Shown in pieces: positions 1-64,000 of a stretch of DNA of 64,000 nucleotides. The DNA is from Pyramidobacter porci (GTDB lineage Bacteria; Synergistota; Synergistia; Synergistales; Dethiosulfovibrionaceae). The stretch is taken from positions 62,001 to 126,000 of the forward strand of contig NZ_VUNH01000007.1 in the NCBI RefSeq assembly GCF_009695745.1, written 5' to 3'. Below the pieces are notes generated by a model. The model had not been told where the DNA came from. It saw only the letters and a list, made by a program, of their open reading frames with translations, and did no database searches. Positions within the stretch are counted from its first letter, which is position 1. Each line of letters begins with the position of its first letter. The position numbers were made by a program, and so were the translations under genes.

Positions 1-17
1 GCAAGGGAGTTCATACT

Positions 18-95
18 GGTTTTCGTTAAAAAGAGCACAGGTTCTTCGCCCTTTTCAGAACGTCGAAGGCACGTCAAAAACCGCATGAAATCGCG
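18..95 (+). repeat. Family A dispersed repeat, copy 1
   Basis: About 78 bp sharing long identical blocks with copies at 1458-1534 (opposite strand) and 29477-29550. Shared blocks include GTTTTCGTtAAAA, AGGTTCTTCGCCCTTTT and GCATGAAATCGCG, with small substitutions between them. It lies downstream of the frameshifted small gene and next to its terminator. No gene is seen in bases 1-110. Confidence 0.7.
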
Positions 96-109
96 CCCTG
101 CCGGTTTAC

Positions 110-184
110 AAAAACGCTCCCTGCCGAAACAGACGGAAAAGAGAACGCCTTTCGTTTTCTTTCCCGTCTGTTTGGCAGGGAGCA
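110..184 (-). terminator. Long hairpin terminator for the GntR gene cluster
   Basis: An imperfect inverted repeat of about 33 nt per arm (116-148 against 151-183; GCTCCCTGCC at the base) with a very short loop. Read on the minus strand it ends in GCGTTTTTG, the usual GC stem plus U tract. It would end transcription of the GntR gene and the small frame after it. Confidence 0.7.
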
Positions 185-242
185 TCGCCAGTTCACTTTC
201 TCGCATAATCTTTCGCGAAGCCGGAGGCGGAGCCTCATCCGC

Positions 243-448
243 TTATTCAGCGCTTGCGCGGAAGGCGGGACGTTCCGTTTTGTCTTCGAGGCGTTCGATC
301 GTGAAGACGTTGGTCGCGTCGACATCGGAGCGGGGCAGAACACGCTCGCCCCCTTGGGCTGGCCGGAGATTTCGCCGCAGCAGCGGAGGCCGTCGAGGTA
401 CAGAAAGGCCATGCGCATGGCCGCCGGTTCACGACGTTTGACGCTCAT
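243..448 (-). pseudogene. Small protein gene with apparent one-base deletion in a C/G run
   Basis: Starts at 448 with an ATG that overlaps the TGA of the GntR gene (ATGA), so it looks translationally coupled. The first 33 codons (MSVKRREPAAMRMAFLYLDG...) have the codon choice of neighbouring genes. After the five-C run at 349-353 (plus strand) sense continues in another frame, ending in FTIERLEDKTERPAFRASAE and a TAA at 243-245. One extra G in the run gives an uninterrupted 68-residue protein. As read, the frame instead runs on through the terminator hairpin to about position 74, which is unlikely for a real gene. No family is recognised. Either a recent frameshift or an assembly error. Confidence 0.5.
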
Positions 449-1119
449 TCTCCGCCGACGCGCAGGCCTTCGTTGCTTTTCAGCGACGTAGCCGACAGCA
501 TCAAATGGACTTTCATGAGCTGCTCCGCCTTGTCGGGGTCATGCGCCAACAGCGCCTTGAGCAGGGCGCGGTGCTCGTCGAGGCTGGGATTGGTGTTCAT
601 GTCGAAGAACGAATCGTAAAAGATCATGTACACGCATGTACGCGCCAGCAGATTGTTGACGAATTCCGCCAGCACGGCGTTGCCGGAGCACTCCGCCAGC
701 GTGCGGTGAAAGCGGTTGTTTACGTCGAGGTAGGCCTCGAAATTGCGCGCGGCGAAAATCTGCTCTTCCTCGTCGATCGTCTGCTGAAGTGTGTTCGCCT
801 GCGCGCCCGTGATGTTGAGGGCCGCCTTGCGCGCCGCCAGGCACTCCAGATATTCGCGCAGTTCGTAAGTATCCATGATTTCTTTCTTGGTCGGCTTGGC
901 CAAACGGGCGCCGGCGTTGGGGATCAGCGTCGCCAGCCCCTCGGCGGTAAGGCGGCGGATCGCCTCGCGCACGGGCGTGCGGCTGACGTCAAGTTCCTGA
1001 GCGATCGCCTCTTCGGTGAGCCGGTCGCCGGGCTGGCGCTTTTTGGCGAAGATCTGGCCGCGCAGATGTCGGTAGACGAAATCCGCGGCAGTCGGGGCGT
1101 AAGCTTCCGGTTCTTTCAT
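445..1119 (-). CDS. GntR-family transcriptional regulator, FadR/FCD subfamily
   Basis: A 224-residue DNA-binding regulator. Residues about 10-72 form the winged helix-turn-helix (QPGDRLTEEAIAQELDVSRT, then PVREAIRRL), and about 80-205 the all-helical FCD ligand domain with its conserved histidines (RFHRTL, EHRALL, KVHLML), which in this family often bind a metal and a small organic acid. The open frame reaches back to 1206, but the ATG at 1119 has AGGAGG eight bases upstream and is preferred. The stop overlaps the start of the next small frame. The ligand and target genes cannot be told from sequence; no metabolic operon is adjacent. Confidence 0.9.
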   Translation of the reverse strand: MKEPEAYAPTAADFVYRHLRGQIFAKKRQPGDRLTEEAIAQELDVSRTPVREAIRRLTAEGLATLIPNAGARLAKPTKKEIMDTYELREYLECLAARKAALNITGAQANTLQQTIDEEEQIFAARNFEAYLDVNNRFHRTLAECSGNAVLAEFVNNLLARTCVYMIFYDSFFDMNTNPSLDEHRALLKALLAHDPDKAEQLMKVHLMLSATSLKSNEGLRVGGE

Positions 1120-1457
1120 TTTCAAAGCCTCCTGCGAGCTGGGCTGAACGGCGGTCGGCCGTTGACTCCGGTCGACGTCGGAATGATTTTCATAATTATA
1201 CACCACATCGCCGCAAGCCGCCTTTTTGCGGATTTTCCGAGATCAATCTTCGCCCAGTTTTTGCAAAAAATGCAATTCTTACATTTTATTGCCGTGGCTT
1301 TGTTTTACCGGATTGTCCCGGCGCTCGCACCCGAACTGGGCAAAGAAAGGGGAAATTTGCGGAGAGCGGGCTTGCGACCGCATGTCGTCTCGTACGCTGA
1401 TCAACGCCGTGGAAATGCCGGGCTGGCGCGCGATCGTGCCGCAAAAAGCGTGCGGCA

Positions 1458-1534
1458 CGCGATTTCATACAATTCTCGACGCCTCTTCGGCGCTCTGAAA
1501 AGGGCGAAGAACCTGTGCCCCTTTTAACGAAAAC
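1458..1534 (-). repeat. Family A dispersed repeat, copy 2
   Basis: Reverse-strand copy of the repeat at 18-95 and 29477-29550. Similarity probably extends to about 1411, because copies 2 and 3 both end near CGCGCCAG and CATTTCCA. The extension contains the inverted repeat CGTGCCGC/GCGGCACG. It fills most of the gap between the GntR gene and the phosphate transporter gene. Confidence 0.75.
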
Positions 1535-1551
1535 GAGGATAACTCCCGATA

Positions 1552-1600
1552 AAAAAACGACAAACGAGTTGGCGGACAAGGCAGCTCGTTCGTCGTTTGA
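1552..1600 (-). terminator. Terminator of the Na/Pi cotransporter gene
   Basis: Inverted repeat CGACAAACGAG...CTCGTTCGTCG. On the minus strand the stem is followed by GTCGTTTTTTTATC, a strong U tract. It sits about 95 bp after the stop of the cotransporter gene. Confidence 0.75.
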
Positions 1601-1693
1601 GTCAAGAATCGGCATCATAGGGCGACGCGATGATCTTCTCCGGTCGTTTTTTTCAGCGTCCTGGCGGCGATGGATACGTCTCTCCGTTTTTCA

Positions 1694-3337
1694 TCACAGT
1701 TCGAACTTTTTGCCCGTTTCCCGGCGTGCCTGAAGACCGGATGTTTCCAGAACGATTTCCGCCACGTTGGTAGCGTGGTCGCCGATGCGCTCCATGTTGC
1801 TGATCAGGTCGATGAAGATCACGCCGGATGAGGGCGTACAGGTCCCGTCGTTGAGGCGCTGCATGTGCATGTGCCGCAGTTGTCTCTCCATGGCGTCGAC
1901 CTCGTCTTCCATCGTCACTGACACCTCGCGGGCCAGTTCGACGTTCTCCGTGCGCAGGGCTTCGAGAGCCTTCTGCACCATCTCACGGACCAGCGCAAGC
2001 ATCGCGGAAAACTCCTGAACGGCGGACGGCGAAAACTCGAGACGGTGGTCCTGAAGGTACTCGTAAAGCTCCATCATGTTCTGGGCATGGTCGCCGATGC
2101 GCTCGATGTCGCTGGAGCCGTTCACGAGAGATTCGAGCAGCGAGGAAAGATGATCGGAGATGTGGCGCTGCCAAAGCCTGGCGGCGAAAGAGGCGACGCG
2201 GCGCGTCAGATCGTTGAGGCCGTCTTCCACCTGATTCAGCTTGGACACGGCCGCCGGATCTTTGGCGGCGAAAGCTTGCCTCACCAAGTCGAGCATTTCC
2301 AGCGCCATGCCGCCCATGTTCAGCAGTTCGTTGCGCACCGCCGTGAGCGCGGCGGCCGGCGACGTGTTCAGCAGACTCTCGTTCAGATAGCGGGCGCCGG
2401 CGTAAACTTTTTCATCCCTGCTCGGGAGCAGCTTCTGAATCAGCCGGGCGAGCACGCTCACAAAGGGCAGCTGGAGCATGGTGTTGACGACGTTGAAGAG
2501 TGTATGGGCGTTGGCCAGCTGGCGGGCGATATTTCCGGACGTGTGCGAGATCAGCGCCGTATAGGGACCAAGCAGCGGCAGGAAGATCATCACGCCAAGC
2601 AGATTGAACAGCACATGCCCTGCGGCGGCCTGCTTAGCCGAGCGGCTCGAACCCAGCGCAGCGATGACGGCGGTGATCGTCGTGCCCAGGTTGTCGCCCA
2701 GCAGAATGGCGATGGCCGACTGAAGCGGCAGCAGCCCCTGCACGGCCATGGCGATAGTGAGGCCGACGGTGGCCGAACTGGACTGCACGGCCATGGTCAG
2801 CAGCGTACCGGCGGCGACGCCCAGCAGCGGATGGGCGGCGAAAGTGAGAAAAAACTGTTTGTTGGCGGCAAGGAAGCCAAGCGCGTGCTCCATCGTGCTC
2901 ATGCCGATGAAGAGCAGGCCGAAGCCGAAGATGCCGTTGCCGATGTAGCGGCGTTTTTTCGAGTGACCGAAGACGGCCAGCAGCATGCCGACGCCCAGCA
3001 GCGGCAGCGCCAGTTCTTTCATGTTGAAGGCGACCAGCTGCGCCGTGACGGTGGTGCCGATGTTGGCTCCCATGATCACGCCGAGCGCCTGCTTCAGCGT
3101 CATCATCCCCGCCTGCACGAAGCTGACCGACATGATCGTCGTGGCGGCGCTGGACTGAATCACCATCGTCACCAGCGTGCCGACCAGCGCGCCCTTGAGC
3201 GGCGTGCTCGTCAGCGACGCGATCAGCGTGCGCATACGGTCGCCCGCCAAGTCCTGCAGGGCGTCACCCATCAGTTTGATACCGTACAGGAACAGCCCGA
3301 CGCCGCCCATGATCTGGAACAAAGTGCTCAAGTTCAT
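1694..3337 (-). CDS. Na/Pi cotransporter family protein with C-terminal PhoU-like domain
   Basis: A 547-residue inner-membrane protein. The first roughly 320 residues hold two copies of the Na/Pi cotransporter repeat, recognisable by the paired QSSAATT and QSSSATVG motifs in hydrophobic surroundings. About residues 340-540 are helical with two PhoU-like repeats (SDIERIGDHAQN and SNMERIGDHATN). Family members move phosphate with sodium; the PhoU-like part probably senses or gates. The start at 3337 has a G-rich ribosome site (GGGGGGAACGA); the in-frame ATG at 3376 has none. It is monocistronic with its own terminator. No phosphate-sensing genes are nearby. Confidence 0.92.
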   Translation of the reverse strand: MNLSTLFQIMGGVGLFLYGIKLMGDALQDLAGDRMRTLIASLTSTPLKGALVGTLVTMVIQSSAATTIMSVSFVQAGMMTLKQALGVIMGANIGTTVTAQLVAFNMKELALPLLGVGMLLAVFGHSKKRRYIGNGIFGFGLLFIGMSTMEHALGFLAANKQFFLTFAAHPLLGVAAGTLLTMAVQSSSATVGLTIAMAVQGLLPLQSAIAILLGDNLGTTITAVIAALGSSRSAKQAAAGHVLFNLLGVMIFLPLLGPYTALISHTSGNIARQLANAHTLFNVVNTMLQLPFVSVLARLIQKLLPSRDEKVYAGARYLNESLLNTSPAAALTAVRNELLNMGGMALEMLDLVRQAFAAKDPAAVSKLNQVEDGLNDLTRRVASFAARLWQRHISDHLSSLLESLVNGSSDIERIGDHAQNMMELYEYLQDHRLEFSPSAVQEFSAMLALVREMVQKALEALRTENVELAREVSVTMEDEVDAMERQLRHMHMQRLNDGTCTPSSGVIFIDLISNMERIGDHATNVAEIVLETSGLQARRETGKKFEL

Positions 3338-3430
3338 TCGTTCCCCCCGTTCTTCATTAAAAAGCGTATCCTTCATGAAAACTACGCTTCTTTGCTTCAG
3401 GGTGCCGACAAGAAGCCAATGACAGAAACG

Positions 3431-4483
3431 TCACCGTTTCCCCGGTTCCGCCGCGGGAAGCTCCGGCGGCAGCGGTTTCAGCGTCGTCTTGAAGGTGCCA
3501 TCGTCGTTGTAACAGCTGGCGACGCGGATCGTGCGGTCAACGATGCGATAGGAAAGTCCTTCAAGCTCGCGGTGCAGCTCGTCGGGAACCAGCGCGTTGG
3601 ATGTCCACGAAAGTTCGACGCCGCGGTTCCACAGTCGGTAGTGAAGCGTGGCGCCGCGCCGGAGATGACCTCCCACGCGGGCGCTGATCACGTCGAAGAG
3701 GGCCAGGTCGAAGCGCTTCAGCACCGCCGTGAGCACGACGCCGGGAGCAAGGCGCTCCTGCGGCTCGTCCACGCCGATCACGTAAAACCCCTCTTCGACG
3801 GCGGCTTCGATGACGCCGTTTCCGGACAGCCCCGCTGCCTGGAAGATCACCTGCGCGCCCTCGTCATGCATGGCACAGGCGATGGCTTTCGCTTTTTGAG
3901 GATCGTTCCAGGACTGGACGCTCCGTTTCAGCAACGTCGCCCGTTCGTCGGCGTCTTTGGCCCCCTGCTCGAAGCCGAGCAGAAAATCCAGCATCACCGG
4001 CGTTTTTTCGCCGCGCTCGCCGAGGATGACGCCGATTTTCCGGGAGTTTCGGCGCGCCGCCAGACGGACGGCCAGCACGCCGGCCAGATAACTGGCCTCG
4101 CTTTGGTGGAACAGCACCGACGAGACCCCGGGATTGACGGATTTCGCGTCGAACAACACAAAATCGGTGCTCTCGTGCGCGCGGGCCGTTGTGTCGACCG
4201 CTTCGGCGAGAGGACTGCCCACGGCGAGCACCAGCTGGTTCCGTCGGGCGGCCTCCGCGACAGTCGACTCGTATTCGGCGCTGTTGTAGTTGCAGAGATA
4301 GCTGGTGATCTTGACGTCCAGTTCCGATTGGGCGCGCTTGAGGCCGCCCTCCGACGAACGGAACATCGAATCCTCGGGACCGCAGGAAAAAACGACCCCG
4401 ATCGGCAGAGGGCGGCGCGCCTGAAGCGGCGCGGCGCTCGCCGACCATACGGCCAGCAGCAGCAAAACGCGAAGAAAACGCAT
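3431..4483 (-). CDS. BMP-family (PnrA/Med-like) substrate-binding protein
   Basis: A 350-residue exported protein. Residues 1-22 (MRFLRVLLLLAVWSASAAPL) form a Sec signal peptide without an obvious lipobox cysteine. The rest follows the periplasmic-binding fold of the BMP family (IGVVFSCG near the N-terminus, GSPLAEAVD, YLAGVLAVRLA, IGVILGERG, VIFQAAGLSGNGVIEAA, VIGVDEPQ). Relatives bind nucleosides for ABC importers. No permease or ATPase is adjacent, so its partner is elsewhere or it is a sensor. The ATG at 4483 was chosen over the longer frame to 4606 because the signal peptide begins there after a purine-rich site. A terminator lies just upstream, so it has its own promoter. Confidence 0.85.
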   Translation of the reverse strand: MRFLRVLLLLAVWSASAAPLQARRPLPIGVVFSCGPEDSMFRSSEGGLKRAQSELDVKITSYLCNYNSAEYESTVAEAARRNQLVLAVGSPLAEAVDTTARAHESTDFVLFDAKSVNPGVSSVLFHQSEASYLAGVLAVRLAARRNSRKIGVILGERGEKTPVMLDFLLGFEQGAKDADERATLLKRSVQSWNDPQKAKAIACAMHDEGAQVIFQAAGLSGNGVIEAAVEEGFYVIGVDEPQERLAPGVVLTAVLKRFDLALFDVISARVGGHLRRGATLHYRLWNRGVELSWTSNALVPDELHRELEGLSYRIVDRTIRVASCYNDDGTFKTTLKPLPPELPAAEPGKR

Positions 4484-4498
4484 CACATCCCGCCTTTC

Positions 4499-4536
4499 AA
4501 AAAAATGCCGGAAGCTCTCGGACTTCCGGCATTTTG
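4499..4536 (-). terminator. Terminator after dgkA
   Basis: Near-perfect hairpin AAAATGCCGGAAG / CTTCCGGCATTTT. On the minus strand the second arm runs into seven Ts. It separates the dapF-dgkA cluster from the BMP gene. Confidence 0.85.
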
Positions 4537-4571
4537 CAGCCGGAAGACAACGGCCTCCCGACCGAGAAAAT

Positions 4572-4904
4572 CTAAAAGAAAAATTCCCGTGCGCAGACCA
4601 GCGCAAACGCCAGGATCGCCGTGCCGCAGGCGAAACTGGCCGCGTCTTTGGCGGCTTTGGCCAGTGGATGCCGTTCCCGCGTGCAGAGATCCACCGTCTT
4701 TTCGATGCCGGTGTTGAGCGCTTCCGTGATCAGCACCAGCAGCCCCCAGGGCAGCGCGGCGCCGAGGGCGGAAAAACCGCGCCGCCAGCACACAGCCGAC
4801 AGCGCGGCAAGCAGCATGACCAGTTCCTGACGGAACGCCGCCTCTTTGAGCAGCACGAGAAAGCCGCCCCAGGAGTACGCCAGCGCCTTGAAAAGATGTC
4901 TCAT
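4572..4904 (-). CDS. dgkA: Diacylglycerol kinase, DgkA type
   Basis: A 110-residue membrane enzyme that phosphorylates diacylglycerol or undecaprenol at the inner membrane, recycling lipid carriers. It shows the family signature EALNTGIEKTVDL followed by AKAAKDAASFACG, with hydrophobic helices at about 30-48, 54-72 and 92-108. Size fits the family (about 110-125). The ATG at 4904 follows a GTG at 4907 in the same frame; either could be used with the AGGAC site upstream. It is the last gene of a minus-strand run dapF / small acidic protein / dgkA and is followed by a clear terminator. Confidence 0.9.
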   Translation of the reverse strand: MRHLFKALAYSWGGFLVLLKEAAFRQELVMLLAALSAVCWRRGFSALGAALPWGLLVLITEALNTGIEKTVDLCTRERHPLAKAAKDAASFACGTAILAFALVCAREFFF

Positions 4905-4965
4905 CACACCACGTCCTGAAAGATTCTGCCGCAGAGCGGAACGCCGCTCCGCGTTTTTTTATTCC

Positions 4966-5172
4966 CTATTCGGGAGTGAAAGTGCTTTCGATGTATTTCT
5001 GTTCCTGATCGAGCTGAAGTTGAATCAGAGCCCATTTCTGCTCTTCGGGGCTCATCTTGCGGAACTCCGCCCAATCGTCGTCTTCGATGACTTCTTCATC
5101 TTCCGCCGGAGGCAGCGCTTCGTCGCGGAGCAGCTCCAGCTCGTCCTTGGAAAGCTCTCGTTTGTCCTTCAT
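4966..5172 (-). CDS. Small acidic protein of unknown function
   Basis: A 68-residue, strongly acidic and hydrophilic protein (many E and D, for example EDEEVIEDDDWAEFRK), predicted helical, with no signal peptide or membrane segment. The ATG at 5172 has GGAG eight bases upstream; the longer frame to 5235 runs into dapF and lacks a better site. It starts 28 bp after the dapF stop and precedes dgkA, so it is probably co-transcribed. No family is recognised. Codon use matches neighbours, which argues for a real gene. Confidence 0.7.
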   Translation of the reverse strand: MKDKRELSKDELELLRDEALPPAEDEEVIEDDDWAEFRKMSPEEQKWALIQLQLDQEQKYIESTFTPE

Positions 5173-5200
5173 GAACTCTTCTCCCCCTTCACTGGTATGA

Positions 5201-6016
5201 TCACGCATCGGGGCCAAGCTCCCCCTTTGCGACAACCGCGGTGTTTCCGCCCAGAGCCGCGCGGAAGCGCCTCCCGTCGAGCCGTTCGAAAGCGACTCGG
5301 TTCGTGCCGCCGGGATTGTGCACTTCGATCGGGCCGTCCATGCCGAACAGCAGGCTAGCCGACAGCGCCGCCGCCACGCCGCCCGTACCGCAGGAATCGG
5401 TAAGATCTTCGACGCCGCGCTCGTAGGTCACGGCCGTCAGCTCGCCGCGCCCGACGGGGCGCGCGAAGTTCACGTTGCAGCCCTGCGGGAACAACGACGC
5501 GTCATGACGGAAGGCGCGGCCGATGCGCCGGCAGTCGTCGCGGCTCAGATCCTCCGGCGCGAACAGCACGAGATGGGGCACGCCCACCCACAAGAAGCAG
5601 CTGCGGAAGGCCGCGCCGTCCATCGTCAGCGGCCGGTCGATCCAGTCCGGCGCGAACGACTGCTCGCCGAGGTCGATCTCGACGAAATTGCCGTCGACGC
5701 GCGCGCGCATCGCGCCCGCCAGCGTCTCGAACGTCATTTCCGCGGGGGCGGCGCCGCGTTCGTAAGCGAAGCGCGCAATGCAGCGCGCGCCGTTGCCGCA
5801 CATTTCGGCTTCCGATCCGTCGGCGTTGAACAGTCTCATGCGGAAATGCGCGCTCGCGGACGGTTCCACGATCAGCAGCCCGTCGGCGCCGACGGACGCG
5901 CGGCGGCGGCAGAGGCGGCGCGCCAGCTCCGCCAGTTCGTGCGCCGGTTTCTGCGCGGCCAGCATGTCGAGCGTGATAAAATCGTTGCCGTTGCCGTTGA
6001 TCTTCCAAAATTCCAT
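5201..6016 (-). CDS. dapF: Diaminopimelate epimerase
   Basis: A 271-residue cytoplasmic enzyme converting LL- to meso-diaminopimelate for lysine and peptidoglycan synthesis. Seen: GNGNDF at the N-terminus, the first catalytic cysteine in MCGNGARC (about residue 72), and the second in DSCGTGGVAAA (about 214). Length is typical. Two ATGs compete: 6022 lies directly on the GGAGG, while 6016 has the ideal seven-base spacing and is chosen. First gene of the dapF / small acidic protein / dgkA run. It implies a meso-DAP cell wall, in keeping with a diderm host. Confidence 0.95.
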   Translation of the reverse strand: MEFWKINGNGNDFITLDMLAAQKPAHELAELARRLCRRRASVGADGLLIVEPSASAHFRMRLFNADGSEAEMCGNGARCIARFAYERGAAPAEMTFETLAGAMRARVDGNFVEIDLGEQSFAPDWIDRPLTMDGAAFRSCFLWVGVPHLVLFAPEDLSRDDCRRIGRAFRHDASLFPQGCNVNFARPVGRGELTAVTYERGVEDLTDSCGTGGVAAALSASLLFGMDGPIEVHNPGGTNRVAFERLDGRRFRAALGGNTAVVAKGELGPDA

Positions 6017-6124
6017 CGTCATTCCTCCGCGAGGCGCTTTATTTTTCCATTCTCATTTTACCTCAAGCGACGCGCTCTGTCCAAAACTTTCCGTTCTGTT
6101 CCGCGCCGTTTCAATTTCGTCCTC

Positions 6125-6153
6125 TGGACAAAGGAAATCCAGTAATATATAAT
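6125..6153 (+). promoter_or_regulatory. Promoter for the CbpA/DnaJ-like gene
   Basis: TGGACA at 6125-6130 and TATAAT at 6148-6153, spaced 17 bp. The transcript would start near 6160, inside an imperfect inverted repeat GGTCAG...CTGACC (about 6157-6196). No CIRCE element (TTAGCACTC inverted repeat) is present. Confidence 0.7.
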
Positions 6154-6212
6154 ATGGTCAGCTTTGGTTAGACGATTGCGAAAATCGGTCTGACCGGTGG
6201 AGGTGTCCGGCT

Positions 6213-7151
6213 ATGAGCATAGCCTACAAAGATTATTACGAAATTCTCGGCGTCTCCAAGACCGCCACGGAACAGGAGATAAAGAGCGCGTACCGCAAGC
6301 TGGCGAAGAAGTATCATCCCGACGTGAACAAAACCCCCGGCGCGGAGCAGAAGTACAAAGACGTGAACGAAGCGTACGAAGTCCTGCACGATCCGGAAAA
6401 GCGCCAGAAGTACGACGCCCTCGGCCCCAATTGGGAAGCCGCCCAGCAGTTCGGCAGACAAGGCGGAGGTTTTCAGGGCTTCGGCGGATTTCCCGGCGGC
6501 GGCGTGCACATGGAGTTCGGCGACGGCGGCGGCTTCAGCGAGTTCTTCCAGACCATTTTCGGCAACATGGGCGGCTCCGCGCGAGGCTTCAGCGCCAGCG
6601 ATCTTTTCGGCGGGCGCGCCCGTACGGCCCGCGGCGAAGACAGCGAAGTGCAGATCACGCTTTCGCTTGCCGACGTGATGGCCGCGCCTCTGAAACGGAG
6701 CATGACGCTCCGCGGCACGGCGGGAGCCCGTACCATCGAAGTGAATCTGCCCCGCGGCATCCGCGAAGGCTCGCGCCTGAAACTGCGCGGCCAGGGGGCG
6801 CCCGGCCGGGGCGGCGGCGAAAGCGGCGACCTGTACGTCGTCGTTCACATCGAAGCGGACAGCCGCTTCGAGATCAGCGGCTACGACCTCACTACCTCCG
6901 TGACCGTGACGCCGTGGGATGCCGTGCTCGGCGGCGCCGTCAGCGTTCCGTCCCCCGAAGGCGCGCTGAAGGTGAAAGTCCCCGCCGGCTCCCAGTCGGG
7001 AACCCGCCTGCGCCTGCACGGCAAAGGGCTGCCCATGCGCGGCGGCAACCTGCGCGGAGATCTGTACGCCACGATCGAGATCAGCGTGCCGCAGAACGTC
7101 TCTTCCCGCGAGCGGGAACTGTGGGAACAGATCAGGGCGCTGCACGCGTAA
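6213..7151 (+). CDS. DnaJ-class co-chaperone, CbpA-like
   Basis: A 312-residue J-domain protein. Residues 5-70 are the J domain with the HPD tripeptide (KKYHPDVNK) that stimulates DnaK ATPase; a Gly/Phe-rich linker follows (FQGFGGFPGGG), then the two beta-sandwich substrate-binding domains (LPRGIREGSRLKLRGQG and VPSPEGALKVKVPAGSQSGT). The four CxxCxGxG zinc repeats of true DnaJ are absent, so this is the type II/CbpA layout. GGAGGT lies nine bases before the ATG. It has its own promoter and terminator and is not linked to dnaK or grpE here. Confidence 0.93.
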   Translation: MSIAYKDYYEILGVSKTATEQEIKSAYRKLAKKYHPDVNKTPGAEQKYKDVNEAYEVLHDPEKRQKYDALGPNWEAAQQFGRQGGGFQGFGGFPGGGVHMEFGDGGGFSEFFQTIFGNMGGSARGFSASDLFGGRARTARGEDSEVQITLSLADVMAAPLKRSMTLRGTAGARTIEVNLPRGIREGSRLKLRGQGAPGRGGGESGDLYVVVHIEADSRFEISGYDLTTSVTVTPWDAVLGGAVSVPSPEGALKVKVPAGSQSGTRLRLHGKGLPMRGGNLRGDLYATIEISVPQNVSSRERELWEQIRALHA

Positions 7152-7179
7152 AAGCTCGGTTCCGTACGGCGCGGAAAAG

Positions 7180-7215
7180 ACGAACGGCCGGCGTTTGCCG
7201 GCGGAATGTTTTTTA
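7180..7215 (+). terminator. Terminator after the CbpA-like gene
   Basis: Stem GCCGGC-gttt-GCCGGC at about 7182-7200 followed by GGAATGTTTTTTAT. Confidence 0.6.
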
Positions 7216-7246
7216 TATGTTCTTTTTGCGGAAGAGGCGGCGAATT

Positions 7247-7275
7247 TTGCCCTTCCGAGAGATACATGATATAAT
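7247..7275 (+). promoter_or_regulatory. Promoter of the superoxide reductase gene
   Basis: TTGCCC at 7247-7252 and TATAAT at 7270-7275 with a 17-bp spacer, about 45 bp before the start codon. Confidence 0.65.
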
Positions 7276-7319
7276 TAGTCGGAGTACAAGAACCAAATCT
7301 ATCCATGGGGGGTAATACG

Positions 7320-7685
7320 ATGAAAATTGGCGAACTGATTCAAAGCGGTGACTGGAAGGGCGAGAAACACGTTCCCGTGATCGAAGCGCCGGCGTCCGTC
7401 AAGGCGGGGGAGACGGCCCACGTGATGCTTTCGGTGGGCAAGGAGATCGCCCATCCCAACACGTTGGAGCACTACATCGCCTGGATCAAGCTTTACTTCA
7501 AGGGCGCGTCCAGCAAGTTCGCCGTCGAACTCGGCGAGCTGACCTTCGACGTCCACGGCGACAACGCCACGGCGCCCAAGGGCTGCCTGCACGTCAAGCT
7601 CAAGGAAAGCGGCACGCTCATCGCCGTGTCTTACTGCAACCTGCACGGCCTCTGGGAGTCCAGCGCCGAGATCGCAGTCGAGTAA
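7320..7685 (+). CDS. Superoxide reductase (neelaredoxin / class II desulfoferrodoxin type)
   Basis: A 121-residue cytoplasmic enzyme that reduces superoxide to peroxide without making oxygen, typical of anaerobes. The iron-centre ligands are visible: EKHVP (Glu and first His), HPNTLEHYI (further His) and SYCNLHGLW near the C-terminus (Cys and His). The N-terminal four-cysteine desulforedoxin domain is absent, so it is the single-centre form. The ATG at 7320 sits after a GGGGGG site; an ATG at 7305 precedes that site and is not used. Single-gene unit with promoter and strong terminator. Confidence 0.93.
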   Translation: MKIGELIQSGDWKGEKHVPVIEAPASVKAGETAHVMLSVGKEIAHPNTLEHYIAWIKLYFKGASSKFAVELGELTFDVHGDNATAPKGCLHVKLKESGTLIAVSYCNLHGLWESSAEIAVE

Positions 7686-7719
7686 TCCGTCTGCGGAACG
7701 CAAAACCGTCAGAAAATAG

Positions 7720-7754
7720 AAAAGCCGGCGATCATCCGATCGCCGGCTTTTTTT
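7720..7754 (+). terminator. Terminator after superoxide reductase
   Basis: AAAAGCCGGCGAT / ATCGCCGGCTTTTTTT, a 13-bp perfect stem with a 6-nt loop and seven Ts. May also serve the small convergent gene on the minus strand. Confidence 0.9.
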
Positions 7755-7823
7755 CGCGTCGAGAGCTCCGCACGCAGGATTTTTTGAAAAAAATCGCGCC
7801 GTTTCCGCGACGCTGGCTCCTTG

Positions 7824-8021
7824 TCAGTCGTCGGCGTAGAATTCGTGGGCGTATTTGCGCCAGAGGAAGAGCGCGGCGGCGGCGCTGAGCGTGCCCAGCA
7901 GCAGCCCCCAGACGATGTAGCTCAGACGGCCTTTGCCGATCAGATAGCCGCCCAAGCCGGCCAGCGCGTAACCGTAGGCGATCAGCGTGCCGATGGAAAG
8001 AAACGTGACGATCAGTCTCAT
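7824..8021 (-). CDS. Small membrane protein, two predicted helices
   Basis: A 65-residue protein with hydrophobic stretches at about 3-25 and 34-54 (YIVWGLLLGTLSAAAALFL) and a charged tail (WRKYAHEFYADD). The layout resembles the small AtpI/AtpZ-like or YtxH-size membrane proteins, but no signature was recognised. The ATG at 8021 has AAGGAGCC five bases upstream, a good site, and codon use is normal. It is convergent with the superoxide reductase gene and divergent from the aminotransferase gene; no ATP synthase genes are nearby. Confidence 0.65.
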   Translation of the reverse strand: MRLIVTFLSIGTLIAYGYALAGLGGYLIGKGRLSYIVWGLLLGTLSAAAALFLWRKYAHEFYADD

Positions 8022-8248
8022 AAAAAGGCTCCTTTGTCCGAACTCTTATAGAAAAAACTTCTCGTCACGTATTGTACCAGTTTCTTCATTCTCTGTGTCA
8101 CGATGCCGCGGCTCGTGATAAAATAAGCTGGCCTGAGAGAAAACGGAGCCGTTGAGGGATAATATTTTATCGCTAAAGCTCGTTTTTAAACGAATAATCC
8201 AGGCGGCCTCTTTTCATGCCGCCGTCCCAGTTCAGAGGAGATGCATCC

Positions 8249-9391
8249 ATGGAAAAGAAAACCCTTCCGACGCTCGATCTGAAGAGGCATTACGCGCAGA
8301 TCAGGGAAGAAATCGACGAAGCGATTCGCGGCGTGGTGGAAAGCCAATATTTCGTGCTCGGCCCCGAAGTGAAAAGTTTCGAGACCGAGGCGGCCAATTA
8401 CCTTGAGGTCAAACACGCCGTCGGCTGCGCTTCCGGTTCCGACGCGCTGCTGCTCGATCTGATGGCGCTCGACGTGGGCCCCGGCGACGAGGTGATCACC
8501 ACGCCGTTCACGTTCTTCGCGACGGTAAGCGCGATCACGCGCCTCGGCGCGACGCCGGTCTTCGCCGACATCGATCCGAAAAGCTACAACCTCGGTCCCG
8601 CCAAGGTGCTGGAAAAGATCACGCCGCGCACGAAAGCCTTCATGCCCGTGCACCTGTTCGGCCAGATGGTGGAGATGGAGAAGATCGTGCCCGAGCTGGA
8701 AAGCCGCGGCATCCATATCGTCGAAGACTGCGCCCAGGCTTTTGGCACATGGCGCAAGGCGGACGGCAGAATCGTCCGTTGCGGCGGCTGGGGGGAGCTG
8801 GGCGCCTTTTCGTTTTTCCCCACCAAGAACCTCGGCGCTTACGGCGACGGCGGCATGGTAACCACGAACGACGACGCCCAGGCGGAGCGTTTGGCTCGTC
8901 TGCGCGTGCACGGCGCCGGAATCACCTATTTCCACGACGAAGTGGGGCTCAACAGCCGTCTCGACGCGCTGCAGGCCGCGATTCTGCGCGTGCACCTGCG
9001 CCACCTCGACGAGTGTATCGAGGAGCGCCGCCGCATCGCCGACCGCTACCGGATGCTGTTCGCCGAGCGCGAGCTGAGCGAGTTCATGACGGCGCCTTAC
9101 GAGATCCCCGGCAACTATCACACCTATCATCAGTACGTGGTCCGCGCCCAAAGACGCGACGAGCTCATGAACTTTCTCGGCGCGGAGGGAATCATTTCGC
9201 GGATTTACTATCCGCTGCCGCTGCATTTGCAAAAGTGCTTCGCGTTCCTCGGCGGCAAACGGGGCGATTATCCCGAAAGCGAAAAACTGGCCGAACAGTG
9301 CTTGGCGTTGCCGATTTTCCCCGGCTTGACCATGGCGGAACAGCAGTGGGTGGCCGATACGATCGCGAAGTTCTATAAAGACGGCCGATAA
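8249..9391 (+). CDS. DegT/DnrJ/EryC1/StrS-family PLP aminotransferase
   Basis: A 380-residue sugar-nucleotide-type aminotransferase, making amino sugars for surface glycans. Motifs: GCASGSDALLLDLMAL (cofactor phosphate region), EDCAQAFG (Asp that pairs with the pyridine nitrogen) and SFFPTKNLGAYGDGG with the Schiff-base lysine at about 190. RLRVHG and GLNSRLDALQAAIL are also family-typical. The ATG at 8249 follows AGAGGAGATGCATCC. The gene stands alone; no sugar-nucleotide dehydratase or glycosyltransferase genes are near, so the substrate is not evident. Confidence 0.93.
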   Translation: MEKKTLPTLDLKRHYAQIREEIDEAIRGVVESQYFVLGPEVKSFETEAANYLEVKHAVGCASGSDALLLDLMALDVGPGDEVITTPFTFFATVSAITRLGATPVFADIDPKSYNLGPAKVLEKITPRTKAFMPVHLFGQMVEMEKIVPELESRGIHIVEDCAQAFGTWRKADGRIVRCGGWGELGAFSFFPTKNLGAYGDGGMVTTNDDAQAERLARLRVHGAGITYFHDEVGLNSRLDALQAAILRVHLRHLDECIEERRRIADRYRMLFAERELSEFMTAPYEIPGNYHTYHQYVVRAQRRDELMNFLGAEGIISRIYYPLPLHLQKCFAFLGGKRGDYPESEKLAEQCLALPIFPGLTMAEQQWVADTIAKFYKDGR

Positions 9392-9474
9392 AATCGTACA
9401 TTTTACCAATATTGACCAAATTGCCTGTTCATGATTCAATAGAACCAAGCTCAAAATTGGGAGGTCTTTGAATA

Positions 9475-10170
9475 ATGATGCCTATGCTGGGTCTTGACTG
9501 GACCATGATCATTCTGTTTCCCGCGATCCTGCTGGCGATGTGGGCGCAGGCGCGCGTAAAGAACGCTTTTGCCACCTACTCGCGGGTCCATTCGCGCAGC
9601 GGCCTGACGGCCCGCGAAGCGGCGCGGCGGATCCTCGACAGTTACGGGTTGTCCGGTGTGCCCATCCGGCAAGTGCCCGGACAGCTCACCGATCACTACG
9701 ATCCGCGCGACCGCAGTCTTTCCCTTTCGGAACCCGTTTACGACAGCACCTCCATCGCCGCGATCGGCGTCGCCGCTCACGAGGTGGGGCATGCCGTGCA
9801 GCACGCCACGGGCTATGCACCGCTGCAGATTCGCAACGCCGTGGTGCCTCTGCTGTCGCTGTCGTCGAGCGCGGCCATGCCGCTGTTCTTCATCGGTCTG
9901 CTGAGCGCCTCGAACACGCTGATGAACATCGGCATCCTGCTGTTCGTCGGCGTGCTGGCGTTTCATCTGATCACGCTGCCCGTGGAGTTCGACGCTTCCA
10001 ATCGAGCGCTCAAGGTGCTTGCCACGAACGGCATGATGACTCAGGACGAAGTCGGCGGTGCGCGCAAAGTCCTCAACGCGGCGGCCATGACGTATGTGTC
10101 GGCAACGCTGATGGCAGCGCTCCAGCTCGTACGCCTGCTGGCGCTTCGCAACTCGCGCAGCCGCGACTGA
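9475..10170 (+). CDS. Membrane zinc metallopeptidase, YugP-like (PF04298 family)
   Basis: A 231-residue inner-membrane protein. An N-terminal helix (about 8-22) is followed by a soluble part with the zinc-binding motif AAHEVGHAVQ (about residue 105) and further hydrophobic helices (about 122-175). YugP-type peptidases have this size and arrangement; substrates are unknown. GGGAGGT lies nine bases before the ATG; a second ATG follows directly. It heads a plus-strand block leading to rsmB, the position yugP-like genes also hold in Firmicutes. A terminator follows, so the downstream genes have separate expression or read-through. Confidence 0.88.
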   Translation: MMPMLGLDWTMIILFPAILLAMWAQARVKNAFATYSRVHSRSGLTAREAARRILDSYGLSGVPIRQVPGQLTDHYDPRDRSLSLSEPVYDSTSIAAIGVAAHEVGHAVQHATGYAPLQIRNAVVPLLSLSSSAAMPLFFIGLLSASNTLMNIGILLFVGVLAFHLITLPVEFDASNRALKVLATNGMMTQDEVGGARKVLNAAAMTYVSATLMAALQLVRLLALRNSRSRD

Positions 10171-10181
10171 CAACGGCTAGA

Positions 10182-10227
10182 AAATCGGGTGGTCCCCGAG
10201 AAAGGGGAGGCCACCCGTTTTTTGACT
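10182..10227 (+). terminator. Terminator after the zinc peptidase
   Basis: AAAATCGGGTGG/CCACCCGTTTTTT with an inner CCCC/GGGG pairing, followed by a T run. Confidence 0.85.
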
Positions 10228-10249
10228 GTCTGCCTTCGGGAGGATGACG

Positions 10250-10951
10250 ATGAGATTTAACCCCTTGTGGCTGATGTTGTTATTCCTGTTTCTGTTTTCC
10301 GGAGGCTGGATTCTGCTGATGCCGCTGTTTTTGGTGATGATTTTGCTCTGCGGCGGGATCTTTTTGGCCGGAGCGTCGACGCGCGGACTGACAAAAGCCC
10401 CGCGGCAGATCTGGGATGTGCTGTTCAACGCCCGCGTGCGCGCCAATCTGACCCTCTGCCATGCGGCCTGTAACGTGCTCCGTCGAAACGGCTGGCCGGA
10501 ACTGACCGGCAGCGCCTCGGCGACGGGATTTTTCATCGACGGCATTGACGACGAAAACGCCGTCTACGAGGCGTCGGTACAGGCTCTGGCACGTTTGAAA
10601 AACGGCGAAAAATCGCTGCGGATCGCCGCCGCAAGCCCGCTGTTCCGCGTCGTCGCCATGTGTTTGTTGGCCCTGTTCCTGGTCGTTTTGCTGGCGGCCG
10701 CGAAGAGCGCGAACGCGGTCAGCGTGGTTGCGGCCGTCGTCCTGTCGTGGTTCGTTGCCCCTTATGTCTCTCCTTCTTTGCAGGGGATCGCGTTGGGCAG
10801 CGACGACGTGACGGCATTGCAGGTGCAGGGAGCCACGTTCCGCATACTGACGGTGACGGCATGGGGAGGCCGCTTCAGCAGCGTCGAGCGCGGCGTGGAG
10901 GTGTCCACGGCGGCGAAAAATGTCATCGAGGCCGAAATTGTCGAAGATTAA
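10250..10951 (+). CDS. Membrane protein, possibly DUF6391-like
   Basis: A 233-residue protein with a long hydrophobic N-terminus (about 5-42, two helices) and a second hydrophobic block (about 138-180). Between them lies a soluble part with LTLCHAACNVLRR, LTGSASATGFFIDG and ALARLKNGEKSLRIA; this order resembles DUF6391 proteins (HALEHATIH.., GFxxxG.., ALxRLxxGE), though the usual first histidine pair is reduced here. The ATG at 10250 is six bases after GGGAGG; the ATG at 10244 touches that site. It overlaps rsmB by 32 bp. Function unknown. Confidence 0.75.
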   Translation: MRFNPLWLMLLFLFLFSGGWILLMPLFLVMILLCGGIFLAGASTRGLTKAPRQIWDVLFNARVRANLTLCHAACNVLRRNGWPELTGSASATGFFIDGIDDENAVYEASVQALARLKNGEKSLRIAAASPLFRVVAMCLLALFLVVLLAAAKSANAVSVVAAVVLSWFVAPYVSPSLQGIALGSDDVTALQVQGATFRILTVTAWGGRFSSVERGVEVSTAAKNVIEAEIVED

Positions 10952-12278
10952 GCGCCCCATAGCCAAAAGCACGTCGGCGCCCATGCGCGGGGTTGAAGCG
11001 GCCATGTACCTTTGGCGTCAGGTGAGCAAGGGCGGCATCGTCAGCGAGTCGCTGCGGGCGCTGGGCGACCGCGTTTCGCCGCCGGACCGTACGCTGGCGG
11101 CGTCGCTGGCTTACGCGCTCGTGCGCCGGCTTTCGCTGTGGGAGCATCTGCGCGAAAAATTCCTGCTGCCGCGCCCCGAAAAATTTTCCAAGTCGGTGCA
11201 GGCGGCGGTTTTGATGGGCGCAGCCGGGCTGACGGAACTGGAGAAGTTCGCGCCCGCCGCGCTGATCTCGTCGCTGATCGAGTGGACGAAAGAACGCGAT
11301 CGGCACGGCGCCCGCGTGGTGAACGCCGTGCTGCGCCGCGTGCTGGAAGAAGGCCCGGCGGAACTGCAGCGCCTGCGGAACGACGACCGTCTGGAGTCTC
11401 TGTGCCTGCTCAGCGGCGTGCCGTCTTGGGTAGGCGAACGCTGGCGCCGCGATTGCGGCCCGGCTGTCGCCCGCCGGTTCGTCGAACAGAACGCCGGCGG
11501 CTGCTCGCTGTCGTTGCGTCTGTCGCCGGACGCTCCGCGGGATCTGCCCCAACGGCTTGAAGAAGCGGGGCAGATCGTAGCGGAATCGTCGCTGCCGGAG
11601 GGGCTGCGTCTGGCGGACACCGCGCTGCCCAGCGCGCTGCCGGGGTACGGAGAAGGCTGGTTCACCCCTCAGAGCGAGTCCTCGATCCTCGTCGGCACGG
11701 AAGCAGCCGATTTCGAGGGAACGCGCCTGCTCGACATGTGCGCCGGCCGCGGCGTCAAGACTGGCCAGATCGCCCAGCTCCGCCCCGACATTACCGTCGA
11801 AGGCTGGGATCTCTCCAAAGGCCGCGTCGCCGCCGGCGTCCGCGAGATGGAACGCCTGAAACTGAGCGATCGAGTCGTCATGCGCGTAGGCAGCGCCCTC
11901 GAGCTGGAGCCGCTGGCCGCCCCCGACGCGATCCTCGTCGACGCGCCCTGTTCGGGCAGCGGCACGTGGCGCCGCCATCCCGAAGGCAAATGGCGGCTTT
12001 CGCCGGAGAATCTGGAGGAACTGACGGAACTCCAATATCATTTGCTGTGCCGTGCCTTTTCGCTGGTCAAAAAGGGCGGTAAAGTGGTATATTCCACGTG
12101 TAGCCTTCTCGCTGCGGAAAATGAAGAAGTGGTGAAAAAAGCGCTGCGCGCCTTTCCGGACATCTCCGAGCGGCTTCTTTCCGCGGACTTCGGCGGAATC
12201 GCGTGCGGGAAAGGCCGCATGTTGACGCCGGAAAATCCTTGGACTGACGGCTTTTATCTCGCCGCGTTCTCGAAATAA
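10920..12278 (+). CDS. rsmB: 16S rRNA (cytosine-C5) methyltransferase, RsmB/Sun type
   Basis: A 452-residue enzyme that methylates C967-type cytosines of 16S rRNA using SAM. N-terminal NusB-like RNA-binding helices (about 25-145), then the Rossmann methyltransferase domain: SAM motif LLDMCAGRGVKTGQIAQL, motif IV DAPCSGSGTWRRHPE and motif VI catalytic YSTCSLLAAENE. Both cysteines of the RsmB/Nop2 mechanism are present. The start at 10920 overlaps the previous gene by 32 bp and has only a weak ribosome site; an ATG at 10983 is the alternative. First gene of the rsmB-PASTA-rpe-rodZ-rimO run. Confidence 0.93.
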   Translation: MSSRPKLSKIKRPIAKSTSAPMRGVEAAMYLWRQVSKGGIVSESLRALGDRVSPPDRTLAASLAYALVRRLSLWEHLREKFLLPRPEKFSKSVQAAVLMGAAGLTELEKFAPAALISSLIEWTKERDRHGARVVNAVLRRVLEEGPAELQRLRNDDRLESLCLLSGVPSWVGERWRRDCGPAVARRFVEQNAGGCSLSLRLSPDAPRDLPQRLEEAGQIVAESSLPEGLRLADTALPSALPGYGEGWFTPQSESSILVGTEAADFEGTRLLDMCAGRGVKTGQIAQLRPDITVEGWDLSKGRVAAGVREMERLKLSDRVVMRVGSALELEPLAAPDAILVDAPCSGSGTWRRHPEGKWRLSPENLEELTELQYHLLCRAFSLVKKGGKVVYSTCSLLAAENEEVVKKALRAFPDISERLLSADFGGIACGKGRMLTPENPWTDGFYLAAFSK

Positions 12279-12302
12279 TTTTTTCTATCGGAGGCAAACA
12301 TC

Positions 12303-13385
12303 ATGGGCAGAACCTTTCGAGCGGCATTGTTGCTGGTGCTGCTGTGCATCATCGGCAGCGCGGCCTTTATCAGTTATAAAGTCTTCTTCTCCAATCCCGC
12401 CCGTTCGATCCCGCTGCTGAAAGGCAGCTCGATCATCGAAGCCGTGCAGACGCTGGAGCGCATGGGCATCAAAGCCCGCGTCGAGGAAGAGGATTCGGCG
12501 CTTCCCCGCGGTACCGTCATCGGCCAGTGGCCGGAGACGGGCGTCAAGCTTCGCGCCGACAAAGTGGCGATCCTCAAAGTCAGCCGCGGTTCCGAAAAAC
12601 TTCCTCTGCCCGATCTGCGCGGCATGACGGAGAAACAGGCCATCGCGCGCCTCGAGGAGGCCGGATTCGTCCTCGGCGAAGTGCAGAAGATCAATCACGA
12701 GCGTCCCGCCGGCGTCGTCATCGCTCAGAATCCCGCGGCGCCCGTGTCCATTTCCCAGAGCCGCGAAGTCGGCCTGTTGATCAGCCTCGGACCGGTGGCC
12801 GCTTCCGGCACGGTGATCGTCCCCGATCTCGTCCAGCGTGACGAGAAGACGGCCGAGGCTCTGGCGCGCGAAAGCTCGCTGCGTCCTCGCCTGGAACGCG
12901 TTTACGACAACAGCTCGCCGCAGGGCATGGTCGTCTCCATGAATCCCGCGGCCGGCCAGCGCGTGCCCCGCGGCGCCGACGTTCATTTGCGCGTCGCCAG
13001 CTGGGACCGCAAACTGGCGCCGCAGCAGGACGGCAGTGAAAAGAGCGGCGGCGCAAAAGTGACCGTTGCAGAGCCCGGCATCGATCCGGACACGGCAGCC
13101 GCCCAGAATCGGAAGGGCGACGGCGCCGCGCAGACGGCGTCGGACGACAAGAAGCAGCCGCCGGCCGAAACGAAGAAAAAAGTCGCTTCGATCCGTTATC
13201 AGGCGCCGCCCGTGAGCAATCAGACACTGGTCATCGAGCTGATCGACAAAGAAGGCGAGCACACGCTCGTAAACCGCAAAGCCAAGGCCGGCGAGTACAT
13301 CAAGATCAACGCCCCCTACGTGGGCGAGGCCGTCGTCACCATTTACCTGGGAGGCAATTTCGTATGGCAGGATCGCTACAATTAA
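12303..13385 (+). CDS. Membrane-anchored PASTA-domain protein lacking a kinase domain
   Basis: A 360-residue protein: short cytoplasmic N-terminus, one membrane helix (about 7-27), then three PASTA-type repeats (about 35-98, 101-167, 171-238; the last two begin LPDLRGMTEKQAIARLEEAG and VPDLVQRDEKTAEALARE), a charged linker, and a C-terminal beta-rich segment (about 296-360). PASTA repeats bind muropeptides or lipid II in Ser/Thr kinases and PBPs. Here no kinase or transpeptidase domain exists. It sits between rsmB and rpe, where Firmicutes carry prkC. GGAGG lies nine bases before the ATG. Probably a cell-wall sensor or scaffold; inference only. Confidence 0.9.
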   Translation: MGRTFRAALLLVLLCIIGSAAFISYKVFFSNPARSIPLLKGSSIIEAVQTLERMGIKARVEEEDSALPRGTVIGQWPETGVKLRADKVAILKVSRGSEKLPLPDLRGMTEKQAIARLEEAGFVLGEVQKINHERPAGVVIAQNPAAPVSISQSREVGLLISLGPVAASGTVIVPDLVQRDEKTAEALARESSLRPRLERVYDNSSPQGMVVSMNPAAGQRVPRGADVHLRVASWDRKLAPQQDGSEKSGGAKVTVAEPGIDPDTAAAQNRKGDGAAQTASDDKKQPPAETKKKVASIRYQAPPVSNQTLVIELIDKEGEHTLVNRKAKAGEYIKINAPYVGEAVVTIYLGGNFVWQDRYN

Positions 13386-14047
13386 AGCCGTTTCTGATCG
13401 CTCCCTCGATCCTTTCCGCCGATCCTCTGGCGGTCGGCGCCTCCGTCGACGTGCTGAAAGGCGATTTCGACTGGCTGCACGTGGACGTCATGGACGGTCA
13501 TTTCGTCCCCAATCTCTCCTACGGTCCCGCTGTCGCCAAGGCGCTGCGCCGCCGCTATCCCGACGCCGTCATCGACGTTCACCTGATGGTCGAGCCCGGC
13601 GAGGACTTCCTCGATATGTTCCTCGAATCCCGTCCCGATTGCCTTACCGTTCATCAGGAGGCGTGCCGTCACCTGCATCGGGCCCTGTCGAAGATCCGCG
13701 CCGCCGGCGTCCGTTCCGGCGTGGCGCTCAATCCCGCCACGCCCGTGGAACTGATCAAGCCCGTGCTGAACATCGCCGATGTGGTGCTGCTGATGTCGGT
13801 CGATCCCGGTTTCGGCGGCCAGTCTTTCATTCCGGAAGTGACGGAGAAGGCCGTGACGCTGTGTCAGCTGCGCGAAGCCCGCGGGCTGAAGTTCCTGATC
13901 GAGATGGACGGCGGCATCAATGCCGCCAACATGGCGCAGGTGCGCCGCTGCGGCGTTGACGTAGCCGTGATGGGAAGCGCCGTTTTCGGCACGCCCGACC
14001 CGGCGGCGACCGTCGCCAAAATGCGTTTGCTGGTGGATGGAGAGTAG
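13364..14047 (+). CDS. rpe: Ribulose-phosphate 3-epimerase
   Basis: A 227-residue TIM-barrel enzyme interconverting ribulose-5-P and xylulose-5-P in the pentose phosphate pathway. Motifs: APSILSAD, HVDVMDGHFVPNLSYGP (metal-binding His and Asp), DVHLMVE, LMSVDPGFGGQSF and the phosphate-binding EMDGGIN / VMGSAVFG. Length is typical. It overlaps the PASTA gene by 22 bp, with GGGAGGC inside that gene eight bases before the ATG, so coupling is likely. Confidence 0.96.
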   Translation: MAGSLQLKPFLIAPSILSADPLAVGASVDVLKGDFDWLHVDVMDGHFVPNLSYGPAVAKALRRRYPDAVIDVHLMVEPGEDFLDMFLESRPDCLTVHQEACRHLHRALSKIRAAGVRSGVALNPATPVELIKPVLNIADVVLLMSVDPGFGGQSFIPEVTEKAVTLCQLREARGLKFLIEMDGGINAANMAQVRRCGVDVAVMGSAVFGTPDPAATVAKMRLLVDGE

Positions 14048-14103
14048 CGGAAGCGCCAGCATGCGCGAGCGGCGTTGCATGTATTTTTTAAGGAGGAACC
14101 ACG

Positions 14104-15102
14104 ATGAAAGACGCGAACATCCCTACGAGCGACCGCAAGAAGGATGAGCCCCGTTCGCTTCAGGAACTGGGAGCCGAGCTGCAGCGCCTGCGCGAAAGCA
14201 AAAACCTGACGCTTGACGACATCTCGGCGGCGACCTGCATCAGAAAAAACTTTCTCGAGGACATCGAGGCGGGGAATTTCGTCCGCTTCAAAGCGCTGGT
14301 GTACGCCCGCGGTTTCGTGCGCACCTGCACGACGCTGCTTGGCGCTCCCGAACTGTGGAACGAATACCGCCAGCAGTTGACGATCGACACTTTCGGGCCG
14401 CCCCAGGGCGCGTCGGAATTCACCGCCCGATCAGAGAGCGCGGGGAGGCGGCATTCCATGATGCCGCCTTCGTCGGCGCGGGCCGGCGCCGCGAACATGG
14501 GGCTGCCGGCCCGCGGTTTCCGGCACAGCTCGGCGCGCCGCAACGGCGTGCTCCTGTTGGTTCTGCTTACCGTTGGGGCTCTCGGTGGGCTGTGGTTCAA
14601 TTGGGACCGCCTCCGCGGCGAAGTCTCCAAGCTGCAGCGGGAACAGGCCTATGACGAGATGAAGAGCCGCGAAGCAGAACAGGCGCGTCACGACGAAATG
14701 CAAAAGGCCGAGGAAGCGGCGGTGCAGCGCGAAATGCAGGCTCGCCGACAGACAGAGAATGCCGGCGCGGAGTCGGACGCCGAAAAAGCCCTCGCCTCTG
14801 CGGAGAGACCGGCCGTCATGCCGGAGGAAACGGGCGAAGCCGCCGTCAAACCGGCGCTGACGATCCGCGCCAGCGGCGACTGCTGGCTGCGCGTCAGAGA
14901 GGGAGACAAAGATCTGCTTGTGACCACGGTGCGCGAAGGCTTTGAGCAGACCTTTCCGCTGGACAGGACGCTGTCCGTCCGTTTCGGCGCCGGGCAGAAC
15001 GTGCAGGTCTCCACGAACGGGACGGATTTCAGTTCTCCCGGTGCCGGCGTGCAGCGCCTCGAATACCGCCCCGACGGCTCCAGCCTGAAAGTGAGAAAAT
15101 AA
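14104..15102 (+). CDS. rodZ: RodZ-like bitopic protein (Xre HTH, DUF4115)
   Basis: A 332-residue protein. Residues about 18-85 are a Cro/C1-type helix-turn-helix of RodZ type (LGAELQRLRESKNLTLDDIS, then FLEDIEAGNF and YARGFVRTC), followed by a low-complexity linker, a membrane helix at about 144-160 (VLLLVLLTVGALGGLW), a coiled-coil region rich in E, Q and R (about 173-245) and a C-terminal DUF4115 beta domain (about 256-330). RodZ links MreB to the elongation machinery in rods. AAGGAGG lies seven bases before the ATG. Downstream rimO begins four bases after its stop, a common arrangement. Confidence 0.9.
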   Translation: MKDANIPTSDRKKDEPRSLQELGAELQRLRESKNLTLDDISAATCIRKNFLEDIEAGNFVRFKALVYARGFVRTCTTLLGAPELWNEYRQQLTIDTFGPPQGASEFTARSESAGRRHSMMPPSSARAGAANMGLPARGFRHSSARRNGVLLLVLLTVGALGGLWFNWDRLRGEVSKLQREQAYDEMKSREAEQARHDEMQKAEEAAVQREMQARRQTENAGAESDAEKALASAERPAVMPEETGEAAVKPALTIRASGDCWLRVREGDKDLLVTTVREGFEQTFPLDRTLSVRFGAGQNVQVSTNGTDFSSPGAGVQRLEYRPDGSSLKVRK

Positions 15103-15106
15103 CCCT

Positions 15107-16411
15107 GTGAAGAACCTTTACATCGTCAGCCTCGGCTGCCCGAAAAACGCCGTCGACAGCGAACACCTCGGCGGCATCCTCGAGGCGGCGGGATTCCATC
15201 TCGTCGGCCGCGCCGAAGACGCCGACGTTGCGCTGGTCAACACCTGCGGCTTTCTGCAGGCGGCCGTGGAAGAGGGCATTCAGGTCATCCTCGATCTGGA
15301 ACGTCTGAAAAAAGAAGGCGTTATCAGCCGGATCGCCGTCGTCGGCTGTATGCTGAACCGCTACGGCGACGAACTGAAAGCCGAGTTCCCGACAGTGGAC
15401 TTCTGGGCCAGATCGGAAGACTGGGGCGCCCTGCTCCGCGAGATGGGGCGCGACGTGCCGGCCGCGGCGGAATCGGGCTGCCTGCGCGCCGATCTGTCGG
15501 GCACTCCCTGGACGCGCTATCTGAAAATCAGCGAAGGCTGCAACAGCCATTGTTCCTACTGCGCCATTCCCGGCATCCGCGGCCGTTTGCGCAGCGTGCC
15601 CGTGGAAAGGGTCGTCGGCGAGGCGCGCCGTCTCGTCGATGAAGGCGCGAAGGAACTGTGCCTGGTCGGCCAGGAACTGAGCATTTACGGTTCCGACCTG
15701 TTCGGCCGGCCTTCGCTGCCGCGCCTGCTCGACGAGCTGGAGAAGGAACTGCCTCGCGGCGTCTGGCTGCGGCTGTTTTATCTGCATCCTTCGCTGGTCG
15801 ACGCGGCCTTTCTCGAGCGCGTCGCCGCCAGCCCCGTGATTTTGCCGTGGCTCGACGTCCCTATCCAGCACGTCGACGACGACGTGCTGCGGCGCATGAA
15901 CCGCCCGCCGGTGGAGCGCCATATCCGCGAGCTGTTCAAAAGGGGGCGCGAGATCGATCCCGATTTCGCCTTCCGCACCACGCTGATGGTGGGATTCCCC
16001 GGCGAGACGCGGGCGCAGTTCGACAAGCTGCTCGACTTCGTCGAGGAGATCGGCTTCGACCGCCTTGGCGCGTTCGCCTATTCGCCCGAGGACGGCACGC
16101 CGGCGGCGGCGTTTCCCGATCAGATCCCCGAGGCGGAAAAGACGGCGCGCTACAACGAACTGATGGAACTGCAGCAGCAGGTCTCGCTGACGCGGCAGGC
16201 GCGTTTCGTCGGCAAGACGCTGAACGTGCTGATCGACGAGATCGACGGCGAAACGGGCGAATGCGCCGGACGTTCGTTCCGCGACGCGCCCGAGATCGAC
16301 GGCGTCGTCACGGCGACGGGAGCCGAAGACGCCCGTCCGGGCGATGTGATCGCGGTGAAGATCACCGCTTCATCGGAATATGACTTGTCGGGAGTGGCGA
16401 TTCATGAATAA
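15107..16411 (+). CDS. rimO: Ribosomal protein uS12 methylthiotransferase
   Basis: A 434-residue radical SAM enzyme that methylthiolates the conserved Asp of S12. The N-terminal MTTase domain has its three cluster cysteines in SLGCPKNAVDSEHLGG, NTCGFLQAAVEEG and VVGCMLNRYG; the radical SAM motif is EGCNSHCSYCAIPGIRG (CxxxCxxC); a TRAM domain occupies about 368-432. SLGCPKN and AIPxIRG distinguish RimO from MiaB. Translation starts at a GTG four bases after rodZ. It overlaps pgpA by eight bases. Confidence 0.96.
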   Translation: MKNLYIVSLGCPKNAVDSEHLGGILEAAGFHLVGRAEDADVALVNTCGFLQAAVEEGIQVILDLERLKKEGVISRIAVVGCMLNRYGDELKAEFPTVDFWARSEDWGALLREMGRDVPAAAESGCLRADLSGTPWTRYLKISEGCNSHCSYCAIPGIRGRLRSVPVERVVGEARRLVDEGAKELCLVGQELSIYGSDLFGRPSLPRLLDELEKELPRGVWLRLFYLHPSLVDAAFLERVAASPVILPWLDVPIQHVDDDVLRRMNRPPVERHIRELFKRGREIDPDFAFRTTLMVGFPGETRAQFDKLLDFVEEIGFDRLGAFAYSPEDGTPAAAFPDQIPEAEKTARYNELMELQQQVSLTRQARFVGKTLNVLIDEIDGETGECAGRSFRDAPEIDGVVTATGAEDARPGDVIAVKITASSEYDLSGVAIHE

Positions 16412-16901
16412 CGATCCTGTGATGACGCCGGCGGGGCTGATCGCCACCGTCGGCGGATTGGGGAAAATCGTTAGGAAAGCGCCGGGCACGGCCGGCAGCG
16501 CCGCGGCCTGCGTGCTGGCGGTTTTTCTGCCCGAGCCGGCCCGCCTGGCGGCGATCGTCGCGCTGGCGGCGGTCGGCGTCTGGGCGGCGGGGGCGTACGA
16601 AAAAGCCTGCGGCCGCGCTGATCCCGGCGAAGTGATCATCGACGAGGTGGTCGGCCAGCTGATCGCCACGATCGGTCACGTGGCCGTGGTCGGGCAGGGC
16701 AGCGGCGCGGCGAATTTCCTCATCCCCAGCTTCCTGCTGTTCCGTTTCTTCGACATCCTCAAGCCGTGGCCCGTCAACGCCTGCGAAAAGGTTCCCGGCG
16801 GGGTGGGCATCATGCTCGACGACGCGGCCGGCGGCGTTCTGGCCAATCTGGCGCTCTGGGGCCTGAGAAAGGTCTTCATCGAGGGCTGGTGGCCTTTTTA
16901 G
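16404..16901 (+). CDS. pgpA: Phosphatidylglycerophosphatase A
   Basis: A 165-residue inner-membrane enzyme that dephosphorylates phosphatidylglycerophosphate to phosphatidylglycerol. Seen: GTAGSAAA near the N-terminus, the acidic motif IIDEVVGQLIA (about residue 78) and LDDAAGGVLANL (about 143), with four hydrophobic segments between. The ATG at 16404 lies eight bases inside rimO, after GGGAGTGG. This rimO-pgpA-pncC order resembles the rimO-pgsA-cinA order of other bacteria, with a different phospholipid gene in the middle. Confidence 0.92.
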   Translation: MNNDPVMTPAGLIATVGGLGKIVRKAPGTAGSAAACVLAVFLPEPARLAAIVALAAVGVWAAGAYEKACGRADPGEVIIDEVVGQLIATIGHVAVVGQGSGAANFLIPSFLLFRFFDILKPWPVNACEKVPGGVGIMLDDAAGGVLANLALWGLRKVFIEGWWPF

Positions 16902-16936
16902 GGAACGCGGCGATTTTCGAAGGAGGTCCGTGAGTG

Positions 16937-17434
16937 ATGACGCAGGAAGAAAACATCACGGCGCTGGCGCTGAAACTCAAAGAACTGGCGCTGGCGCGGC
17001 GCGTCACCGTCGGCACGGCGGAATCCTGCACGGGCGGTCTGATCGCCGGCGCGATCACGGCGGTCCCGGGCAGCAGCGAGTACTTTCTCGGCGGCGTCGT
17101 CAGCTACGCCAACGCGGTGAAAACGAAGCTGCTGGGCGTGCCGAAGGAAATTCTGAACACGGTCGGCGCCGTCAGCGGCGAATGCGCGCGTTTCATGGCG
17201 CAGGGCGCGGCGAAAGCGCTCGGCGCCGACTGGGCCGTGTCGGTGACCGGCGTGGCCGGCCCCGACGGCGGCAGCGCGGAAAAACCCGTCGGCACGGTAT
17301 GGTTCGGCTTATGCGGCCCTCGCGGAGTCGAAGCCCACGTGCGCCGTTTCGCCGGCGGCCGCGCCGCAGTGCGAGCGCAGACGGCGGCTCACGCCCTCTC
17401 GATGCTGGTCGAGGCGCTGGCGGAGGCGGAGTGA
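16937..17434 (+). CDS. pncC: CinA C-terminal domain protein, nicotinamide-nucleotide amidase
   Basis: A 165-residue protein equal to the CinA C-terminal domain (PncC), which deamidates NMN to nicotinate mononucleotide in pyridine-nucleotide recycling. Motifs: GTAESCTGGLIAGAIT, SYANAVKTKLLGV, VSVTGVAGPDGGSAEKPVGT and a C-terminal helical end. The N-terminal molybdopterin-binding-like domain of full CinA is missing, which is common. A GTG at 16934 precedes the ATG; AGGAGGT fits either. Its TGA overlaps the thpR ATG by one base (TGATG). Confidence 0.93.
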   Translation: MTQEENITALALKLKELALARRVTVGTAESCTGGLIAGAITAVPGSSEYFLGGVVSYANAVKTKLLGVPKEILNTVGAVSGECARFMAQGAAKALGADWAVSVTGVAGPDGGSAEKPVGTVWFGLCGPRGVEAHVRRFAGGRAAVRAQTAAHALSMLVEALAEAE

Positions 17435-18006
17435 TGGAGCGCGTGCGCTGTTTCTTTTGCCTGCCGCTTGCGCCCGAGCTGAAAAAAGAGATCGCCGCAA
17501 ACCGCGCCGCGGTTTCGGGCGTCCGCTGGGTGGCGGAGGGCGATCTGCACGTGACGCTGCGTTTCTGCGGCGAGATTCCGCAAGCCGCGGCGCAGGCTCT
17601 TGGCGAGCGCGTGAAAGATCTGCTGTCGGAACGTCGGGCCGCTCCGCCGACGCTGACTTTGCGGAAAACAGGCACGTTCGGCCGGCCGCCGCGGGTGCTT
17701 TGGGCAGGTTTGGGCGGCGACACGGCGGCGCTCGAACGGCTGAACGCCCTGATCGAAGGCGCCTGCCGCGACGAGGGGCTGCCGCCCGACGGCCGGAAGT
17801 TCTCGCCTCACTTGACACTGGCCCGTATGGACGCCTCGCGCGGGTTCGACCCGGCGGCGCTGGACGCCCTGCGCCCGTGGAAGCTCACCGGGCGCGGCTG
17901 GACGGCCGACCGCGCGATCTTCATGCGCAGCCGCCTGACGCCCGCAGGGCCGCGCTACGAACCGTTGACGGTCTGCCGCTTGGGAACGGCGGTGGACGGA
18001 GCGTAG
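17434..18006 (+). CDS. thpR: RNA 2',3'-cyclic phosphodiesterase
   Basis: A 190-residue member of the 2H phosphoesterase family (LigT/ThpR), opening 2',3'-cyclic phosphates on RNA. The two catalytic HxT motifs are HVTLRF (about residue 40) and HLTLAR (about 128), in a protein of the usual size. It starts at the TGATG overlap with pncC and ends 36 bp before recA, the typical pncC/cinA-thpR-recA neighbourhood. Confidence 0.92.
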   Translation: MERVRCFFCLPLAPELKKEIAANRAAVSGVRWVAEGDLHVTLRFCGEIPQAAAQALGERVKDLLSERRAAPPTLTLRKTGTFGRPPRVLWAGLGGDTAALERLNALIEGACRDEGLPPDGRKFSPHLTLARMDASRGFDPAALDALRPWKLTGRGWTADRAIFMRSRLTPAGPRYEPLTVCRLGTAVDGA

Positions 18007-18042
18007 ATTCCGATAAAACCACAGAGACTGGAGGAGTTTCCC

Positions 18043-19203
18043 TTGGCTGAAACAAAAAAGGGCAAAAAACTGACGCGCGAGGACATTCTCGAGCAGGCGC
18101 TCGACGACATCCGCAGCAAGTTCGGCGACGGTTCGATCATGCGCCTCGGCGAGCGCAACACGGCGAACGTGGAAGTGATCCCCACGGGCATCCTGCCGCT
18201 GGACGTGGCGCTCGGCATCGGCGGCCTTCCCCGCGGCCGCATCGTCGAGATTTTCGGACCGGAGGGCAGCGGCAAGACCACGCTGGCGCTGCACGCCATC
18301 GCCGAAGCGCAGAAGGCCGGCGGCGTGGCGGCCTTCATCGACGCCGAACACGCGCTCGATCCGCGTCTCGCGGCGGCGTTGGGCGTGCAGATCGAATCGC
18401 TCTACCTGTCGCAGCCGGACAGCGGCGAGCAGGCGCTTTTCATCCTCGAGACGCTGGTGCGCAGCGGCGCTGTGGACATCGTCGTCGTCGACTCGGTGGC
18501 GGCGCTGACGCCGCAGGCGGAGATCGACGGCACGATCGGCGAGAGCCAGGTGGGGCTGCAAGCGCGCCTGATGTCCTACGGACTGCGCCGCCTCACCGCC
18601 TCGATCGCCCGCAGCAACTGCGTCGTCGTGTTCATCAACCAGCTGCGCGCCACGATCCCCACGGGCTACTCCAAGGGCCCCACGGAAACGACGACGGGCG
18701 GCCGCGCTCTCAAGTTCTACACCTCGGTGCGCGTCGAAGTGCGCCGTGGCAAGCAGATCTCCAAGGGCGACGACGTGATCGGCCACGAGCTCTACATCAA
18801 GGTGGTCAAGAACAAGCAGGCGCCGCCGTTCCGCAGCGCCCACTGCTCGCTGATCTACGGCAAGGGCATCCCCCTGACCATGTCCATCGTCGACATGGCC
18901 ATCGACGCCAACGTGGTCAAGCGCAAGGGCTCGTGGCTCACCTACAAGGGCGAGACGCTCGCCCAGGGCAAGGACCGTCTGGCCGAGTTCCTCGACAAGA
19001 ACCCCGAGATGCTGGCCGAGATCCGCAAGACCGTGCTCGATCAGGCCGCCGAAGGCCTGGGCTTCTACGCGGCGCCGGAAAAAAGCGACGACGAAGATTC
19101 CGTGGACAGTGGCCACGGCGTGGATATCGACGAAGAAGTGATCGATCTGGACATCTCCGACGAGTCCATGCAGGACGAAACGGAGAAAGAGAGCAAAAAG
19201 TAA
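18043..19203 (+). CDS. recA: Recombinase A
   Basis: A 386-residue RecA: strand exchange, SOS coprotease. Walker [15 protein letters not shown], Walker [12 protein letters not shown], loop L1 EGDIGESQVG-type sequence ([14 protein letters not shown]), MSYGLRRLT and loop L2 [20 protein letters not shown] are all present. The acidic C-terminal tail is long ([20 protein letters not shown]). Translation begins at TTG, six bases after GGAGGAG. No LexA-type operator was recognised upstream; the gene is probably transcribed with pncC-thpR. It ends before a very strong hairpin. Confidence 0.97.
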
Positions 19204-19225
19204 CGCTGCGTTTTCCCCGAAAGCG

Positions 19226-19294
19226 CGGCGAAGAAACGCGAAGAGCCCCCGATCGTAGATCGTGCGATCGGGGGCCCTTCGCGTTTCTTCGCCG
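19226..19294. terminator. Very long bidirectional hairpin between recA and the autotransporter gene
   Basis: An inverted repeat of about 30 bp per arm (19226-19255 against 19265-19294) with one mismatch: CGGCGAAGAAACGCGAAG at the base and GCCCCCGATCG at the top. It is followed by TTTTCC on the plus strand. It lies between two convergent genes and can stop both. Confidence 0.85.
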
Positions 19295-19319
19295 TTTTCC
19301 GTCCCGTCGAAAACCGGCG

Positions 19320-22300
19320 TTACTTGAGCTTGCCGGAGGCGCGCAGCAGGCGTCTCATGTTTTCCATATCCGACTTCAGTTCGGCGATCTCGCGCGCCTG
19401 GTCGGCCTGGCTCTCGGCGAGCTTGTGCTTGAGCGAGGCCACCTGGGCCTGCAGCTCGGCGTTCTCCTTCTGCATCACGTAGACGCTGCTGATCGGGCCC
19501 TTGCGGTAGCGTTCGGGGATCTGATCCTTGTCTTCTTTCCTGCCGATCTTCCAGGTCAGTCCGGCGTTGGCCATCGAATCGCCGTGGTGGGTGACGGACA
19601 CTCCGGCGTGGACCATGAAGTCTTCTTTCAGGTAGTGCGCGAAGCCGAGGGCCAGCGCGTACTCGCCTCTGTACGCTCCGAAGCCGGCCATGATCTGGCT
19701 GGGTTCGACGGGGTCGTACTGCATGGGTTTCAGGCCGGCAAGCGCGGAGCCGAGCGCTCCGGTGGTCTTGATTTCGCCTCTCAGTTCGCCCATCTGGTTG
19801 TAGACGTCGCCGAATCTGTTGTAGATGTTGTTGAACTGTGTGTCTACGGCGCTGAGGGCGTCGCCGACGTTGTGGTAGGTGCCGCCGCGGATGATGTAGG
19901 TGGGTGCGGAGACCGTGCCGTCGACGTTGACCGTGGAGCCGCCGCCGAAGTGGTTGGATACGCTCGACGAGGCGCCCCAGAGCTGGGAGCCGTTGACGGC
20001 GTCGGCGCTGGTCTGGCTGACTTCGCCCTTGGCGACGTTGGCGATCTTTTTGTTTCCGGCGTCGATGCCGGCCTTGGTGACCGAGGGGCCGTTTTCAATG
20101 ACGAGGCCGTTGTCGGTGATCGAGGTGTCGCCGGCCGTAAAGGTGTTTGCCGTGACGCTGTTGAAGTTCACGTCGGCTTTCGTGGCGATCGTGACGTTTT
20201 TGTCGGTGCGGGTGATGGTGATGTTGTCGCCGCTGGTGAACGTTACCGTGTCGTTGGGATTGACGGCGACTGCCGGCTGCGTGCCGGGCTTGGTATCGAG
20301 ATTCCAGGAGCCGCCGCCGGCGCCGAGCAGGGCTTTGAGCTGGGCGACGTTGACGGCGTCGGTGTCGTTGACGCCGGCCGCGACGCCGGTGATCTGGCGG
20401 GTGACCGGCGTTCCTCCCGTGATTGTCACCGCGCCGACGGAAACGGCTGCGGCGGTGGATTTCCAGACGCCGGTCGTATCGTTGGCGTGGTCTGCCCCAG
20501 GGGTGGGATCGTAGCCGACGACGCCTTTGTCGACAGAGGCCTCTGAGCCGCTGCCGAGGGCCACGCCGCCGTCGACGGAAGCGTTGGCGTTATACCCAAT
20601 GATGACGGCGTCCGACGCGGTCGTCTCCGTCGCGCCGTCCGCGGAGCCGATGACGACGTTGTGGCTCTTGCCGTACATGCCGCGCCTGTCGCCCAGCACG
20701 ATGTTGAACTCGCCGTTTTTGACGGTGTTCCCCGAACCGATCACGGTAATGTGGCTGACGTTTTCGCCGGTGTTCTTGTAGCCGTCGAGCAGGTTGTACC
20801 TGCTGATAGCGTTGCTCGTGCCGGTCAGCGTGTTGTTCACGCCCATCAGCTGGGAGGCCTGCGCGTAATCCGCCGTATTGCCGCCTCCGACGGCAAGGAC
20901 CGCGCCGCCGCCTTCCGAAGATTTTACCGCAGCGCGCAGGCTGTCGGCCAGCGCCTTGGCGGAATCTCCGCCGCTGGCCGGCATACCTGTGATAACCGCG
21001 ACGGAGTTTTTGATCTCGTTGCCGGCGCCGAAAATCAGCGAGCCGTTGGAGTTGAACGTCCGGTTCGCCGTGCCGACGACGCTGTTGGCGACGCCGGAAA
21101 GAGGACTGGCAGCCGTCTCCGATTCAATGCTGTTCAAAGCGCCGTAGATGTTGGCGCCGAAATTCTTCGCCCTGCCCGTGCTGTAGCTTCCGGACGCGAT
21201 CGAATACGCGCCGGTCACGGTGGAGAAAGCTCCCTCGTTATAGCTGTTCGTGCCGAGGGTAGTCGAGTTGATGTCCAGATTAAAGGTTTTGGTATCTGCG
21301 CTGTCGACTGTCACGTCTCCCAGCAGCCCCCGATAATTGTGGGTACCGACCATCAGGCTGCCGGTGCGGGCGTAGGAGTTCTGGCCTATCGCGATGCCCG
21401 TGGCGACTTTCGACGGATCGGCCGGCGTTCCGCCGCTGTAGTCGGTCTGTCCGAAGGCAAAGAGGCTTTCCCGCGAACCGTACATATTTTCGACGTGGCT
21501 CTTCTGCCCGATCGCGATGCCGCCGCTCTGGTTGACGTAATTTTCAACAAAAGACTGATCGCCGACGGCGATGTCGCCGCCACCGGCGGTAGGCCCGTTG
21601 CCGTGCCCCGTTTTCGCGCCGGTTCCGATGGCAAGCGAGGTGGAACGCTGGGAAACGCTGCCGTCGCCGATGGAAATACCAGCTCCATATTCGCCGCCCG
21701 CGCCGCTGCCGATCGAAACGGCGCCGGTTTCCTTCGCATAGGAACCATAGCCGATCGCCACGGATTTTTCAGCATCCTTGCCCGTCTTGGCGTTGATACC
21801 GGCTGCCAGCGAGTTGGCGCCTCCGGCGCCCGCCGTGGCCGTCATGGGGCCTTTGTTGGTGCCGACGGGAGCGACTCCCGCGCCGGGGTTGACGTGAAAG
21901 TACATGTCAGCGTTGGCCGCGCCGGCAGCCATGTCAGCGACCGCCTGCAGCTGACGCAGGTTCACCGCGTCAGTGGCTTCCGTGCCGTCGCCGACGTTGA
22001 TGATCTGCCGCAGCTTACCATTGCCGCCCACCGAGACGGCGCCATAGGTTTTCCCTTTTAAATCGACTCCGCTGAAGGGAGCGATCTTAGACTCCGTGAA
22101 GCCGGCACGGTCGGCGACGCTTCGCGCTCCGAGGGCTACGCCGCGCTGAGCGGATACGTTTGTATAGAAGCCTACCGCGGTGCCTTCCATCTGCGCTTTT
22201 TCCTGATAAAGATACTCGCGGGCCAAGCCCAGAAGCATTGCTTTTTTCCGATCCTGCTCGTCTCCAACGCCGTCTACGAATTTTCCCAGTTCTGACGCGT

Positions 22301-23690
22301 ATGTGGTCTCGATCTTGTTCTTGAAGTCGGCGTCCGTGTCAAGCTTGTTCTGCACAAATGCGTCGGTGATCTCCGGATCGGCGATCTTCGAATACGCACC
22401 CAAAGCGGTGCTGCCATAGCCGTTCGCAGTAGCGCTGCGTCCCAGCGCCGCGCCATTCCCCGCACTGAAAGAAATTCGTCCTACCGAAACACCTCCGTCA
22501 TAACTTTCAATCGCCCCGTTCTTCAAATAGGGTGTCACCAGGCTGACAGCGTTAGCTCCCAGAGCGATTCCGGCCGGGCCGGTTGCCAATGTGCGAGTAC
22601 CTACAGCGATACTTGAAGTTCCCAACGCCCTTGAGCTGGCTCCAGTGGCGTTGGCATGACTTCCCGCATAGCTGAGTTCCCCGATTGCTAGAGCTTTTTC
22701 TTTCGCCGCGTGGCTGACTAGACCGATGGCAATCGCGCTGTCGCCGGCGGCCCTTGCCTGCGAGCCAAGCGCTACGCTATTTTGTTCTAACGTCACGGCT
22801 CCCATCAAGGGAGTTCCTGAGGGAACAGCAACGGGTTGCAATAAAGAACCTACGCCGCCGATAGCAACGCCTGCATGTTTTTCAACAGAGCTTTGAGTAC
22901 CGATAGCAATACCGTTGTTGCCCTCTGAGTGGGCTTGCCCACCAATAACCACGGTGTTTCCTGACTTCGCAACAGCTTGATGTCCAATGATGACCGAATC
23001 TTTGGGATCTGTGGTGTCAGTTTTCGCTTCGCTTCCGATCACTATGGCGTAACCTTCGCTAAGCGTATTTTTCCCGATGGCGATTGATTCGAATCCTTTT
23101 GCTTTTGCCTCAGTCCCGATGGCGATGGAATCATCAGCATACTGCTGGGGTAAAGAGAGTGTGGCGCTTCCCGTCTCCGCGCCCAATCCGAGGGCGATGG
23201 ATCTTTTAGCTCTGGCAAGGGCGTTGGGGCCGATCGCCAGAGCTTTCTCGCCTTTGGCACCGTCGTTGTTCCAGTTGGTGCCCGGCGGCGACGCGCTGTC
23301 GTCCGCGTTGACCGAAAAATAGTGCAGATCGGGCAGCATCCCGACGGGCAGCCCGCTTTGGATGGGGACGTCAACCATGCCGATGGTGATATTCCCGGCG
23401 TCTATCTCCTGCGCCGTATCGGGCGTACCGTCGGCGTTGGCTTTGTACCACCTGCCGTTCGCCAGGACCACCCGCTCCCACGACGCCTTGTCCACGTAGG
23501 CCGTTCGGGTCTCGGAAGACGGCGGTGCCGCCATCACCGGTACGGGGCGCATCAGCATCAATCCCAGCGCCACGGCCGCCAGCGCGGCGTTTTTCAGAGC
23601 GGACGACGGATGCTTTTCATTGCATAAATCGCCCCCCTCGCGTCCGATGCTCGGGGCTGCGATGTCCATAAATTCTCGTGTTTCTCTCAT
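19320..23690 (-). CDS. Trimeric autotransporter adhesin (YadA-like) with C-terminal periplasmic coiled-coil tail
   Basis: A 1456-residue type Vc surface adhesin. A long signal region ends at about [10 protein letters not shown]. Most of the protein consists of YadA-head left-handed roll repeats (AIGxxAxA..SxAxG). Neck or stalk motifs follow ([44 protein letters not shown]), then the membrane anchor ([17 protein letters not shown] to [10 protein letters not shown]). Unusually, about 73 residues follow the anchor: a basic linker and a heptad coiled coil ([20 protein letters not shown]...). The ATG at 23690 has AAGGAG upstream; a GTG at 23717 lies before that site. Monocistronic with its own promoter. 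It would mediate attachment to host or community partners. Confidence 0.93.
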
Positions 23691-23753
23691 TGACGTCACT
23701 CTCCTTCGTTTATGCACATAAAGTTTTTATAAAAAGATGTTTATTGTGTGACC

Positions 23754-23781
23754 ATTCTAACAGATATTTTTTTATAAGCAA
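23754..23781 (-). promoter_or_regulatory. Promoter of the trimeric autotransporter
   Basis: Minus-strand TTGCTT (23781-23776) and TAGAAT (23759-23754) with a 16-bp spacer, in AT-rich DNA about 65 bp before the start codon. Confidence 0.55.
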
Positions 23782-23896
23782 TAAGATTCTTCAATTTCTT
23801 GTGCGTTCGTCTGTCGTCATGCGATACCTTCGCTGCGATTTTATACTTTTATTATTCGGCTCGCCGTTTCCCGGCCACGAATATACTCACTTATGA

Positions 23897-24194
23897 TATA
23901 ATTATTTTATAGAAAATGACTCCGCGTGTTTGGGAACGCTCAAACGCTCCCGTTCGGGCACAATCGAAGCGTCGGCCCGAGGGGCTCGTTCGAGGGCGCC
24001 GGTCGAGGCCTCTTCAAGAAAACGGTTTTGTCTGCATGATCGGGAGCATCCGCACCGGCGAAGTTCGTCACGCTTCGCGGGAACGGGTGCTTTTCTCTTT
24101 TCCGGAAGGCGCCGCGCCCGTTCCCGGCCGAGGGGACAGCGGCATTCCCGCAAGATTCACGGCATTTCGAAAAGGAACGAAAGGGGCGTTTTTG
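23897..24194 (+). promoter_or_regulatory. Promoter and long 5' leader of the radical SAM gene
   Basis: TATAAT at 23897-23902 marks a likely promoter; the next good start codon is at 24195, leaving a GC-rich leader of about 285 nt. The leader is open in the gene's frame back to 23916 but has no ribosome site there, and its codon use is poor (many R, G and S). It holds several short inverted repeats but no riboswitch signature that I recognise. Nothing else is seen between 23782 and 24194. Confidence 0.45.
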
Positions 24195-25574
24195 ATGGAT
24201 TTTTCGACGACGATCAAGAAGTTGGGCATCGAACAGGCTCTCAAGTACGTGTTCAGGGAGCCCGAGAAAAATCTCAGAAAGCTGATCGACTGGGCCGACC
24301 GGTTCGACCGCGGCGAGTTCGCGCCGCAGCGTCAGGCGGTCAGAGAGGCGATCGCCAATCCGCGGGATCCTTATTATCCGCTCGTCCGCCGGCTCCTGAC
24401 GGACGTGGATGCCGACGTTCTGAAGACGCTGGCGGTGAATTTCTTCGTCAACGCCAACCTGAGCGGATGGCCTGTTCAGGAACGATGCCGCCGAAAGTAC
24501 GGCTGCAATATTCCCTGGGCGATCCTGATGGATCCGACGTCGGCCTGCAACCTTCACTGCACGGGCTGTTGGGCGGCAGAATACGGCAACAGCCTGAACT
24601 TGAGCCTCGACGAGATCGATAGCGTCATCCGGCAGGGCAAGGAACTGGGCGTTTACATGTATATCTACACGGGCGGCGAACCGCTGGTGCGCAGGGACGA
24701 CCTCGTCCGCCTCTGCGAACGGCACCCGGACTGCGTGTTCCTCTGCTTCACCAACGCCACGCTGATCGACGAGGCTTTCGCCGACGAGATGCGGCGCGTG
24801 AAGAATTTCGTCCCCGCCATCTCGCTGGAAGGCGGCGAAGAAGCGACCGACGGCCGGCGCGGCCGTGGCGTCTACCAAAAGGCGATGCGGGCGGTCGATC
24901 TTCTGCGCCGCAAGAAGCTGTTCTACGGGATCTCCACCTGTTACACGCGCGCCAACTACGAATCGGTCACCTCGGAAGCGTTTTACGACAGCCTGATCGC
25001 CATGGGCGCCTTCTTCGTCTGGTATTTCCATTACATGCCGGTCGGCAACGACGCCGTGCCGGAGCTGCTGCCGACGGCCGAGCAGCGCCGGGGGATCTAC
25101 GAGCGCATCCGCCGCTACCGCCGCACCAAGCCGCTGTTCCCGATCGACTTCCAGAACGACGCCGAGTACGTGGGCGGCTGCATCGCCGGCGGACGCCGCT
25201 ACCTGCACATCAACGCCAACGGCGACATCGACCCGTGCGTGTTCGTTCATTATTCCGACTCCAACATCCGCGAGAAGACGCTGCTGGAAGCGCTGCAGTC
25301 GCCGCTGCTGATGGCCTACCACAAAGGACAGCCGTTCAACGAGAACATGCTGCTGCCCTGTCCGATGCTGGAAAATCCGCAGAAACTCCGCGCCATGGTC
25401 TCGGCGACGGGAGCCCGTTCCACGGATCTGCAGTCGCCCGAATCGGCGGAACACCTGTGCGCCAAGTGCGACGAATACGCCCGCCTCTGGGCGCCCGTGG
25501 CGGACGGTTTATGGCAGCGCCGCCGCGCGGAAGAAAAAGAAAAGGTCGCCATCAGCGTCGAGAGCGGTTCGTAA
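24195..25574 (+). CDS. Radical SAM protein with SPASM-like C-terminus
   Basis: A 459-residue radical SAM enzyme. An N-terminal helical region of about 110 residues precedes the cluster motif SACNLHCTGC (Cys118, Cys122, Cys125) and GGEPLVRRDDLV. The C-terminal third has further cysteines (GGCIAGG, DPCVFVHY, LPCPMLE, EHLCAKCDEY) like SPASM auxiliary-cluster domains, with the typical HINANGDIDPC context. Such proteins modify peptides or carbohydrates; the substrate is not evident, and no precursor peptide gene was found next to it. The start at 24195 follows AAGGGGC. Monocistronic with a strong terminator. Confidence 0.87.
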   Translation: MDFSTTIKKLGIEQALKYVFREPEKNLRKLIDWADRFDRGEFAPQRQAVREAIANPRDPYYPLVRRLLTDVDADVLKTLAVNFFVNANLSGWPVQERCRRKYGCNIPWAILMDPTSACNLHCTGCWAAEYGNSLNLSLDEIDSVIRQGKELGVYMYIYTGGEPLVRRDDLVRLCERHPDCVFLCFTNATLIDEAFADEMRRVKNFVPAISLEGGEEATDGRRGRGVYQKAMRAVDLLRRKKLFYGISTCYTRANYESVTSEAFYDSLIAMGAFFVWYFHYMPVGNDAVPELLPTAEQRRGIYERIRRYRRTKPLFPIDFQNDAEYVGGCIAGGRRYLHINANGDIDPCVFVHYSDSNIREKTLLEALQSPLLMAYHKGQPFNENMLLPCPMLENPQKLRAMVSATGARSTDLQSPESAEHLCAKCDEYARLWAPVADGLWQRRRAEEKEKVAISVESGS

Positions 25575-25608
25575 TGCCGTTTCTCGATCGCACGGCGCCT
25601 CTGTCGAT

Positions 25609-25662
25609 AAGAGCCTGCCTCCCGTCTCGTTGGGCACGAGTCGGGAGGCAGGCCCTTTTTCG
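25609..25662 (+). terminator. Terminator of the radical SAM gene
   Basis: GAGCCTGCCTCCCG / CGGGAGGCAGGC with inner CTCGT/ACGAG pairing, followed by CTTTTT. Confidence 0.9.
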
Positions 25663-25691
25663 CGAAAGAATTTCGCCGCGTGGGCGCGCGT

Positions 25692-25766
25692 TCATTCTTT
25701 GCCGTTCCAGCAGTACGTGCAGAGCTTGCAGGCTTCGACGCCGACGGCGGCGGGCATGTCGTCGAG
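25692..25766 (-). pseudogene. 3'-terminal fragment of a purF-like gene
   Basis: On the minus strand this encodes LDDMPAAVGVEACKLCTYC followed by WNGKE and a stop. The intact purF-like gene at 26665-28080 ends LDDMLAAVGVEACKLCTYC, WNGRE, stop. The nucleotide match covers about 75 bp with a few substitutions, and it breaks off where a family B repeat begins (25767). It is therefore the tail of a duplicated or second purF copy, separated from the intact gene by the yefM-yoeB module. Confidence 0.8.
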
Positions 25767-25853
25767 GCAGCGGTCGAGGGAGTCCTGAGCGACTGAACTC
25801 CCCCGCAGCGCCCAGAAAACTATGTTAATACTTTACTATCAAGAATTAGTATT
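25767..25853 (+). repeat. Family B dispersed repeat, partial copy 1 (right half)
   Basis: Matches the right half of the complete copy at 30309-30424: CGGTCGAGGnAGTCCTnAGCG, then ACTGAACT, CCCCCGCAGCGCCC, AAACTAT, and CTATCAAGAATTAG at the end. The left half is missing and replaced by the purF fragment, so the junction is a rearrangement point. Confidence 0.7.
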
Positions 25854-26112
25854 ACTCTTCGTAATGCCCCTTGCACGAGGCGATAAACAAAAATTCGTGT
25901 TCGTCGATTCGGTACACGAGGCGGTTCTTTTTGTCGATCTCGCGGCTCCAGCCGTTGATGTAGCGCAGCAGTTCAGGCTTGCCGATGCCCTTGGATACTC
26001 CGTTCCGTTCGATGTCCTTGATCAGCGCGTTGATTTTCTTGACGGCTTTCTTGTCTACGGATTGCCATTCAAGATATTCGTCCCATGCTATGTCCGACCA
26101 GCGCTTATTCAT
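25852..26112 (-). CDS. yoeB: Toxin of the YoeB/Txe family (RelE fold)
   Basis: An 86-residue ribosome-dependent mRNA interferase. Family features: W and DEYLEWQ near the N-terminus, KKAVKKINALIKDIERNG, GIGKPELLRYINGWSREID, NRLVYRID and the C-terminal HYEE (the usual end is RYHY or similar, with the catalytic C-terminal His and Tyr retained here in GHY). It follows the antitoxin by five bases, in the normal antitoxin-toxin order. Lower GC than neighbours and a location among repeats suggest acquisition by transfer. Confidence 0.93.
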   Translation of the reverse strand: MNKRWSDIAWDEYLEWQSVDKKAVKKINALIKDIERNGVSKGIGKPELLRYINGWSREIDKKNRLVYRIDEHEFLFIASCKGHYEE

Positions 26113-26117
26113 GCCGG

Positions 26118-26366
26118 CTAGTCCGTTTCGGTGAGTTCATGTTCCTGGCCGCCGCCGGCTTCCAGCTGTTTGAACGCGCGGTCGAGCTTGGCGACGTATT
26201 CGGCGTTGCGGAGACTCTTCATGAGCCGGTTATAGCTGTCGAGGCTCAGCAGTACGACGTTTTCTTCGTTTTTGCGGGTAATCACGACGACTTCGTCGTT
26301 GTTGACCGCGGCGTCGCAGTATTCTTTGAATTTTGTCCGCATGGTCGAATAATTTGCGGCTAGCAT
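26118..26366 (-). CDS. yefM: Antitoxin of the YefM/Phd family
   Basis: An 82-residue antitoxin: N-terminal Phd/YefM DNA-binding domain (YSTMRTKFKEYCDAAVNNDE, then VVVITRKNEENVVLLSLDSYNRL) and an acidic, probably unfolded C-terminus that would wrap the toxin (RAFKQLEAGGGQEHELTETD). The ATG at 26366 follows AAGGGGCG; the frame extends to 26474 but through the operator. It represses its own operon with YoeB as corepressor in known systems. Confidence 0.92.
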   Translation of the reverse strand: MLAANYSTMRTKFKEYCDAAVNNDEVVVITRKNEENVVLLSLDSYNRLMKSLRNAEYVAKLDRAFKQLEAGGGQEHELTETD

Positions 26367-26405
26367 GTCAAACGCCCCTTTCATATTTATTTGCACACTG
26401 GTTTC

Positions 26406-26435
26406 CGTACAAAATATTGTACAGTATCCTGTACA
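26406..26435 (-). promoter_or_regulatory. YefM-type operator: three TGTACA-like palindromes at 12-bp steps
   Basis: TGTACA at 26430-26435 and 26418-26423, and CGTACA at 26406-26411; centres are exactly 12 bp apart. In E. coli the yefM-yoeB operator has two such hexamer cores, also 12 bp apart. The array lies 40-70 bp before the antitoxin start, overlapping the probable promoter. Confidence 0.85.
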
Positions 26436-26607
26436 ATAAGTCGAGCGCGAAAAAACGAGACGATCTCTTGACAATCAAGAAAATGTTCGCTTTCCTTCCG
26501 ACGCCGGCACGATGGGACGATCTTTCTGCAAGCGCGTCTTTTTTCCCGAACGGACATGCCCGCAAACGGACGTCATGTTTCCGCTATCCGCGTCCATTCG
26601 GTATGGC

Positions 26608-26659
26608 AAAACGGAGCCGGCCCGCTTTCCCTCAATGGAAAGCGGGCCGGCTCCGTTTT
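26608..26659. terminator. Terminator of the purF-like gene
   Basis: A perfect 23-bp stem (AAAACGGAGCCGGCCCGC... ) with a 6-nt loop. It ends in GTTTTG on both strands. It lies just after the purF-like stop. Confidence 0.85.
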
Positions 26660-26664
26660 GTCTT

Positions 26665-28080
26665 TCATTCTCTTCCGTTCCAGCAGTACGTGCAGAGTTT
26701 GCAGGCTTCGACGCCGACGGCGGCGAGCATGTCGTCGAGGCGGTTGAACTTGAGCGAGGAAAATCCCATCTGGCGGCGGATGCCTTCCAGCATGGCGGCG
26801 TAGCGCTCCGACTCGGGATCGCAGTACTCTTCGAGGACGGCGCGCTCGGGTTCGTGCCCTTCGAGTTTGCTGACGATGCGGCGGGCGATCAGCTCCATGT
26901 CGGAATTGGAGCGCGAGAAGTTGATGTACTTGCAGCCGAACATGATCGGCGGGCAGGCGGGGCGGGCGTGAACTTCGCGCGCGCCGGTGCGGAACAGGAA
27001 CTCGGTGGTCTTGCGCAGCTGCGTGCCGCGCACAATGGAGTCGTCGATGAGGAGCATGCGCTGCTTTTCGATCAGTTCATGAACGGGGATCAGCTTCATC
27101 TTGGCGATCATGTCGCGCTTGGACTGAACGGTGGGCATGAAGCTGCGCGGCCAGGTCGGCGTGTACTTGATCAGCGGGCGCGAGAAGGGCACGCCGGATT
27201 CGTTGGCGTAGCCGATGGCGTGAGCGATGCCGGAGTCGGGCACGCCGGCCACCGTGTCGATCCGCTCGCGGCTCATGCCGTCGCGCCGGGCCAGCATGCG
27301 GCCGCAGTTGTAGCGCATCTGCTCGACGGAGACGCCCTCGTAGTGCGAGGACGGATAACCGTAGTAGACCCACAGGAAGGTGCAGATGCGCATTTTTTCT
27401 CCCGGCGGCACGAGGGTGGTCACGCCTTCGGGAGTCATCAGGTCGATCTCGCCGGGGCCGAGCTCCTTGTAGTCGCGATAGCCGAGGTTGAGATAAGCGA
27501 AGGGCTCGAAGGAGGCGCAGAAACCCTCGTCCTTCAGGCCGATGGTCAGCGGCGTGCGGCCGAAGCGGTCGCGGGCGCAGTAAACGCCGTCGGCGGTCAG
27601 CACGAGCAGGGTCATGGAGCCGTCGATCATCTCCTGCGCGGAGCGGATGCCCTCGACGAGGCTGTCCTTCTGGTTGATGAGGGCGGCGACGAGCTCGGTG
27701 GAGTTGATGTCGCCGGAGGTCATTTCGAAGAAATGAATGCCGGTGTTCTTCATGATCACGTCGAGCAGATGGTCTTTGTTGTTGACCCTGCCGACGGTCG
27801 TGATCGCGTAGGTGCCGTGATGCGAACGCACCACCAGCGGCTGAGGATCGTAGTCGGAGATGCAGCCGATGCCCATGGTGCCCTGCATGGCGTTGGCCTC
27901 TTTCTCGAACTTGGTGCGGAAGGGGGAGTTTTCGATGTTGTGGATGGCGCGGTCGAACCCCTTTTTGCCGTAAACCGCCAGACCGGCGCGCCGCGTTCCC
28001 AGATGGGAATGGTAGTCCGTGCCGAAAAACAGATCGAAAACGCAGTCTTCCCTCAGCGCCGCCGCAAAAAAGCCGCCCAT
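26665..28080 (-). CDS. PurF-like amidophosphoribosyltransferase without the N-terminal nucleophile cysteine
   Basis: A 471-residue protein with a class II glutamine amidotransferase fold (about 1-235) and a phosphoribosyltransferase domain (about 250-400; MLLIDDSIVRGTQLRKTT is the PRPP loop). In purine PurF the chain begins MCG..., the Cys becoming the N-terminal nucleophile. Here it begins MGGFFAAAL, so glutaminase activity should be absent; the next cysteine is Cys13. YHSHLGTRRAGLAVYG and RDRFGRTPL are otherwise conserved. The C-terminus has CKLCTYCW, a CxxCxxC set. I recall similar MGGFFG-type paralogues in other anaerobes, perhaps ammonia-dependent. AGGGGGAAG precedes the ATG. Confidence 0.85.
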   Translation of the reverse strand: MGGFFAAALREDCVFDLFFGTDYHSHLGTRRAGLAVYGKKGFDRAIHNIENSPFRTKFEKEANAMQGTMGIGCISDYDPQPLVVRSHHGTYAITTVGRVNNKDHLLDVIMKNTGIHFFEMTSGDINSTELVAALINQKDSLVEGIRSAQEMIDGSMTLLVLTADGVYCARDRFGRTPLTIGLKDEGFCASFEPFAYLNLGYRDYKELGPGEIDLMTPEGVTTLVPPGEKMRICTFLWVYYGYPSSHYEGVSVEQMRYNCGRMLARRDGMSRERIDTVAGVPDSGIAHAIGYANESGVPFSRPLIKYTPTWPRSFMPTVQSKRDMIAKMKLIPVHELIEKQRMLLIDDSIVRGTQLRKTTEFLFRTGAREVHARPACPPIMFGCKYINFSRSNSDMELIARRIVSKLEGHEPERAVLEEYCDPESERYAAMLEGIRRQMGFSSLKFNRLDDMLAAVGVEACKLCTYCWNGRE

Positions 28081-28273
28081 GATGTCTTCCCCCTGATCGC
28101 TTCGCGCTGTTCGCGAAAAAAATTCGACGCGGCTTTCTTCGGAAAACCGCGCTCCGCCGTGCAGAGATTTTACCAGAACATTTTAGCATAAAACAGGATA
28201 TATTTCAGGAATGTGCCGCTGCAGATCGGCAACGGCAGTAAAAAATTCCGCTCCCAGCCCCGTTTTCGCCCCG

Positions 28274-28600
28274 CTAGAACGCCAGCTGCACGAGCAGCAT
28301 GTAGCAGATCGTGCCGGCGGCGATGGAGAGGAGCATCTGCCGCTTCCACAAGTGCAGCCGCACGGTGACGGCGATCGAGATCAGCTCCGGCAGGCCGTGA
28401 GTGCCGCCGAGCAGACTGACGTTCTTCAGGCAGTAGACAACGAGCAGACCGAACACGGCGCCGGGCAGAGCCTTGCCCAGATAACGCACAAACGGCGGCG
28501 TTGGACGCGACGCAGAGAAGCTCACGAACGGCAGAAAACGCGTAATCATCGTGCCGAGAGCGCACATAGCGACGGTGATGATTTGCTGCGACAGAGTCAT
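28274..28600 (-). CDS. azlD: AzlD-family branched-chain amino acid transport protein
   Basis: A 108-residue membrane protein with four hydrophobic segments. [13 protein letters not shown] and [20 protein letters not shown] are typical of AzlD, the small partner of AzlC in branched-chain amino acid export. Its ATG overlaps the azlC stop by four bases (ATGA), so synthesis is coupled. Confidence 0.92.
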
Positions 28601-29310
28601 TCTTCATAGCCTCCTCGGCGGACGATGGGACGACGCCAGAGCGCCAGCAGGGCAAAAATGACGAGCATCGATGGAATCATAAAGGAATCCGGGCCGCAGC
28701 AGAACAGGCACACAATCGACGCGCCCAAGCCGATCAGCGCCGTCAGGTGGCTTTTTTCCTTGAGCCATTGCTCTACGAAGATGACGATAAACATGGCCGT
28801 CATCACGAATTCCAGCCCTTCGCTGTTGAAGCGTACCAACGAGCCGAGCGCGCCGCCGAGCGCCGAGCCGCTCACCCAGTAGGCGTAATTCAGCAGCGAT
28901 ACAAAGAGCATGAACCAGCCGCGATCGACGCCCGCCGGAACCGCAGCGGCGCAGTTGATGGAGAAGGACTCGTCGCACATGAGGAAGATCAGCAGCGGCT
29001 TCTTCCAGCTTAGGCCTTTGAACTTCTCCAGCATGGCCAGACCGTAGAAAAGATGCCGCGCCTGGATGATCAGCGCCATCGCCAGCGCCTGCAACGGCGC
29101 GAAAGGTGCCGTCAGCATGGAAACGGCGACGAATTCCAGCGAGCCGCCGAAGATCGTCATCGCCATCAGCAGCGGATACCAGAAGCTGAACCCCGACACG
29201 TTCATGTAAACGCCGTAGGTCAGGCCGAGGAACCAGAACCCCGCAAAAATCGGGATCGTAAAAGGGAAAGCCGCTCGCAAAGCGCGGCAGATGACCGCCT
29301 TCTCGTTCAT
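28597..29310 (-). CDS. azlC: AzlC-family amino acid exporter subunit
   Basis: A 237-residue inner-membrane protein, about five to six helices. Motifs: [46 protein letters not shown] and MCDESFSI are characteristic of AzlC (LIV-E permease). With AzlD it exports branched-chain amino acids or analogues, useful in a proteolytic cell. The ATG at 29310 follows GGGGGG-ttttt; the longer frame to 29328 has no site. Confidence 0.92.
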
Positions 29311-29338
29311 AAAAACCCCCCGTTTCACCGTAAAATGA

Positions 29339-29368
29339 TTGACAATTATAAGACGGCATCCCTATAAT
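29339..29368 (+). promoter_or_regulatory. Near-consensus promoter TTGACA-18-TATAAT
   Basis: TTGACA at 29339-29344 and TATAAT at 29363-29368. It points to the small-protein genes at 29637 and 29911 and reads through the family A repeat. On the opposite strand TATAAT also occurs at 29350-29345, a possible azlC promoter, so the region may be divergent. Confidence 0.65.
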
Positions 29369-29476
29369 GAGAATGAAAAAATAACTTTCTTTGCGCAGGC
29401 AAAAGGCTCCCGTCCGCCGGCGCGGAAACCGTCTCCCTGCGATCACCCCGCCGCCGTGGCCCGTTATCTCGGACTT

Positions 29477-29550
29477 GTTTTCGTCAAAAAAGCGCGGGTT
29501 CTTCGCCCTTTAGAGCGCCGAAGGCGCGCCGAAAACCGCATGAAATCGCG
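29477..29550 (+). repeat. Family A dispersed repeat, copy 3
   Basis: Shares GTTTTCGTcAAAA, GGTTCTTCGCCCTTT, GAGCGCCGAAG and CCGCATGAAATCGCG with the copies at 18-95 and 1458-1534; similarity to copy 2 continues to about 29593. It lies in the leader of the small genes downstream. Confidence 0.75.
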
Positions 29551-29636
29551 TGCCGCATGCTTTTCGGCCGCGCCAGGGCGACATTTCCAATGATGCTTTC
29601 TCATCGAAAATCAGTATTCTAAAGGAGCGATGTCCC

Positions 29637-29879
29637 GTGAGCAACGAGATGGCTTTCTGCAAAACTTTTTCCGACGGTTCGCACGTCACCGTGCTGTGGA
29701 ACGAGCGAGAAGGGATGCGCCTGAAAACGCCGGAAGACCTCTGGTCCCTGCCGCACGATCTGGCCTCGGAATTCCTCCGCCGCGTCGCCGAAGGGCGCCC
29801 CTCCGCCGCCGACCGCCAAATCCTGGAAGACTGCGCCGATACCGTCGAAACCGCACGGGGCGGCGCGAAAGCTCCCTGA
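29637..29879 (+). CDS. Small protein of unknown function
   Basis: An 80-residue soluble protein (SNEMAFCKTFSDGSHVTVLW at the start, then REGMRLKTPEDLWSLPHDLA). GTG at 29637 lies nine bases after AAAGGAG; an ATG at 29649 is the alternative. Codon use is that of real genes. No family is recognised and no membrane segment or metal motif is seen. It is followed after 31 bp by another small gene on the same strand and probably shares its promoter at 29339. Confidence 0.65.
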   Translation: MSNEMAFCKTFSDGSHVTVLWNEREGMRLKTPEDLWSLPHDLASEFLRRVAEGRPSAADRQILEDCADTVETARGGAKAP

Positions 29880-29910
29880 CGAACCCCGCCGGCCGAAAGG
29901 AGCGATTTTC

Positions 29911-30180
29911 ATGATCGTGATCATGTCCGAACACGGCGTGTCCTTCACGCTCGACCAGTTCAACCGTTTGTCCCGCCCCATCGTCTCCGTGATGAGCGAC
30001 CGAGGCGGAAACATCTGCACGTTCGTCGGCGAGGAGGACCGCCTGCTCGTCCGCCACGCCGACGGCTACTATGCCGACGAGTGGGGCTTCAAGTACGACG
30101 CGCTCCATTACGTCGAACTCGACGCGCAGGGACGCGAGATGAGCCGCCTTGCCGTGAACCGGGTCATTCCGGTGCGATAA
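29911..30180 (+). CDS. Small protein of unknown function
   Basis: An 89-residue soluble protein, mostly beta-type by sequence pattern (HGVSFTLDQFNRLSRPIVSV, RLLVRHADGYYADEWGFKYD). GAAAGGAGCG lies six bases before the ATG. It ends before a good terminator and forms a two-gene unit with the preceding small gene. I recognise no family; possibilities cannot be narrowed further from sequence alone. Confidence 0.65.
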   Translation: MIVIMSEHGVSFTLDQFNRLSRPIVSVMSDRGGNICTFVGEEDRLLVRHADGYYADEWGFKYDALHYVELDAQGREMSRLAVNRVIPVR

Positions 30181-30203
30181 GCGCCCCCGACGGAAAGCGC
30201 GCA

Positions 30204-30250
30204 AAAAGAGCCTTGTAAAGCCGTGCTCCGGGCTTTACGAGGCTCTTTCG
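30204..30250 (+). terminator. Terminator after the two small genes
   Basis: AAAGAGCCT-GTAAAGCC / GGCTTTAC-AGGCTCTTTC hairpin with an 8-nt loop. Confidence 0.8.
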
Positions 30251-30308
30251 TGTTCTTCGGGAGACATTTCCGGCGCCGCCAACCGAAAACAGGCACGCCG
30301 GCCTTATA

Positions 30309-30424
30309 CTATTTCTTAATTAAAGAGACGAACGCAAGGGCGCTGCGGTCGAGGTAGTCCTAAGCGACTGAACTTCCCCCGCAGCGCCCCGCAAACTATA
30401 TCAGTGCTTTCTATCAAGAAATAG
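30309..30424 (+). repeat. Family B dispersed repeat, copy 2 (complete, terminal inverted repeats)
   Basis: A 116-bp element bounded by CTATTTCTT (30309-30317) and its exact inverse AAGAAATAG (30416-30424). An inner 11-bp perfect stem, GGGCGCTGCGG (30338-30348) with CCGCAGCGCCC (30379-30389), gives it the shape of a small non-coding MITE or extended palindrome. It abuts the stop of the nitroreductase gene by two bases. Confidence 0.8.
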
Positions 30425-30426
30425 CC

Positions 30427-31002
30427 TTAAACGATTTTCGCTACGTCGTCAAAGGCGCGTTTGGGCACGAAGTAGTCGCGTTTTTCGTCCACGAAGTATT
30501 TGACGCTGCCGTCGGCGCCGACGGGAACAAGCGTGCTTTTGTGCGCCGGATAGCCCAGCGCGACGACGAGAAATACGGTATCCTCCGCGGGCACGCCGAG
30601 CAGCGCGGCGATTTCGGCGCGGTTAATGGAGCCCATCAGACAGCTGCCGACGCCCGCCTCCCACGCCGTCGTGGCGATCGTGTTGGCGGCGATGCCCACA
30701 TCCACGTCGGCGAACGCGCCCGAACCAGCCTTTTTGACGATGACGACAAAAGCCACAGGCTGTTCGCCCTCGGCCGGCGTACCGATCTCTTTGGGCAGAT
30801 AGGCCGCCCATTTGACGAGCGGCTGCATTTTGGCCACCAGCGCGGCGCTCTGCACCGCGACGAAGCGCAGCGTTTGGGCGTTGGCCCCCGTGCTGGCGAT
30901 GCGGGCGTTTTCCAGCATGGCGCGAAGCAGCCCGTCCGGCAGCGGCCGCTGTTCGAAGCGGCGGTACGTGCGGCAGCCCACATAAAGCTCGGAAAGTGTC
31001 AT
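30427..31002 (-). CDS. Nitroreductase-family FMN oxidoreductase
   Basis: A 191-residue flavoprotein of the nitroreductase fold. Seen: CRTYRRFEQRPLP and the helix LLRAMLENARIASTGANAQT (FMN phosphate contact), AANTIATTAWEAGVGSCLMG and VVALGYPAHK near the C-terminus. Such enzymes use NAD(P)H to reduce nitro groups, quinones or flavins. AAGGAGG lies eight bases before the ATG. Single gene; a family B repeat lies directly downstream. Confidence 0.9.
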   Translation of the reverse strand: MTLSELYVGCRTYRRFEQRPLPDGLLRAMLENARIASTGANAQTLRFVAVQSAALVAKMQPLVKWAAYLPKEIGTPAEGEQPVAFVVIVKKAGSGAFADVDVGIAANTIATTAWEAGVGSCLMGSINRAEIAALLGVPAEDTVFLVVALGYPAHKSTLVPVGADGSVKYFVDEKRDYFVPKRAFDDVAKIV

Positions 31003-31107
31003 TCGGCATTCCTCCTTCGGGAATCGAAATTGCGTGCGTCTTTATTTTAGCAGTTTCAGGACAAAAGTGGAGCAAGAAACGAAACTGTTATTCATTTAAT
31101 TGCATTC

Positions 31108-31136
31108 TTGACAAATATAATGAACCGAAGTATCAT
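31108..31136 (+). promoter_or_regulatory. Promoter of the amino-acid binding protein gene
   Basis: TTGACA at 31108-31113 and TATCAT at 31131-31136 with a 17-bp spacer; about 70 bp before the start codon in AT-rich DNA. Confidence 0.7.
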
Positions 31137-31207
31137 TCACGGTATCGAACATAAGTTTATTGTCATCTCATTTAACAACAAATAAGTTTATTCAGGAGGG
31201 GTTTATC

Positions 31208-31993
31208 ATGAAAAAACGGCACATCGGCGCGATCGGACTGGCGGCCTCTTTGTTTTTTGCCGCGGCGGCCTGGTCGACGCCCGGCGCGATGACGAAGGAA
31301 ACGCTGACGGTGGGCACGGAGAGCACGTTTCCGCCGTTCGAGTTCCGCGCGCCCGACGGTTCGCTGCAGGGCTACGACATCGACCTGATCGAAAGCATCG
31401 GCACAAAGCTGGGCAAGAAGATCGAATGGGTGGACATGGCTTTCGACGGCCTGCTGCCCGCGGTGATGACGCACAAGATCGACCTGATCGCCGCCTGTAT
31501 GTCGGCCACGCCCGCGCGCCGGAAGAAGATCGCCTTCACCGGCGTGACCAATCATTCCGACTCGGCGTTTTTCGTCCTGCCCGGGCACGAAAAGGCCGCG
31601 GCGGCGGACTTTGCCGGCATGACCATCGCCACGCAGCTGGGCACGATCCAGGACGCTTACGCGCACACGATCCCGAACGCCGTCGTCAAGAACTACCAGA
31701 AAAGCGACGACTGTCTGCGCGAGGTGCTTTTCGGCCGCGCCGACGCCGCGCTGCTGGACGGCCCCGTGGGCTACAAGTACTGTCAGGCCAAAGATTTCGC
31801 CGGCAAGATCGCCGTCTGTGCCGTGACCAACGTGGCCACGGAATCGAAAGGCTCGGCCTTCGGCGCCGCCAAGGACGATCCGGAACTGCTGGCCGCCGTG
31901 GACAAGGCGCTGGAAGAGATGAAGCAGAACGGCGAGTTCCAGGCTCTGCGCGACAAATGGGGCCTCGACGACTGGAAGAAGAACGTCAAGTAA
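31208..31993 (+). CDS. Periplasmic amino-acid binding protein (SBP_bac_3 family)
   Basis: A 261-residue solute-binding protein: Sec signal peptide (about 1-24, no lipobox Cys), then the two-lobed fold with TVGTESTFPPFEFRAPDGSL, GYDIDLIESIGTKLG, DMAFDGLLPAVMTHKIDLIA (the family signature) and the C-terminal LRDKWGLDDW. Relatives bind glutamine, cystine or other polar amino acids for ABC importers. CAGGAGGGG precedes the ATG at 31208. No permease or ATPase follows; a parS site and aquaporin gene do, so it must serve a transporter encoded elsewhere. Confidence 0.92.
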   Translation: MKKRHIGAIGLAASLFFAAAAWSTPGAMTKETLTVGTESTFPPFEFRAPDGSLQGYDIDLIESIGTKLGKKIEWVDMAFDGLLPAVMTHKIDLIAACMSATPARRKKIAFTGVTNHSDSAFFVLPGHEKAAAADFAGMTIATQLGTIQDAYAHTIPNAVVKNYQKSDDCLREVLFGRADAALLDGPVGYKYCQAKDFAGKIAVCAVTNVATESKGSAFGAAKDDPELLAAVDKALEEMKQNGEFQALRDKWGLDDWKKNVK

Positions 31994-32045
31994 CTCCGGT
32001 TCCTTTCCGACGCGAAGAAGAGCGCGCGGTATATGCCCGTCGTCA

Positions 32046-32063
32046 ATGTTCCACGTGGAACAT
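32046..32063. other. parS-type centromere site 1
   Basis: Perfect 18-bp palindrome ATGTTCCACGTGGAACAT. Its 16-bp core TGTTCCACGTGGAACA matches the bacterial parS consensus (TGTTNCACGTGNAACA) bound by ParB. Identical 18-mers occur at 37136 and 50422. The open frame that begins here with MFHVEH is an artefact of the site. The rest of the interval 31994-32378 holds no convincing gene. Confidence 0.88.
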
Positions 32064-32304
32064 TCCGCACGCCGTTTCACGGCGCGCTCCGGCGCAGGCG
32101 CGCAAAGACCTTGCGGAGATCCAACCGCGCTGCCCGCGAGGCGCGGACGGCTGCCCCGCGACCGCGAACGGCTCTTCGCCTGCCTGACGGCCGCCGCGGC
32201 CAAGCTCGGCGGAGACGTTTTGGACAAGCCCGTCCGGCGCCGGACGGCGCTTTGAAAAACCCTTCGCGTTTCCCGATTACATAAATAGAAAAACTTATGC
32301 GGAT

Positions 32305-32333
32305 TTGCCGAGACCGAAAAACTCGGATATAAT
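32305..32333 (+). promoter_or_regulatory. Promoter of the aquaporin gene
   Basis: TTGCCG at 32305-32310 and TATAAT at 32328-32333, 17-bp spacer. Confidence 0.7.
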
Positions 32334-32378
32334 ACGGGCGCTGTAAATTTCTTCTATGTTGAAAGGAAGTCAAAAAGA

Positions 32379-33038
32379 ATGAAGAAGTATCTCGCTGAAT
32401 TTGTCGGCACCTTTGTGCTCGTGCTCTTCGGCTGCGGCACGGCCGTCGTGCTGGGCTGCAACGGCGCGCAGGTCAACGCCGCCTATCTGGGCACGGCGCT
32501 GGCGTTCGGCCTGGCGATCGTCGCCATGGCCTATTCCATCGGCAACGTTTCCGGCTGCCACGTCAATCCCGCCGTCTCGCTGGGCGTGCTGCTGACCGGC
32601 GGCATGAGCTTCGGCGACTTTATCGGCTACGTGATCGCCCAGTTCGCCGGCGCCACGGCCGGCGCGGCTCTGCTCGGCTACCTCTGCGGCTGGGACAGCG
32701 GCTTCGGCGCCAACGCGCTGTATGGCGGCGACGTGGTGAAGAGCTTCGCCGTCGAGGGCGTGCTCACCGCCACGTTCGTGCTGACGATTCTCGGCGTCAC
32801 CTCCAAGTCCGGCCACAACAAGTTCGCCGGCCTCGCCATCGGCCTGACGCTGATTCTGATCCACATTTTCGGCATCCACTTCACGGGCACCAGCGTCAAT
32901 CCCGCCCGCAGCTTCGGCCCCGCCTTCTTCGCCAAGGGAGCCGCCATGGCAGACCTCTGGGTCTTCATCGCCGCGCCTCTGGCCGGCGCGGTCGTCGCCG
33001 CGATCGTCTGGAAGGCGATCGAGCCCGAGACCGAATAG
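32379..33038 (+). CDS. aqpZ: Aquaporin Z-like MIP channel
   Basis: A 219-residue, six-helix major intrinsic protein. Both NPA boxes are present: SGCHVNPAVS (about residue 62) and GTSVNPARSFGPA (about 173). The residue after the second NPAR is Ser, not the Asp usual in glycerol facilitators, which favours water over glycerol. The repeats AEFVGTFVLVLFGCG and the C-terminal IAAPLAGAVVAAIVW fit AqpZ. GAAAGGAAG precedes the ATG. Single-gene unit with promoter and terminator. Confidence 0.93.
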   Translation: MKKYLAEFVGTFVLVLFGCGTAVVLGCNGAQVNAAYLGTALAFGLAIVAMAYSIGNVSGCHVNPAVSLGVLLTGGMSFGDFIGYVIAQFAGATAGAALLGYLCGWDSGFGANALYGGDVVKSFAVEGVLTATFVLTILGVTSKSGHNKFAGLAIGLTLILIHIFGIHFTGTSVNPARSFGPAFFAKGAAMADLWVFIAAPLAGAVVAAIVWKAIEPETE

Positions 33039-33058
33039 TTCTTTTGTTCCGTCCCAAA

Positions 33059-33094
33059 GAAAAGCCGTTTCCCGCTGAGGGAGGCGGCTTTTTT
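33059..33094 (+). terminator. Terminator after aqpZ
   Basis: AAAGCCG-TTCCC / GGGA-CGGCTTTTTT hairpin with six Ts. Confidence 0.85.
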
Positions 33095-33242
33095 GTATGC
33101 GCGGCGGCGTCCCGATGCCGTTGCAGCGTTTCCTGCGCAGAATATCGTACTGATTTCCAATAAAAAGGCATCATTGAAAAGCGGGATCAAGGCGCGGGAA
33201 TCGGCAGAAACGATTCCCGGTCCGCGCAGGCACTCCCGACGA

Positions 33243-33281
33243 AAAAAGGCGTGACGCTCGAACGAACGTCACGCCCTTTGT
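33243..33281 (-). terminator. Terminator of the MATE gene
   Basis: GGCGTGACG / CGTCACGCC stem; the minus strand continues into TTTTTTCG. The interval 33095-33242 holds only a second small hairpin (CGGGAATCG/CGATTCCCG near 33200). Confidence 0.85.
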
Positions 33282-33330
33282 TTGTATGAACTGCGTTTTC
33301 TACATGCGAGAGCCGCAGCTCCCCTCCGCG

Positions 33331-34725
33331 CTACTTATTGAACGCGATTTCGAGCTGAGTGCCGAGAAGGTCGCGATCGCCGCCGTTGAAGCTCTCCCAG
33401 AAATACCACAGCAGAATGGCGCCGATCAGCCCGCCTCCGACATCGACGACGATGAAACAGCTCCACGCGCCGTCAAGTCCTATCAGCTGCGGCAGAACCA
33501 ACAGCGCCGGCAGGAAAAGGAACCCCTGGCGGCAGAAGTTGAGGAACAGACTCACGCCCGAACGTCCCACGGCGAGAAACGCGTTCGAGGCGACGATACC
33601 TGCCGCCGCAAAAGGCATGCCAAGATAGCCGATGCGCATGGCCCGCACCGTGAGGCGGATCAAAGCCTCGTCGTCGGCCGCGAAGAGCGTGACCATGGCG
33701 CGCGTAAGAGACTCGGCGCCGATGAACGAAATCGCGAAATAGACGGAGCTGACGGCAAGCGCGCATAAAATCGTGCGTTTGACGCGGTCCGACCGCTGGG
33801 CGCCGTAGTTGTAGCCGACAATGGGCTGAAGCCCTTCGCCGACGCCGAACACGGGCAGATAGATCAGGTTGTCCAAGCAAAAGAAAATGCCCACGGCCGA
33901 AATGGCCAGATCGCCGCCGAGATCGTTGACGACGTTGTTGAAGAGCATCATGCTGACCGTGTAAAAGAGCTCCATTAAAAAGGGAGAGGCGCCCACAAGG
34001 AGCATCTCCCTGACGATGTCCCCATTGGGTTTCAGCGACGCGGCGCTGATCCGCAGCGATCCCGCGCCCTTGAGATAAAACAGCGCCACCCAGACGAACG
34101 AGGCAATCTGGGCCAGCGACGTCCCCAGCGCCGCGCCGGCAATGCCCATGCGCATGCGCGCAATGAAGAGCCAGTCCAGGAACACGTTCATGCCCGCGCC
34201 GACGCACAGCGTCCACATGGCGTAACGGGGGTGCCCCTCGGCGCGGATCAGGTAATTCAGAGAGAACCCCAACAGGTTGAAGGGCATTCCCCAGAACAAA
34301 ATTTCCGTGTAAATGCGAGTCTGCGGCGCCAGATGGGGCGAGGCGCCGAAAGCTTTCACCAGCCCGTCGAGCCCAAACAGCCCCGCGGTCGTGAAAAGCG
34401 CGGCGAACAGCGTCATGATCGCCGCGGCATTGCCGAGGACCGTTTCGGCATCCCGGCGCCGTCCTTCGCCAAGCAGGCGTGACATCTGCGATGCCGCGCC
34501 GACGCCGACGAGCGAGCCGACGGCGATCACAAAAACCGTCAGCGGAAACGTCAGTCCGACGGCGCCAAGACCGTCGGCGCCGGCAAAACGGCCGATGAAG
34601 AGACGGTCGACGATGTTGTAAAAAGCGTTGGCCACGAGGCCAAGCGTAGCAGGTACAGAAAACCGGAAGAGCAGACGGGCGATGGAGCCCTGACTCATAC
34701 TGGTCAACGTGGAAGTCTGAGTCAT
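33331..34725 (-). CDS. MATE-family efflux transporter
   Basis: A 464-residue, 12-helix inner-membrane antiporter of the MatE superfamily, exporting drugs or toxic metabolites with Na+ or H+. Family features are the two homologous halves beginning ARLLFRFSVPATLGLVANAF and REMLLVGASPFLMELFYTV, the NIVDRLFIGRFAGADGLGAV segment and PIVGYNYGAQRSDRVKR. The ATG at 34725 has AGGTTGATTATC before it; M at 34698 is a later option. It is distinct from the second MATE gene at 42535. No regulator is adjacent. Confidence 0.93.
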   Translation of the reverse strand: MTQTSTLTSMSQGSIARLLFRFSVPATLGLVANAFYNIVDRLFIGRFAGADGLGAVGLTFPLTVFVIAVGSLVGVGAASQMSRLLGEGRRRDAETVLGNAAAIMTLFAALFTTAGLFGLDGLVKAFGASPHLAPQTRIYTEILFWGMPFNLLGFSLNYLIRAEGHPRYAMWTLCVGAGMNVFLDWLFIARMRMGIAGAALGTSLAQIASFVWVALFYLKGAGSLRISAASLKPNGDIVREMLLVGASPFLMELFYTVSMMLFNNVVNDLGGDLAISAVGIFFCLDNLIYLPVFGVGEGLQPIVGYNYGAQRSDRVKRTILCALAVSSVYFAISFIGAESLTRAMVTLFAADDEALIRLTVRAMRIGYLGMPFAAAGIVASNAFLAVGRSGVSLFLNFCRQGFLFLPALLVLPQLIGLDGAWSCFIVVDVGGGLIGAILLWYFWESFNGGDRDLLGTQLEIAFNK

Positions 34726-35099
34726 GATAAATCAACCTCATTTCGAATTCAGACACGAACGCGGGACAAAATTTTTGTCTACATTCACTTTTTCCTTCTC
34801 GAGTGGAGTGTGGAAATCCCTCATGGAATTCCTCATGCGCATGATTACATTATATATGAAAATCGAATAGATCCAAATGCGATAGGACGCGATAGCCTTG
34901 AATAGGAAAGGATAGGGACGATTCAATCGCAAAAATCGGGGTGGAAAGCAAATTTGCCGTTTGCTCCTTGCCGGTCCGAAAAGGCACGAGGAGAGCCGTA
35001 GTAAGCGCTTGCAGAAAAAGAGAGACACTGTACACAAACAGGAAAGCTCACGAAATCTCGCGTTTTTGCCATTCAACGATTCGTGCAAAAACGCGTGAT

Positions 35100-35198
35100 T
35101 CACGAGAGCGCGTATCGCGACGTCTTGACGGCGAGCTGACCGCACGGAGACTGGCCAGTACCTGTCAGAATGGCGTCGCAAGCGGATTCTTCGCTCAT
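35100..35198 (-). CDS. Possible 32-residue peptide, coupled to the frame upstream
   Basis: ATG at 35198 overlaps the TGA of the frame before it (ATGA). It encodes MSEESACDAILTGTGQSPCG and ends QLAVKTSRYALS. No ribosome site of its own is needed if translation is coupled. No family is recognised and the frame may be a gene remnant. Confidence 0.3.
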   Translation of the reverse strand: MSEESACDAILTGTGQSPCGQLAVKTSRYALS

Positions 35199-35426
35199 CG
35201 TTCCCCGCCGTCAAGGTCGCCCGACGAATTTTCGCCGTCCGGCGGCTCTTCGGGCAAAGTCGGCAGGTCATTCGCCGCCCCTTCCCCGGAGAACGCGCGG
35301 CGCTCTCCAGTTCTGCCGCCGCGCTGAGCGCGGCGAAAAGCGTTTTGTCGCTTGCGGGGCGCTCGTTTTTTTTGCCCCCGCGGCCGCCGCCACAAAAAAC
35401 GCGGCCGCTGAACGTTGTTTCTTCAT
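35195..35426 (-). pseudogene. Small exported-protein gene broken by two homopolymer frameshifts
   Basis: Starts at 35426 (ATG after GGAGG at 12 bases) with a signal-peptide-like MKKQRSAAAFFVAAAAGAKK. Sense then moves to another frame after the eight-T run at 35366-35373 (NERPASDKTLFAALSAAAEL) and again after the CCCC at 35284-35287 (EGAANDLPTLPEEPPDGENS), ending at a TGA at 35195-35197. Adding one base to each run gives a single acidic-tailed protein of about 77 residues. Unknown family. Decaying gene or sequence error. Confidence 0.4.
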
Positions 35427-35616
35427 ATTGCAGCTGCCTCCGCGACCATCCTTCCGTAGGGGCTCCGGCCTTTTGCCGGGACTCTCCGAAAACGCAGCGC
35501 CAACCCTGCCCGCGCCAATCTGCTATAATTTCAACGACAGCCGTACGCAGGAGCGGCGAGTTGCCGGAATTTTTATCCGCAGCGTGCGTTTTATTTTAAA
35601 GAGGGGATTTTCTCAA

Positions 35617-37107
35617 ATGGCCAAGTCGCTCATGATCCAGGGGACCATGTCGGGCGCGGGCAAGAGTCTGCTCGTCGCCGGGCTGTGCCGCGTTTTTCGT
35701 CAGGACGGGCTGCGCGTCGCGCCGTTCAAGTCGCAGAATATGGCGCTCAACTCGTTCATCACCCGCGAGGGGCTGGAGATCGGCCGCGCCCAGGCCGTGC
35801 AGGCCGAGGCCTGCGGGCTCGAACCCAGTTACGCGATGAATCCGGTGCTGCTCAAACCGACCAGCGACGAGGGCTCGCAGGTGATCGTCAACGGCGAGGT
35901 CTACGGCAACTACACGGCCGAAGGCTATTACGCCATGAAGCACAGGCTTTGGCCCGACGTGCTCGACGCTTACCGAAAGCTGGACGCCGGGTACGATCTG
36001 ATCGTCGTGGAGGGGGCCGGCAGCCCCGCGGAGATCAACCTGAAAGCCGACGACTTCGTCAACATGGGTCTGGCGAAGCGGCTCGGCATCCCCGTACTGC
36101 TGGTGGGCGACATCGACCGCGGCGGCGTCTTCGCCCAGCTGGTGGGCACGCTGGCGCTGCTGGAGCCGGACGAGCGCGCCCTCGTCCGGGCCACCGTCGT
36201 CAACAAGTTCCGCGGCGACCTGAAGCTGCTTCTGCCCGGTCTGAAGCAGTTGGAAGAGCTGACGGGGCGGCCCGTGGCGGGCGTGGTGCCGTGGACGCCG
36301 CTCGACATCGACGACGAAGACAGCCTCAGCGACCGGCTCGGCCAGCGCCGCGCCGTATCTCCGCTCGACGTCGCCGTGATCCGCCTGCCGCGCCTCTCCA
36401 ATTTTTCCGACTTTTCGGCGCTTGACGCGGCCGACGGCGTGGGCGTGCGCTACGTGGAGAACGTTCGCGCCCTCGGCGCGCCCGACCTCGTCATTATCCC
36501 CGGCACAAAGAACACCATCGGCGACATGAAATGGCTGCGCGCCTGCGGGCTGGAAGCGGCCGTGAAGAAGCTGGCCGCCTCCGGCACTCCCGTGATCGGC
36601 ATCTGCGGCGGCTACCAGATGCTGGGGCGCGAGATCGTCGACGAAGAGGGCGTGGAAGGCGGCGGCTCGATCGCCGGCATGGGGCTGCTGCCGGTCGTCA
36701 CCCGTTTTCGGCCCGAAAAGCGCCGCACCCGCACGACGGCCCGCGCGGGCTCCGTAAAAGGCGTTTTCGCCGCGCTGAGCGGGGCCGAACTGGAAGGCTA
36801 CGAGATCCACTGCGGCGCGACGACCCGCGGCGACGGCGCGGAGCCGCTGATCCGGATCGAAGACGGCGCGCTCGACGGCTGCCAGAGCGGCAGCGTGTAC
36901 GGCTGCTACCTGCACGGATTTTTCGACAGCGAAGCCTGCCGCCGCGCCGTACTCGGCGCGCTGGCGCAGCGCAAGGGCGTGACGCTTGAGGCGCGACCGT
37001 TCGACTGGAAGGCTCACAAGGAACGGCAGTACGACGCGCTGGCGCAGACCCTGCGCGAGCATCTCGACATGCAACTGATCCGCCGTGTCGTCGCCCGCGA
37101 GGCGTAG
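35617..37107 (+). CDS. cobQ: Cobyric acid synthase
   Basis: A 496-residue glutamine-dependent amidase that amidates adenosylcobyrinate a,c-diamide at b, d, e and g in cobalamin synthesis. N-terminal dethiobiotin-synthetase-like ATPase (MIQGTMSGAGKSLLVAGLCR, PFKSQNMALNSF, VEGAGSPAEINL, DIDRGGVFAQL) and C-terminal class I amidotransferase with the nucleophile in GICGGYQMLG and the histidine in YGCYLHGFF. The ATG at 35617 follows GAGGGG; the frame upstream is uninformative. Other B12 genes are not in the window. A parS site lies 29 bp after the stop. Confidence 0.95.
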   Translation: MAKSLMIQGTMSGAGKSLLVAGLCRVFRQDGLRVAPFKSQNMALNSFITREGLEIGRAQAVQAEACGLEPSYAMNPVLLKPTSDEGSQVIVNGEVYGNYTAEGYYAMKHRLWPDVLDAYRKLDAGYDLIVVEGAGSPAEINLKADDFVNMGLAKRLGIPVLLVGDIDRGGVFAQLVGTLALLEPDERALVRATVVNKFRGDLKLLLPGLKQLEELTGRPVAGVVPWTPLDIDDEDSLSDRLGQRRAVSPLDVAVIRLPRLSNFSDFSALDAADGVGVRYVENVRALGAPDLVIIPGTKNTIGDMKWLRACGLEAAVKKLAASGTPVIGICGGYQMLGREIVDEEGVEGGGSIAGMGLLPVVTRFRPEKRRTRTTARAGSVKGVFAALSGAELEGYEIHCGATTRGDGAEPLIRIEDGALDGCQSGSVYGCYLHGFFDSEACRRAVLGALAQRKGVTLEARPFDWKAHKERQYDALAQTLREHLDMQLIRRVVAREA

Positions 37108-37135
37108 CGCGCCGGCAAAACGGACGCCTTCGAAA

Positions 37136-37153
37136 ATGTTCCACGTGGAACAT
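37136..37153. other. parS-type centromere site 2
   Basis: The same 18-bp palindrome as at 32046 and 50422; here the flanks extend it to a 24-bp perfect palindrome (AAAA on the left, TTTT on the right, 37133-37156). It lies between cobQ and the flavin reductase gene. Confidence 0.9.
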
Positions 37154-37278
37154 TTTTCATCGAGCATAGCGTAAATCGTTGCGAAAACACGATTCAATCG
37201 CTCTGCGCGCCGCGCTCGAAAAAGCGGATTCCGCGCCGGGGCAATTTTGCCCGGCGTCATTCATGGGAGGTCATGATC

Positions 37279-37767
37279 GTGAAAAACATCGACGAATTGA
37301 ACGCGAACGTTTTCGAACTTTTCAACAAGGACTGGGCGCTGCTGGCGGCCGGCTCGATCGGCAATTACAACGTCATGACCATCGGCTGGGGGCAGCTGGG
37401 CACGCTGTGGAACAAAAACGTCGTCACGGTTTTCGTCAAGCCCGTCCGCTACACCCACGGCTTCATGGACGAAAACGATCATTTCACCGTCGGCTTCTAT
37501 CCCAAAGAATACCGCCGCGACCTGATGATCCTCGGCTCCAAATCGGGGCGCGACGGCGACAAGGTGGCGCTGACCCGTCTGACGCCGCAGGCGGTCGAAC
37601 ACGGCGTCACCTTCGCCCAGGCCGAACTGACGCTGATCTGCAAAAAAATCTACCGTCACGACATGGAGCTGGCAAACATCCCCGCCGACGCGGCCAAAGC
37701 CTATTACGCCGAAGAAGCGCCCCACACGATCTACATCGGCGAAGTCGTCGGCTTCGTCGAGAGTTAA
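37279..37767 (+). CDS. Flavin reductase-like FMN-binding protein
   Basis: About 162 residues, flavin reductase / FMN-binding split-barrel family: VMTIGWGQLGTLWNKNVVTV, FVKPVRYTHGFMDENDHFTV and GSKSGRDGDK are typical. Such proteins bind FMN and often transfer electrons from NAD(P)H or ferredoxin in anaerobes. An ATG at 37273 lies only two bases after GGGAGG, so the GTG at 37279 (eight bases) is preferred; the difference is two residues. Single gene after a parS site. Confidence 0.85.
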   Translation: MKNIDELNANVFELFNKDWALLAAGSIGNYNVMTIGWGQLGTLWNKNVVTVFVKPVRYTHGFMDENDHFTVGFYPKEYRRDLMILGSKSGRDGDKVALTRLTPQAVEHGVTFAQAELTLICKKIYRHDMELANIPADAAKAYYAEEAPHTIYIGEVVGFVES

Positions 37768-37966
37768 ATGACCGTCCGCCGGCGGTGCGGAGGGGACTGA
37801 AAAACAGAGGCGTTCGCAAAGGGCGCGTCCGGATTTTCACCGCGCCGTCCGGAAGGGCTCGTCGCAGTGTGAAGCTCGCTTCAGGGCGCGACAAGTATGA
37901 CAATCGTCACGGAAGATTTCTAATCGATAACGAGTATCTAGGAAGAGAAACGGAGCGTGCTGTGAT

Positions 37967-38017
37967 ATGAGACATATCCTCGAAGGCCGCGCGGCGGTGC
38001 CCGAGGCGGAACGATGA
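37967..38017 (+). CDS. Possible leader peptide coupled to the FNT channel gene
   Basis: A 16-codon frame, MRHILEGRAAVPEAER, preceded by GGAG at ten bases, whose TGA overlaps the ATG of the channel gene (ATGA). It may set the translation level of the channel. Homology cannot be judged at this length. Confidence 0.35.
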   Translation: MRHILEGRAAVPEAER

Positions 38018-38832
38018 ACCTGTTTTCCCCGGCGGAAGTCGTCGCCAATTATGCCGCGGCGGGAGCCGCGAAAACGCGTCTGCCCGCATGGAAAATCTTG
38101 CTGCTGAGCATGCTGGCGGGATTCTGCATCGCCACAGCGGCGGCGGCGACGAACGTGATTTCGCACAACGCCGGCGCCGCCGCATCGGTTCGCCTGCTGT
38201 CGGGACTGGTCTTCCCTTTTGGCTTGATCATGGTGATCCTGCTGGGCACAGAGCTGTTCACAGGCAACTGCCTCATCTCCATCGCCGTGCTCGACGGCAC
38301 GGCGACAGTCGGCGGCATGCTGCGCAACTGGGGCTGCGCCTACGTCGGGAATTTCGCCGGCGCGGCGCTGACCGCGGCCGCGTGCGTTTATGCAGGGCAG
38401 CTGCACTTCTCCGACGGCGGGCTGGCCCTCTTCACGATGAAGCTCGCGGCCGCGAAGTGCGCGCTGGCTTTTGCCCCGGCCGTGCTGTTGGGAGCGCTGT
38501 GCAATGTCCTTGTCTGTGCGGCCGTGCTGTCGGCTTTTTCCGGCAAAGACCTGTGCGGGCGCGCCGCAGGCGCATACTTTCCCGTGGCGTTTTTCGTCAT
38601 GTGCGGCTTCGAACACAGCGTGGCGAATATGTTCTACGTCCCCGCCGCTCTGTTCGCAAAGAACGTGCCGCTGTACGCGCAGAAAGCGGCGGATGCCGGC
38701 CTTGATCTGAGCGGATTGACGTGGAAAAATTTCCTCGCCGACAACCTTCTGCCCGTGACGTTGGGCAACGTCGTCGGCGGCGTGCTGTTCGGCGCGCTGA
38801 TGTGGGGCTGCTTCGCAAAAAAGAAAACATGA
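38014..38832 (+). CDS. Formate/nitrite transporter (FNT) family channel
   Basis: A 272-residue inner-membrane channel of the FocA/NirC type, moving formate, nitrite or hydrosulfide. Visible: FSPAEVVANYAAAGAAKTRLP, LLSMLAGFCIATAAA, LGTELFTGNCL (Omega-loop region), MCGFEHSVANMFYVP with the central pore histidine, and DNLLPVTLGNVVGG. Six helices. Which anion it carries cannot be told; no formate lyase or nitrite reductase gene is adjacent. It starts within ATGA of the 16-codon leader. Confidence 0.93.
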   Translation: MNLFSPAEVVANYAAAGAAKTRLPAWKILLLSMLAGFCIATAAAATNVISHNAGAAASVRLLSGLVFPFGLIMVILLGTELFTGNCLISIAVLDGTATVGGMLRNWGCAYVGNFAGAALTAAACVYAGQLHFSDGGLALFTMKLAAAKCALAFAPAVLLGALCNVLVCAAVLSAFSGKDLCGRAAGAYFPVAFFVMCGFEHSVANMFYVPAALFAKNVPLYAQKAADAGLDLSGLTWKNFLADNLLPVTLGNVVGGVLFGALMWGCFAKKKT

Positions 38833-38843
38833 ATCGAAAAAAC

Positions 38844-38887
38844 AAAAAAGCTTCAGCCGAACGTTTGCGTTCGGCTGAAGCTTTTTT
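38844..38887. terminator. Bidirectional terminator between the FNT gene and gyrB
   Basis: A perfect 20-bp stem AAAAAAGCTTCAGCCGAACG with a 4-nt loop, giving a T run on either strand; it serves two convergent genes. Confidence 0.93.
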
Positions 38888-38898
38888 GCCGGCGGAAA

Positions 38899-40797
38899 TC
38901 ACACGTCCAGATTGCGCACTTCATGGGCGTGCTGTTCGATAAACTGGCGGCGAGGTTCGACGCGATCGCCCATGAGAATGTCGAAGTACTCGTCGGCGCC
39001 GGCCAGGTCGTCCAGCTCGATCTGCTTGAGCAGGCGCGTGGCCGGATCCATCGTCGTCTCCCAGAGCTGGCCGGGATTCATCTCGCCCAGGCCCTTGTAG
39101 CGCTGCACGGCGGCTTTTTTGCCGTCGGCCGCAAGGCCGTCCATGACTTTGCGCAGCTCTTTGTCGCTGTAAAGATAGTCCACTTTCTTGCCGACCTGCA
39201 CGCGGTAGAGCGGCGGCACGGCCAGATAGATATGGCCTTTTTCGATCAGCTCGCGCATGTGGCGGAAGAAGAACGTCAGCAGCAGCGTGCTGATGTGGGC
39301 GCCGTCGACGTCGGCGTCGGTCATGATGATGATCTTGTTGTAGCGCAGCTTGCCGATGTCGAAGTCCTCGCCGATGCCGCAGCCCAGCGCCTGGATGATG
39401 ACGCGGATTTCCTTGCTGCCGAGCATCTTGTCCATGCGCGCCTTCTCGACGTTGAGGATCTTGCCGCGCAGGGGCAGGATGGCCTGGAACTTGCGGTCGC
39501 GTCCCTGTTTGGCGCTGCCGCCGGCCGAGTCGCCCTCGACGATGTAGACTTCGCAGTTCTCGGCGGTGCGGCTGGAACAGTCGGCCAGCTTGCCCGGCAG
39601 CGAAAGGCCGCTCAGCGCCGATTTGCGCACGAGCTCGCGGGCTTTCTTGGCGGCTTCGCGGGCCTGGCGGGCCTTGATGGCCTTCTCGACGATCGGCTTG
39701 ATCACCGACGGCTCTTCTTCAAGCGCCTGCAAGATGCCGTCGTACAGGAGCGAGTCGACGATGCCCTTGACGTTGCCGTTGCCCAGCTTGGTCTTGGTCT
39801 GCCCTTCGAACTGGGGATTGCCCAGTTTGACGGAGAGCACGCAGGTCAGTCCTTCGCGCAGGTCATCGCCGGAGAGGTTCTCGTCCTTCTCCTTGAGCAC
39901 GCCGGCGCGGCGGGCCCCTTCGTTGATGCCGCGGGTCAGAGCGCTGCGCAGGCCTGCCACGTGAGTGCCGCCTTCGATGGTGTTGATCAGGTTGGCAAAA
40001 GAGTAAAGCCGCTCGATGTACTCGTCGGTATACTGAAAACCGACTTCTACCGCCACGCCGTCCCTTTCGCCGCGGATGACGATCGGCTTGGGCGTCAGCG
40101 TCTGTTTGCCCTTGTTGATGTAGGCGACGAACTCCGAGACGCCGCCTTCGTAATGATATGTCCAGGTCTTGCCTCCGGCTTCGTCGACGAAGACGAACTT
40201 GAGCCCGGGGATCAGGAAGGCCATCTCGCGGAAGCGATTGCCCAGCGTCTCGGACGAAAAGGCGACCTCGTCGAAAATTTCCGCGTCGGGCTTGAACGTC
40301 ACCGTCGTGCCGCGCTTCGTCGTCGGCGTGCCGCCGGTCAGACCGGAAACGGGAACGCCGCGCTCGAAGCGCTCGTGCCATTCCCTGCCGTCGCGGTAGA
40401 CTGTGACCTCCAGCCATTCCGAAAGCGCGTTCACGACCGAGACGCCGACGCCGTGCAGGCCGCCGGAGATCTTGTAGTTGTGATTGTCGAACTTGCCGCC
40501 CGCGTGCAGCACCGTCAGCACCACTTCGAGGGCGGGACGTCCGTTGGAGGGATGCGGATCCACGGGAATGCCGCGGCCGTCGTCGGACACGCTGACGCTC
40601 TGGTCGGCGTGAAGCGTCACCGTGATTTCCGAGCAGAAGCCGGCCAGCGCCTCGTCGACCGAATTGTCGACCACCTCGTACACACAGTGGTGGAGTCCCC
40701 TCGTCGTCGTATCGCCGATGTACATGCCCGGCCGTTTGCGGACGGGATCGAGCCCTTCCAGAATTTGTATGTCTTCGGCTGTGTACTGAGTGCTCAT
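38899..40797 (-). CDS. gyrB: DNA gyrase subunit B
   Basis: A 632-residue type II topoisomerase ATPase subunit. GHKL ATPase: EVVDNSVDEALAG, DDGRGIPVDPH, GGLHGVGVSVVNALS and GTTVTFKPD; TOPRIM: IVEGDSAGGSAKQGRDR and MTDADVDGAHI; C-terminal GEMNPGQLWETTMDP. Length fits the short gyrB class. The ATG at 40797 overlaps the remB stop by one base (TGATG); a TTG at 40800 is possible. gyrA is not in the window. Confidence 0.97.
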   Translation of the reverse strand: MSTQYTAEDIQILEGLDPVRKRPGMYIGDTTTRGLHHCVYEVVDNSVDEALAGFCSEITVTLHADQSVSVSDDGRGIPVDPHPSNGRPALEVVLTVLHAGGKFDNHNYKISGGLHGVGVSVVNALSEWLEVTVYRDGREWHERFERGVPVSGLTGGTPTTKRGTTVTFKPDAEIFDEVAFSSETLGNRFREMAFLIPGLKFVFVDEAGGKTWTYHYEGGVSEFVAYINKGKQTLTPKPIVIRGERDGVAVEVGFQYTDEYIERLYSFANLINTIEGGTHVAGLRSALTRGINEGARRAGVLKEKDENLSGDDLREGLTCVLSVKLGNPQFEGQTKTKLGNGNVKGIVDSLLYDGILQALEEEPSVIKPIVEKAIKARQAREAAKKARELVRKSALSGLSLPGKLADCSSRTAENCEVYIVEGDSAGGSAKQGRDRKFQAILPLRGKILNVEKARMDKMLGSKEIRVIIQALGCGIGEDFDIGKLRYNKIIIMTDADVDGAHISTLLLTFFFRHMRELIEKGHIYLAVPPLYRVQVGKKVDYLYSDKELRKVMDGLAADGKKAAVQRYKGLGEMNPGQLWETTMDPATRLLKQIELDDLAGADEYFDILMGDRVEPRRQFIEQHAHEVRNLDV

Positions 40798-41006
40798 CAA
40801 TCATTGACCTCCTGTGAACGGGGAAGCTCCGCATGCCGCGCCCCCCTCATCAATTCCCGATAGCGCCGCCTCAGCGTCTCCGGGCGGAAGCCCGTCACGC
40901 TGGTATGTCCGTCGCCATAATAAACCGTGGTGCGCCCTTCGTCGTGGACCAGCGCAACCACGTTCTCGAGAAAAATACAGTCCTCGCCTTCGATGGGAAT
41001 GAACAT
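40797..41006 (-). CDS. remB: RemB/YaaB-like DUF370 family protein
   Basis: A 69-residue protein (MFIPIEGEDCIFLENVVALV, then VYYGDGHTSVTGFRPETLRRR) resembling the extracellular-matrix regulator B family, which in Bacillus sits directly before gyrB (recF-yaaB-gyrB). The position here is the same, overlapping gyrB by one base, though recF is absent. In Bacillus relatives influence biofilm-matrix and osmoprotection genes; the role here is not known. GGAAGGGGG precedes the ATG. Confidence 0.8.
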   Translation of the reverse strand: MFIPIEGEDCIFLENVVALVHDEGRTTVYYGDGHTSVTGFRPETLRRRYRELMRGARHAELPRSQEVND

Positions 41007-41060
41007 GCCGCGCCCCCTTCCAACGCCGCGCGGGCAGATTTACGAAACCAGAACCAATTT

Positions 41061-41069
41061 ATTATACCA
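41061..41069 (-). promoter_or_regulatory. Extended -10 promoter for remB-gyrB
   Basis: On the minus strand TGGTATAAT (41069-41061), an extended -10 element about 55 bp before remB. No good -35 is seen. Confidence 0.55.
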
Positions 41070-41191
41070 GAAAAAACGACGAATCTTCGGCTTCTGCGCG
41101 CCTTTTGACCAACATTCAGGACAAGAAATGCCGGCGCCGGAGACCGCTTTTTGGGGATCTTCGTTCCCTTGCGAAAACTGCGGCACCTGTT

Positions 41192-41219
41192 TTGATTTTG
41201 CAGCGCAGCGTGATATAGT
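41192..41219 (+). promoter_or_regulatory. Promoter of the aldo/keto reductase gene
   Basis: TTGATT at 41192-41197 and TATAGT at 41214-41219 (16-bp spacer), the latter with an extended TGa in front. Confidence 0.65.
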
Positions 41220-41263
41220 AGGCTCACGGTCATCCGTTCAACATGAGGAGGGGGGGTCATGCC

Positions 41264-42307
41264 ATGGACAAGATCAGACTGGGGAGAACCGGGCTGATGG
41301 TCAGCGCCTGCGGATTCGGGGCGCTGCCGATTCAACGCATCCCGCTGAAGGACGCAGCTTATCTGCTGCGCAAGGCATACGATCACGGCATCAACTATTT
41401 CGACACCGCCAACGCTTACAGCGACAGCGAAGAGAAGATCGGCGCCGCCCTGGCGGACGTGCGCGGTAAAATCGTCATCTCCACCAAGAGCGGCGGCAAA
41501 GATTATAAGACCGTGCTGGAACATATCCAGCTCAGCCTGAAGCGCATGAAGACCGATTACATCGACCTTATTCAGCTGCACAATCCGGCGACGCTGCCCG
41601 ATCCCGACGATCCGAACGGCACCTACGCCGCCTGCGTGGAGGCGAAAAAACGCGGCTACGTGCGCTTCATCGGCATCACCAACCACGGCCGCGAGCGGGG
41701 CCGCACCGCCGTGCTGTCGGGACGGTACGACACGCTCCAGTTCCCGCTCACCTGCATCGCGCCGCAGGAAGACGTCGACCTGGCCTGTCTGGCGCACGAA
41801 CGCGGCATGGGCTTCATCGCCATGAAAGGGATGGCCGGCGGCCTGATCGCGCACGCCGAAGCGGCTTTCGTGTTCATGAAGAAATATCCGTTCGTGGTGC
41901 CCATCTGGGGCGTACAGCGCGAGAGCGAGCTCGATCAGTTTCTGGAACTGGAAAAAAATCCGCCGCGCTCCGAGGACTGGGCGGCGGAAATCGAAAAAGA
42001 GCGTCGCGAGCTGTCCGGCAATTTCTGCCACGGCTGCGGCTATTGTCAGCCCTGCGCCGCCGGCATCGAAATCCAGACGGCTGCGCGCATGAGCCTGCTC
42101 CTGCGTCGGGCGCCGGTGCCGCCGCTGATGTCCGAAAAGACTAACGCCATGATGATGCGCATCGAAGAGTGCCTGCACTGCGACGCCTGCAAGAGCCGCT
42201 GCCCTTACGGGCTCGACACGCCCCAGCTGCTGGCGGACAACCTGGCCGACTACAAAAGCTTCCGCGCCGGCTGGCTGGCCGCCCAAGCGGAGGGGACGAA
42301 AGCCTGA
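41264..42307 (+). CDS. Aldo/keto reductase with C-terminal ferredoxin-like cysteine clusters
   Basis: A 347-residue protein. Residues 1-235 are a TIM-barrel aldo/keto reductase (LGRTGLMVSACGFG, INYFDTANAYSDSE with catalytic Asp and Tyr, ISTKSGGKD with Lys, LIQLHNPAT with His). About 248-300 carry two cysteine sets, CHGCGYCQPC and CLHCDACKSRCP, the pattern of 4Fe-4S sites in the AKR/4Fe-4S family. It may pass electrons between Fe-S proteins and carbonyl substrates. GAGGAGGGGGGG precedes the ATG at 41264. Confidence 0.92.
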   Translation: MDKIRLGRTGLMVSACGFGALPIQRIPLKDAAYLLRKAYDHGINYFDTANAYSDSEEKIGAALADVRGKIVISTKSGGKDYKTVLEHIQLSLKRMKTDYIDLIQLHNPATLPDPDDPNGTYAACVEAKKRGYVRFIGITNHGRERGRTAVLSGRYDTLQFPLTCIAPQEDVDLACLAHERGMGFIAMKGMAGGLIAHAEAAFVFMKKYPFVVPIWGVQRESELDQFLELEKNPPRSEDWAAEIEKERRELSGNFCHGCGYCQPCAAGIEIQTAARMSLLLRRAPVPPLMSEKTNAMMMRIEECLHCDACKSRCPYGLDTPQLLADNLADYKSFRAGWLAAQAEGTKA

Positions 42308-42353
42308 ACTTCCGCAACGAACGTTGATGGGGGGCTACGTCGCACGGCTGATA

Positions 42354-42499
42354 CTATTTCTTAAATTAAAAGCCGAATAAGGGCGCTGCGAGGGAGATTC
42401 ACAAAGCGAGCGGCGCCGTCCGCGCAGCGTGCGATGCGGATCTCTCTCGGGGGCTTGGAGAACATTCGTCGCTTGAGTCAGAGATGAGTACTATCAATT
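42354..42499 (+). repeat. Family B dispersed repeat, copy 3
   Basis: Left end CTATTTCTTAAATTAAAAG matches copy 2 at 30309; the block AGGGAGATTCACAAAGCGAG (42391-42410) is identical in copy 5 (58452-58471) and nearly so in copy 4. The right end is diverged (TACTATCAATTC). It fills the gap before the second MATE gene. Confidence 0.7.
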
Positions 42500-42534
42500 C
42501 GGCGGCGCGGCTTTGAGCGGAGCGGTGAGACGAA

Positions 42535-43914
42535 ATGGACGGGGAAAACAGACAAATCATCGAGGGCGTGATCTGGAAGCAGCTGCTGATTTTTTTCTTC
42601 CCGATCCTGCTGGGAACGTTCTTTCAGCAGCTCTACAACACCGTCGACGCCATCATCGTCGGCCGCTTCCTCGGCAAGGAGGCGCTGGCGGCCGTCGGCG
42701 GCCCTTCCGGCTATCTGGTCAATTTGCTGCTGGGGTTCTTCATCGGTCTCTGCTCGGGGGCCACGGTGGTGATCGCGCAGTTTTTCGGCGCCAACGATCC
42801 CGTCGGCGCTTCGCGGGCCGTGCACACGTCCATGGCGCTGTCGATCGCGGCGGGGACGGCGATGTCGCTGTTCGGCGTTTTTCTGGCGGGGCCGGCGCTG
42901 ACGGCGATGGACACGCCGCCGGAAGTGCTGCCCCACGCCGTGAATTATCTGCGGATCTACTTCGGCGGGATCCTGTTCACGTTCGTCTACAACATGGGAG
43001 CCGCCGTACTGCGCGCCAAGGGCGATTCCAAGCGTCCCTTCTACCTGCTCGTGCTGGCGACGGCCGTCAACATCGCGGGCGACGTCGTCTTCGTCGTCTT
43101 TTGGGGCTGGGGCGTGGCGGGCGCGGCCTGCGCCACGGTCCTGTCGCAGCTGGCCAGCGCCGCGGGCGTGTGGATCTTTCTGGCGCATGAATCGGGAGCT
43201 TTCCGGCTTCGCCTGCGCGGGCTCTTCCGCCCCGACCGCGTGATCCTCGGCAGCGTGGTCCGCATCGGCTTGCCTTCAGGGCTCCAATCGACGATGTATT
43301 CGCTTTCCAATATCGTCATCCAGTCTACGGTCAACAGCTTCGGCGTCGATACCGTGGCGGCGTGGACGGTCTGCGGCAAGGTCGACCGCGTCTACTGGCT
43401 GATCATCAACGCGCTCGGCGTGGCCGTGTCGACGTTTTCCGGACAGAATTTCGGCGCCCGCAAATATGACCGCGTCCTGCGCAGCATCGGCGTGAGCGCG
43501 GCGCTGGGGACGGCGCTCTCGCTGTTTTTCGGCGCGGCTTTCGTGACTTGGGGCGCGTCGCTTTACGGGATTTTCACCGACGATCCCGCCGTGATCTCCA
43601 TCGGCATGGAGATCATCTGGCTCATCGCCCCCTGGTACTTTACCTTTGTCCCTATCGGCGCGCTGGCCAGCGGCATGCGCGGCACCGGAGATTCCTTCGT
43701 GCCCATGGCGATGACGGCGCTGGGGATCTGCGGCTTCCGTCTGCTCTGGATCTGGTTCGCGGTGCCGTTCAGCCGCAGCGTCCGTACCGTTTTCATCGGC
43801 TACCCGGTCAGCTGGGCGCTGACGTCCGTCTTCTTTCTGCTCTACCACTGGAAAGGAAACTGGATGCAGCGCAGCATCCTCCGCGCCGGTCACAAGGCGG
43901 AGCCTCAAGTGTAA
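42535..43914 (+). CDS. MATE-family efflux transporter (second copy type)
   Basis: A 459-residue, 12-helix MatE antiporter: IFFFPILLGTFFQQLYNTVD, AIIVGRFLGKEALAAVGGPS, then GLPSGLQSTMYSLSNIVIQS and FSGQNFGARKYDRVLRSIG. Sequence differs clearly from the MATE at 33331, so this is not a recent duplicate. The ribosome site (GGAGCGG) is modest. No regulator adjoins; substrate unknown. A family B repeat lies just upstream. Confidence 0.93.
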   Translation: MDGENRQIIEGVIWKQLLIFFFPILLGTFFQQLYNTVDAIIVGRFLGKEALAAVGGPSGYLVNLLLGFFIGLCSGATVVIAQFFGANDPVGASRAVHTSMALSIAAGTAMSLFGVFLAGPALTAMDTPPEVLPHAVNYLRIYFGGILFTFVYNMGAAVLRAKGDSKRPFYLLVLATAVNIAGDVVFVVFWGWGVAGAACATVLSQLASAAGVWIFLAHESGAFRLRLRGLFRPDRVILGSVVRIGLPSGLQSTMYSLSNIVIQSTVNSFGVDTVAAWTVCGKVDRVYWLIINALGVAVSTFSGQNFGARKYDRVLRSIGVSAALGTALSLFFGAAFVTWGASLYGIFTDDPAVISIGMEIIWLIAPWYFTFVPIGALASGMRGTGDSFVPMAMTALGICGFRLLWIWFAVPFSRSVRTVFIGYPVSWALTSVFFLLYHWKGNWMQRSILRAGHKAEPQV

Positions 43915-44047
43915 CGTTTTTTCTGGCGAAATCTGAAAAAGTAAGTAGAAAATATTGCTCATGTTTTCGTATCGCGATAAATCGAGGGGCCGTATCCCAA
44001 CAGATCCTCAACGCAGCCTCAACTCTCATTGCAGGAGAAAATAAAAA

Positions 44048-45436
44048 ATGAAATTCGACGTTCTTTTAAAAAACTGTCATCTGGTCGATTTCAAGAACGA
44101 CATCGAAGCAGTGATGGACATAGGGATCCTCGGGGGAAAAGTTGAAGAGGTGAAAACGGAGATTCGTTCCGACCTCGCATCGGAACTGTTCGATCTACAG
44201 GGGGCTTTGGTCGTGCCCGGCGTTATCGATCCCCACATGCACGCTTCCGCGTGGCTGGGCGGCCGGGCGGCGCATAAGATGCTGGCTCTCGCCGGAGTAA
44301 CGACGGCGTTCGATCTTGCCGGCCCGGTGGATACGACTCTGGCGCTTGCGAGAAAATACGGCGCGGGGCTCAATATTTGCTGCTTGAATTCTATCCGCCC
44401 CGGATACACCGTTGAGGACAGCGACCCGTCTGCGTCCGAACTACAGCGTTTTTTACAGGACTCCCTGACAAGCGGAGCTATCGGTTACAAGCTCCTGGGG
44501 GGACACTATCCGCTTTCTCCAGAAGCGACCCGGCGAGCGATCGAAACAGCCAACGACAGCGGCGCATACGTCGCCTTCCACGCGGGTACTCTCGAGAACG
44601 GCTCCAACCTGAAGGGCATGGAAGAAGCTTTGGCGCTGGCCGGCAAAAATCGAATGCATCTGGCCCATATCAACAGTTACTGCCGCGGTCAGTTCGACAT
44701 TCCGGAAAACGAGGCCGTCGCCGCGCTTCGGCGCCTGCAGGAATACCCGAACGTTTTTGCCGAGTCCTATCTGTCCCCCTACAACGGCACGAGCGCGAAG
44801 TGTACGGACGGAGTTCCCGAGAGCCTGGTAACGCGGCGGTGTCTGGAACTCGCGAGCTACGCCCCTACGGAAGACGGGCTGCGCAAAGCGATTCAAGACG
44901 GCTGGGCCAATTTTGTTCTCGAGAGATCGGGGATCAACGTCCTCGTATCCGGCCAGGACGGCGTGGAAAACTGGCTGGCGGCCGACAAGGCGGGAACGGT
45001 CAGTTTCAGGGTGAATCCCGGTTCAAGCCGCTATTTGATCGCCGCCGGACGAAAAAGAGATGGAAGTTTCGTAGTAAACGCCTTCAGTAGCGACGGCGGC
45101 GGCATCCCTCGCAACGAAATCGTGCCGCAGGGGCTCGCGCTGGTAAAATGGGGAGAGCTTTCTCTCAAGGAATTTGTCGCGAAGACATCTTTCAACACCG
45201 CTAAAATGCTCGGCTTGAGCGGCAAAGGACACCTTGGCGAGGGAGCTGACGCGGATATTACTGTAATCGACGAGCTCTGCCATGACGTGTTGATGACGAT
45301 TGTCGCTGGAAAAATCGTGATGTACAGGGGACTTGTCGTCGGGCAGGGCGCTACGGTTCTGACTACCGAGCAGGGCTGTCAGGCTGTGAAGAACGCTGGT
45401 CTGAGCGCTTCCGTTATTTCCCTTTTCGGTCGTTGA
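44048..45436 (+). CDS. Amidohydrolase-superfamily enzyme (dihydroorotase / N-acyl-amino-acid deacylase-like)
   Basis: A 462-residue metal-dependent hydrolase. The first metal site is in VVPGVIDPHMHAS (HxH, about residue 60); GAIGYKLLGGHYPLS may hold a carboxylated-lysine region; HAGTLENGSN, MHLAHINSYC and LVSGQDGVENW follow with further His and Asp; the C-terminal beta part has GHLGEGADADITVID. It resembles hydantoinase/dihydroorotase and D-aminoacylase relatives; the substrate is unknown. CAGGAG precedes the ATG. GC is lower than in flanking genes, and a DUF819 permease gene lies nearby on the other strand. Confidence 0.82.
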   Translation: MKFDVLLKNCHLVDFKNDIEAVMDIGILGGKVEEVKTEIRSDLASELFDLQGALVVPGVIDPHMHASAWLGGRAAHKMLALAGVTTAFDLAGPVDTTLALARKYGAGLNICCLNSIRPGYTVEDSDPSASELQRFLQDSLTSGAIGYKLLGGHYPLSPEATRRAIETANDSGAYVAFHAGTLENGSNLKGMEEALALAGKNRMHLAHINSYCRGQFDIPENEAVAALRRLQEYPNVFAESYLSPYNGTSAKCTDGVPESLVTRRCLELASYAPTEDGLRKAIQDGWANFVLERSGINVLVSGQDGVENWLAADKAGTVSFRVNPGSSRYLIAAGRKRDGSFVVNAFSSDGGGIPRNEIVPQGLALVKWGELSLKEFVAKTSFNTAKMLGLSGKGHLGEGADADITVIDELCHDVLMTIVAGKIVMYRGLVVGQGATVLTTEQGCQAVKNAGLSASVISLFGR

Positions 45437-45460
45437 AGAATCGCGTCGCTGTCTCTGGCA

Positions 45461-45505
45461 GACGGGAAGCGGTCGGTGGCTTAGCTCCACCGACCGCTTC
45501 CCGTC
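45461..45505 (+). terminator. Terminator after the amidohydrolase
   Basis: A perfect 19-bp stem GACGGGAAGCGGTCGGTGG with a 7-nt loop and TTTCC after it. Confidence 0.85.
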
Positions 45506-45599
45506 TTTCCGTTTCTGCTTATAAAGTTTTGGCGTCCGACGTGAAAAGACCCTCCCGCAAAGAACGCCGTAGGACAGACATACGACGTCCAAGCGTATG

Positions 45600-45685
45600 C
45601 TGTTCTTTAATTAAAAGACAGAGCGCACGAGCGCGGCGAAGGGAATCCACAAAGCGGTCTGCGCGGCCCGATCTGCTTTTTTAAC
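45600..45685 (+). repeat. Family B dispersed repeat, copy 4
   Basis: CTTTAATTAAAAGACAGAGCG (left part) and AAGGGAATCCACAAAGCG match copies 3 and 5 with some changes. It lies between the amidohydrolase terminator and the convergent DUF819 gene. Confidence 0.6.
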
Positions 45686-45702
45686 AATCCTGGACGCTCA
45701 AT

Positions 45703-46905
45703 TTACATGAAGCAATTGCCGATAAACACGCCCAGATAGTTACCGATAACATACCCGTAAAGGGCGCATAGAATGGCTGGCGCGATAATATTGCTCCAGC
45801 CCTGGCTGATCGCGAGCGACGCGGTCGTCGATGGCCCGCCGATATTCGCCGCGATAGAGCAGCAGATGTCTTCCAAATTGATGTTGAATATCTTCCCGAG
45901 AAGGAAAGATAGCACCAGGTGGCATGCCAGAGTGACCGCAAAGGCAAACAGCACGAAGAGGCCGTACTGCCCCAGCTTGTAGACGTTGGCTGCCGTTCCT
46001 ACCGTGACGAACCACAAAGACATGAGAATCAATCCGAATTCTTCGCCGAATTTCAGCGAGGAAAACCACTTCGGCATAAAAGTGGCTCCCAGAACAGACA
46101 GCGTGGTCATGACAAGCCAGATGCTGCCGAAAAGCTGCTTGATGACAAAAGGCGGTTTCATGGCAACAACCGCGTTGGCGATCAGGCGGCTCACGGCGAG
46201 AATGACAAACGCCGTCGTAAAGGTTTTGAGGACGTCGAGTAAAGAGATGCCTTTGTCTTTCCAGAACACGGCGGAGAACGGTTTCGTCGCCGCCTCCGGA
46301 TCGGCGAGGATTGCTGCCTCGCGTTCATCGATGTGAGGATGTTTAAACCAGCGTCTATAGGTGCGGGTGCCGGCCGTGAAAGATAATACGAACAGAACGA
46401 TGCCGAGAGTGAAGTTGGCGAGCATCGTCGTCGCGCTGATCAACTCCTCGCTGACTCCGAACGTCCCTCCCATGGCGATAATGTTGACTGTGCCGCCGAT
46501 GGCTCCCGCAGCATACATGGCCGTAAAGCCGGGGATCTCCTGCATCCCCCAGCTGCGGAGCACGGGGCCGTAGATAAAAGCTGCGGCGATGGAAGAGATG
46601 GCGGTGAGATTGAAAGCAATGAAAACTTTTCCGCTTTCCTCATAGATTTTGCGAAGATTGGATTTAAAAAGCAGCATAGGTATAGCAAGAGGCACCAGGA
46701 TTCCCGAGAATGATTTGTAAACGGGAGAAGAGAAGGGAAGAATATGCATGTTCGCTAAAATAACTCCCGCTATCACATAAAGAAATATGGTCCCCAGTTT
46801 GTTGATGCTCTTGAAACGTTGATCAAGCCAATTAACTCCGAGAACTACGCACAACAGCACTGCCCAGATATAAATCGTATCAGTAGGCTGGATTAAAGAT
46901 GTCAT
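45703..46905 (-). CDS. DUF819-family membrane protein (YjcL-like), probable permease
   Basis: About 400 residues and ten or more hydrophobic helices. Typical DUF819 sequence: VLVPLAIPMLLFKSNLRKI, AAGAIGGTVNIIAMG, SATTMLANFTLGIVL, AANIGGPSTTASLAISQGW. The related keratan-type sodium/solute permeases suggest transport, but no substrate is established. Start is ambiguous: ATG at 46905, or GTG/TTG at 46914/46917 nearer to AAAGG. GC is low for the window, and a long AT-rich stretch precedes it. Its neighbour, the amidohydrolase, may act on the same compound. Confidence 0.85.
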   Translation of the reverse strand: MTSLIQPTDTIYIWAVLLCVVLGVNWLDQRFKSINKLGTIFLYVIAGVILANMHILPFSSPVYKSFSGILVPLAIPMLLFKSNLRKIYEESGKVFIAFNLTAISSIAAAFIYGPVLRSWGMQEIPGFTAMYAAGAIGGTVNIIAMGGTFGVSEELISATTMLANFTLGIVLFVLSFTAGTRTYRRWFKHPHIDEREAAILADPEAATKPFSAVFWKDKGISLLDVLKTFTTAFVILAVSRLIANAVVAMKPPFVIKQLFGSIWLVMTTLSVLGATFMPKWFSSLKFGEEFGLILMSLWFVTVGTAANVYKLGQYGLFVLFAFAVTLACHLVLSFLLGKIFNINLEDICCSIAANIGGPSTTASLAISQGWSNIIAPAILCALYGYVIGNYLGVFIGNCFM

Positions 46906-47440
46906 GAGAATCACCAAACCTTTCTAGAAAAATCGGAATATCTCTTTATGAAAATGACGCTTCCGGCATCGCGCTAAAATTTGATGTGGCATCGCCCCCT
47001 GCTGTTCGCGATATAAGATTTAACAATATTATCCAATTCAATTAATATCGACTCAGCAGTTAAATTAATATTAAATATTTAAATTTAATCTATGTTAATA
47101 TACAATAAGCATACTAATATGTCAAGCATATATTCTCTGATGAAAAAAGTACAGCACGTCGAAAGCCGGCATAGGAGATTACGCCGTCCCCATAGACAGA
47201 GCCGTCCCAGCGACAAACGGACAATACCGATTTCCAATAGGATCGTTGACAAGGTTTGTTCAGTGCCCCGAGGGAGTTCATCCACTCACCTTTGAGCGTC
47301 CTTTACTTGCTGTATATACGGCCCGGCGGCAGAAGGAACGTCGATAAAAGGGAATGGGTAAAAGAGTAAATAACGATAACGAGCGATGCAGCGATGAGAG
47401 AGGCGTGAGAATCCCGGTCAGTCGGGCTCAAAACGCCGCA
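46906..47440. other. AT-rich intergenic region without a recognised gene
   Basis: 46980-47120 is unusually AT-rich for this chromosome, with overlapping palindromes such as AATTAATAT/ATATTTAAATTT. It should hold the DUF819 promoter. 47120-47440 has short open frames on both strands without ribosome sites or recognisable products. No DnaA boxes were recognised. Confidence 0.5.
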
Positions 47441-47451
47441 GCATGTGTAAA

Positions 47452-47497
47452 AATCAGCCCGCAGTCCCTCTTGGGGAACTGCGGGCTGATTTTTTAA
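47452..47497. terminator. Terminator of the dps-perR operon
   Basis: AAAAATCAGCCCGCAGT / ACTGCGGGCTGATTTTTT, a 17-bp stem with T runs on both strands, just downstream of the regulator stop. Confidence 0.9.
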
Positions 47498-47523
47498 TTC
47501 GTTCGTTTTGGGGTCGAAGCGTT

Positions 47524-47943
47524 TCATCCCTTGCCTGTTTGAGCCAAAGTGTTTTTTCTGCATTCGGCGCAGATGCCGCTGATCGTCAGCGAGACGCTCA
47601 TGGGCACGTCGCCTTTTTCCAGCGTGAACGCGCCGGCGGCCTCGCGGGCGTCGATCGGTTCAAGGTCCCTGACTTTGCCGCATTTGGTGCAGACGAAATG
47701 GGCGTGATCGCAGCAGATGCAGTCGTAACGTTCCGCGTTCTGCAGCGCGGGGACCCGTCGGATTCTCCCGTTTTCTTCGAGCAACTTGAGATTGCGGTAG
47801 ACGGTGCCGAGGCTGAGATTGGGCATTTTCGCCTTGAGCGCCGTGTAGATGGTCTCCGCCGAAGGATGCTCGCGAGTAGAGCGCAGATAATCGTAAATCA
47901 TGTCCCGTTGCTGCGAATGGCGTGTTTTTTTCTCCTCGGGCAT
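47524..47943 (-). CDS. Fur-family repressor, PerR-like
   Basis: A 139-residue metal-dependent repressor. Winged helix about 8-80 (QQRDMIYDYLRSTREHPSAE, LSLGTVYRNLKLLEENG), then the dimer domain with HAHFVCTKCGKVRD and GICAECRK, i.e. the two CxxC structural-zinc pairs. RYD and the H-rich segment CCDHAHF match peroxide-sensing PerR/Fur. It begins 15 bp after dps and is co-transcribed with it, which favours a PerR-type peroxide role. GAAGGGGACAGG precedes the ATG. Confidence 0.92.
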   Translation of the reverse strand: MPEEKKTRHSQQRDMIYDYLRSTREHPSAETIYTALKAKMPNLSLGTVYRNLKLLEENGRIRRVPALQNAERYDCICCDHAHFVCTKCGKVRDLEPIDAREAAGAFTLEKGDVPMSVSLTISGICAECRKNTLAQTGKG

Positions 47944-47958
47944 CCTGTCCCCTTCTTG

Positions 47959-48399
47959 TTACTTTGTCATCGATTCGACAAACCAGATCTTTTTGCCGAA
48001 CTCTTTGATGTGGTCTTCCATCATGTTCGCGGCGTCGAACGCGTCCTCGGCCTCGGCGGCCTTGCGGATGTCCGCGGCCTGGTCCCTGAGCAGCTTCATG
48101 TCGGCGAGGAGAATGCCGAGCGCGTCGCCGGTCGAGATCTCCTTGGACTCGATCTCCTTGACGCTGGCCAGTTCGAGATACTGCTTCAGGCTCGCCGCGG
48201 GCAGCTCGCCGTTCATGCGCAGCAGTTCCGCCGCTTCGTCGAGAATGTCCGCGTAGTCGTCGTAGACGGATTCGAGATACTCGTGGACGGCTTTGAACTG
48301 GGAGCCGACGATGTTCCAATGCAGATTGTGCATCTTGACGAAAGACACGCCGATGTTCGCGATGTAGCCGTTGATCTTGCTGACGAGATTCTTGTTCAT
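47959..48399 (-). CDS. dps: Dps-family ferritin-like protein
   Basis: A 146-residue mini-ferritin that oxidises Fe(II) with peroxide and stores iron in a 12-mer. The ferroxidase ligands appear in KMHNLHWNIVGSQFKAVHEYL (His) and YDDYADILDEAAELLR (Asp, Glu). Length and helical pattern fit. GGGAGGAA lies before the ATG. First gene of dps-perR; a Fur/PerR-like box covers its promoter. Confidence 0.94.
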   Translation of the reverse strand: MNKNLVSKINGYIANIGVSFVKMHNLHWNIVGSQFKAVHEYLESVYDDYADILDEAAELLRMNGELPAASLKQYLELASVKEIESKEISTGDALGILLADMKLLRDQAADIRKAAEAEDAFDAANMMEDHIKEFGKKIWFVESMTK

Positions 48400-48428
48400 G
48401 AAAAATTCCTCCCTGGATTTTTATGGTT

Positions 48429-48450
48429 CGAGACGAAAACGTCTCTTTTT
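48429..48450 (+). terminator. Hairpin with T run in the dps leader
   Basis: GAGACG-aaaa-CGTCTC followed by TTTTTTG on the plus strand. On the minus strand it forms a stable stem in the untranslated leader of dps, between promoter and ribosome site. It could block plus-strand transcription or protect the dps message. Confidence 0.4.
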
Positions 48451-48463
48451 TGAATCTGGTCGT

Positions 48464-48509
48464 ACTATAGCGGCGAATTTTTCATTTGTCAATAACAGGA
48501 ATCATTATC
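48464..48509 (-). promoter_or_regulatory. dps-perR promoter with overlapping Fur/PerR-like box
   Basis: Minus strand TTGACA (48492-48487), 17-bp spacer, TATAGT (48469-48464). Directly upstream is GATAATGATT (48509-48500) followed by TTATT, a partial match to Fur/PerR operators (TGATAATnATTATCA / TTATAATnATTATAA). Confidence 0.7.
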
Positions 48510-48669
48510 TTTTACGTTTTTTATTCCTTTCAGGGGCAGAGAGCACAAGAAAGGAAATCATGGTGAAGAACGCCCTTGCCATTCAATACTGCAGTATAAG
48601 TCGACCCGGCGGGGAAGGGGGCTGCGGAGGCAGATCTTTTACGCTCTGCGGAACCACAGTCGCAAAGGT

Positions 48670-48706
48670 TGAGGCGAGGCGAACCGCCAACGTTCGCCTC
48701 GCCTCA
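48670..48706 (-). terminator. Hairpin after the HAD hydrolase gene
   Basis: TGAGGCGAGGCGAAC / GTTCGCCTCGCCTCA, a 15-bp perfect stem, without a clear T run. Confidence 0.55.
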
Positions 48707-48711
48707 GCATT

Positions 48712-49386
48712 TCATATGGGATCGGAGCCGCGCTGTCCAGCGGCCGCTTTGCTCCAGTCGACGACGCACTCGTCGGCCAAAGCCCGCAGCGCCGGCCAGT
48801 CGGACGCGCTGGCGGCATCGTAGACGGCGACGGCGTAAAAGCCGGCGTTTTTCGCCGTCGTCAGCGCGGAAAGCGAATCCTCGAACACGGCCGTTTCCGC
48901 CGGAGCGGAACCGAGGCGGCGGGCCGCCTCGAAGTACACGTCGGGGCGGTTTTTGCTGGCGCCGACTTCTTCGCAGCTGAGCATGAAGCGGAATTCGCGG
49001 TCGACGCCGAGGCGGCGCAGGCATAATTTCACGAGCGGCACGCTGGTGGCCGAAGCGGTGCAAAGCGCCGCGCCGCGGCGGTTGAGCCGCCGCAGGTACT
49101 CCGCCGCGCCCGGCTTGAGCGAAACGTCGCGCTCGTAATGGCGGCGCATCACGCCGTTCATCTCGGCGACGACATGCTCGGGCGTGCCGGAAAATCCCAG
49201 CTCGGCGATAAAGGCCCGCGCCGCGTCGTACAGCGTCATCGGCTTGAGGCGGGCGATCAGGGCTTCGAGCTCCGGCCCGGACGGCGCGCCGCGCCCGGCC
49301 AGGTACTCGCGCTCCATGCGCTGCCAATAGCCCATGGAATCGACGAGCGTGCCGTCCATGTCGAAGATGGCGAACTTTTTATCCAT
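48712..49386 (-). CDS. HAD-superfamily hydrolase, phosphoglucomutase/phosphatase-like
   Basis: A 224-residue cytoplasmic HAD phosphatase. Motif I FDMDGTLVDSMGYW (nucleophile Asp and acid-base Asp), cap domain about 17-90, motif II LCTASATS, motif III lysine in GASKNRPDVY and motif IV VFEDSLSAL. These are features of the beta-phosphoglucomutase/phosphatase subfamily; the substrate is unclear. AGGGAG lies nine bases before the ATG at 49386. It follows the Nudix gene by 11 bp, so both form an operon of house-cleaning hydrolases. Confidence 0.9.
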   Translation of the reverse strand: MDKKFAIFDMDGTLVDSMGYWQRMEREYLAGRGAPSGPELEALIARLKPMTLYDAARAFIAELGFSGTPEHVVAEMNGVMRRHYERDVSLKPGAAEYLRRLNRRGAALCTASATSVPLVKLCLRRLGVDREFRFMLSCEEVGASKNRPDVYFEAARRLGSAPAETAVFEDSLSALTTAKNAGFYAVAVYDAASASDWPALRALADECVVDWSKAAAGQRGSDPI

Positions 49387-49397
49387 GATCTTTCTCC

Positions 49398-49871
49398 CTA
49401 CGCAAGCGGTTGCGGAACGCCGTCCAGCGCCCATTCGGCCAGGCGTTCGCCCTCGTATCGCAGCTTGAGCGAGAAAAACGGCGCGTCCTCTGCGAGCAGG
49501 CGCAAAAATATTCTGTCGCCTTCCCAGAGGTTAAGCGATTCGACCCGCTCTTTCGGCACCCACTCGAGCGCGCCTTCGTCGCAGTCGTGCGGTTTTCCCG
49601 TAAAGCCGGATACCGTGTAGAGGCACATGTACTCCGTGCCCCAGCGGTCGGACACAAACGTGACCAGACCGCGGAAGCGGAATTCCGTCGGCTCGTAGCC
49701 GGTCTCTTCGCGCACCTCGCGGCGCAGGCAGTCTTCCGGGCTCTCCCCCTCCTCCAGCTTGCCGCCGACGCCGATCCACTTGTCGCGGTTTTCGTCGTTC
49801 TCCTTGACGGTCCGGTGCAGCATCAGCCAGCGGCCGCCGCGTTCCATGTAGCAGAGCGTGGTGATCTTCAT
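49398..49871 (-). CDS. Nudix hydrolase, MutT-like 8-oxo-dGTP diphosphatase family
   Basis: A 157-residue pyrophosphohydrolase. The Nudix box is complete: GGKLEEGESPEDCLRREVRE then ETGY (Gx5Ex7REUxEExGU). CYMERGGRWLMLHRTVKEND at the N-terminus and WVPKERVESLNLWEGDRIFL after the box resemble the MutT/NudA type of Firmicutes that removes oxidised nucleotides. AAGGAG lies eight bases before the ATG at 49871. Likely operon with the HAD gene downstream. Confidence 0.92.
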   Translation of the reverse strand: MKITTLCYMERGGRWLMLHRTVKENDENRDKWIGVGGKLEEGESPEDCLRREVREETGYEPTEFRFRGLVTFVSDRWGTEYMCLYTVSGFTGKPHDCDEGALEWVPKERVESLNLWEGDRIFLRLLAEDAPFFSLKLRYEGERLAEWALDGVPQPLA

Positions 49872-49968
49872 GAGCCTAACTCCTTGTGCGTAACGGGATG
49901 GTCTCTTGAATAAAAGCCTCAAGAGATTCATAATGAAGCATCGGCGATCGATGAGGAGGGGATGTACG

Positions 49969-50346
49969 ATGCTTCATGCGCTGAAAACAAAGCGAGTGTA
50001 TCTTCCGGCGGAAGCGGACGACGGCTTCCGCGCGCTTGTGGACCGGCTGTGGCCGCGCGGTCTTTCCAAAGAAAAGGCCGCCCTCGATCTGTGGAACAAG
50101 GAGGTGGCCCCCAGCGCGGCGCTGCGGACGTGGTTCGCCCACGATCCGGCGCGCTTCGCCAAGTTCCGCGCCGACTATCTGACCGAGCTGGCGGGCAATT
50201 CTGCCGCGGCGGCATTCGCGGAACTCTGCCGCGAGCGCCTGAAGGAAGGGGACGTGACGCTGTTGTTCGGCGCCAAGGACACCAACCGCAACCAAGCGGT
50301 CGTGCTCAAAGAATGGCTGCTGTCGGAGCTCGGCGCAGACCGCTGA
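49969..50346 (+). CDS. DUF488 family protein
   Basis: A 125-residue protein of the DUF488/YeaO type: KRVYLPAEADDGFRALVDRL, WPRGLSKEKAALDLWNKEVA, PSAALRTWFAHDP and VTLLFGAKDTNRNQA. These motifs are typical (RVYD..G.RvLVDRLWPRG). Function unknown. GAGGAGGGG precedes the ATG at 49969. Divergent from the Nudix gene and followed by a parS site. Confidence 0.9.
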   Translation: MLHALKTKRVYLPAEADDGFRALVDRLWPRGLSKEKAALDLWNKEVAPSAALRTWFAHDPARFAKFRADYLTELAGNSAAAAFAELCRERLKEGDVTLLFGAKDTNRNQAVVLKEWLLSELGADR

Positions 50347-50421
50347 GCGTCGCCTTGACAGGCCGGTCCGACACACGGAGCGGAGTCCTCGGCGCGGGCC
50401 CGTTTTTTGAAAAAAAAAGCG

Positions 50422-50439
50422 ATGTTCCACGTGGAACAT
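50422..50439. other. parS-type centromere site 3
   Basis: Same 18-bp palindrome ATGTTCCACGTGGAACAT as at 32046 and 37136, in the intergenic space between the DUF488 gene and the autotransporter remnant. Confidence 0.9.
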
Positions 50440-50487
50440 TTCAACCTCGATACAGCTGCTAGACCGGTTCAATACGCTGAGCCGAAA

Positions 50488-51041
50488 TTACATATCCCAG
50501 CGCAGGGCGAACGAGCCGCTCAGACTGCGCTGATGCCGACCGATCCCGCCGCCGCGGCCGTCACGCCGGCGTTCTGCCAGTCGAGCCCGGCGTCGGCGAC
50601 GATCGTAAAGGTCCCGGCATGGCGCACGGCGTACAGCGACGCGCCCAGGCTGGAACTGTCGCTGTCGGTGCCGTTCAGCGCGCCGCGGCCGCGCATCTTC
50701 ATGCGCCCGGCGGCAAGAGCGATCCCGGCGTCCGTACCTCGCCCGAGGCGCCGGTCGAATCCGGCTGCAAGGCCGGAACCGCGCAGCGTGATGTCCGGCA
50801 TTCCCGGACGGCTGTCGAGGCGGCCGCCGTGAAACCACGCGCGCAGCCACGCGCCGCCGTTTCGCGAACGGTGGCGGACGCTCCACAGGCCCTCCGCGGC
50901 CGGAAACGCCGCGCTCCGTTTCCGCGTTCCGGCGTCCGCCTCCGGCAGGGCGGCCGCCGGCGGCGCCAAAAGCAGCGGCGCGAGAACGGCCGCCAGCAGA
51001 ACGCGCGCCAAACACGCCCCCGGTGAAGAACTTTTTTTCAT
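50488..51041 (-). pseudogene. Truncated autotransporter-type beta-barrel gene with a frameshift near its end
   Basis: Starts at 51041 after AGGAGGGG with a signal peptide (MKKSSSPGACLARVLLAAVL). Then come amphipathic strands typical of an autotransporter beta domain (GAWLRAWFHGGRLDSR, GSGLAAGFDRRLGRGTDAGI, SLGASLYAVRHAGTFTIVAD). The frame stops at 50520, but the adjacent frame continues to SLSGSFALRWDM and a stop at 50488, the kind of C-terminus outer-membrane barrels need. One extra base in the CCC at 50545-50547 restores it. Even restored, at 184 residues it has only about half of a 12-strand barrel and no passenger. TATAAT at 51073-51068 is its likely -10. Confidence 0.6.
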
Positions 51042-51095
51042 GGGAAAAGCCCCTCCTGTCGGGGCTGATTATAATACGGGAACGGACAAAATAAC

Positions 51096-51138
51096 AACGG
51101 CGGCGCCGGGCGCTTTTCGCGCTCCCGGCGCCGCCGTT
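51096..51138 (-). terminator. Terminator of the dehydratase-family operon
   Basis: AACGGCGGCGCCGGG / CCCGGCGCCGCCGTT, a perfect 15-bp stem with a 13-nt loop, 15 bp after the stop of the gene at 51153. T-rich on the minus side (TTGTTATTTTG). Confidence 0.85.
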
Positions 51139-51152
51139 TCGTTTTTTCGAAC

Positions 51153-52295
51153 CTAGAGCATTTCGATGAACGCGCCGATGCGCGTGGCCAGCTGCTCCTT
51201 GTCGTTCTCGGAGAAATCGGTCTCCACGGCCAGATAGCTCTTGCCGAGGCCGTGCACGAACTCGCGCACGCGGTACGTCTCGACGGCGTAGGTGTGGCAT
51301 GACGTCAGCGTCATGTCGAGCACGCCGTCGACGCGATAGAGGTCGGCCAAATAGCGGATCGCATCCAGTCTCGCCTCGTTGGGGCTCATGATCGAACAGC
51401 CGATGCCGAGGTACTTTTCGGCCAGCGCCTCGAGCGGATCCTTGTCTTCGTCGACGAGGTAGCGAAGCTCCTTTTCGCCGCCGCAGTTCTCGTAGCAGGC
51501 TGCCAGTCCGCCGGCCGCTTCCACGGCGTCGATCACCTTCGTGGCGCCGCTGATCGGGCAGCCGGTGATCATCACGCGCGGCTTCTTGCCCAGGCCGCGG
51601 TCTTCGCCCGCGGCGACGGCGGCGCGCAGGTCGGCGACCTGCTGCTTGAGCCAGGTGATGGAGGCTTCCTTGTCGAAGTGGAAGCTCATGTACTCGCCGA
51701 ACTCCCAGATCTCGTGCCCGGTCAGCGGCGGATTTTCCAGCTCGGCCAGCGACCACAGATCGCGCAAGGCCGTACGCTCGCGGTTGCGCAGACGAATCGC
51801 GGCGCGCAGGTCGCCGTCGGTGATCTCATGGCCGGTGAAGCGCTCCATCTCCTCCTTGAAGAGCGCGAATTCCTTTTTCATGATCTGCAGATCTTCGGGA
51901 CGGTCGCCGCGCTGCGGCAGCTGGATCGTGTAGACCGGCCTGATGTCGTTGAGCAGCTCGAACATCTTCTTCTTGCCGTCACAGGTCGTCTCGGCGACGA
52001 CCAGCCCGCAGAAGTGGAAATACGGGCAGGTATCGGTCATGGCGTGGCCGTAGCTGGCCTTGATCAGCGGGCAGAGGTTGCGCGGCAGGCGCTCCTCGGC
52101 GGCGGCGATCGGCTTCTGGCTGCGCGAACACAGCGAGGCCGACACGGCGCCGGCGGCGTGGATGATCTCCCACGGCACGAACGTGCAGTAGGTGCCGACG
52201 ATGGGCACGCCCTTTTCGCTCAGTTCCTTGATGAGCACCGGACCGTCCTTGGCGTGCTCCCTCATCCCCTCGACAATCTGTTCGATCGTTCTCAT
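51153..52295 (-). CDS. 2-hydroxyacyl-CoA dehydratase family protein, double-cubane cluster type (YjiM-like)
   Basis: A 380-residue protein of the HgdB/FldC/YjiM family. Cysteines likely to hold clusters: GTYCTFVPWEIIHAAGAV, SLCSRSQ, LCPLIKASYGHAMTDTCPYF, TTCDGKKKMFE, ITGCPISGAT, YENCGGEK, LGIGCSIM and TSCHTYAVE. A single dehydratase-type subunit next to one activator, with no CoA-transferase, is the pattern of double-cubane cluster proteins, ATP-driven low-potential reductases, rather than of 2-hydroxyglutaryl-CoA dehydratase with two subunits. Its ATG overlaps the activator stop by four bases. Confidence 0.88.
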   Translation of the reverse strand: MRTIEQIVEGMREHAKDGPVLIKELSEKGVPIVGTYCTFVPWEIIHAAGAVSASLCSRSQKPIAAAEERLPRNLCPLIKASYGHAMTDTCPYFHFCGLVVAETTCDGKKKMFELLNDIRPVYTIQLPQRGDRPEDLQIMKKEFALFKEEMERFTGHEITDGDLRAAIRLRNRERTALRDLWSLAELENPPLTGHEIWEFGEYMSFHFDKEASITWLKQQVADLRAAVAAGEDRGLGKKPRVMITGCPISGATKVIDAVEAAGGLAACYENCGGEKELRYLVDEDKDPLEALAEKYLGIGCSIMSPNEARLDAIRYLADLYRVDGVLDMTLTSCHTYAVETYRVREFVHGLGKSYLAVETDFSENDKEQLATRIGAFIEML

Positions 52296-53062
52296 ACGAT
52301 GGCCCCCCAGCCAATCAGCGCGGCGCCGAGCGCGCCGGCAAATTGAGATTTTTCGTGGACCTGCACGGGGCAGTCCAGCTCCTTTTCCAAAAACGCCCGC
52401 AGCGACGGGCTGCGCGACAAACCGCCGGAGAAGAACAGCGGCGGCTTCATCCCCACCCTGGCGAGCATCCCCGCCGAACGCGAGGCGATGCTCTTCAGCA
52501 GACCGCGCACGATGTTTTCGCGCGGCACGCCGCGGGCGAGGTTGCCGATCACTTCGCTCTCGGCGAAGACGGTGCACATGCTCGACAGCGGCTCGCTCGG
52601 GCCGTCGGCCGGAACGGCGCCGAACGCTTCGACGTCGTAATCCAGCGCGTGGCTGAGCACCTGAAAGAAGCGTCCCGTGCCGGCGGCGCACTTGTCGTTC
52701 ATGGCGAAATCCACCACGCCGCCCCGCTCGTCGAGCCGAATCACCTTGCTGTCCTGCCCGCCGATGTCGAGCACCGTGCGCGCCTGCGGACAGAGCTCGT
52801 GCGCGCCGCGGGCGTGGCAGGTGATCTCGGTGACCTGCTTCGTGGCAGCCGTCAGCGCGCGGCGCCCGTACCCCGTCGAGATCAGCGCGCCCAGATCGCT
52901 CTTGTCCAATCCGCGCCGCCGCAGCAGCTCCGCGATCATGGCCTCGCCCGCGTCGCGCGGGCTCCAGCCCGTCGGCGCGAGGCCCCACTCCAGCGCCTCG
53001 CCGCCGTAAAGGACTCCCTTGACGGCGGTGGAGCCGATGTCGATTCCCAGCACGAGCTTCAT
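52292..53062 (-). CDS. BadF/HgdC-type ATPase activator of the dehydratase-family protein (YjiL-like)
   Basis: A 256-residue ASKHA-fold ATPase that holds one 4Fe-4S cluster between two subunits and injects electrons with ATP hydrolysis. Seen: GIDIGSTAVKGVLY (phosphate 1), LDIGGQDSKVIRLDE (phosphate 2), the cluster cysteines in NDKCAAGTGRFFQ and MCTVFAESEV, and SGGLSRSPSLRAFLEK (adenosine). Length fits. GGGAGG lies six bases before the ATG at 53062. Overlaps the partner gene (ATGA). Confidence 0.93.
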   Translation of the reverse strand: MKLVLGIDIGSTAVKGVLYGGEALEWGLAPTGWSPRDAGEAMIAELLRRRGLDKSDLGALISTGYGRRALTAATKQVTEITCHARGAHELCPQARTVLDIGGQDSKVIRLDERGGVVDFAMNDKCAAGTGRFFQVLSHALDYDVEAFGAVPADGPSEPLSSMCTVFAESEVIGNLARGVPRENIVRGLLKSIASRSAGMLARVGMKPPLFFSGGLSRSPSLRAFLEKELDCPVQVHEKSQFAGALGAALIGWGAIV

Positions 53063-53087
53063 GATGGCCTCCCAAAATTTACAGTAT

Positions 53088-53123
53088 GCATAATGATTAT
53101 AACTTAACAACGATAATTTTCAA
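53088..53123 (-). promoter_or_regulatory. Promoter of the activator/dehydratase operon with Fur/PerR-like box
   Basis: Minus strand TTGAAA (53123-53118), 16-bp spacer, TATAAT (53101-53096). The perfect 5-1-5 palindrome ATAATgATTAT (53090-53100) lies over the -10; the surrounding 15 bp match the PerR consensus TTATAATnATTATAA at about 13 positions. Confidence 0.7.
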
Positions 53124-53267
53124 CGTCACAAATGAGCGAAAGTCACTGGATTTTTACGTTCGCGTCGGGCAGCTCTGCCGAATATTTTTCCCGGCGCGGG
53201 ACGGCCGGCACAATCCCGACGATCTCTCCGAAAAAAGCGGCGGTTCTCGTCCTGAAACCCCCTTGAT

Positions 53268-53277
53268 ATGCTATAAT
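53268..53277 (+). promoter_or_regulatory. Extended -10 promoter of the iron-type ABC operon
   Basis: ATGCTATAAT at 53268-53277, an extended -10 (TGnTATAAT). No convincing -35. Confidence 0.6.
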
Positions 53278-53346
53278 CGAGCCGTCCGCCGGAGCCGCCG
53301 CGTTCCGGCAATTCGTCGAGAAGAATCCCAAGGAGGAAACGTCGTC

Positions 53347-54324
53347 ATGAAAAAGTTCGTCGCCGCGCTTTCGCTCAGCCTGGCTTTCGCGGCCTGCGCC
53401 GCCGCCGAGCCTTCCGGCACGGTCATGCTCTATTCCTCGATGCAGGAAGACCAGCTGATCGCCATCAAACAGGGTTTCGAAAAGAAATATCCCGGCGTCA
53501 CCATGGAGTACTACTTCGCCGGCACCGGCAAGGTCATGACCAAGATCGCCACCGAAGCCCAGGCCGGTCGCGTCGACGCCGACATCATCTGGGTCGGCGA
53601 CCCGACCAACTACGTGTCGTTCAAGGCGCAGGGCATCCTGCAGCCGTACAGCTCGCCCGAAGCGGAGAAGATCGACAAGGCGTTCGTCGACGCCGAGGGC
53701 TATTACACCGGCGCGCGCATGATGAACATGGGCATCGCCTACAACACGCTCAACGTCGAAGCCGCCGACGCGCCCAAGACGTGGAACGACCTCTGCGACC
53801 CCAAATGGAACGACCAAGTCGTGATGACCGACCCCAACACCGCCGGCACCACCAAGTACTGGCGCAACGCGATCATGGCCAACGCCAAGTACGGCGCACC
53901 GTTCATGGAAAAGCTCAAGGCCAACAAGTGTTACTTCGAAAGCGGCACCACCGCCACGCACAATCAGGTCGCGGCCGGCGCCTACAAGCTCGGCGTGTGC
54001 CTCGACTACGTCACCGCCAACCTGATCAAGGAAGGCTCGCCGATCGCTTTCGTCTATCCCGAGGACACGGTTTCCATCTTCAGCCCCATCGGACTGGTCA
54101 AGGACTGCAAGAACGAGGCCAACGGCAAGCTGCTCTACGACTTCATCCTTTCCAAGGAAGGGCAGGAGATCCTCGTCGCCAACAATCTGCTCTCGGTGCG
54201 CGGCGACGTGGCGCAGAACGCCGACGTGGCCGCCATCGCCGCCAAGGCCATGGTCAGCGACATGGCCGAGGTGGTCGCCAAGCAGAAAGAGAACGCCGCC
54301 GCGTTCGACAAGATCTTCCGCTAA
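53347..54324 (+). CDS. Iron(III)-type ABC transporter substrate-binding protein (FutA/AfuA-like)
   Basis: A 325-residue binding protein: signal peptide about 1-21 (possible lipobox at FAAC), then GTVMLYSSMQEDQLIAIKQG, YYFAGTGKVMTKIATEAQAG, DIIWVGDPTNYVSFKAQG, AYNTLN, TWNDLCDPKWNDQVVMTDPN, PEDTVSIFSPIGLVKDCKN. This is the bacterial SBP type for Fe(III) and similar hard ligands (also 2-aminoethylphosphonate or thiamine in relatives). CAAGGAGG precedes the ATG. First gene of a four-gene importer operon. Confidence 0.9.
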   Translation: MKKFVAALSLSLAFAACAAAEPSGTVMLYSSMQEDQLIAIKQGFEKKYPGVTMEYYFAGTGKVMTKIATEAQAGRVDADIIWVGDPTNYVSFKAQGILQPYSSPEAEKIDKAFVDAEGYYTGARMMNMGIAYNTLNVEAADAPKTWNDLCDPKWNDQVVMTDPNTAGTTKYWRNAIMANAKYGAPFMEKLKANKCYFESGTTATHNQVAAGAYKLGVCLDYVTANLIKEGSPIAFVYPEDTVSIFSPIGLVKDCKNEANGKLLYDFILSKEGQEILVANNLLSVRGDVAQNADVAAIAAKAMVSDMAEVVAKQKENAAAFDKIFR

Positions 54325-54361
54325 CGCCGCTTCGTTCCAAACGAAAAAAGCGATTCGATTT

Positions 54362-54391
54362 ATGGGGGCAGCGCCAGTTGCCCCCATTTTT
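54362..54391 (+). terminator. Attenuating hairpin between binding-protein and ATPase genes
   Basis: ATGGGGGCA / TGCCCCCAT stem plus TTTTTG. Such partial terminators keep the binding protein in excess over the membrane parts. Confidence 0.8.
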
Positions 54392-54419
54392 GTACAACCT
54401 TTCAAGCAGGAGGAGTTTT

Positions 54420-55508
54420 ATGGGCAAAGTCATCTTCAAAAACGTCTCCTTCCGTTACGGCGAGCGCGACATCTTCAAGGACTTCAGCCTCGAAGTGGAG
54501 GACGGGCAGATCCTCTGTCTCGTCGGCCCCTCGGGCTGCGGCAAGACCACGCTGGCGCGCTGCCTTCTGGGGCTGAGCCGCCCGCGGACGGGAGAGATCT
54601 ACGTGGGGGACGAGTGCCTTTTCAGCGCCGAAAAGCGGATCAACGTTCCCGTGGAGCGGCGCAACATCGGCATCGTCTTTCAGGATTACGCCGTGTGGCC
54701 GCACATGACCGTGAAGGAAAACGTGCTCTACCCGCTCAGGAAACGCCGCGTCCCCAGAGACGAGGCGGAGAAACGGGCCATGCACGCCCTTTCTCAGGTC
54801 AACATGACGGAATACGCCGCCCACCTGCCCAGCCAGCTTTCGGGCGGCCAGCAGCAGCGCGTCGCCATCGCCCGCGCGCTGGTGTGCAACGGCGGCCTGA
54901 TCGTCATGGACGAGCCGATCACCAACCTCGACGCCAAGCTGCGCGAGCAGATGCTGCTCGAGATCCGCGAGATCCAGCGCAATCTGGGCACGACGATCCT
55001 CTACATCACCCACGACCAGCAGTCGGCGCTGCAGATCTGCGACAAGATGGCCGTCATGCAGCAGGACGGTTCGCTGTGCCAGGTCGGCACGGACGAGGAC
55101 ATCATCCTGCGCCCGGCCAACCGCTTCGCGTTCGAGTTCATCGGCGTGTCGAACTTCATCCCCGTCGTCGCGCTGGGCGGCGGCCTGGGGCTGGATACCG
55201 GCACAGGCGTCGCGCCGTGGGACGGGGAGCTTCCCGCTGGGTTCGATCCACGCCGCGGCGTCGATCTGGGGGTGCGTCCCAACGACGTCGTTTTCGACGC
55301 CGCCTCGCCGCTGCGCGCCCGCGTGGAACGGCGCACGTTCCTCGGCAGCGAGTACGACTACCGCGTCACGCTGGGCGCGCGCGAACTGCGCGTGCAGCAG
55401 AGCACGCTCGACGCGGCGCGGCAGGGCACGGCAGATGTTGGCGACGAGGTAGGGCTGCGTCTGCTCAATCCCCGCTACTACGAAGCGAAACAGGAGGTGT
55501 CGGCATGA
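54420..55508 (+). CDS. ABC transporter ATPase 1 of the iron-type importer
   Basis: A 362-residue nucleotide-binding subunit. Walker A GPSGCGKTTLARCLLG, Q loop IVFQDYAVWPHM, signature SGGQQQRVAIARAL, Walker B GLIVMDEPITNLD and switch THDQQSAL; a C-terminal TOBE-like regulatory part (about 240-362). AGGAG precedes the ATG. Its TGA overlaps the permease ATG (ATGA). Unlike most Walker B sequences of this family (LLLDEP), it has VMDEP. The operon carries a second, different ATPase after the permease. Confidence 0.93.
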   Translation: MGKVIFKNVSFRYGERDIFKDFSLEVEDGQILCLVGPSGCGKTTLARCLLGLSRPRTGEIYVGDECLFSAEKRINVPVERRNIGIVFQDYAVWPHMTVKENVLYPLRKRRVPRDEAEKRAMHALSQVNMTEYAAHLPSQLSGGQQQRVAIARALVCNGGLIVMDEPITNLDAKLREQMLLEIREIQRNLGTTILYITHDQQSALQICDKMAVMQQDGSLCQVGTDEDIILRPANRFAFEFIGVSNFIPVVALGGGLGLDTGTGVAPWDGELPAGFDPRRGVDLGVRPNDVVFDAASPLRARVERRTFLGSEYDYRVTLGARELRVQQSTLDAARQGTADVGDEVGLRLLNPRYYEAKQEVSA

Positions 55509-57226
55509 GACTCGGCCTGCGCAGAAACAAAGATCTGGCGGCACTCGACGGCCGCCGTTTCAACCTCGACGGCGCCATGACGCTGCTCAGCTTCGCGCTG
55601 CTGCTGGTGATCGTCGTCATTCCCATTTTCATGATCGTGTATCACGCCTTTTTCTACCAGGGGCGCTTCGATCCATCGCTGTTTGCAAGCCAGCTGCTTG
55701 CGCCCAAGACGCTTGGTTCGATGTGGAACACGGTCAAGATCGCCTTCTGGGTGACGCTGTTCGGCACGATCATGGGCGTCTTCTACGCCTGGCTGCTGGG
55801 GCGCAGCGACATCCCCGCCAAGGGGCTGATGCGCGCGCTGTTCAGCATTCCCTACATGTTCCCGCCGTTTTTGGGGGCCATGGCCTGGGACTTGCTGCTC
55901 AACGGGCGTTCGGGCTATCTGAACCGCTGGCTGGTACGCACGCTTGGCCTCGCCGGCGCGCCGTTCAACATCAACTCGGTATGGGGCATCGTCTTCGTGG
56001 AAATTTCCTACTATTTCCCGTTCGTCTTCATGCAGGTGGTCAGCGCGCTCGAGCGCATGGATCCGACGCTGGAGGAGTGCGCCCGCATCGCCGGCGCGCG
56101 GCAGATGACCGTGATCCGCAAGATCACGCTGCCGCTGGTGCTGCCGGCTATCTCCGCCGGCGCGCTGCTGATTCTGATCTCGTCGCTGGCGCACTTCGGC
56201 GTGCCGTCGATCCTCGGCTTTTCGCAGGGGATATTCACGCTGCCGACGCAGATCTTCGACACGATCCAGCGCGCCGAGGGCAGCTTCGAGGGCATCCGCC
56301 AGGGCGCGGCGCTGTCGATCCTGCTGGTGGCGGTCGTTTCCGTGGCTCTGATCGTGCAGAAAAAAGTGCTCAGCGCCGGCAGCTACGACATCATCAAGGG
56401 CAAGTCGATGCGCCCGACGCTGATCAAGCTGCGCGGCTCCAAGATCCCGCTGCTGATCCTCGCCGTCGCGACGCTGGTGATGATCGTCGTCGTGCCGCTG
56501 GTGATGATCTTCCTGGTCGGACTGGTCAAGGCCTACGGCCTGCCGCTGATCCCCAAGAACTTCACGCTCAACAACTACGTCAAGGTCTTCTCGGCCTCGG
56601 GAACCTTCGCTTCGATCAAGAACTCGCTGTTCGCCTCGTCCACGGCCGGCGTCGTCTGCATGTTCCTGGGCACGCTGATCGCCTACGTGGTGCAGAAGAT
56701 CCGCCCGCGCGGCCGCGGCGTCCTCGAGGTGCTCTCGGTGCTGCCGTATTCGATCCCCGGCACGGTACTGGCCGTCGGCGTCATTCTCGCCTGGTCGGGC
56801 AGCCTCGGCGGCGTCAGCCTCTACAATACGATCTGGATCATTCTCGTCGCCTATCTGGCGCGCTATCTGTCCTTCTCGATGAAGAGCTCGTCGGCGGCGC
56901 TGCTGCAGGTCCACCCCTCGCTCGAGGAAGCGGCGCGCGCGTGCGGCGCCTCGCACACCGAGAGCCTGAAAGACATCACGCTGCCGCTGATCCGCCCGGC
57001 GATGGTGGCCGGGTTCTTCCTGATCTTTCTGCCCGCCATGCGCGAAGTCACCACCTCGGTGCTGCTCTACGGGCCTTACACGCGCACGCTGGGCGTGCAG
57101 ATCTATTCGCTGCGCGACGCCGGCATGATGCCGCAGGCGGCCGCGCTCGGCTCGGTGGCGATCCTGCTGATCATCGTCTGCAACGCGGTCGTCACCTATT
57201 TCACCCGCGACCGGAAGGGGGTCTAG
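55505..57226 (+). CDS. Fused ABC permease (FbpB/AfuB/ThiP type, two transmembrane domains)
   Basis: A 573-residue inner-membrane protein containing two BPD_transp_1 domains in tandem, about 12 helices, so one chain forms the whole pore. Each half has its EAA loop: LEECARIAGARQMTVIRKIT and LEEAARACGASHTESLKDIT, the contact points for the ATPases. This fused layout is normal for Fe(III) and thiamine importers. It overlaps ATPase 1 by four bases and is followed after four bases by ATPase 2. The two EAA loops differ slightly, which could match two unlike ATPases. Confidence 0.93.
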   Translation: MRLGLRRNKDLAALDGRRFNLDGAMTLLSFALLLVIVVIPIFMIVYHAFFYQGRFDPSLFASQLLAPKTLGSMWNTVKIAFWVTLFGTIMGVFYAWLLGRSDIPAKGLMRALFSIPYMFPPFLGAMAWDLLLNGRSGYLNRWLVRTLGLAGAPFNINSVWGIVFVEISYYFPFVFMQVVSALERMDPTLEECARIAGARQMTVIRKITLPLVLPAISAGALLILISSLAHFGVPSILGFSQGIFTLPTQIFDTIQRAEGSFEGIRQGAALSILLVAVVSVALIVQKKVLSAGSYDIIKGKSMRPTLIKLRGSKIPLLILAVATLVMIVVVPLVMIFLVGLVKAYGLPLIPKNFTLNNYVKVFSASGTFASIKNSLFASSTAGVVCMFLGTLIAYVVQKIRPRGRGVLEVLSVLPYSIPGTVLAVGVILAWSGSLGGVSLYNTIWIILVAYLARYLSFSMKSSSAALLQVHPSLEEAARACGASHTESLKDITLPLIRPAMVAGFFLIFLPAMREVTTSVLLYGPYTRTLGVQIYSLRDAGMMPQAAALGSVAILLIIVCNAVVTYFTRDRKGV

Positions 57227-57230
57227 GGCC

Positions 57231-58337
57231 ATGGATCAGGTCGTACTGCGCGGCGTCACCAAACGCTTCGCCACAAAAACGCTCGGCGACATCGTCGCCG
57301 TGGACAACTTCACCTTCAGCGTCCGCGAGGGCGAGTGCTTTTCGTTCCTCGGTCCCTCCGGCTGCGGCAAGTCGACGACGCTGCGCATGATCGCCGGCTT
57401 CGAAGATCTCAGCGAGGGCGAGATCGAACTCTGCGGCCGCCCCGTCTCGGTGAAAAGCAAGAACCTTTACGTGCCGCCGGAAGAGCGCGGCCTCGGCATG
57501 GTCTTCCAGGCCTTCGCCGTCTGGCCGCACATGAACGTCTTCGAGAACGTCGCCTTCCCGCTGCGCATCCAGAAGATGAACCGCGCCGACGTTAACCGCA
57601 AGGTCGCCGACGCGCTGGCGCACACCAGCCTGACCGGCCTGGAAAACTCCTATCCGTCCGACCTCTCCGGCGGGCAGCAGCAGCGCATCGCCCTGGCCCG
57701 CGCCATCGTCACGCGCCCCAAGGTGATGCTGCTCGACGAGCCGCTCTCGAATCTCGACCCCAAACTGCGCGAGTCCATGCGCTTCGAGATCAAAGAGCTG
57801 CAGCGCACGTTCAACTTCACCATCATCTTCGTCACCCACGACCAGTCGGAAGCCATGGCCATCTCCGACCGCATGATGGTCTGCGACATGGGCAGGATCA
57901 TGCAGATCGACACGCCCGAGAACCTCTACAACAAGCCCGCCAACCGCTTCGTGCACAGCTTCCTCGGCGAGAGCACCTTCCTCAACGTCCTCGTCAGAGA
58001 CGGCCGAGCCTACGCCGAAGGCGATCCCGAGCACCCGCTCGACCTCTCCGTCCCCGCCGGCGCCGCCGAGCGCATGGTCGTCGCCGCGCGCCCCAACGCC
58101 ATCGAACTGAGCGGCGGCAGCGACGGCTACCAGACCCACGTGGAAAAGCGCATCTTCCTCACCGACCGCACCGAATACCTGGTCCCCGTCGGCAATCAGA
58201 TCCTGAAAGTGCAGACGCCGCACCGCGTCTCCTTCAGTCAGGGCGAAAAGTGCGCCGTCCGCCTTGCCGACCCCGTCTGGTACCCCGCCGACGACGAAGC
58301 GGCCGAAAAGGAGCGCCTGAGACGGCAGCTGGTATAA
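57231..58337 (+). CDS. ABC transporter ATPase 2 of the iron-type importer
   Basis: A 368-residue nucleotide-binding subunit. Walker A GPSGCGKSTTLRMIAG, Q loop MVFQAFAVWPHMNVF, signature SGGQQQRIALARAI, Walker B VMLLDEPLSNLDPKLR, switch THDQSEAM and a C-terminal TOBE-like region. All catalytic motifs are intact. It begins four bases after the permease, hence the same operon. With ATPase 1 it could form a mixed dimer, or each could form its own homodimer on the same permease. Confidence 0.93.
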   Translation: MDQVVLRGVTKRFATKTLGDIVAVDNFTFSVREGECFSFLGPSGCGKSTTLRMIAGFEDLSEGEIELCGRPVSVKSKNLYVPPEERGLGMVFQAFAVWPHMNVFENVAFPLRIQKMNRADVNRKVADALAHTSLTGLENSYPSDLSGGQQQRIALARAIVTRPKVMLLDEPLSNLDPKLRESMRFEIKELQRTFNFTIIFVTHDQSEAMAISDRMMVCDMGRIMQIDTPENLYNKPANRFVHSFLGESTFLNVLVRDGRAYAEGDPEHPLDLSVPAGAAERMVVAARPNAIELSGGSDGYQTHVEKRIFLTDRTEYLVPVGNQILKVQTPHRVSFSQGEKCAVRLADPVWYPADDEAAEKERLRRQLV

Positions 58338-58359
58338 CATCACGAACAGTATCGCATGA

Positions 58360-58402
58360 CAAGGAAGCCGCCTCGGCCTTTTCGGTCGAAGTGGCTTCCT
58401 TG
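58360..58402 (+). terminator. Terminator of the ABC operon
   Basis: CAAGGAAGCC / GGCTTCCTTG with inner TCG/CGA pairing; only a weak T run follows. Confidence 0.7.
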
Positions 58403-58500
58403 TGCTTTATGCTTCTTCTTTAAATAAAAGACCGAACTTCGCGGTGCTGCCAGGGAGATTCACAAAGCGAGCTGCTCAGACTGCGCAGCGTTTGAGATGG
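58403..58500 (+). repeat. Family B dispersed repeat, copy 5
   Basis: CTTCTTTAAATAAAAGACCG at the left and AGGGAGATTCACAAAGCGAG (58452-58471), identical to copy 3. It starts directly after the terminator of the ABC operon. Confidence 0.7.
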
Positions 58501-58595
58501 AATTCGTACTGCCCCAAAGATATTCTGCGCGCTACTCTGTTCACGGCGCTTTTTCAGCCTGTCGTGCGGCGGCGCGGAGGCCCAGTTTGGCATTG

Positions 58596-58660
58596 TTGCC
58601 GAACCGGCAAGACAGTGTTTCGAAATTTGATTTGATTAACAAATCATTTGCTTTTATAAT
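58596..58660 (+). promoter_or_regulatory. Promoter and operator-like palindromes of the CoA-transferase operon
   Basis: TTGATT (58632-58637), 17-bp spacer, TATAAT (58655-58660). GATTTG-attaa-CAAATC (58629-58645) is a perfect palindrome over the -35, and TTGCCG-aac-CGGCAA (58596-58610) lies upstream. Either could bind the LysR regulator encoded at 62235; the spaced-palindrome form is usual for LysR sites. Confidence 0.65.
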
Positions 58661-58716
58661 ACGAATACAGGCTCAACCGAAGCCTCGACAAAAACCACAA
58701 AGAGGAGGAAACACAA

Positions 58717-59940
58717 ATGGCACAGCACAGAGAGGGGATTCTTCAGGGAGTTCGCGTCATCGACTTTACGGATTTCCTGGCCGGTCCTTATATCGGCATG
58801 TACTTCGCGGATATGGGCGCAGACGTCATCAAATTCGAAAATCTGAAAAGCCACGGCAACTTCGTCCGCAACGCGAGACCTCTTGAGCCGAAAACCGGTC
58901 TGAGCATGTACTTTCAGAACCTCAACCGCAACAAGCGCGGCGTGGCTCTCGATCTCAAGCAGGAGGAGGGCAAGAAGCTCTTTGCCGAGCTGGTCAAATC
59001 CGCCGACGTCCTCATCGAGAATAACCGTCCCGGCGTGATGAAGCGTCTCGGCTTCGGCTGGGAAGAGTGCAAAGTTCTGAATCCCCGCCTCATTTACGCT
59101 TCAATCTCCGGCTTCGGCCAGACCGGCCCCAATTCCTACAAACCCGGCTACGATCTGATCGCCCAGGCGATGGGCGGCAGCATGAGCATCACCGGCTGGC
59201 CCGGCATGGAACCCACCCGCGCCGGCATGGCCATCGGCGACCTGTTCGCCGGATTGAACGTCGGCGTCGCCGTTTGCGCCTCGCTCTACGAGCGCGAAAA
59301 GACCGGCCTGGGCAACCACATCGACGTTGCCCTCGTCGACTCCATCGTCTCCGGCATGGAAGCCAAGCTGATGCAGTACGTCTACACCGGCGAGTCGCCC
59401 GTGATGACCGGCAACAAGTACATCTCCAGCGCGCCCTACGACTCGTTCAAGGCGAAGGACGCCTGGTTCGTCATCGCCTCCGGCACCGACAAGCATTTCG
59501 AAGTACTTTCCGCCGCCATGGGCATGCCCGAGTTGGCTCAGGATCCGCTGTACTGCGACACCGAGCTTCGCAAGAAGAACGCCGACGCGCTCAAGGCGGT
59601 CATCGAGAACTGGGCCGCCGACAAGACCGTCGCCGAAGCCGTCGCTATCATCGACAAGGCCGGCATCCCCGCCGCCCCGATTTACGACTGCGAAGCGCTC
59701 TGCAAAGACGACAGCATCATCAAGGACCGCGAGATGCTCGTCACGGTGCCTTCACCCAAGAACCACAAGGAAGTCGCCGAGCTGACTGTCATCGGCAATC
59801 CGATCAAGATGTCCGAAACGCCGGTGAAGTACAAAAAAGCCGCCCCCGACCTCGGCGAAGACAACGACGAGATCTTCAAGGAGCTTGGCTTCAGCGACGA
59901 GCAGCTGGCCGCCTTCAAGGCCGCAGGGCTCATGAACTAA
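58717..59940 (+). CDS. CaiB/BaiF-family (class III) CoA-transferase
   Basis: A 407-residue CoA-transferase that moves CoA between carboxylic acids through an aspartyl-CoA intermediate. Signature: GVRVIDFTDFLAGPYIGMYF, ADMGADVIKFENLKSHGNFV, NRNKRGVALDLK, GFGQTGP and the catalytic Asp in AIGDLFAGLN (about residue 171). AGGAGG precedes the ATG by eight bases. It starts a run with an HMG-CoA-lyase-like enzyme and a dicarboxylate-type permease, suggesting that it activates an imported acid with CoA from succinyl- or acetyl-CoA (inference). Confidence 0.94.
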   Translation: MAQHREGILQGVRVIDFTDFLAGPYIGMYFADMGADVIKFENLKSHGNFVRNARPLEPKTGLSMYFQNLNRNKRGVALDLKQEEGKKLFAELVKSADVLIENNRPGVMKRLGFGWEECKVLNPRLIYASISGFGQTGPNSYKPGYDLIAQAMGGSMSITGWPGMEPTRAGMAIGDLFAGLNVGVAVCASLYEREKTGLGNHIDVALVDSIVSGMEAKLMQYVYTGESPVMTGNKYISSAPYDSFKAKDAWFVIASGTDKHFEVLSAAMGMPELAQDPLYCDTELRKKNADALKAVIENWAADKTVAEAVAIIDKAGIPAAPIYDCEALCKDDSIIKDREMLVTVPSPKNHKEVAELTVIGNPIKMSETPVKYKKAAPDLGEDNDEIFKELGFSDEQLAAFKAAGLMN

Positions 59941-59953
59941 GGAGGCGAAGGTC

Positions 59954-60856
59954 ATGTCACTGCCGAAGAAAGTTCTGATCTCCGAAGTAGCTCCCCGCGA
60001 CGGCTGGCAGAATCATCCCGTTCCCATCCCCACGGAGACCAAGATCAAGTACATCAAAAAGATGGTCGACTGCGGCGCGCGCAAGATGGAGATCACGTCG
60101 TTCGTGAATCCCAAGTACGTCCCGCAGATGGGCGACGCACGCGAGGTCTTCCGTGGAGTACGCTCGTATCTTGAAGAGCGCGGCGTCACCGCCTTCGCTC
60201 TGACGCTCAACCAAAAGGGCGTGGAAAACGCCCGCGAAGCCGGATTCACTCACGTCGAGTTCGTGCTCTCCGCGTCTGAAGAGCATAACCTGCGCAACTC
60301 GCGCCGCACCATCCAGGAGTCGCTCGACGCCTTCAAGGAACTTGCCGCCAATGCCGAAGGTCTGCACATCATCCTCGCCATGCCTTGCGTATTCGGCTCT
60401 CCGTTCGGCGACGAAGTGCCGGTGGACCGCGTCAAATGGCTCATCGACGAGGCTCAGAGCGTTGGCGTCGCCGAGTTCGGCATCGCTGATACGGCCGGCA
60501 TCAGCACGCCCGAGAACACTCGCCGCCTCGTCAAAGCCATCCGCGAGTATACCGACCTGAACAAGGTGTCGCTGCACATGCACGACACTTACGGCATGGG
60601 GCTTGCCAATTGCTATGTGGCGATGGAAGAGGGCATCGCGATGATGGATTCCTCTCTTGCCGGCATGGGCGGCTGTCCCTTCGTGCCCGGCGCCAAGGGC
60701 AACATCGCCACCGAAGATCTTGTTTATATGCTGGACAAGATGGGCATCGAGACCGGCTACGATCTGAACAAGCTCAATCAGACCGCGGCTGAGATGGCAG
60801 CCGAGATCCAGGCGACGGTCGTGAGCGCTCAGGGAGCAGCCTGCAAGCACGAATAG
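59954..60856 (+). CDS. Hydroxymethylglutaryl-CoA lyase-like enzyme
   Basis: A 300-residue TIM-barrel lyase of the HMG-CoA lyase family. ISEVAPRDGWQNHPVPIPTE carries the metal-binding Asp and substrate Arg; HMHDTYGMGLANCYVAME has the HxH metal ligands; GMGGCPFVPGAKGNIATEDL is the signature with the catalytic Cys. HMG-CoA lyases give acetyl-CoA and acetoacetate; some relatives cleave citramalyl-CoA or similar tertiary hydroxyacyl-CoAs. GGAGG lies eight bases before the ATG, 13 bp after the CoA-transferase stop. Confidence 0.93.
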   Translation: MSLPKKVLISEVAPRDGWQNHPVPIPTETKIKYIKKMVDCGARKMEITSFVNPKYVPQMGDAREVFRGVRSYLEERGVTAFALTLNQKGVENAREAGFTHVEFVLSASEEHNLRNSRRTIQESLDAFKELAANAEGLHIILAMPCVFGSPFGDEVPVDRVKWLIDEAQSVGVAEFGIADTAGISTPENTRRLVKAIREYTDLNKVSLHMHDTYGMGLANCYVAMEEGIAMMDSSLAGMGGCPFVPGAKGNIATEDLVYMLDKMGIETGYDLNKLNQTAAEMAAEIQATVVSAQGAACKHE

Positions 60857-60881
60857 CACAAATAAAAGGGGGATATGGTCT

Positions 60882-62159
60882 ATGGACGTTTTATCGCTCA
60901 TTCTCTTCATCATCGTCATCGCACTTGCCTTCTTCCGCAAGAACAACATCGGCGTCCTTGCCCTGGCTGTAGGCGTCGTCGCCGTACGACTGTTCGGCAT
61001 GAACGACAGGGCACTGATCGGCGCCGTCAGCGTCTCTCTGTTCGTGACGCTGGTCGGCATCACACTGCTCTTTGCCGTGATCACCAGCACGGGAGCGCTC
61101 GAACTGCTGGCCCGCAAGATCATCGCCGGGGCCGGCAAGCGCACGTGGATGATCCCGATCCTCATGTACCTCGCCGGTTTCACGATCGTTGCGGTCGGCC
61201 CCGGCGGCGTGCCCGCGCTGGCCATCATCCCCCCTCTTGCGGCCGCCATCGCCGTGGAAGTCGGCTATAATCCTCTGATGCTGGCGCTGATCGGCATTTG
61301 CGGCATGACGTCCGGGCGCTTCTCGCCGATCACGCCCGAGGGCACCATCATCCTCAGCGCCGTCGCCAAAGCCGGATACACCGGCAACGTCACTCCCGCG
61401 ATCTGGGTCAACGCCGTCCTTTACAACCTGATCCTGGCCGTCGTCATCTACATCGCCTTCAAGGGCTACAAGGTCAAGGCCGCTCCCGACGCCGAAGTCA
61501 AACGGGCCGAAAAATTCAGCGGCAAACAGATCGTCGCCCTGCTGAGCATCCTCGCCATGCTCTTCCTCATCGTCTACGCGAAGGTCAACCTCGGCCTTGC
61601 GGCGCTGTCGGTCGCCGCCGTCCTGCTCGTGTTCCACGTCGCGGACGACAGCAAATGCATCAAGGCCATCCCCTGGAACACGATCATCCTGGTCCTCGGC
61701 GTCGGCGCGTTGCTTTCGATCGTCGCCCAAGCGGGCGGCATCGCCCTGCTCAGCGGCGGCCTCAGCAAGATCATGAACAGCGGCACGGCCACGCCTCTGA
61801 TGAGTCTGTCGGCCGGCCTGCTCAGCCTCGTCAGCAGCGCTCTGGGCGTTGTCTACCCGACGATGATGCCGATGTGCATCGACATCGCCAAGCAGATCGG
61901 CGGCGTCAACCCCGCGGCCCTCATGTCCGCCGTCGCGGCGGCCGGCGCGGCCAGCGGCATTTCGCCGATGTCCACGGGCGGCGCACTGATCATCGCGGCG
62001 ATCGCTGGCGAAAATCGCATCAACCTTACCAAGGAAGACGAGAACAAGCTCTTTGTGCAGCTTTTGATCATCTCCATGCTGACCCTCGTGCTGCTTTTCG
62101 CGGTCTCCTGGCTCTTCTACGGACCTGTCGCAGACGTTCTCAGCCCTTCGGCGCTCTAA
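60882..62159 (+). CDS. SLC13/MatC-type dicarboxylate permease
   Basis: A 425-residue membrane protein with about 11-12 helices. The start (LSLILFIIVIALAFFRKNNI, GVLALAVGVVAVR) resembles the MatC N-terminal domain of malonate/dicarboxylate carriers; the conserved pairs GMTSGRFSPITPEGTII and AAGAASGISPMSTGGALII are the substrate-loop repeats of ion-transporter-superfamily permeases. It lies 25 bp after the lyase gene and presumably imports the substrate of that operon. Confidence 0.88.
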   Translation: MDVLSLILFIIVIALAFFRKNNIGVLALAVGVVAVRLFGMNDRALIGAVSVSLFVTLVGITLLFAVITSTGALELLARKIIAGAGKRTWMIPILMYLAGFTIVAVGPGGVPALAIIPPLAAAIAVEVGYNPLMLALIGICGMTSGRFSPITPEGTIILSAVAKAGYTGNVTPAIWVNAVLYNLILAVVIYIAFKGYKVKAAPDAEVKRAEKFSGKQIVALLSILAMLFLIVYAKVNLGLAALSVAAVLLVFHVADDSKCIKAIPWNTIILVLGVGALLSIVAQAGGIALLSGGLSKIMNSGTATPLMSLSAGLLSLVSSALGVVYPTMMPMCIDIAKQIGGVNPAALMSAVAAAGAASGISPMSTGGALIIAAIAGENRINLTKEDENKLFVQLLIISMLTLVLLFAVSWLFYGPVADVLSPSAL

Positions 62160-62234
62160 ACAGTTCGAAAATCATGGCGGCGCATTCGGAGTACTCTTGG
62201 AAGAATAGAAATATTGTTTCAGAGGGGGGTTGAC

Positions 62235-63143
62235 ATGCGTATCGACGATATCGAATGCTTCCGCATTCTCGCGGAAACTCTGAACTACACCAATGCGGCC
62301 GACCGGCTGTATCTCACGCCGTCGTCGCTGACGAGGACCATCCAGCAGATGGAAGCCGAGCTGGGCTTTCAGCTCTTTGACCGCAGCCGCCGTTCCGTCT
62401 CGCTGACAGCGGCCGGCCAGAGCTTTTATCTGAACAGCGAGGGGATTCTTGACAGCTACTACGCCGCGGTGGAAAAAGCGCGCTACGCGCAGGAAGGGTT
62501 TTCCGGGATCATCCGTCTGGCGGTGAACGTATATTTCGTCAACTCTTTCGTGTACGCGCTTCTGAACGATTACCAGACGGAACATCCGGATATCCTCGTA
62601 CGGGTGAGCGGCAGCAACACCGAACGAATGATCTACGATCTCAACACGGGAGCGATCGACTGCGCCATTTGCACCGGCCGACCGGCAGACCGCGATATCG
62701 AGCGCATCGTGCTGCGCAAATACCGCGACTGCGCCGTGTTCTCCCCTCGCCATCCGTTGGCGCAAAGGGAAGAGGTCGCGTTCGCGGAGCTGAAGCAGGA
62801 GCGCTTCGTCGTCATCGCCCGTTCTCTGGCCCGTCGCGGTTATGAGCAGATCCGCGCGCGGGCGAGAGACGCCGGTTTCGACGCCTCGGTGGAGGAAAAC
62901 GCTTCCAGCGTCGCGCATCTGCTTTCGATCGTCGCGACGGGGCGGTATGTGACGCTTTTGTCCGATAACTATCGCAGCCTCGCGGCCGGAAGGCTGAAAT
63001 TCGTTCCGCTGGCGGATAAGGGGACCGTCGAGCTTTCATTTCTCTGGAACCGTAACTGCGTCAATCCCTGTGTGCCGATTTTCGCGGATTACATCAGAAA
63101 GAATTGCAAGCACAAAGCAAGTGATTCCGAGCAAAGCAATTAA
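62235..63143 (+). CDS. LysR-family transcriptional regulator
   Basis: A 302-residue LTTR. Winged helix 1-62 (CFRILAETLNYTNAADRLYL, TPSSLTRTIQQMEAELGFQL, FDRSRRSVSLTAAG), then the two-lobed effector domain (IIRLAVNVYFVNSFVYALL, DCAICTGRPADRDIE, RYVTLLSDNYRSLAAGRL). GAGGGGGG precedes the ATG. It is encoded in the same direction as the operon before it and the iorA gene after it, not divergently, so either or both may be controlled. The ligand is unknown. Confidence 0.93.
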   Translation: MRIDDIECFRILAETLNYTNAADRLYLTPSSLTRTIQQMEAELGFQLFDRSRRSVSLTAAGQSFYLNSEGILDSYYAAVEKARYAQEGFSGIIRLAVNVYFVNSFVYALLNDYQTEHPDILVRVSGSNTERMIYDLNTGAIDCAICTGRPADRDIERIVLRKYRDCAVFSPRHPLAQREEVAFAELKQERFVVIARSLARRGYEQIRARARDAGFDASVEENASSVAHLLSIVATGRYVTLLSDNYRSLAAGRLKFVPLADKGTVELSFLWNRNCVNPCVPIFADYIRKNCKHKASDSEQSN

Positions 63144-63157
63144 AAGGGGGAATTGAA

Positions 63158-64000
63158 TTGATCAAGAAACTCATGACCGGCGACGAAGCGGTCGCCAGAG
63201 GCGCATACGAAGCGGGGGTTTGCTTCGCCTCCGCCTATCCGGGCACTCCCAGCACCGAGATCCTCGAAAATGCCGGCACGTACAAAGAGATCACCGCGGA
63301 GTGGGCGCCCAACGAAAAAGTCGCGATGGAAGCCGCCATCGGCGCTTCTCTGGGCGGCGTGCGCGCCATGGCCGCGATGAAGCACGTCGGCCTGAACGTG
63401 GCGGCCGATCCGATCTTCACCTATTCCTACATGGGCGTCAGCGGCGGCATGGTCTTCGTCTCCGCGGACGACCCGGACATGCACTCCTCGCAGAACGAAC
63501 AGGACAACCGCAATTACGCGAAGTTCATGAAAGTCCCGATGCTCGAACCCTCCGATTCGCAAGAGGCCAAAGACATGTTTCGCGCCGCCTTCGACATCTC
63601 CGAAAAGTTCGACACGCCCGTCATGTTCCGCATGACCACCCGCGTCTGCCACTCCAAGTCGCTTGTCGAGCTCGGCGAGCGAAAGGAATTCGGCGCCATC
63701 CCTTACGTGAAAAACCGTATGAAAAACGACCCTGTCCCGGCCATCTCGCGCCAGCTTCGCGTGAAGATGCTCGACCGCGATCGCAAGCTGAACGCCTATT
63801 CCAACGACTGTCCCTTCAACTTCGCCGAATACAGCGGCTCGAAAAAGATCGGCATCGTGGTCAACGGCGTCTCCTACCAGTACGCCAAAGAGGTTTTCGG
63901 CGAGAGCGCATCCTACCTCAAACTCGGCATGACCAATCCCATGCCCATGGACCTGATCCGCGAATTCCGCGCCAACGTCGAGACGATGTACGTCATCGAA
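63158..64000 (+). CDS. iorA: Indolepyruvate ferredoxin oxidoreductase alpha subunit, 5' part (cut by window end)
   Basis: 281 codons to the window edge without a stop. LMTGDEAVARGAYEAGVCFA then SAYPGTPSTEILEN is the start of IorA; EWAPNEKVAMEAAIGASLGG, RAMAAMKHVGLNVAADPIFT and SADDPDMHSSQNEQDNRNYA fit the pyrophosphate/pyrimidine domain. IorAB oxidatively decarboxylates aryl pyruvates from Trp, Phe and Tyr to aryl-acetyl-CoA, reducing ferredoxin. Translation probably begins at TTG seven bases after GGGGG; the in-frame ATG at 63173 lacks a site. Full IorA has about 600 residues, so about half is missing. Confidence 0.9.
   Translation, partial: MIKKLMTGDEAVARGAYEAGVCFASAYPGTPSTEILENAGTYKEITAEWAPNEKVAMEAAIGASLGGVRAMAAMKHVGLNVAADPIFTYSYMGVSGGMVFVSADDPDMHSSQNEQDNRNYAKFMKVPMLEPSDSQEAKDMFRAAFDISEKFDTPVMFRMTTRVCHSKSLVELGERKEFGAIPYVKNRMKNDPVPAISRQLRVKMLDRDRKLNAYSNDCPFNFAEYSGSKKIGIVVNGVSYQYAKEVFGESASYLKLGMTNPMPMDLIREFRANVETMYVIE

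Follow-up and report, generated by a model that had tools for sequence, protein, structure and literature searches.

Why does a yefM-yoeB toxin-antitoxin module lie between two copies of the same gene end? The question is raised by a 64-kb stretch (hereafter the window) of contig C7 in a 2.5-Mb genome (G000), whose gene content and kinship would place it, presumably, in the Pyramidobacter group of Synergistota. On the minus strand, the locus begins with an intact gene for a 471-aa PurF-like amidophosphoribosyltransferase homologue (26665..28080, -), followed by a terminator-like inverted repeat (26607..26660, with 24-nt perfect arms and a 6-nt loop), about 240 bp with a putative YefM operator, and then yefM and yoeB. 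Beyond yoeB, the order continues with half of a dispersed repeat (repeat B), a purF tail with its own stop codon, a second terminator-like inverted repeat (25609..25657), and a convergent radical SAM/SPASM gene (23916..25574, +). The GC content of the toxin-antitoxin segment is 46-54%, compared with 61-66% in the flanks.

The module itself is ordinary and looks intact, and is best described as a predicted toxin-antitoxin pair. Specifically, the yefM-like gene (26118..26366, -) encodes an 82-aa Phd/YefM-family antitoxin (PF02604, E = 3e-13; TIGR01552) and is found directly upstream, with a 5-base gap, of a gene for an 86-aa YoeB/Txe toxin (25852..26112, -; PF06769, E = 5e-23). Both proteins score over the Pfam cut-offs, and YoeB also scores over the NCBIfam cut-off (TIGR02116). 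The catalytic residues of YoeB are Glu, Arg, His, and Tyr, and these positions are kept when the toxin is aligned to the E. coli structure (PDB 2a6q, E = 1e-19). Upstream of yefM, three TGTACA/TGTACG cores at 12-bp steps form the putative operator (26400..26440, -), matching the TGTACA core and 12-bp centre-to-centre spacing known from yefM-yoeB operators (PMC7730913). In gene order, protein families, and likely operator, the module is therefore like other type II modules of the yefM-yoeB/axe-txe kind, and it differs from them only in its setting between two purF ends. Among the six genomes of the genus, yefM is present in G000 only, with no match in the five congeners, while the other yoeB copies in the congeners are 51-57% identical and located elsewhere in the genome.

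The second purF end, which the earlier note had reported beyond the module, is real. A 78-bp stretch occurs twice in direct orientation, at 25691-25768 and 26664-26741, with 95% identity (E = 2e-28), and this pair is the strongest self-match when the 64-kb window is compared with itself. The displaced copy (tail B; 25691..25768, -) comprises 24 codons and a stop codon, and has no start codon. It reads LDDMPAAVGVEACKLCTYCWNGKE, while the end of the intact gene reads LDDMLAAVGVEACKLCTYCWNGRE; translation of both ends bears out the P for L and K for R differences already pointed out for the copy.

The gene upstream is indeed intact, as had been stated, but its naming after purF needs qualification: by its sequence it is purF-like, rather than a canonical purF. 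Its product scores 174 bits with the PurF equivalog TIGR01134, against a cut-off of 350. Canonical PurF is expected to have a Cys, the nucleophile, after the N-terminal Met, whereas here the N-terminus reads MGGFF, with no Cys after Met. The closest relatives outside the genus are Lachnospiraceae-type proteins, with up to 76% identity. A PurF over the TIGR01134 cut-off is absent from G000, G002, G004, and G005, and canonical PurF is present in G001 and G003; it is possible that PurF has been replaced by this altered relative in the former four genomes. Outside the genus, no duplication of the tail was found in 76 loci with the purF-like gene, mostly from Lachnospiraceae, so the end of this gene is not a general hot spot.

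Comparison with five congeners (G001-G005), several of which have fragmented genomes, reveals what else can occupy the site. It is complete in three of them (G002, G004, and G005), which together with G000 gives four informative species, while in G001 and G003 the contigs end inside the purF-like gene. In G003, 10 kb past its purF tail contain neither a second tail nor the radical SAM gene, and the latter gene was found in neither G001 nor G003, both of which are incomplete genomes. All three complete sites carry a copy of the purF tail and no toxin-antitoxin module. This finding comes close to refuting the link between module and tail made in the earlier note, but the same sites hold a different cargo—i.e. 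a single opposite-strand gene for an AAA_14/DUF4143 ATPase, located between purF and the tail copy (L039:4561-5844 in G004, with the same gene in G005 and G002). As such, the tail copy marks a re-used insertion or exchange site, and not the toxin-antitoxin module alone. The tail duplication may be older than the insertion of the module, or independent of it. An empty site, in which purF would be joined directly to the terminator of tail B and the radical SAM gene, is not present among the genomes compared.

The ATPase of the relatives matches the PADLOC phage-defense candidate PDC-S01 (E = 6e-113), which is itself a candidate system and is known here by sequence match; phage-defense candidates of such kind are widespread (PMC13356809). 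G004 and G005 have ATPase cassettes that are 100% identical, and that of G002 is 99% identical, although the flanking purF genes of the carriers differ by about 2-5% and the surroundings in G002 diverge more. Judged by these identities, the ATPase is a gene that has recently spread across three species.

Which of the two purF ends is the older one? Most likely it is tail B, with the end now on the gene having come with the cargo, because the same terminator and radical SAM neighbor are kept beside tail B in all four species. The order tail B, terminator, and radical SAM gene is common to G000, G002, G004, and G005, and the stretch from tail B to its terminator is 87% identical in G004 and G005. 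In G002, G004, and G005 tail B measures 116-120 bp (97-98% identical to the gene), compared with 78 bp in the window. By contrast, the end of the gene itself varies with the cargo. In G000 this end (...GGAAGAGAATGA) differs from the one (GGCAGGGAATAG) found on the near-identical relative G004, and its final codons and its terminator belong to the type of a third purF tail (tail C) of G004 and G005. Tail C is 33 bp long, has a sharp junction, and is located beyond the radical SAM gene in these two genomes, where the DNA 3′ of it is 74-76% similar to the DNA 3′ of purF in the window (terminator and downstream stretch). A C-type end on the G000 gene, together with a tail C beyond the radical SAM gene in relatives, needs at least one extra event. 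The tails were compared using mismatch tables, since their 33-120 bp hold too few differences between the close species for a tree to be resolved. A degraded yefM operator in the C block of G004 (TGTACAGTACGG) was also considered and is not claimed, given that the alignment breaks down before that point.

With this arrangement, the site in G004 and G005 can be read as three stacked units: tail A with the ATPase, tail B with the radical SAM gene, and tail C with the adhesin side. Tail B and its neighbors, including the radical SAM gene as the right flank, form the constant, and probably older, part of the exchange site, and the current purF end plus cargo the variable part. The earlier note had left a choice between a duplication made during insertion and the arrival of the module with a foreign tail that replaced the original 3′ end. 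It is the latter option that gains support, both from the terminator and radical SAM gene kept by tail B and from the purF end that varies with the cargo.

One cargo swap can be mapped at this site. Between G000 and G004, divergence is about 0.5% in purF, upstream of it, and through most of the radical SAM gene, yet their cargo differs. Between G004 and G005, purF diverges by a few per cent, but almost no differences are seen in a tract of about 2.2 kb that starts at the purF end and runs into the radical SAM gene. We scored G004 against both genomes at informative sites—i.e. positions where G000 and G005 differ. On the left, G004 agrees with G000 as far as nt 1375 of purF, apart from two scattered exceptions, and with G005 from nt 1407 (of 1416) onward; on the right, agreement with G005 lasts to L039:6662 and agreement with G000 resumes at 6677. 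The left joint thus falls within the final 42 bp of purF, and the right joint is inside the radical SAM gene. The transfer between G004 and G005 appears to postdate the split of G000 from G004 at the locus, because the tract is essentially without differences while the G000-G004 flanks show about 0.5%. The natural reading, for reasons of parsimony and because the tract lacks differences, is that G004 was the recipient, in which case the transfer probably overwrote a G000-like cargo. With the same flanks, different cargo in related genomes, and recombination breakpoints in or near the flanks, the locus has the features of a core-gene-anchored cargo exchange site. A second near-identical tract of G004 and G005 (L039:7988-9959) contains tail C as well as the beginning of a gene for a YadA-like adhesin, and points to an adhesin exchange that adjoins the purF exchange site.

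The junction of tail B in the window also involves repeat B. Full copies of this repeat are about 160 bp long, with inverted ends (ATACTA-TTCTTGATA type) and an internal hairpin, and about 35 full or partial matches are present in the genome; its anatomy is that of a MITE-like element. Another match to repeat B in the window is located at 30340-30424, and other dispersed repeat matches are found at 5-95, 1410-1547, and 29473-29589 (77-85% identity), including an inverted pair near the window start. As previously noted, the tail is joined to half of a repeat B copy. The left half (25767..25854, -) overlaps the yoeB stop codon with its left end and is fused to tail B at about 25768, some 75 bp from the tail end, and the right half is absent. 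The placement of the repeat varies in relatives, being beyond the terminator in G004 and G005 and beyond the radical SAM gene in G002, and the tail B junction has no repeat in any of the three. A deletion between repeat B and the tail probably accounts for both the half repeat and the shortened tail B, because the right half of the repeat is missing while tail B of the relatives measures 116-120 bp.

We consider it probable that small cargo operons are exchanged at the 3′ end of the purF-like gene, coming and going by homologous recombination and leaving old tails as scars. Cargo would come joined to a foreign purF 3′ end and to the terminator of that end. Recombination in the purF tail would then give the gene the new end while the gene stays intact, and the old end would be displaced downstream as a tail scar. 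In G000, the present cargo would be yefM-yoeB and the scar would be tail B, probably shortened later by the deletion that fused the half repeat to it. The two tails, purF, and the radical SAM sequences could all serve as homology arms for the exchange or loss of cargo between species, through RecA-type recombination. The first tail duplication might have arisen when a circle with a purF tail integrated by a single crossover, or by homology-facilitated illegitimate recombination of a linear piece. These are two classic routes, in which the length of the displaced tail is set by the incoming piece, and for this reason both fit the tail lengths seen (about 120 and 33 bp). Lastly, a toxin-antitoxin cargo placed between direct repeats would be expected to resist deletion, through post-segregational killing of cells that lose the module.

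A comparable anatomy is known from the e14 prophage in the icd gene of Escherichia coli (icdC), where the insert provides a replacement for the 3′ end of the gene, the former end (165 bp, with 12 changes) is found on the far side, and the gene is functional (PMC11148124). Site-specific integration at the purF 3′ end in the manner of e14, by an element that brought a replacement tail and whose integrase is now lost or acts in trans, with tail B as the displaced attachment half, would account for this likeness, as well as for all three tails ending at the purF stop codon and for a left breakpoint of the G004 swap so close to the gene end. We regard it as rather unlikely, however, as one attachment core should give one tail length and the displaced tails begin differently (116-120 bp vs 33 bp), and as the right breakpoint of the swap is inside the radical SAM gene, away from any tail. 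The cargo is, moreover, one gene or one operon without a recombinase; specifically, only yefM and yoeB are recognizable in the G000 insert, and no tyrosine recombinase gene (PF00589 integrase) is present at the locus in G000, G002, G004, or G005, with matches on other contigs or far away. A phage or viral source of the tail was rejected, the purF tail motif being found in no viral contig. No tyrosine recombinase gene was found at the site and the length of the displaced tails is not constant; on both counts, general homologous recombination is a better fit than an integrase with a fixed site.

Another explanation starts within a single genome, where purF, or its end, would have been duplicated in tandem; the second copy then decayed, and the module or the ATPase was inserted by chance between the copies. 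This scenario would agree with tail copies that have the same orientation and are only 2-5% different from the gene. It appears very improbable, given that the terminators of the tails differ, that the purF end varies with the cargo between near-identical backbones, that no purF remnant is seen upstream of the 120 bp, and that the three differently truncated tails in G004 and G005 would need repeated duplication. Repeat B could also have moved the tail, by transposition or by recombination between copies that joined it to the module, given that the junction itself joins its half copy to the tail. There is very little chance that this is the case, as the junction is repeat-free in the three relatives, whose copies sit elsewhere, and the half repeat more likely marks the joint of a later deletion. 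More speculatively, units of purF tail, terminator, and gene might be excised as circles between tails and re-inserted first behind purF, which would build stacked arrays in an integron-like fashion. Here the driver would be the host recombinase and the end of a housekeeping gene, and the arrays would be the ATPase, the radical SAM gene, and the third unit of G004 and G005; we find this unlikely.

If exchange by homologous recombination is correct, the end of a chromosomal gene would act as a re-usable dock for addiction and candidate defense genes, with no integrase gene at the site. The displaced tails would record cargo arrivals, and the direct repeats make the loss of cargo measurable, so that the stabilizing role of a chromosomal toxin-antitoxin module is open to testing at a natural locus.

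A search of the literature on islands at purF returned no report that was related by title and abstract. Among known processes, homology-facilitated illegitimate recombination and recombination in core-gene flanks would explain both variable tails and cargo swaps with breakpoints in the flanks; we infer this likeness for the purF site, where the repeated use of one gene end is unusual. In outcome, the site resembles e14 in icd, with a duplicated tail beyond the insert and an intact gene on the near side. However, e14 is a prophage with its own integrase gene, intE, whereas the purF cargo is one operon without a recombinase, the cargos alternate, and the displaced tails vary in length.

Follow-up and report, generated by a model that had tools for sequence, protein, structure and literature searches.

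Introduction

The PerR box of low-GC bacteria reads TTATAATNATTATAA and the Fur box GATAATGATAATCATTATC, and ferric-binding proteins hold iron through two adjacent tyrosine ligands. A double-cubane-cluster-containing anaerobic reductase (DCCP) has been solved as PDB entry 6eno, presumably from Carboxydothermus hydrogenoformans. Among the matches listed from the open-access literature, no report deals with the regulation of a DCCP or places a DCCP or a dehydratase activase under Fur or PerR, and the physiological relevance of DCCPs is described as unclear (PMC11971306). By a published residue rule, PerR has an Asp at the position of a Glu in Fur (PMC4866751). The rbr1-perR (rubrerythrin-perR) locus of Clostridioides difficile is under PerR control (PMC8546684), and AfuABC, misannotated as an iron importer, was shown to take up sugar phosphates (PMC4546632).

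Here, we compare with these systems a locus of Pyramidobacter porci (Synergistota) in which an activase/DCCP operon diverges from an ABC importer. The whole stretch of DNA that was analyzed, 64 kb of a 2.5-Mb genome (G000; contig 7, 62001-126000), is called the window, and its own numbering is used for the features below.

Results

A palindrome over the -10 of the reductase operon

The operon and its promoter comprise four features:

53096-53123, minus strand: sigma-70-type promoter of the activase/DCCP operon, with -35 TTGAAA (53123-53118), a 16-bp spacer and -10 TATAAT (53101-53096)
53090-53100, no strand: palindrome ATAATGATTAT (ATAATgATTAT, 5-1-5); the 15-mer at 53088-53102 matches the PerR box at 12/14
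52292-53062, minus strand: activase (BadF/BcrAD ATPase, CoA_E_activ), the ATP-dependent partner of the reductase; TIGR00241 4.5e-71, above cut-off, and PF01869 1.4e-56
51153-52295, minus strand: double-cubane-cluster-containing anaerobic reductase (DCCP); NF040772, and PDB 6eno with E 1.8e-66

The activase and reductase genes overlap by 4 bp. The reductase lies above the cut-off of the NCBIfam double_cubane equivalog (473.2 versus 350 bits) and shares 95% identity with the reductase of Pyramidobacter sp. C12-8. The -10 that ATAATGATTAT overlaps belongs to a consensus-like promoter on the minus strand, and the activase start codon follows 27 bp past the end of the palindrome. ATAATNATTAT occurs once in the 64-kb window and in 0 of 100 dinucleotide shuffles, and when 63,986 window positions were scanned with the PerR box, the reductase site came out on top at 12/14; its Fur score is 13/19. 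An earlier note had claimed a Fur/PerR-like palindrome over this -10, and the sequence at 53090-53100 bears this out. The PerR match is supplied mostly by the -10 hexamer, and the outer two positions of the halves of the box are unpaired. A search with Rfam over 46900-59000 gave ten sub-threshold matches and none at gathering score.

We lean towards reading this site as a sigma-70 promoter in which the palindrome arises from the -10 together with the discriminator: the bases after the TATAAT hexamer are AT-rich and would complete the short palindrome by coincidence. From the -35 to the ribosome-binding site, the promoter is kept in Pyramidobacter. No feature of the sequence calls for Fur-family binding at the palindrome, the divergent importer is served by its own promoter, and we infer that no regulator acts here. 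The palindrome might instead be the operator of a PerR-type repressor (PerR1 or PerR2, described below), a serious possibility that we nonetheless place short of probable. The metal-loaded repressor would cover the -10 and block RNA polymerase, and peroxide or metal loss would free the promoter so that the reductase is made. The rank of the 12/14 match as the window's best speaks for such an operator; the unpaired outer positions speak against it.

Promoter background and further copies of the palindrome

Because the -10 hexamer gives much of the PerR match, a background based on TATAAT is needed. We took TATAAT, one base and five A/T, written TATAATN+5(A/T), as the closer background, in which not every TATAAT is a promoter. 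The genome of P. porci has 55 such sites, all listed, and the five-mer ATTAT completes three of them, with 1.7 (uniform) or 1.9 (column composition) expected (P 0.25 and 0.30). The relative G009 has ATTAT in 3/49 (P 0.20 and 0.36); G011, with 70 sites incompletely listed, was left out of this test. Among AT-rich TATAAT sites, the reductase promoter is unexceptional and there is no clear excess, which weighs against a PerR operator. Among strong promoters it stands out, at roughly 1 in 15 to 1 in 30. The genome has 43 promoters of the form TTGA-N18-20-TATAAT (22 + 21, versus 0 + 2 in the control), for which base frequencies predict ~0.06 completions to ATTAT, with the composition taken from the flanks of the 29 strong promoters other than that of the reductase. 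Among 30 strong promoters, the reductase promoter has the top Fur score (13/19) and the top PerR score, the latter tied with one other, in favor of a PerR-type repressor.

Whole-genome counts depend on the control. Exact ATAATNATTAT occurs three times in the P. porci genome versus 0 in the reversed control, which ignores -10 hexamers, and PerR 15-mers with <=3 mismatches number 75 versus 67. With <=2 mismatches the counts are 12 versus 8 in G009 and 9 versus 13 in G011. In these GC-rich genomes, most exact ATAAT-N-ATTAT sites outside repeated genes are a -10 hexamer followed by an AT-rich discriminator, and shuffled-sequence controls therefore overstate such boxes.

All three exact sites of P. 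porci read TATAATNATTAT, and all three are present in G009 and G011 as well. The second lies before a TusA/YedF-type gene beside selA, and the third before an amino-acid-type ABC transporter, on whose divergent side lies an ABC ATPase gene taken by eye for sufC; a fourth exact site, in G010 and G011, precedes an ATPase-like frame (also read by eye). The element further precedes PstS-like binding-protein genes (PBP_like_2) in G008, G012 and G013 (three genomes, two genera), a TusA/YedF-type gene in G013 and an ABC permease in G008. It lies upstream of TusA/YedF-type genes in four Pyramidobacter lineages and is often joined to an extended -10 (TGN). A single exact site is present in each of G003, G005 and G007 (control 0, 1 and 2, respectively), and that of G007 falls inside a reading frame. 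An iron or peroxide theme is not obvious in the named genes behind the element, although their surroundings touch on sulfur, selenium and perhaps Fe-S assembly. The absence of an evident peroxide or iron theme disfavors a PerR operator, as does the position of the other two exact P. porci sites away from known PerR targets.

A regulator outside the Fur family might recognize TATAATNATTAT over the -10 of a few transport, sulfur/selenium and reductase operons, and the recurrence before PstS-like genes (three genomes, two genera) and TusA/YedF-type genes (four Pyramidobacter lineages), often with TGN, would suit it. We regard this as improbable, since no candidate protein was found, the counts show no clear excess over expectation, and an AT-rich discriminator after an extended -10 suffices as an explanation.

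Two further observations concern promoter similarity. The PstS-like genes of G008, G012 and G013 (L165, L151 and L159) have TGATATAATNATTATG in common, in which the same palindrome is joined to an extended -10, and the G008 ABC permease promoter (L162:1501, TATAATGATTATGCTGTAAATTT) is like the reductase promoter (TATAATCATTATGCATACTGTAAATTT) even outside the palindrome.

G008 belongs to genus g3 (we take g2 and g3 to be perhaps Dethiosulfovibrio and Jonquetella) and has 12 exact ATAATNATTAT versus 0 in the control. We rejected this excess as evidence: 10/12 fall in copies of one gene, whose L170 copy has transposase domains (HTH_Tnp_1). This multi-copy transposase-like gene (L146, L161, L163, L164 and L166-L170) has ATAATAATTAT in the coding sequence of ten copies, and its repetition inflates the G008 motif counts.

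Conservation in relatives and DCCP operons elsewhere

The palindrome is unchanged in the three Pyramidobacter lineages with the operon (G000, G009 and G010), as a PerR operator would predict, and also in G011, whose reductase promoter reads as in G010. From about -45 to the start codon, the promoter is nearly identical in G000, G009 and G010, and the remaining intergenic DNA has diverged. Spacer and leader are conserved too, and so, in these genomes, are the dps and perR2 promoters; in the feoAB promoter, conservation is lost after the -10. G012 and G013 (82-83% complete) gave no activase match. The operon of G008 has another promoter, which contains the top Fur-like site (13/19) of that locus, and the locus-wide best Fur-like 19-mer lies within the DCCP operon promoter in L097, L098 and L099 (genus g1) and L101 (genus g3). 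A site comparable to the palindrome is absent from the six genus-g2 promoters of the operon, which counts against a PerR operator.

We surveyed 79 DCCP loci from the genome collection and scored 76 operon promoters (three dropped; starts set by script). There is no Fur- or PerR-like excess: two (Fur) and five (PerR) of the 76 beat their shuffles at P<=0.05, with ~4 expected, and without Pyramidobacter's own L018 the numbers are 1 and 4 of 75. A general Fur/PerR box at DCCP operons is thus rejected. A whole importer near the DCCP operon is Pyramidobacter's alone among the 79 loci, and distant permease matches (22-28%) occur in three; we did not retain a general link between DCCP operons and the importer. 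In Treponema putidum (L065:9828-11740), a binding protein with 27% identity to that of the importer is encoded divergently from a second activase, with dehydratase-type genes adjoining.

Fur-family regulators and their promoters

Two Fur-family genes were found in the genome, PerR1 in the window and PerR2 upstream of rubrerythrin (contig 10), and one Fe_dep_repr_C match represents the DtxR type. The PerR1 region contains:

47524-47943, minus strand: PerR1, Fur-family regulator, PerR-like by residues; PF01475 89.8 bits (cut-off 23.1), nearest PDB chain 2fe3 (1.4e-21)
47959-48399, minus strand: dps-like mini-ferritin; PF00210 9.6e-17, with Dps-type chains in the PDB
48491-48509, plus strand: Fur-like 19-mer AATAACAGGAATCATTATC, 14/19, the best of 63,982 window positions, which includes the half-box GATAATGATT

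The nearest chain of PerR1, 2fe3, is titled Peroxide operon regulator. PerR1 falls below the curated NCBIfam PerR cut-off (best 100.5 versus 180 bits) and is for this reason called PerR-like, not PerR; PerR2 also misses the curated cut-offs, and its nearest PDB chains are PerR. Aligned with 2fe3, PerR1 has H26, D74, H80, H82 and D93 as the equivalents of His37, Asp85, His91, His93 and Asp104, and two CxxC motifs (C85, C88, C125 and C128). In both proteins, all five regulatory-metal residues of Bacillus subtilis PerR and its four cysteines are retained, and Asp stands at the position where Fur has Glu. By the residue rule cited above (PMC4866751), these features favor a PerR-type repressor at the palindrome. 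In G010 and G011 (L112 and L113), one TGA is flagged in the PerR1 match, which covers residues 1-133 of 139.

The dps gene is followed, 15 bp on and in the same direction, by that of PerR1. GATAATGATT lies at 48500-48509 on the minus strand, by the dps-perR promoter. At its upstream edge, the dps -35 overlaps AATAACAGGAATCATTATC by two bases; this 19-mer is kept except for one base across G000, L111 (G009) and L112 (G010). The best PerR-box score in the dps promoter is 8/14, so a second copy of the reductase box is absent. The two boxes have nine bases in common (ATAATGATT) and differ in extent and promoter position. The earlier note's similar half-box at dps-perR therefore stands as a Fur-like sequence, though neither as the same motif nor in the same place (14/19 Fur at the -35 versus 12/14 PerR over the -10). 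Likewise, the 47524 gene that it nominated as regulator is indeed PerR-like and in an operon with dps, although perR2 means that it is not the single candidate.

The perR2 promoter reads TTGACA-N17-TAGAAT-A-ATTCTA. Its -10 is covered by a palindrome whose register is that of the reductase promoter, a parallel that favors a PerR operator in the latter. This palindrome is near-identical in three Pyramidobacter lineages, with one base different in G009. Judged by register, PerR2 would be at least as good a candidate as PerR1 for the reductase promoter. The perR2-rubrerythrin operon itself (L002:766-1797, G000 contig 10) has TTAGAATAATTCTAG over its -10, a better PerR-box candidate than the reductase site.

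Sites within one mismatch of the perR2 palindrome TWAKAATNATTMTWA number 5 versus 1 in the control for P. porci, 6 versus 0 for G009 and 6 versus 5 for G011. Those that recur, besides the one in the perR2 promoter, lie before ketopantoate reductase (also in G009), in an intergenic stretch at contig 7:296 (also in G009 and G011) and, in one further case, inside a gene. We did not retain a PerR2 regulon read from TWAKAATNATTMTWA; the reductase operon is absent among the five P. porci sites. Nor did we retain feoAB as part of a Fur regulon: relatives keep its 14/19 site, 185 bp upstream, only in part, and the nearer, conserved promoter has no box. In the stretch examined at a second feoB region, all Fur scores are <=11.

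The divergent importer

On the other side of the palindrome lie:

53272-53277, plus strand: -10 of the importer (TGCTATAAT, TATAAT), a separate promoter read by eye
53347-54324, plus strand: solute-binding protein of the AfuA/P5PA/PhnS2-like group; NCBIfam matches all under cut-off
54420-55508, plus strand: ABC ATPase 1, start set by eye
55505-57226, plus strand: fused double permease, start set by eye
57231-58337, plus strand: ABC ATPase 2

The operon contains two ATPases and one fused permease, and its promoter lies ~170 bp from the palindrome. No Fur- or PerR-like box is present in the importer promoter region, 53200-53346 (best Fur 8/19, best PerR 7/14). A terminator-like hairpin (window 54362-54387) lies between the binding-protein gene and ATPase 1 and perhaps keeps expression of the genes behind it below that of the binding protein.

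The nearest solved chains to the binding protein are 8x1a (7.7e-20), known here by its title, iron(III) binding protein, P5PA (6wce, 1.1e-19) and AfuA (4r72, 1.9e-19). Weaker matches include 6fjl/6hhb (Fe3+ titles, 4e-18) and the 7f6-series (iron titles, 1e-13); HitA (2.3e-9) and FbpA-type chains (9e-9) are far weaker. Iron titles are borne by many of the 39 matches. The sugar-contact His of AfuA is not kept in either alignment (8x1a or 4r72), and its sugar-contact Asp is aligned against 8x1a, not against 4r72 itself. The stretch VCLDYVTAN, a candidate counterpart of the adjacent tyrosine ligands, has one Tyr. Iron as the substrate is, on these alignments, not secure. What the earlier note called a divergent Fe(III)-type importer is thus a divergent importer whose iron label is insecure, with P5PA and AfuA among the nearest chains beside the many iron titles.

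That note had further proposed that one regulator at 47524 joins iron import, iron storage and the reductase. The position of its gene beside dps, whose promoter has the 14/19 Fur-like site, and the iron titles of several binding-protein matches would fit. We consider the proposal very improbable. The importer promoter has no box (8/19 Fur, 7/14 PerR), the importer's nearest characterized relatives include sugar-phosphate and pyridoxal-phosphate binders, and a palindrome is missing from the -10 of the feoAB promoter (TTGTAA-N16-17-TATAAT), which is conserved. With a boxless importer promoter and two boxes that are not one motif, the link between import, storage and reductase was not borne out.

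Discussion

A sigma-70 promoter with an AT-rich discriminator is the most economical reading of the reductase site, and a PerR-type operator is a respectable minority reading; we weighted them in this way because the importer lacks a box and because of the -10 control. The promoter reading is favored because 3/55 and 3/49 are no clear excess over expectation, because no iron or peroxide theme is evident in the genes that the element precedes, and because DCCP promoters show no excess and the six genus-g2 promoters no comparable site. Against it stand the top PerR match in the window; the top Fur and joint top PerR scores among 30 strong promoters; the 0.06 ATTAT completions expected among 43 strong promoters; the conservation of the spacer, which is usually free to vary; the perR2 palindrome in the same register; the three exact ATAATNATTAT versus 0; and the four loci with their best Fur 19-mer in the operon promoter.

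We put forward only tentatively, and with some doubt, that a PerR-type repressor controls the Pyramidobacter double-cubane reductase operon, so that peroxide or metal loss would turn on an ATP-driven low-potential reductase. If such a repressor binds, the site hints at a condition that calls for the double-cubane reductase, whose natural role is unclear. If none does, it is a caution for motif calls in these GC-rich genomes.

The locus resembles the described systems to different degrees. AfuABC (4r72-75) and P5PA (6wce) are among the three closest solved chains to the importer binding protein; AfuA has a sugar-contact His-Asp pair, whereas the binding protein is without the His and its Asp depends on the alignment. 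With regard to the Fur box, the dps site matches at 14/19 and the reductase site at 13/19, and both Fur-family genes found encode the Asp typical of PerR in place of the Glu of Fur. Like PerR boxes and the C. difficile rbr1-perR locus, the reductase site is an AT-rich palindrome over a promoter, and a perR-type gene lies beside rubrerythrin in this genome as well. This candidate site differs from PerR boxes in its unpaired outer two half positions and in having as its target a reductase, not a gene of peroxide defence. The likeness to the DCCP of PDB 6eno extends over residues 24-380 of the window reductase (E 1.8e-66), with an activase gene adjoining.
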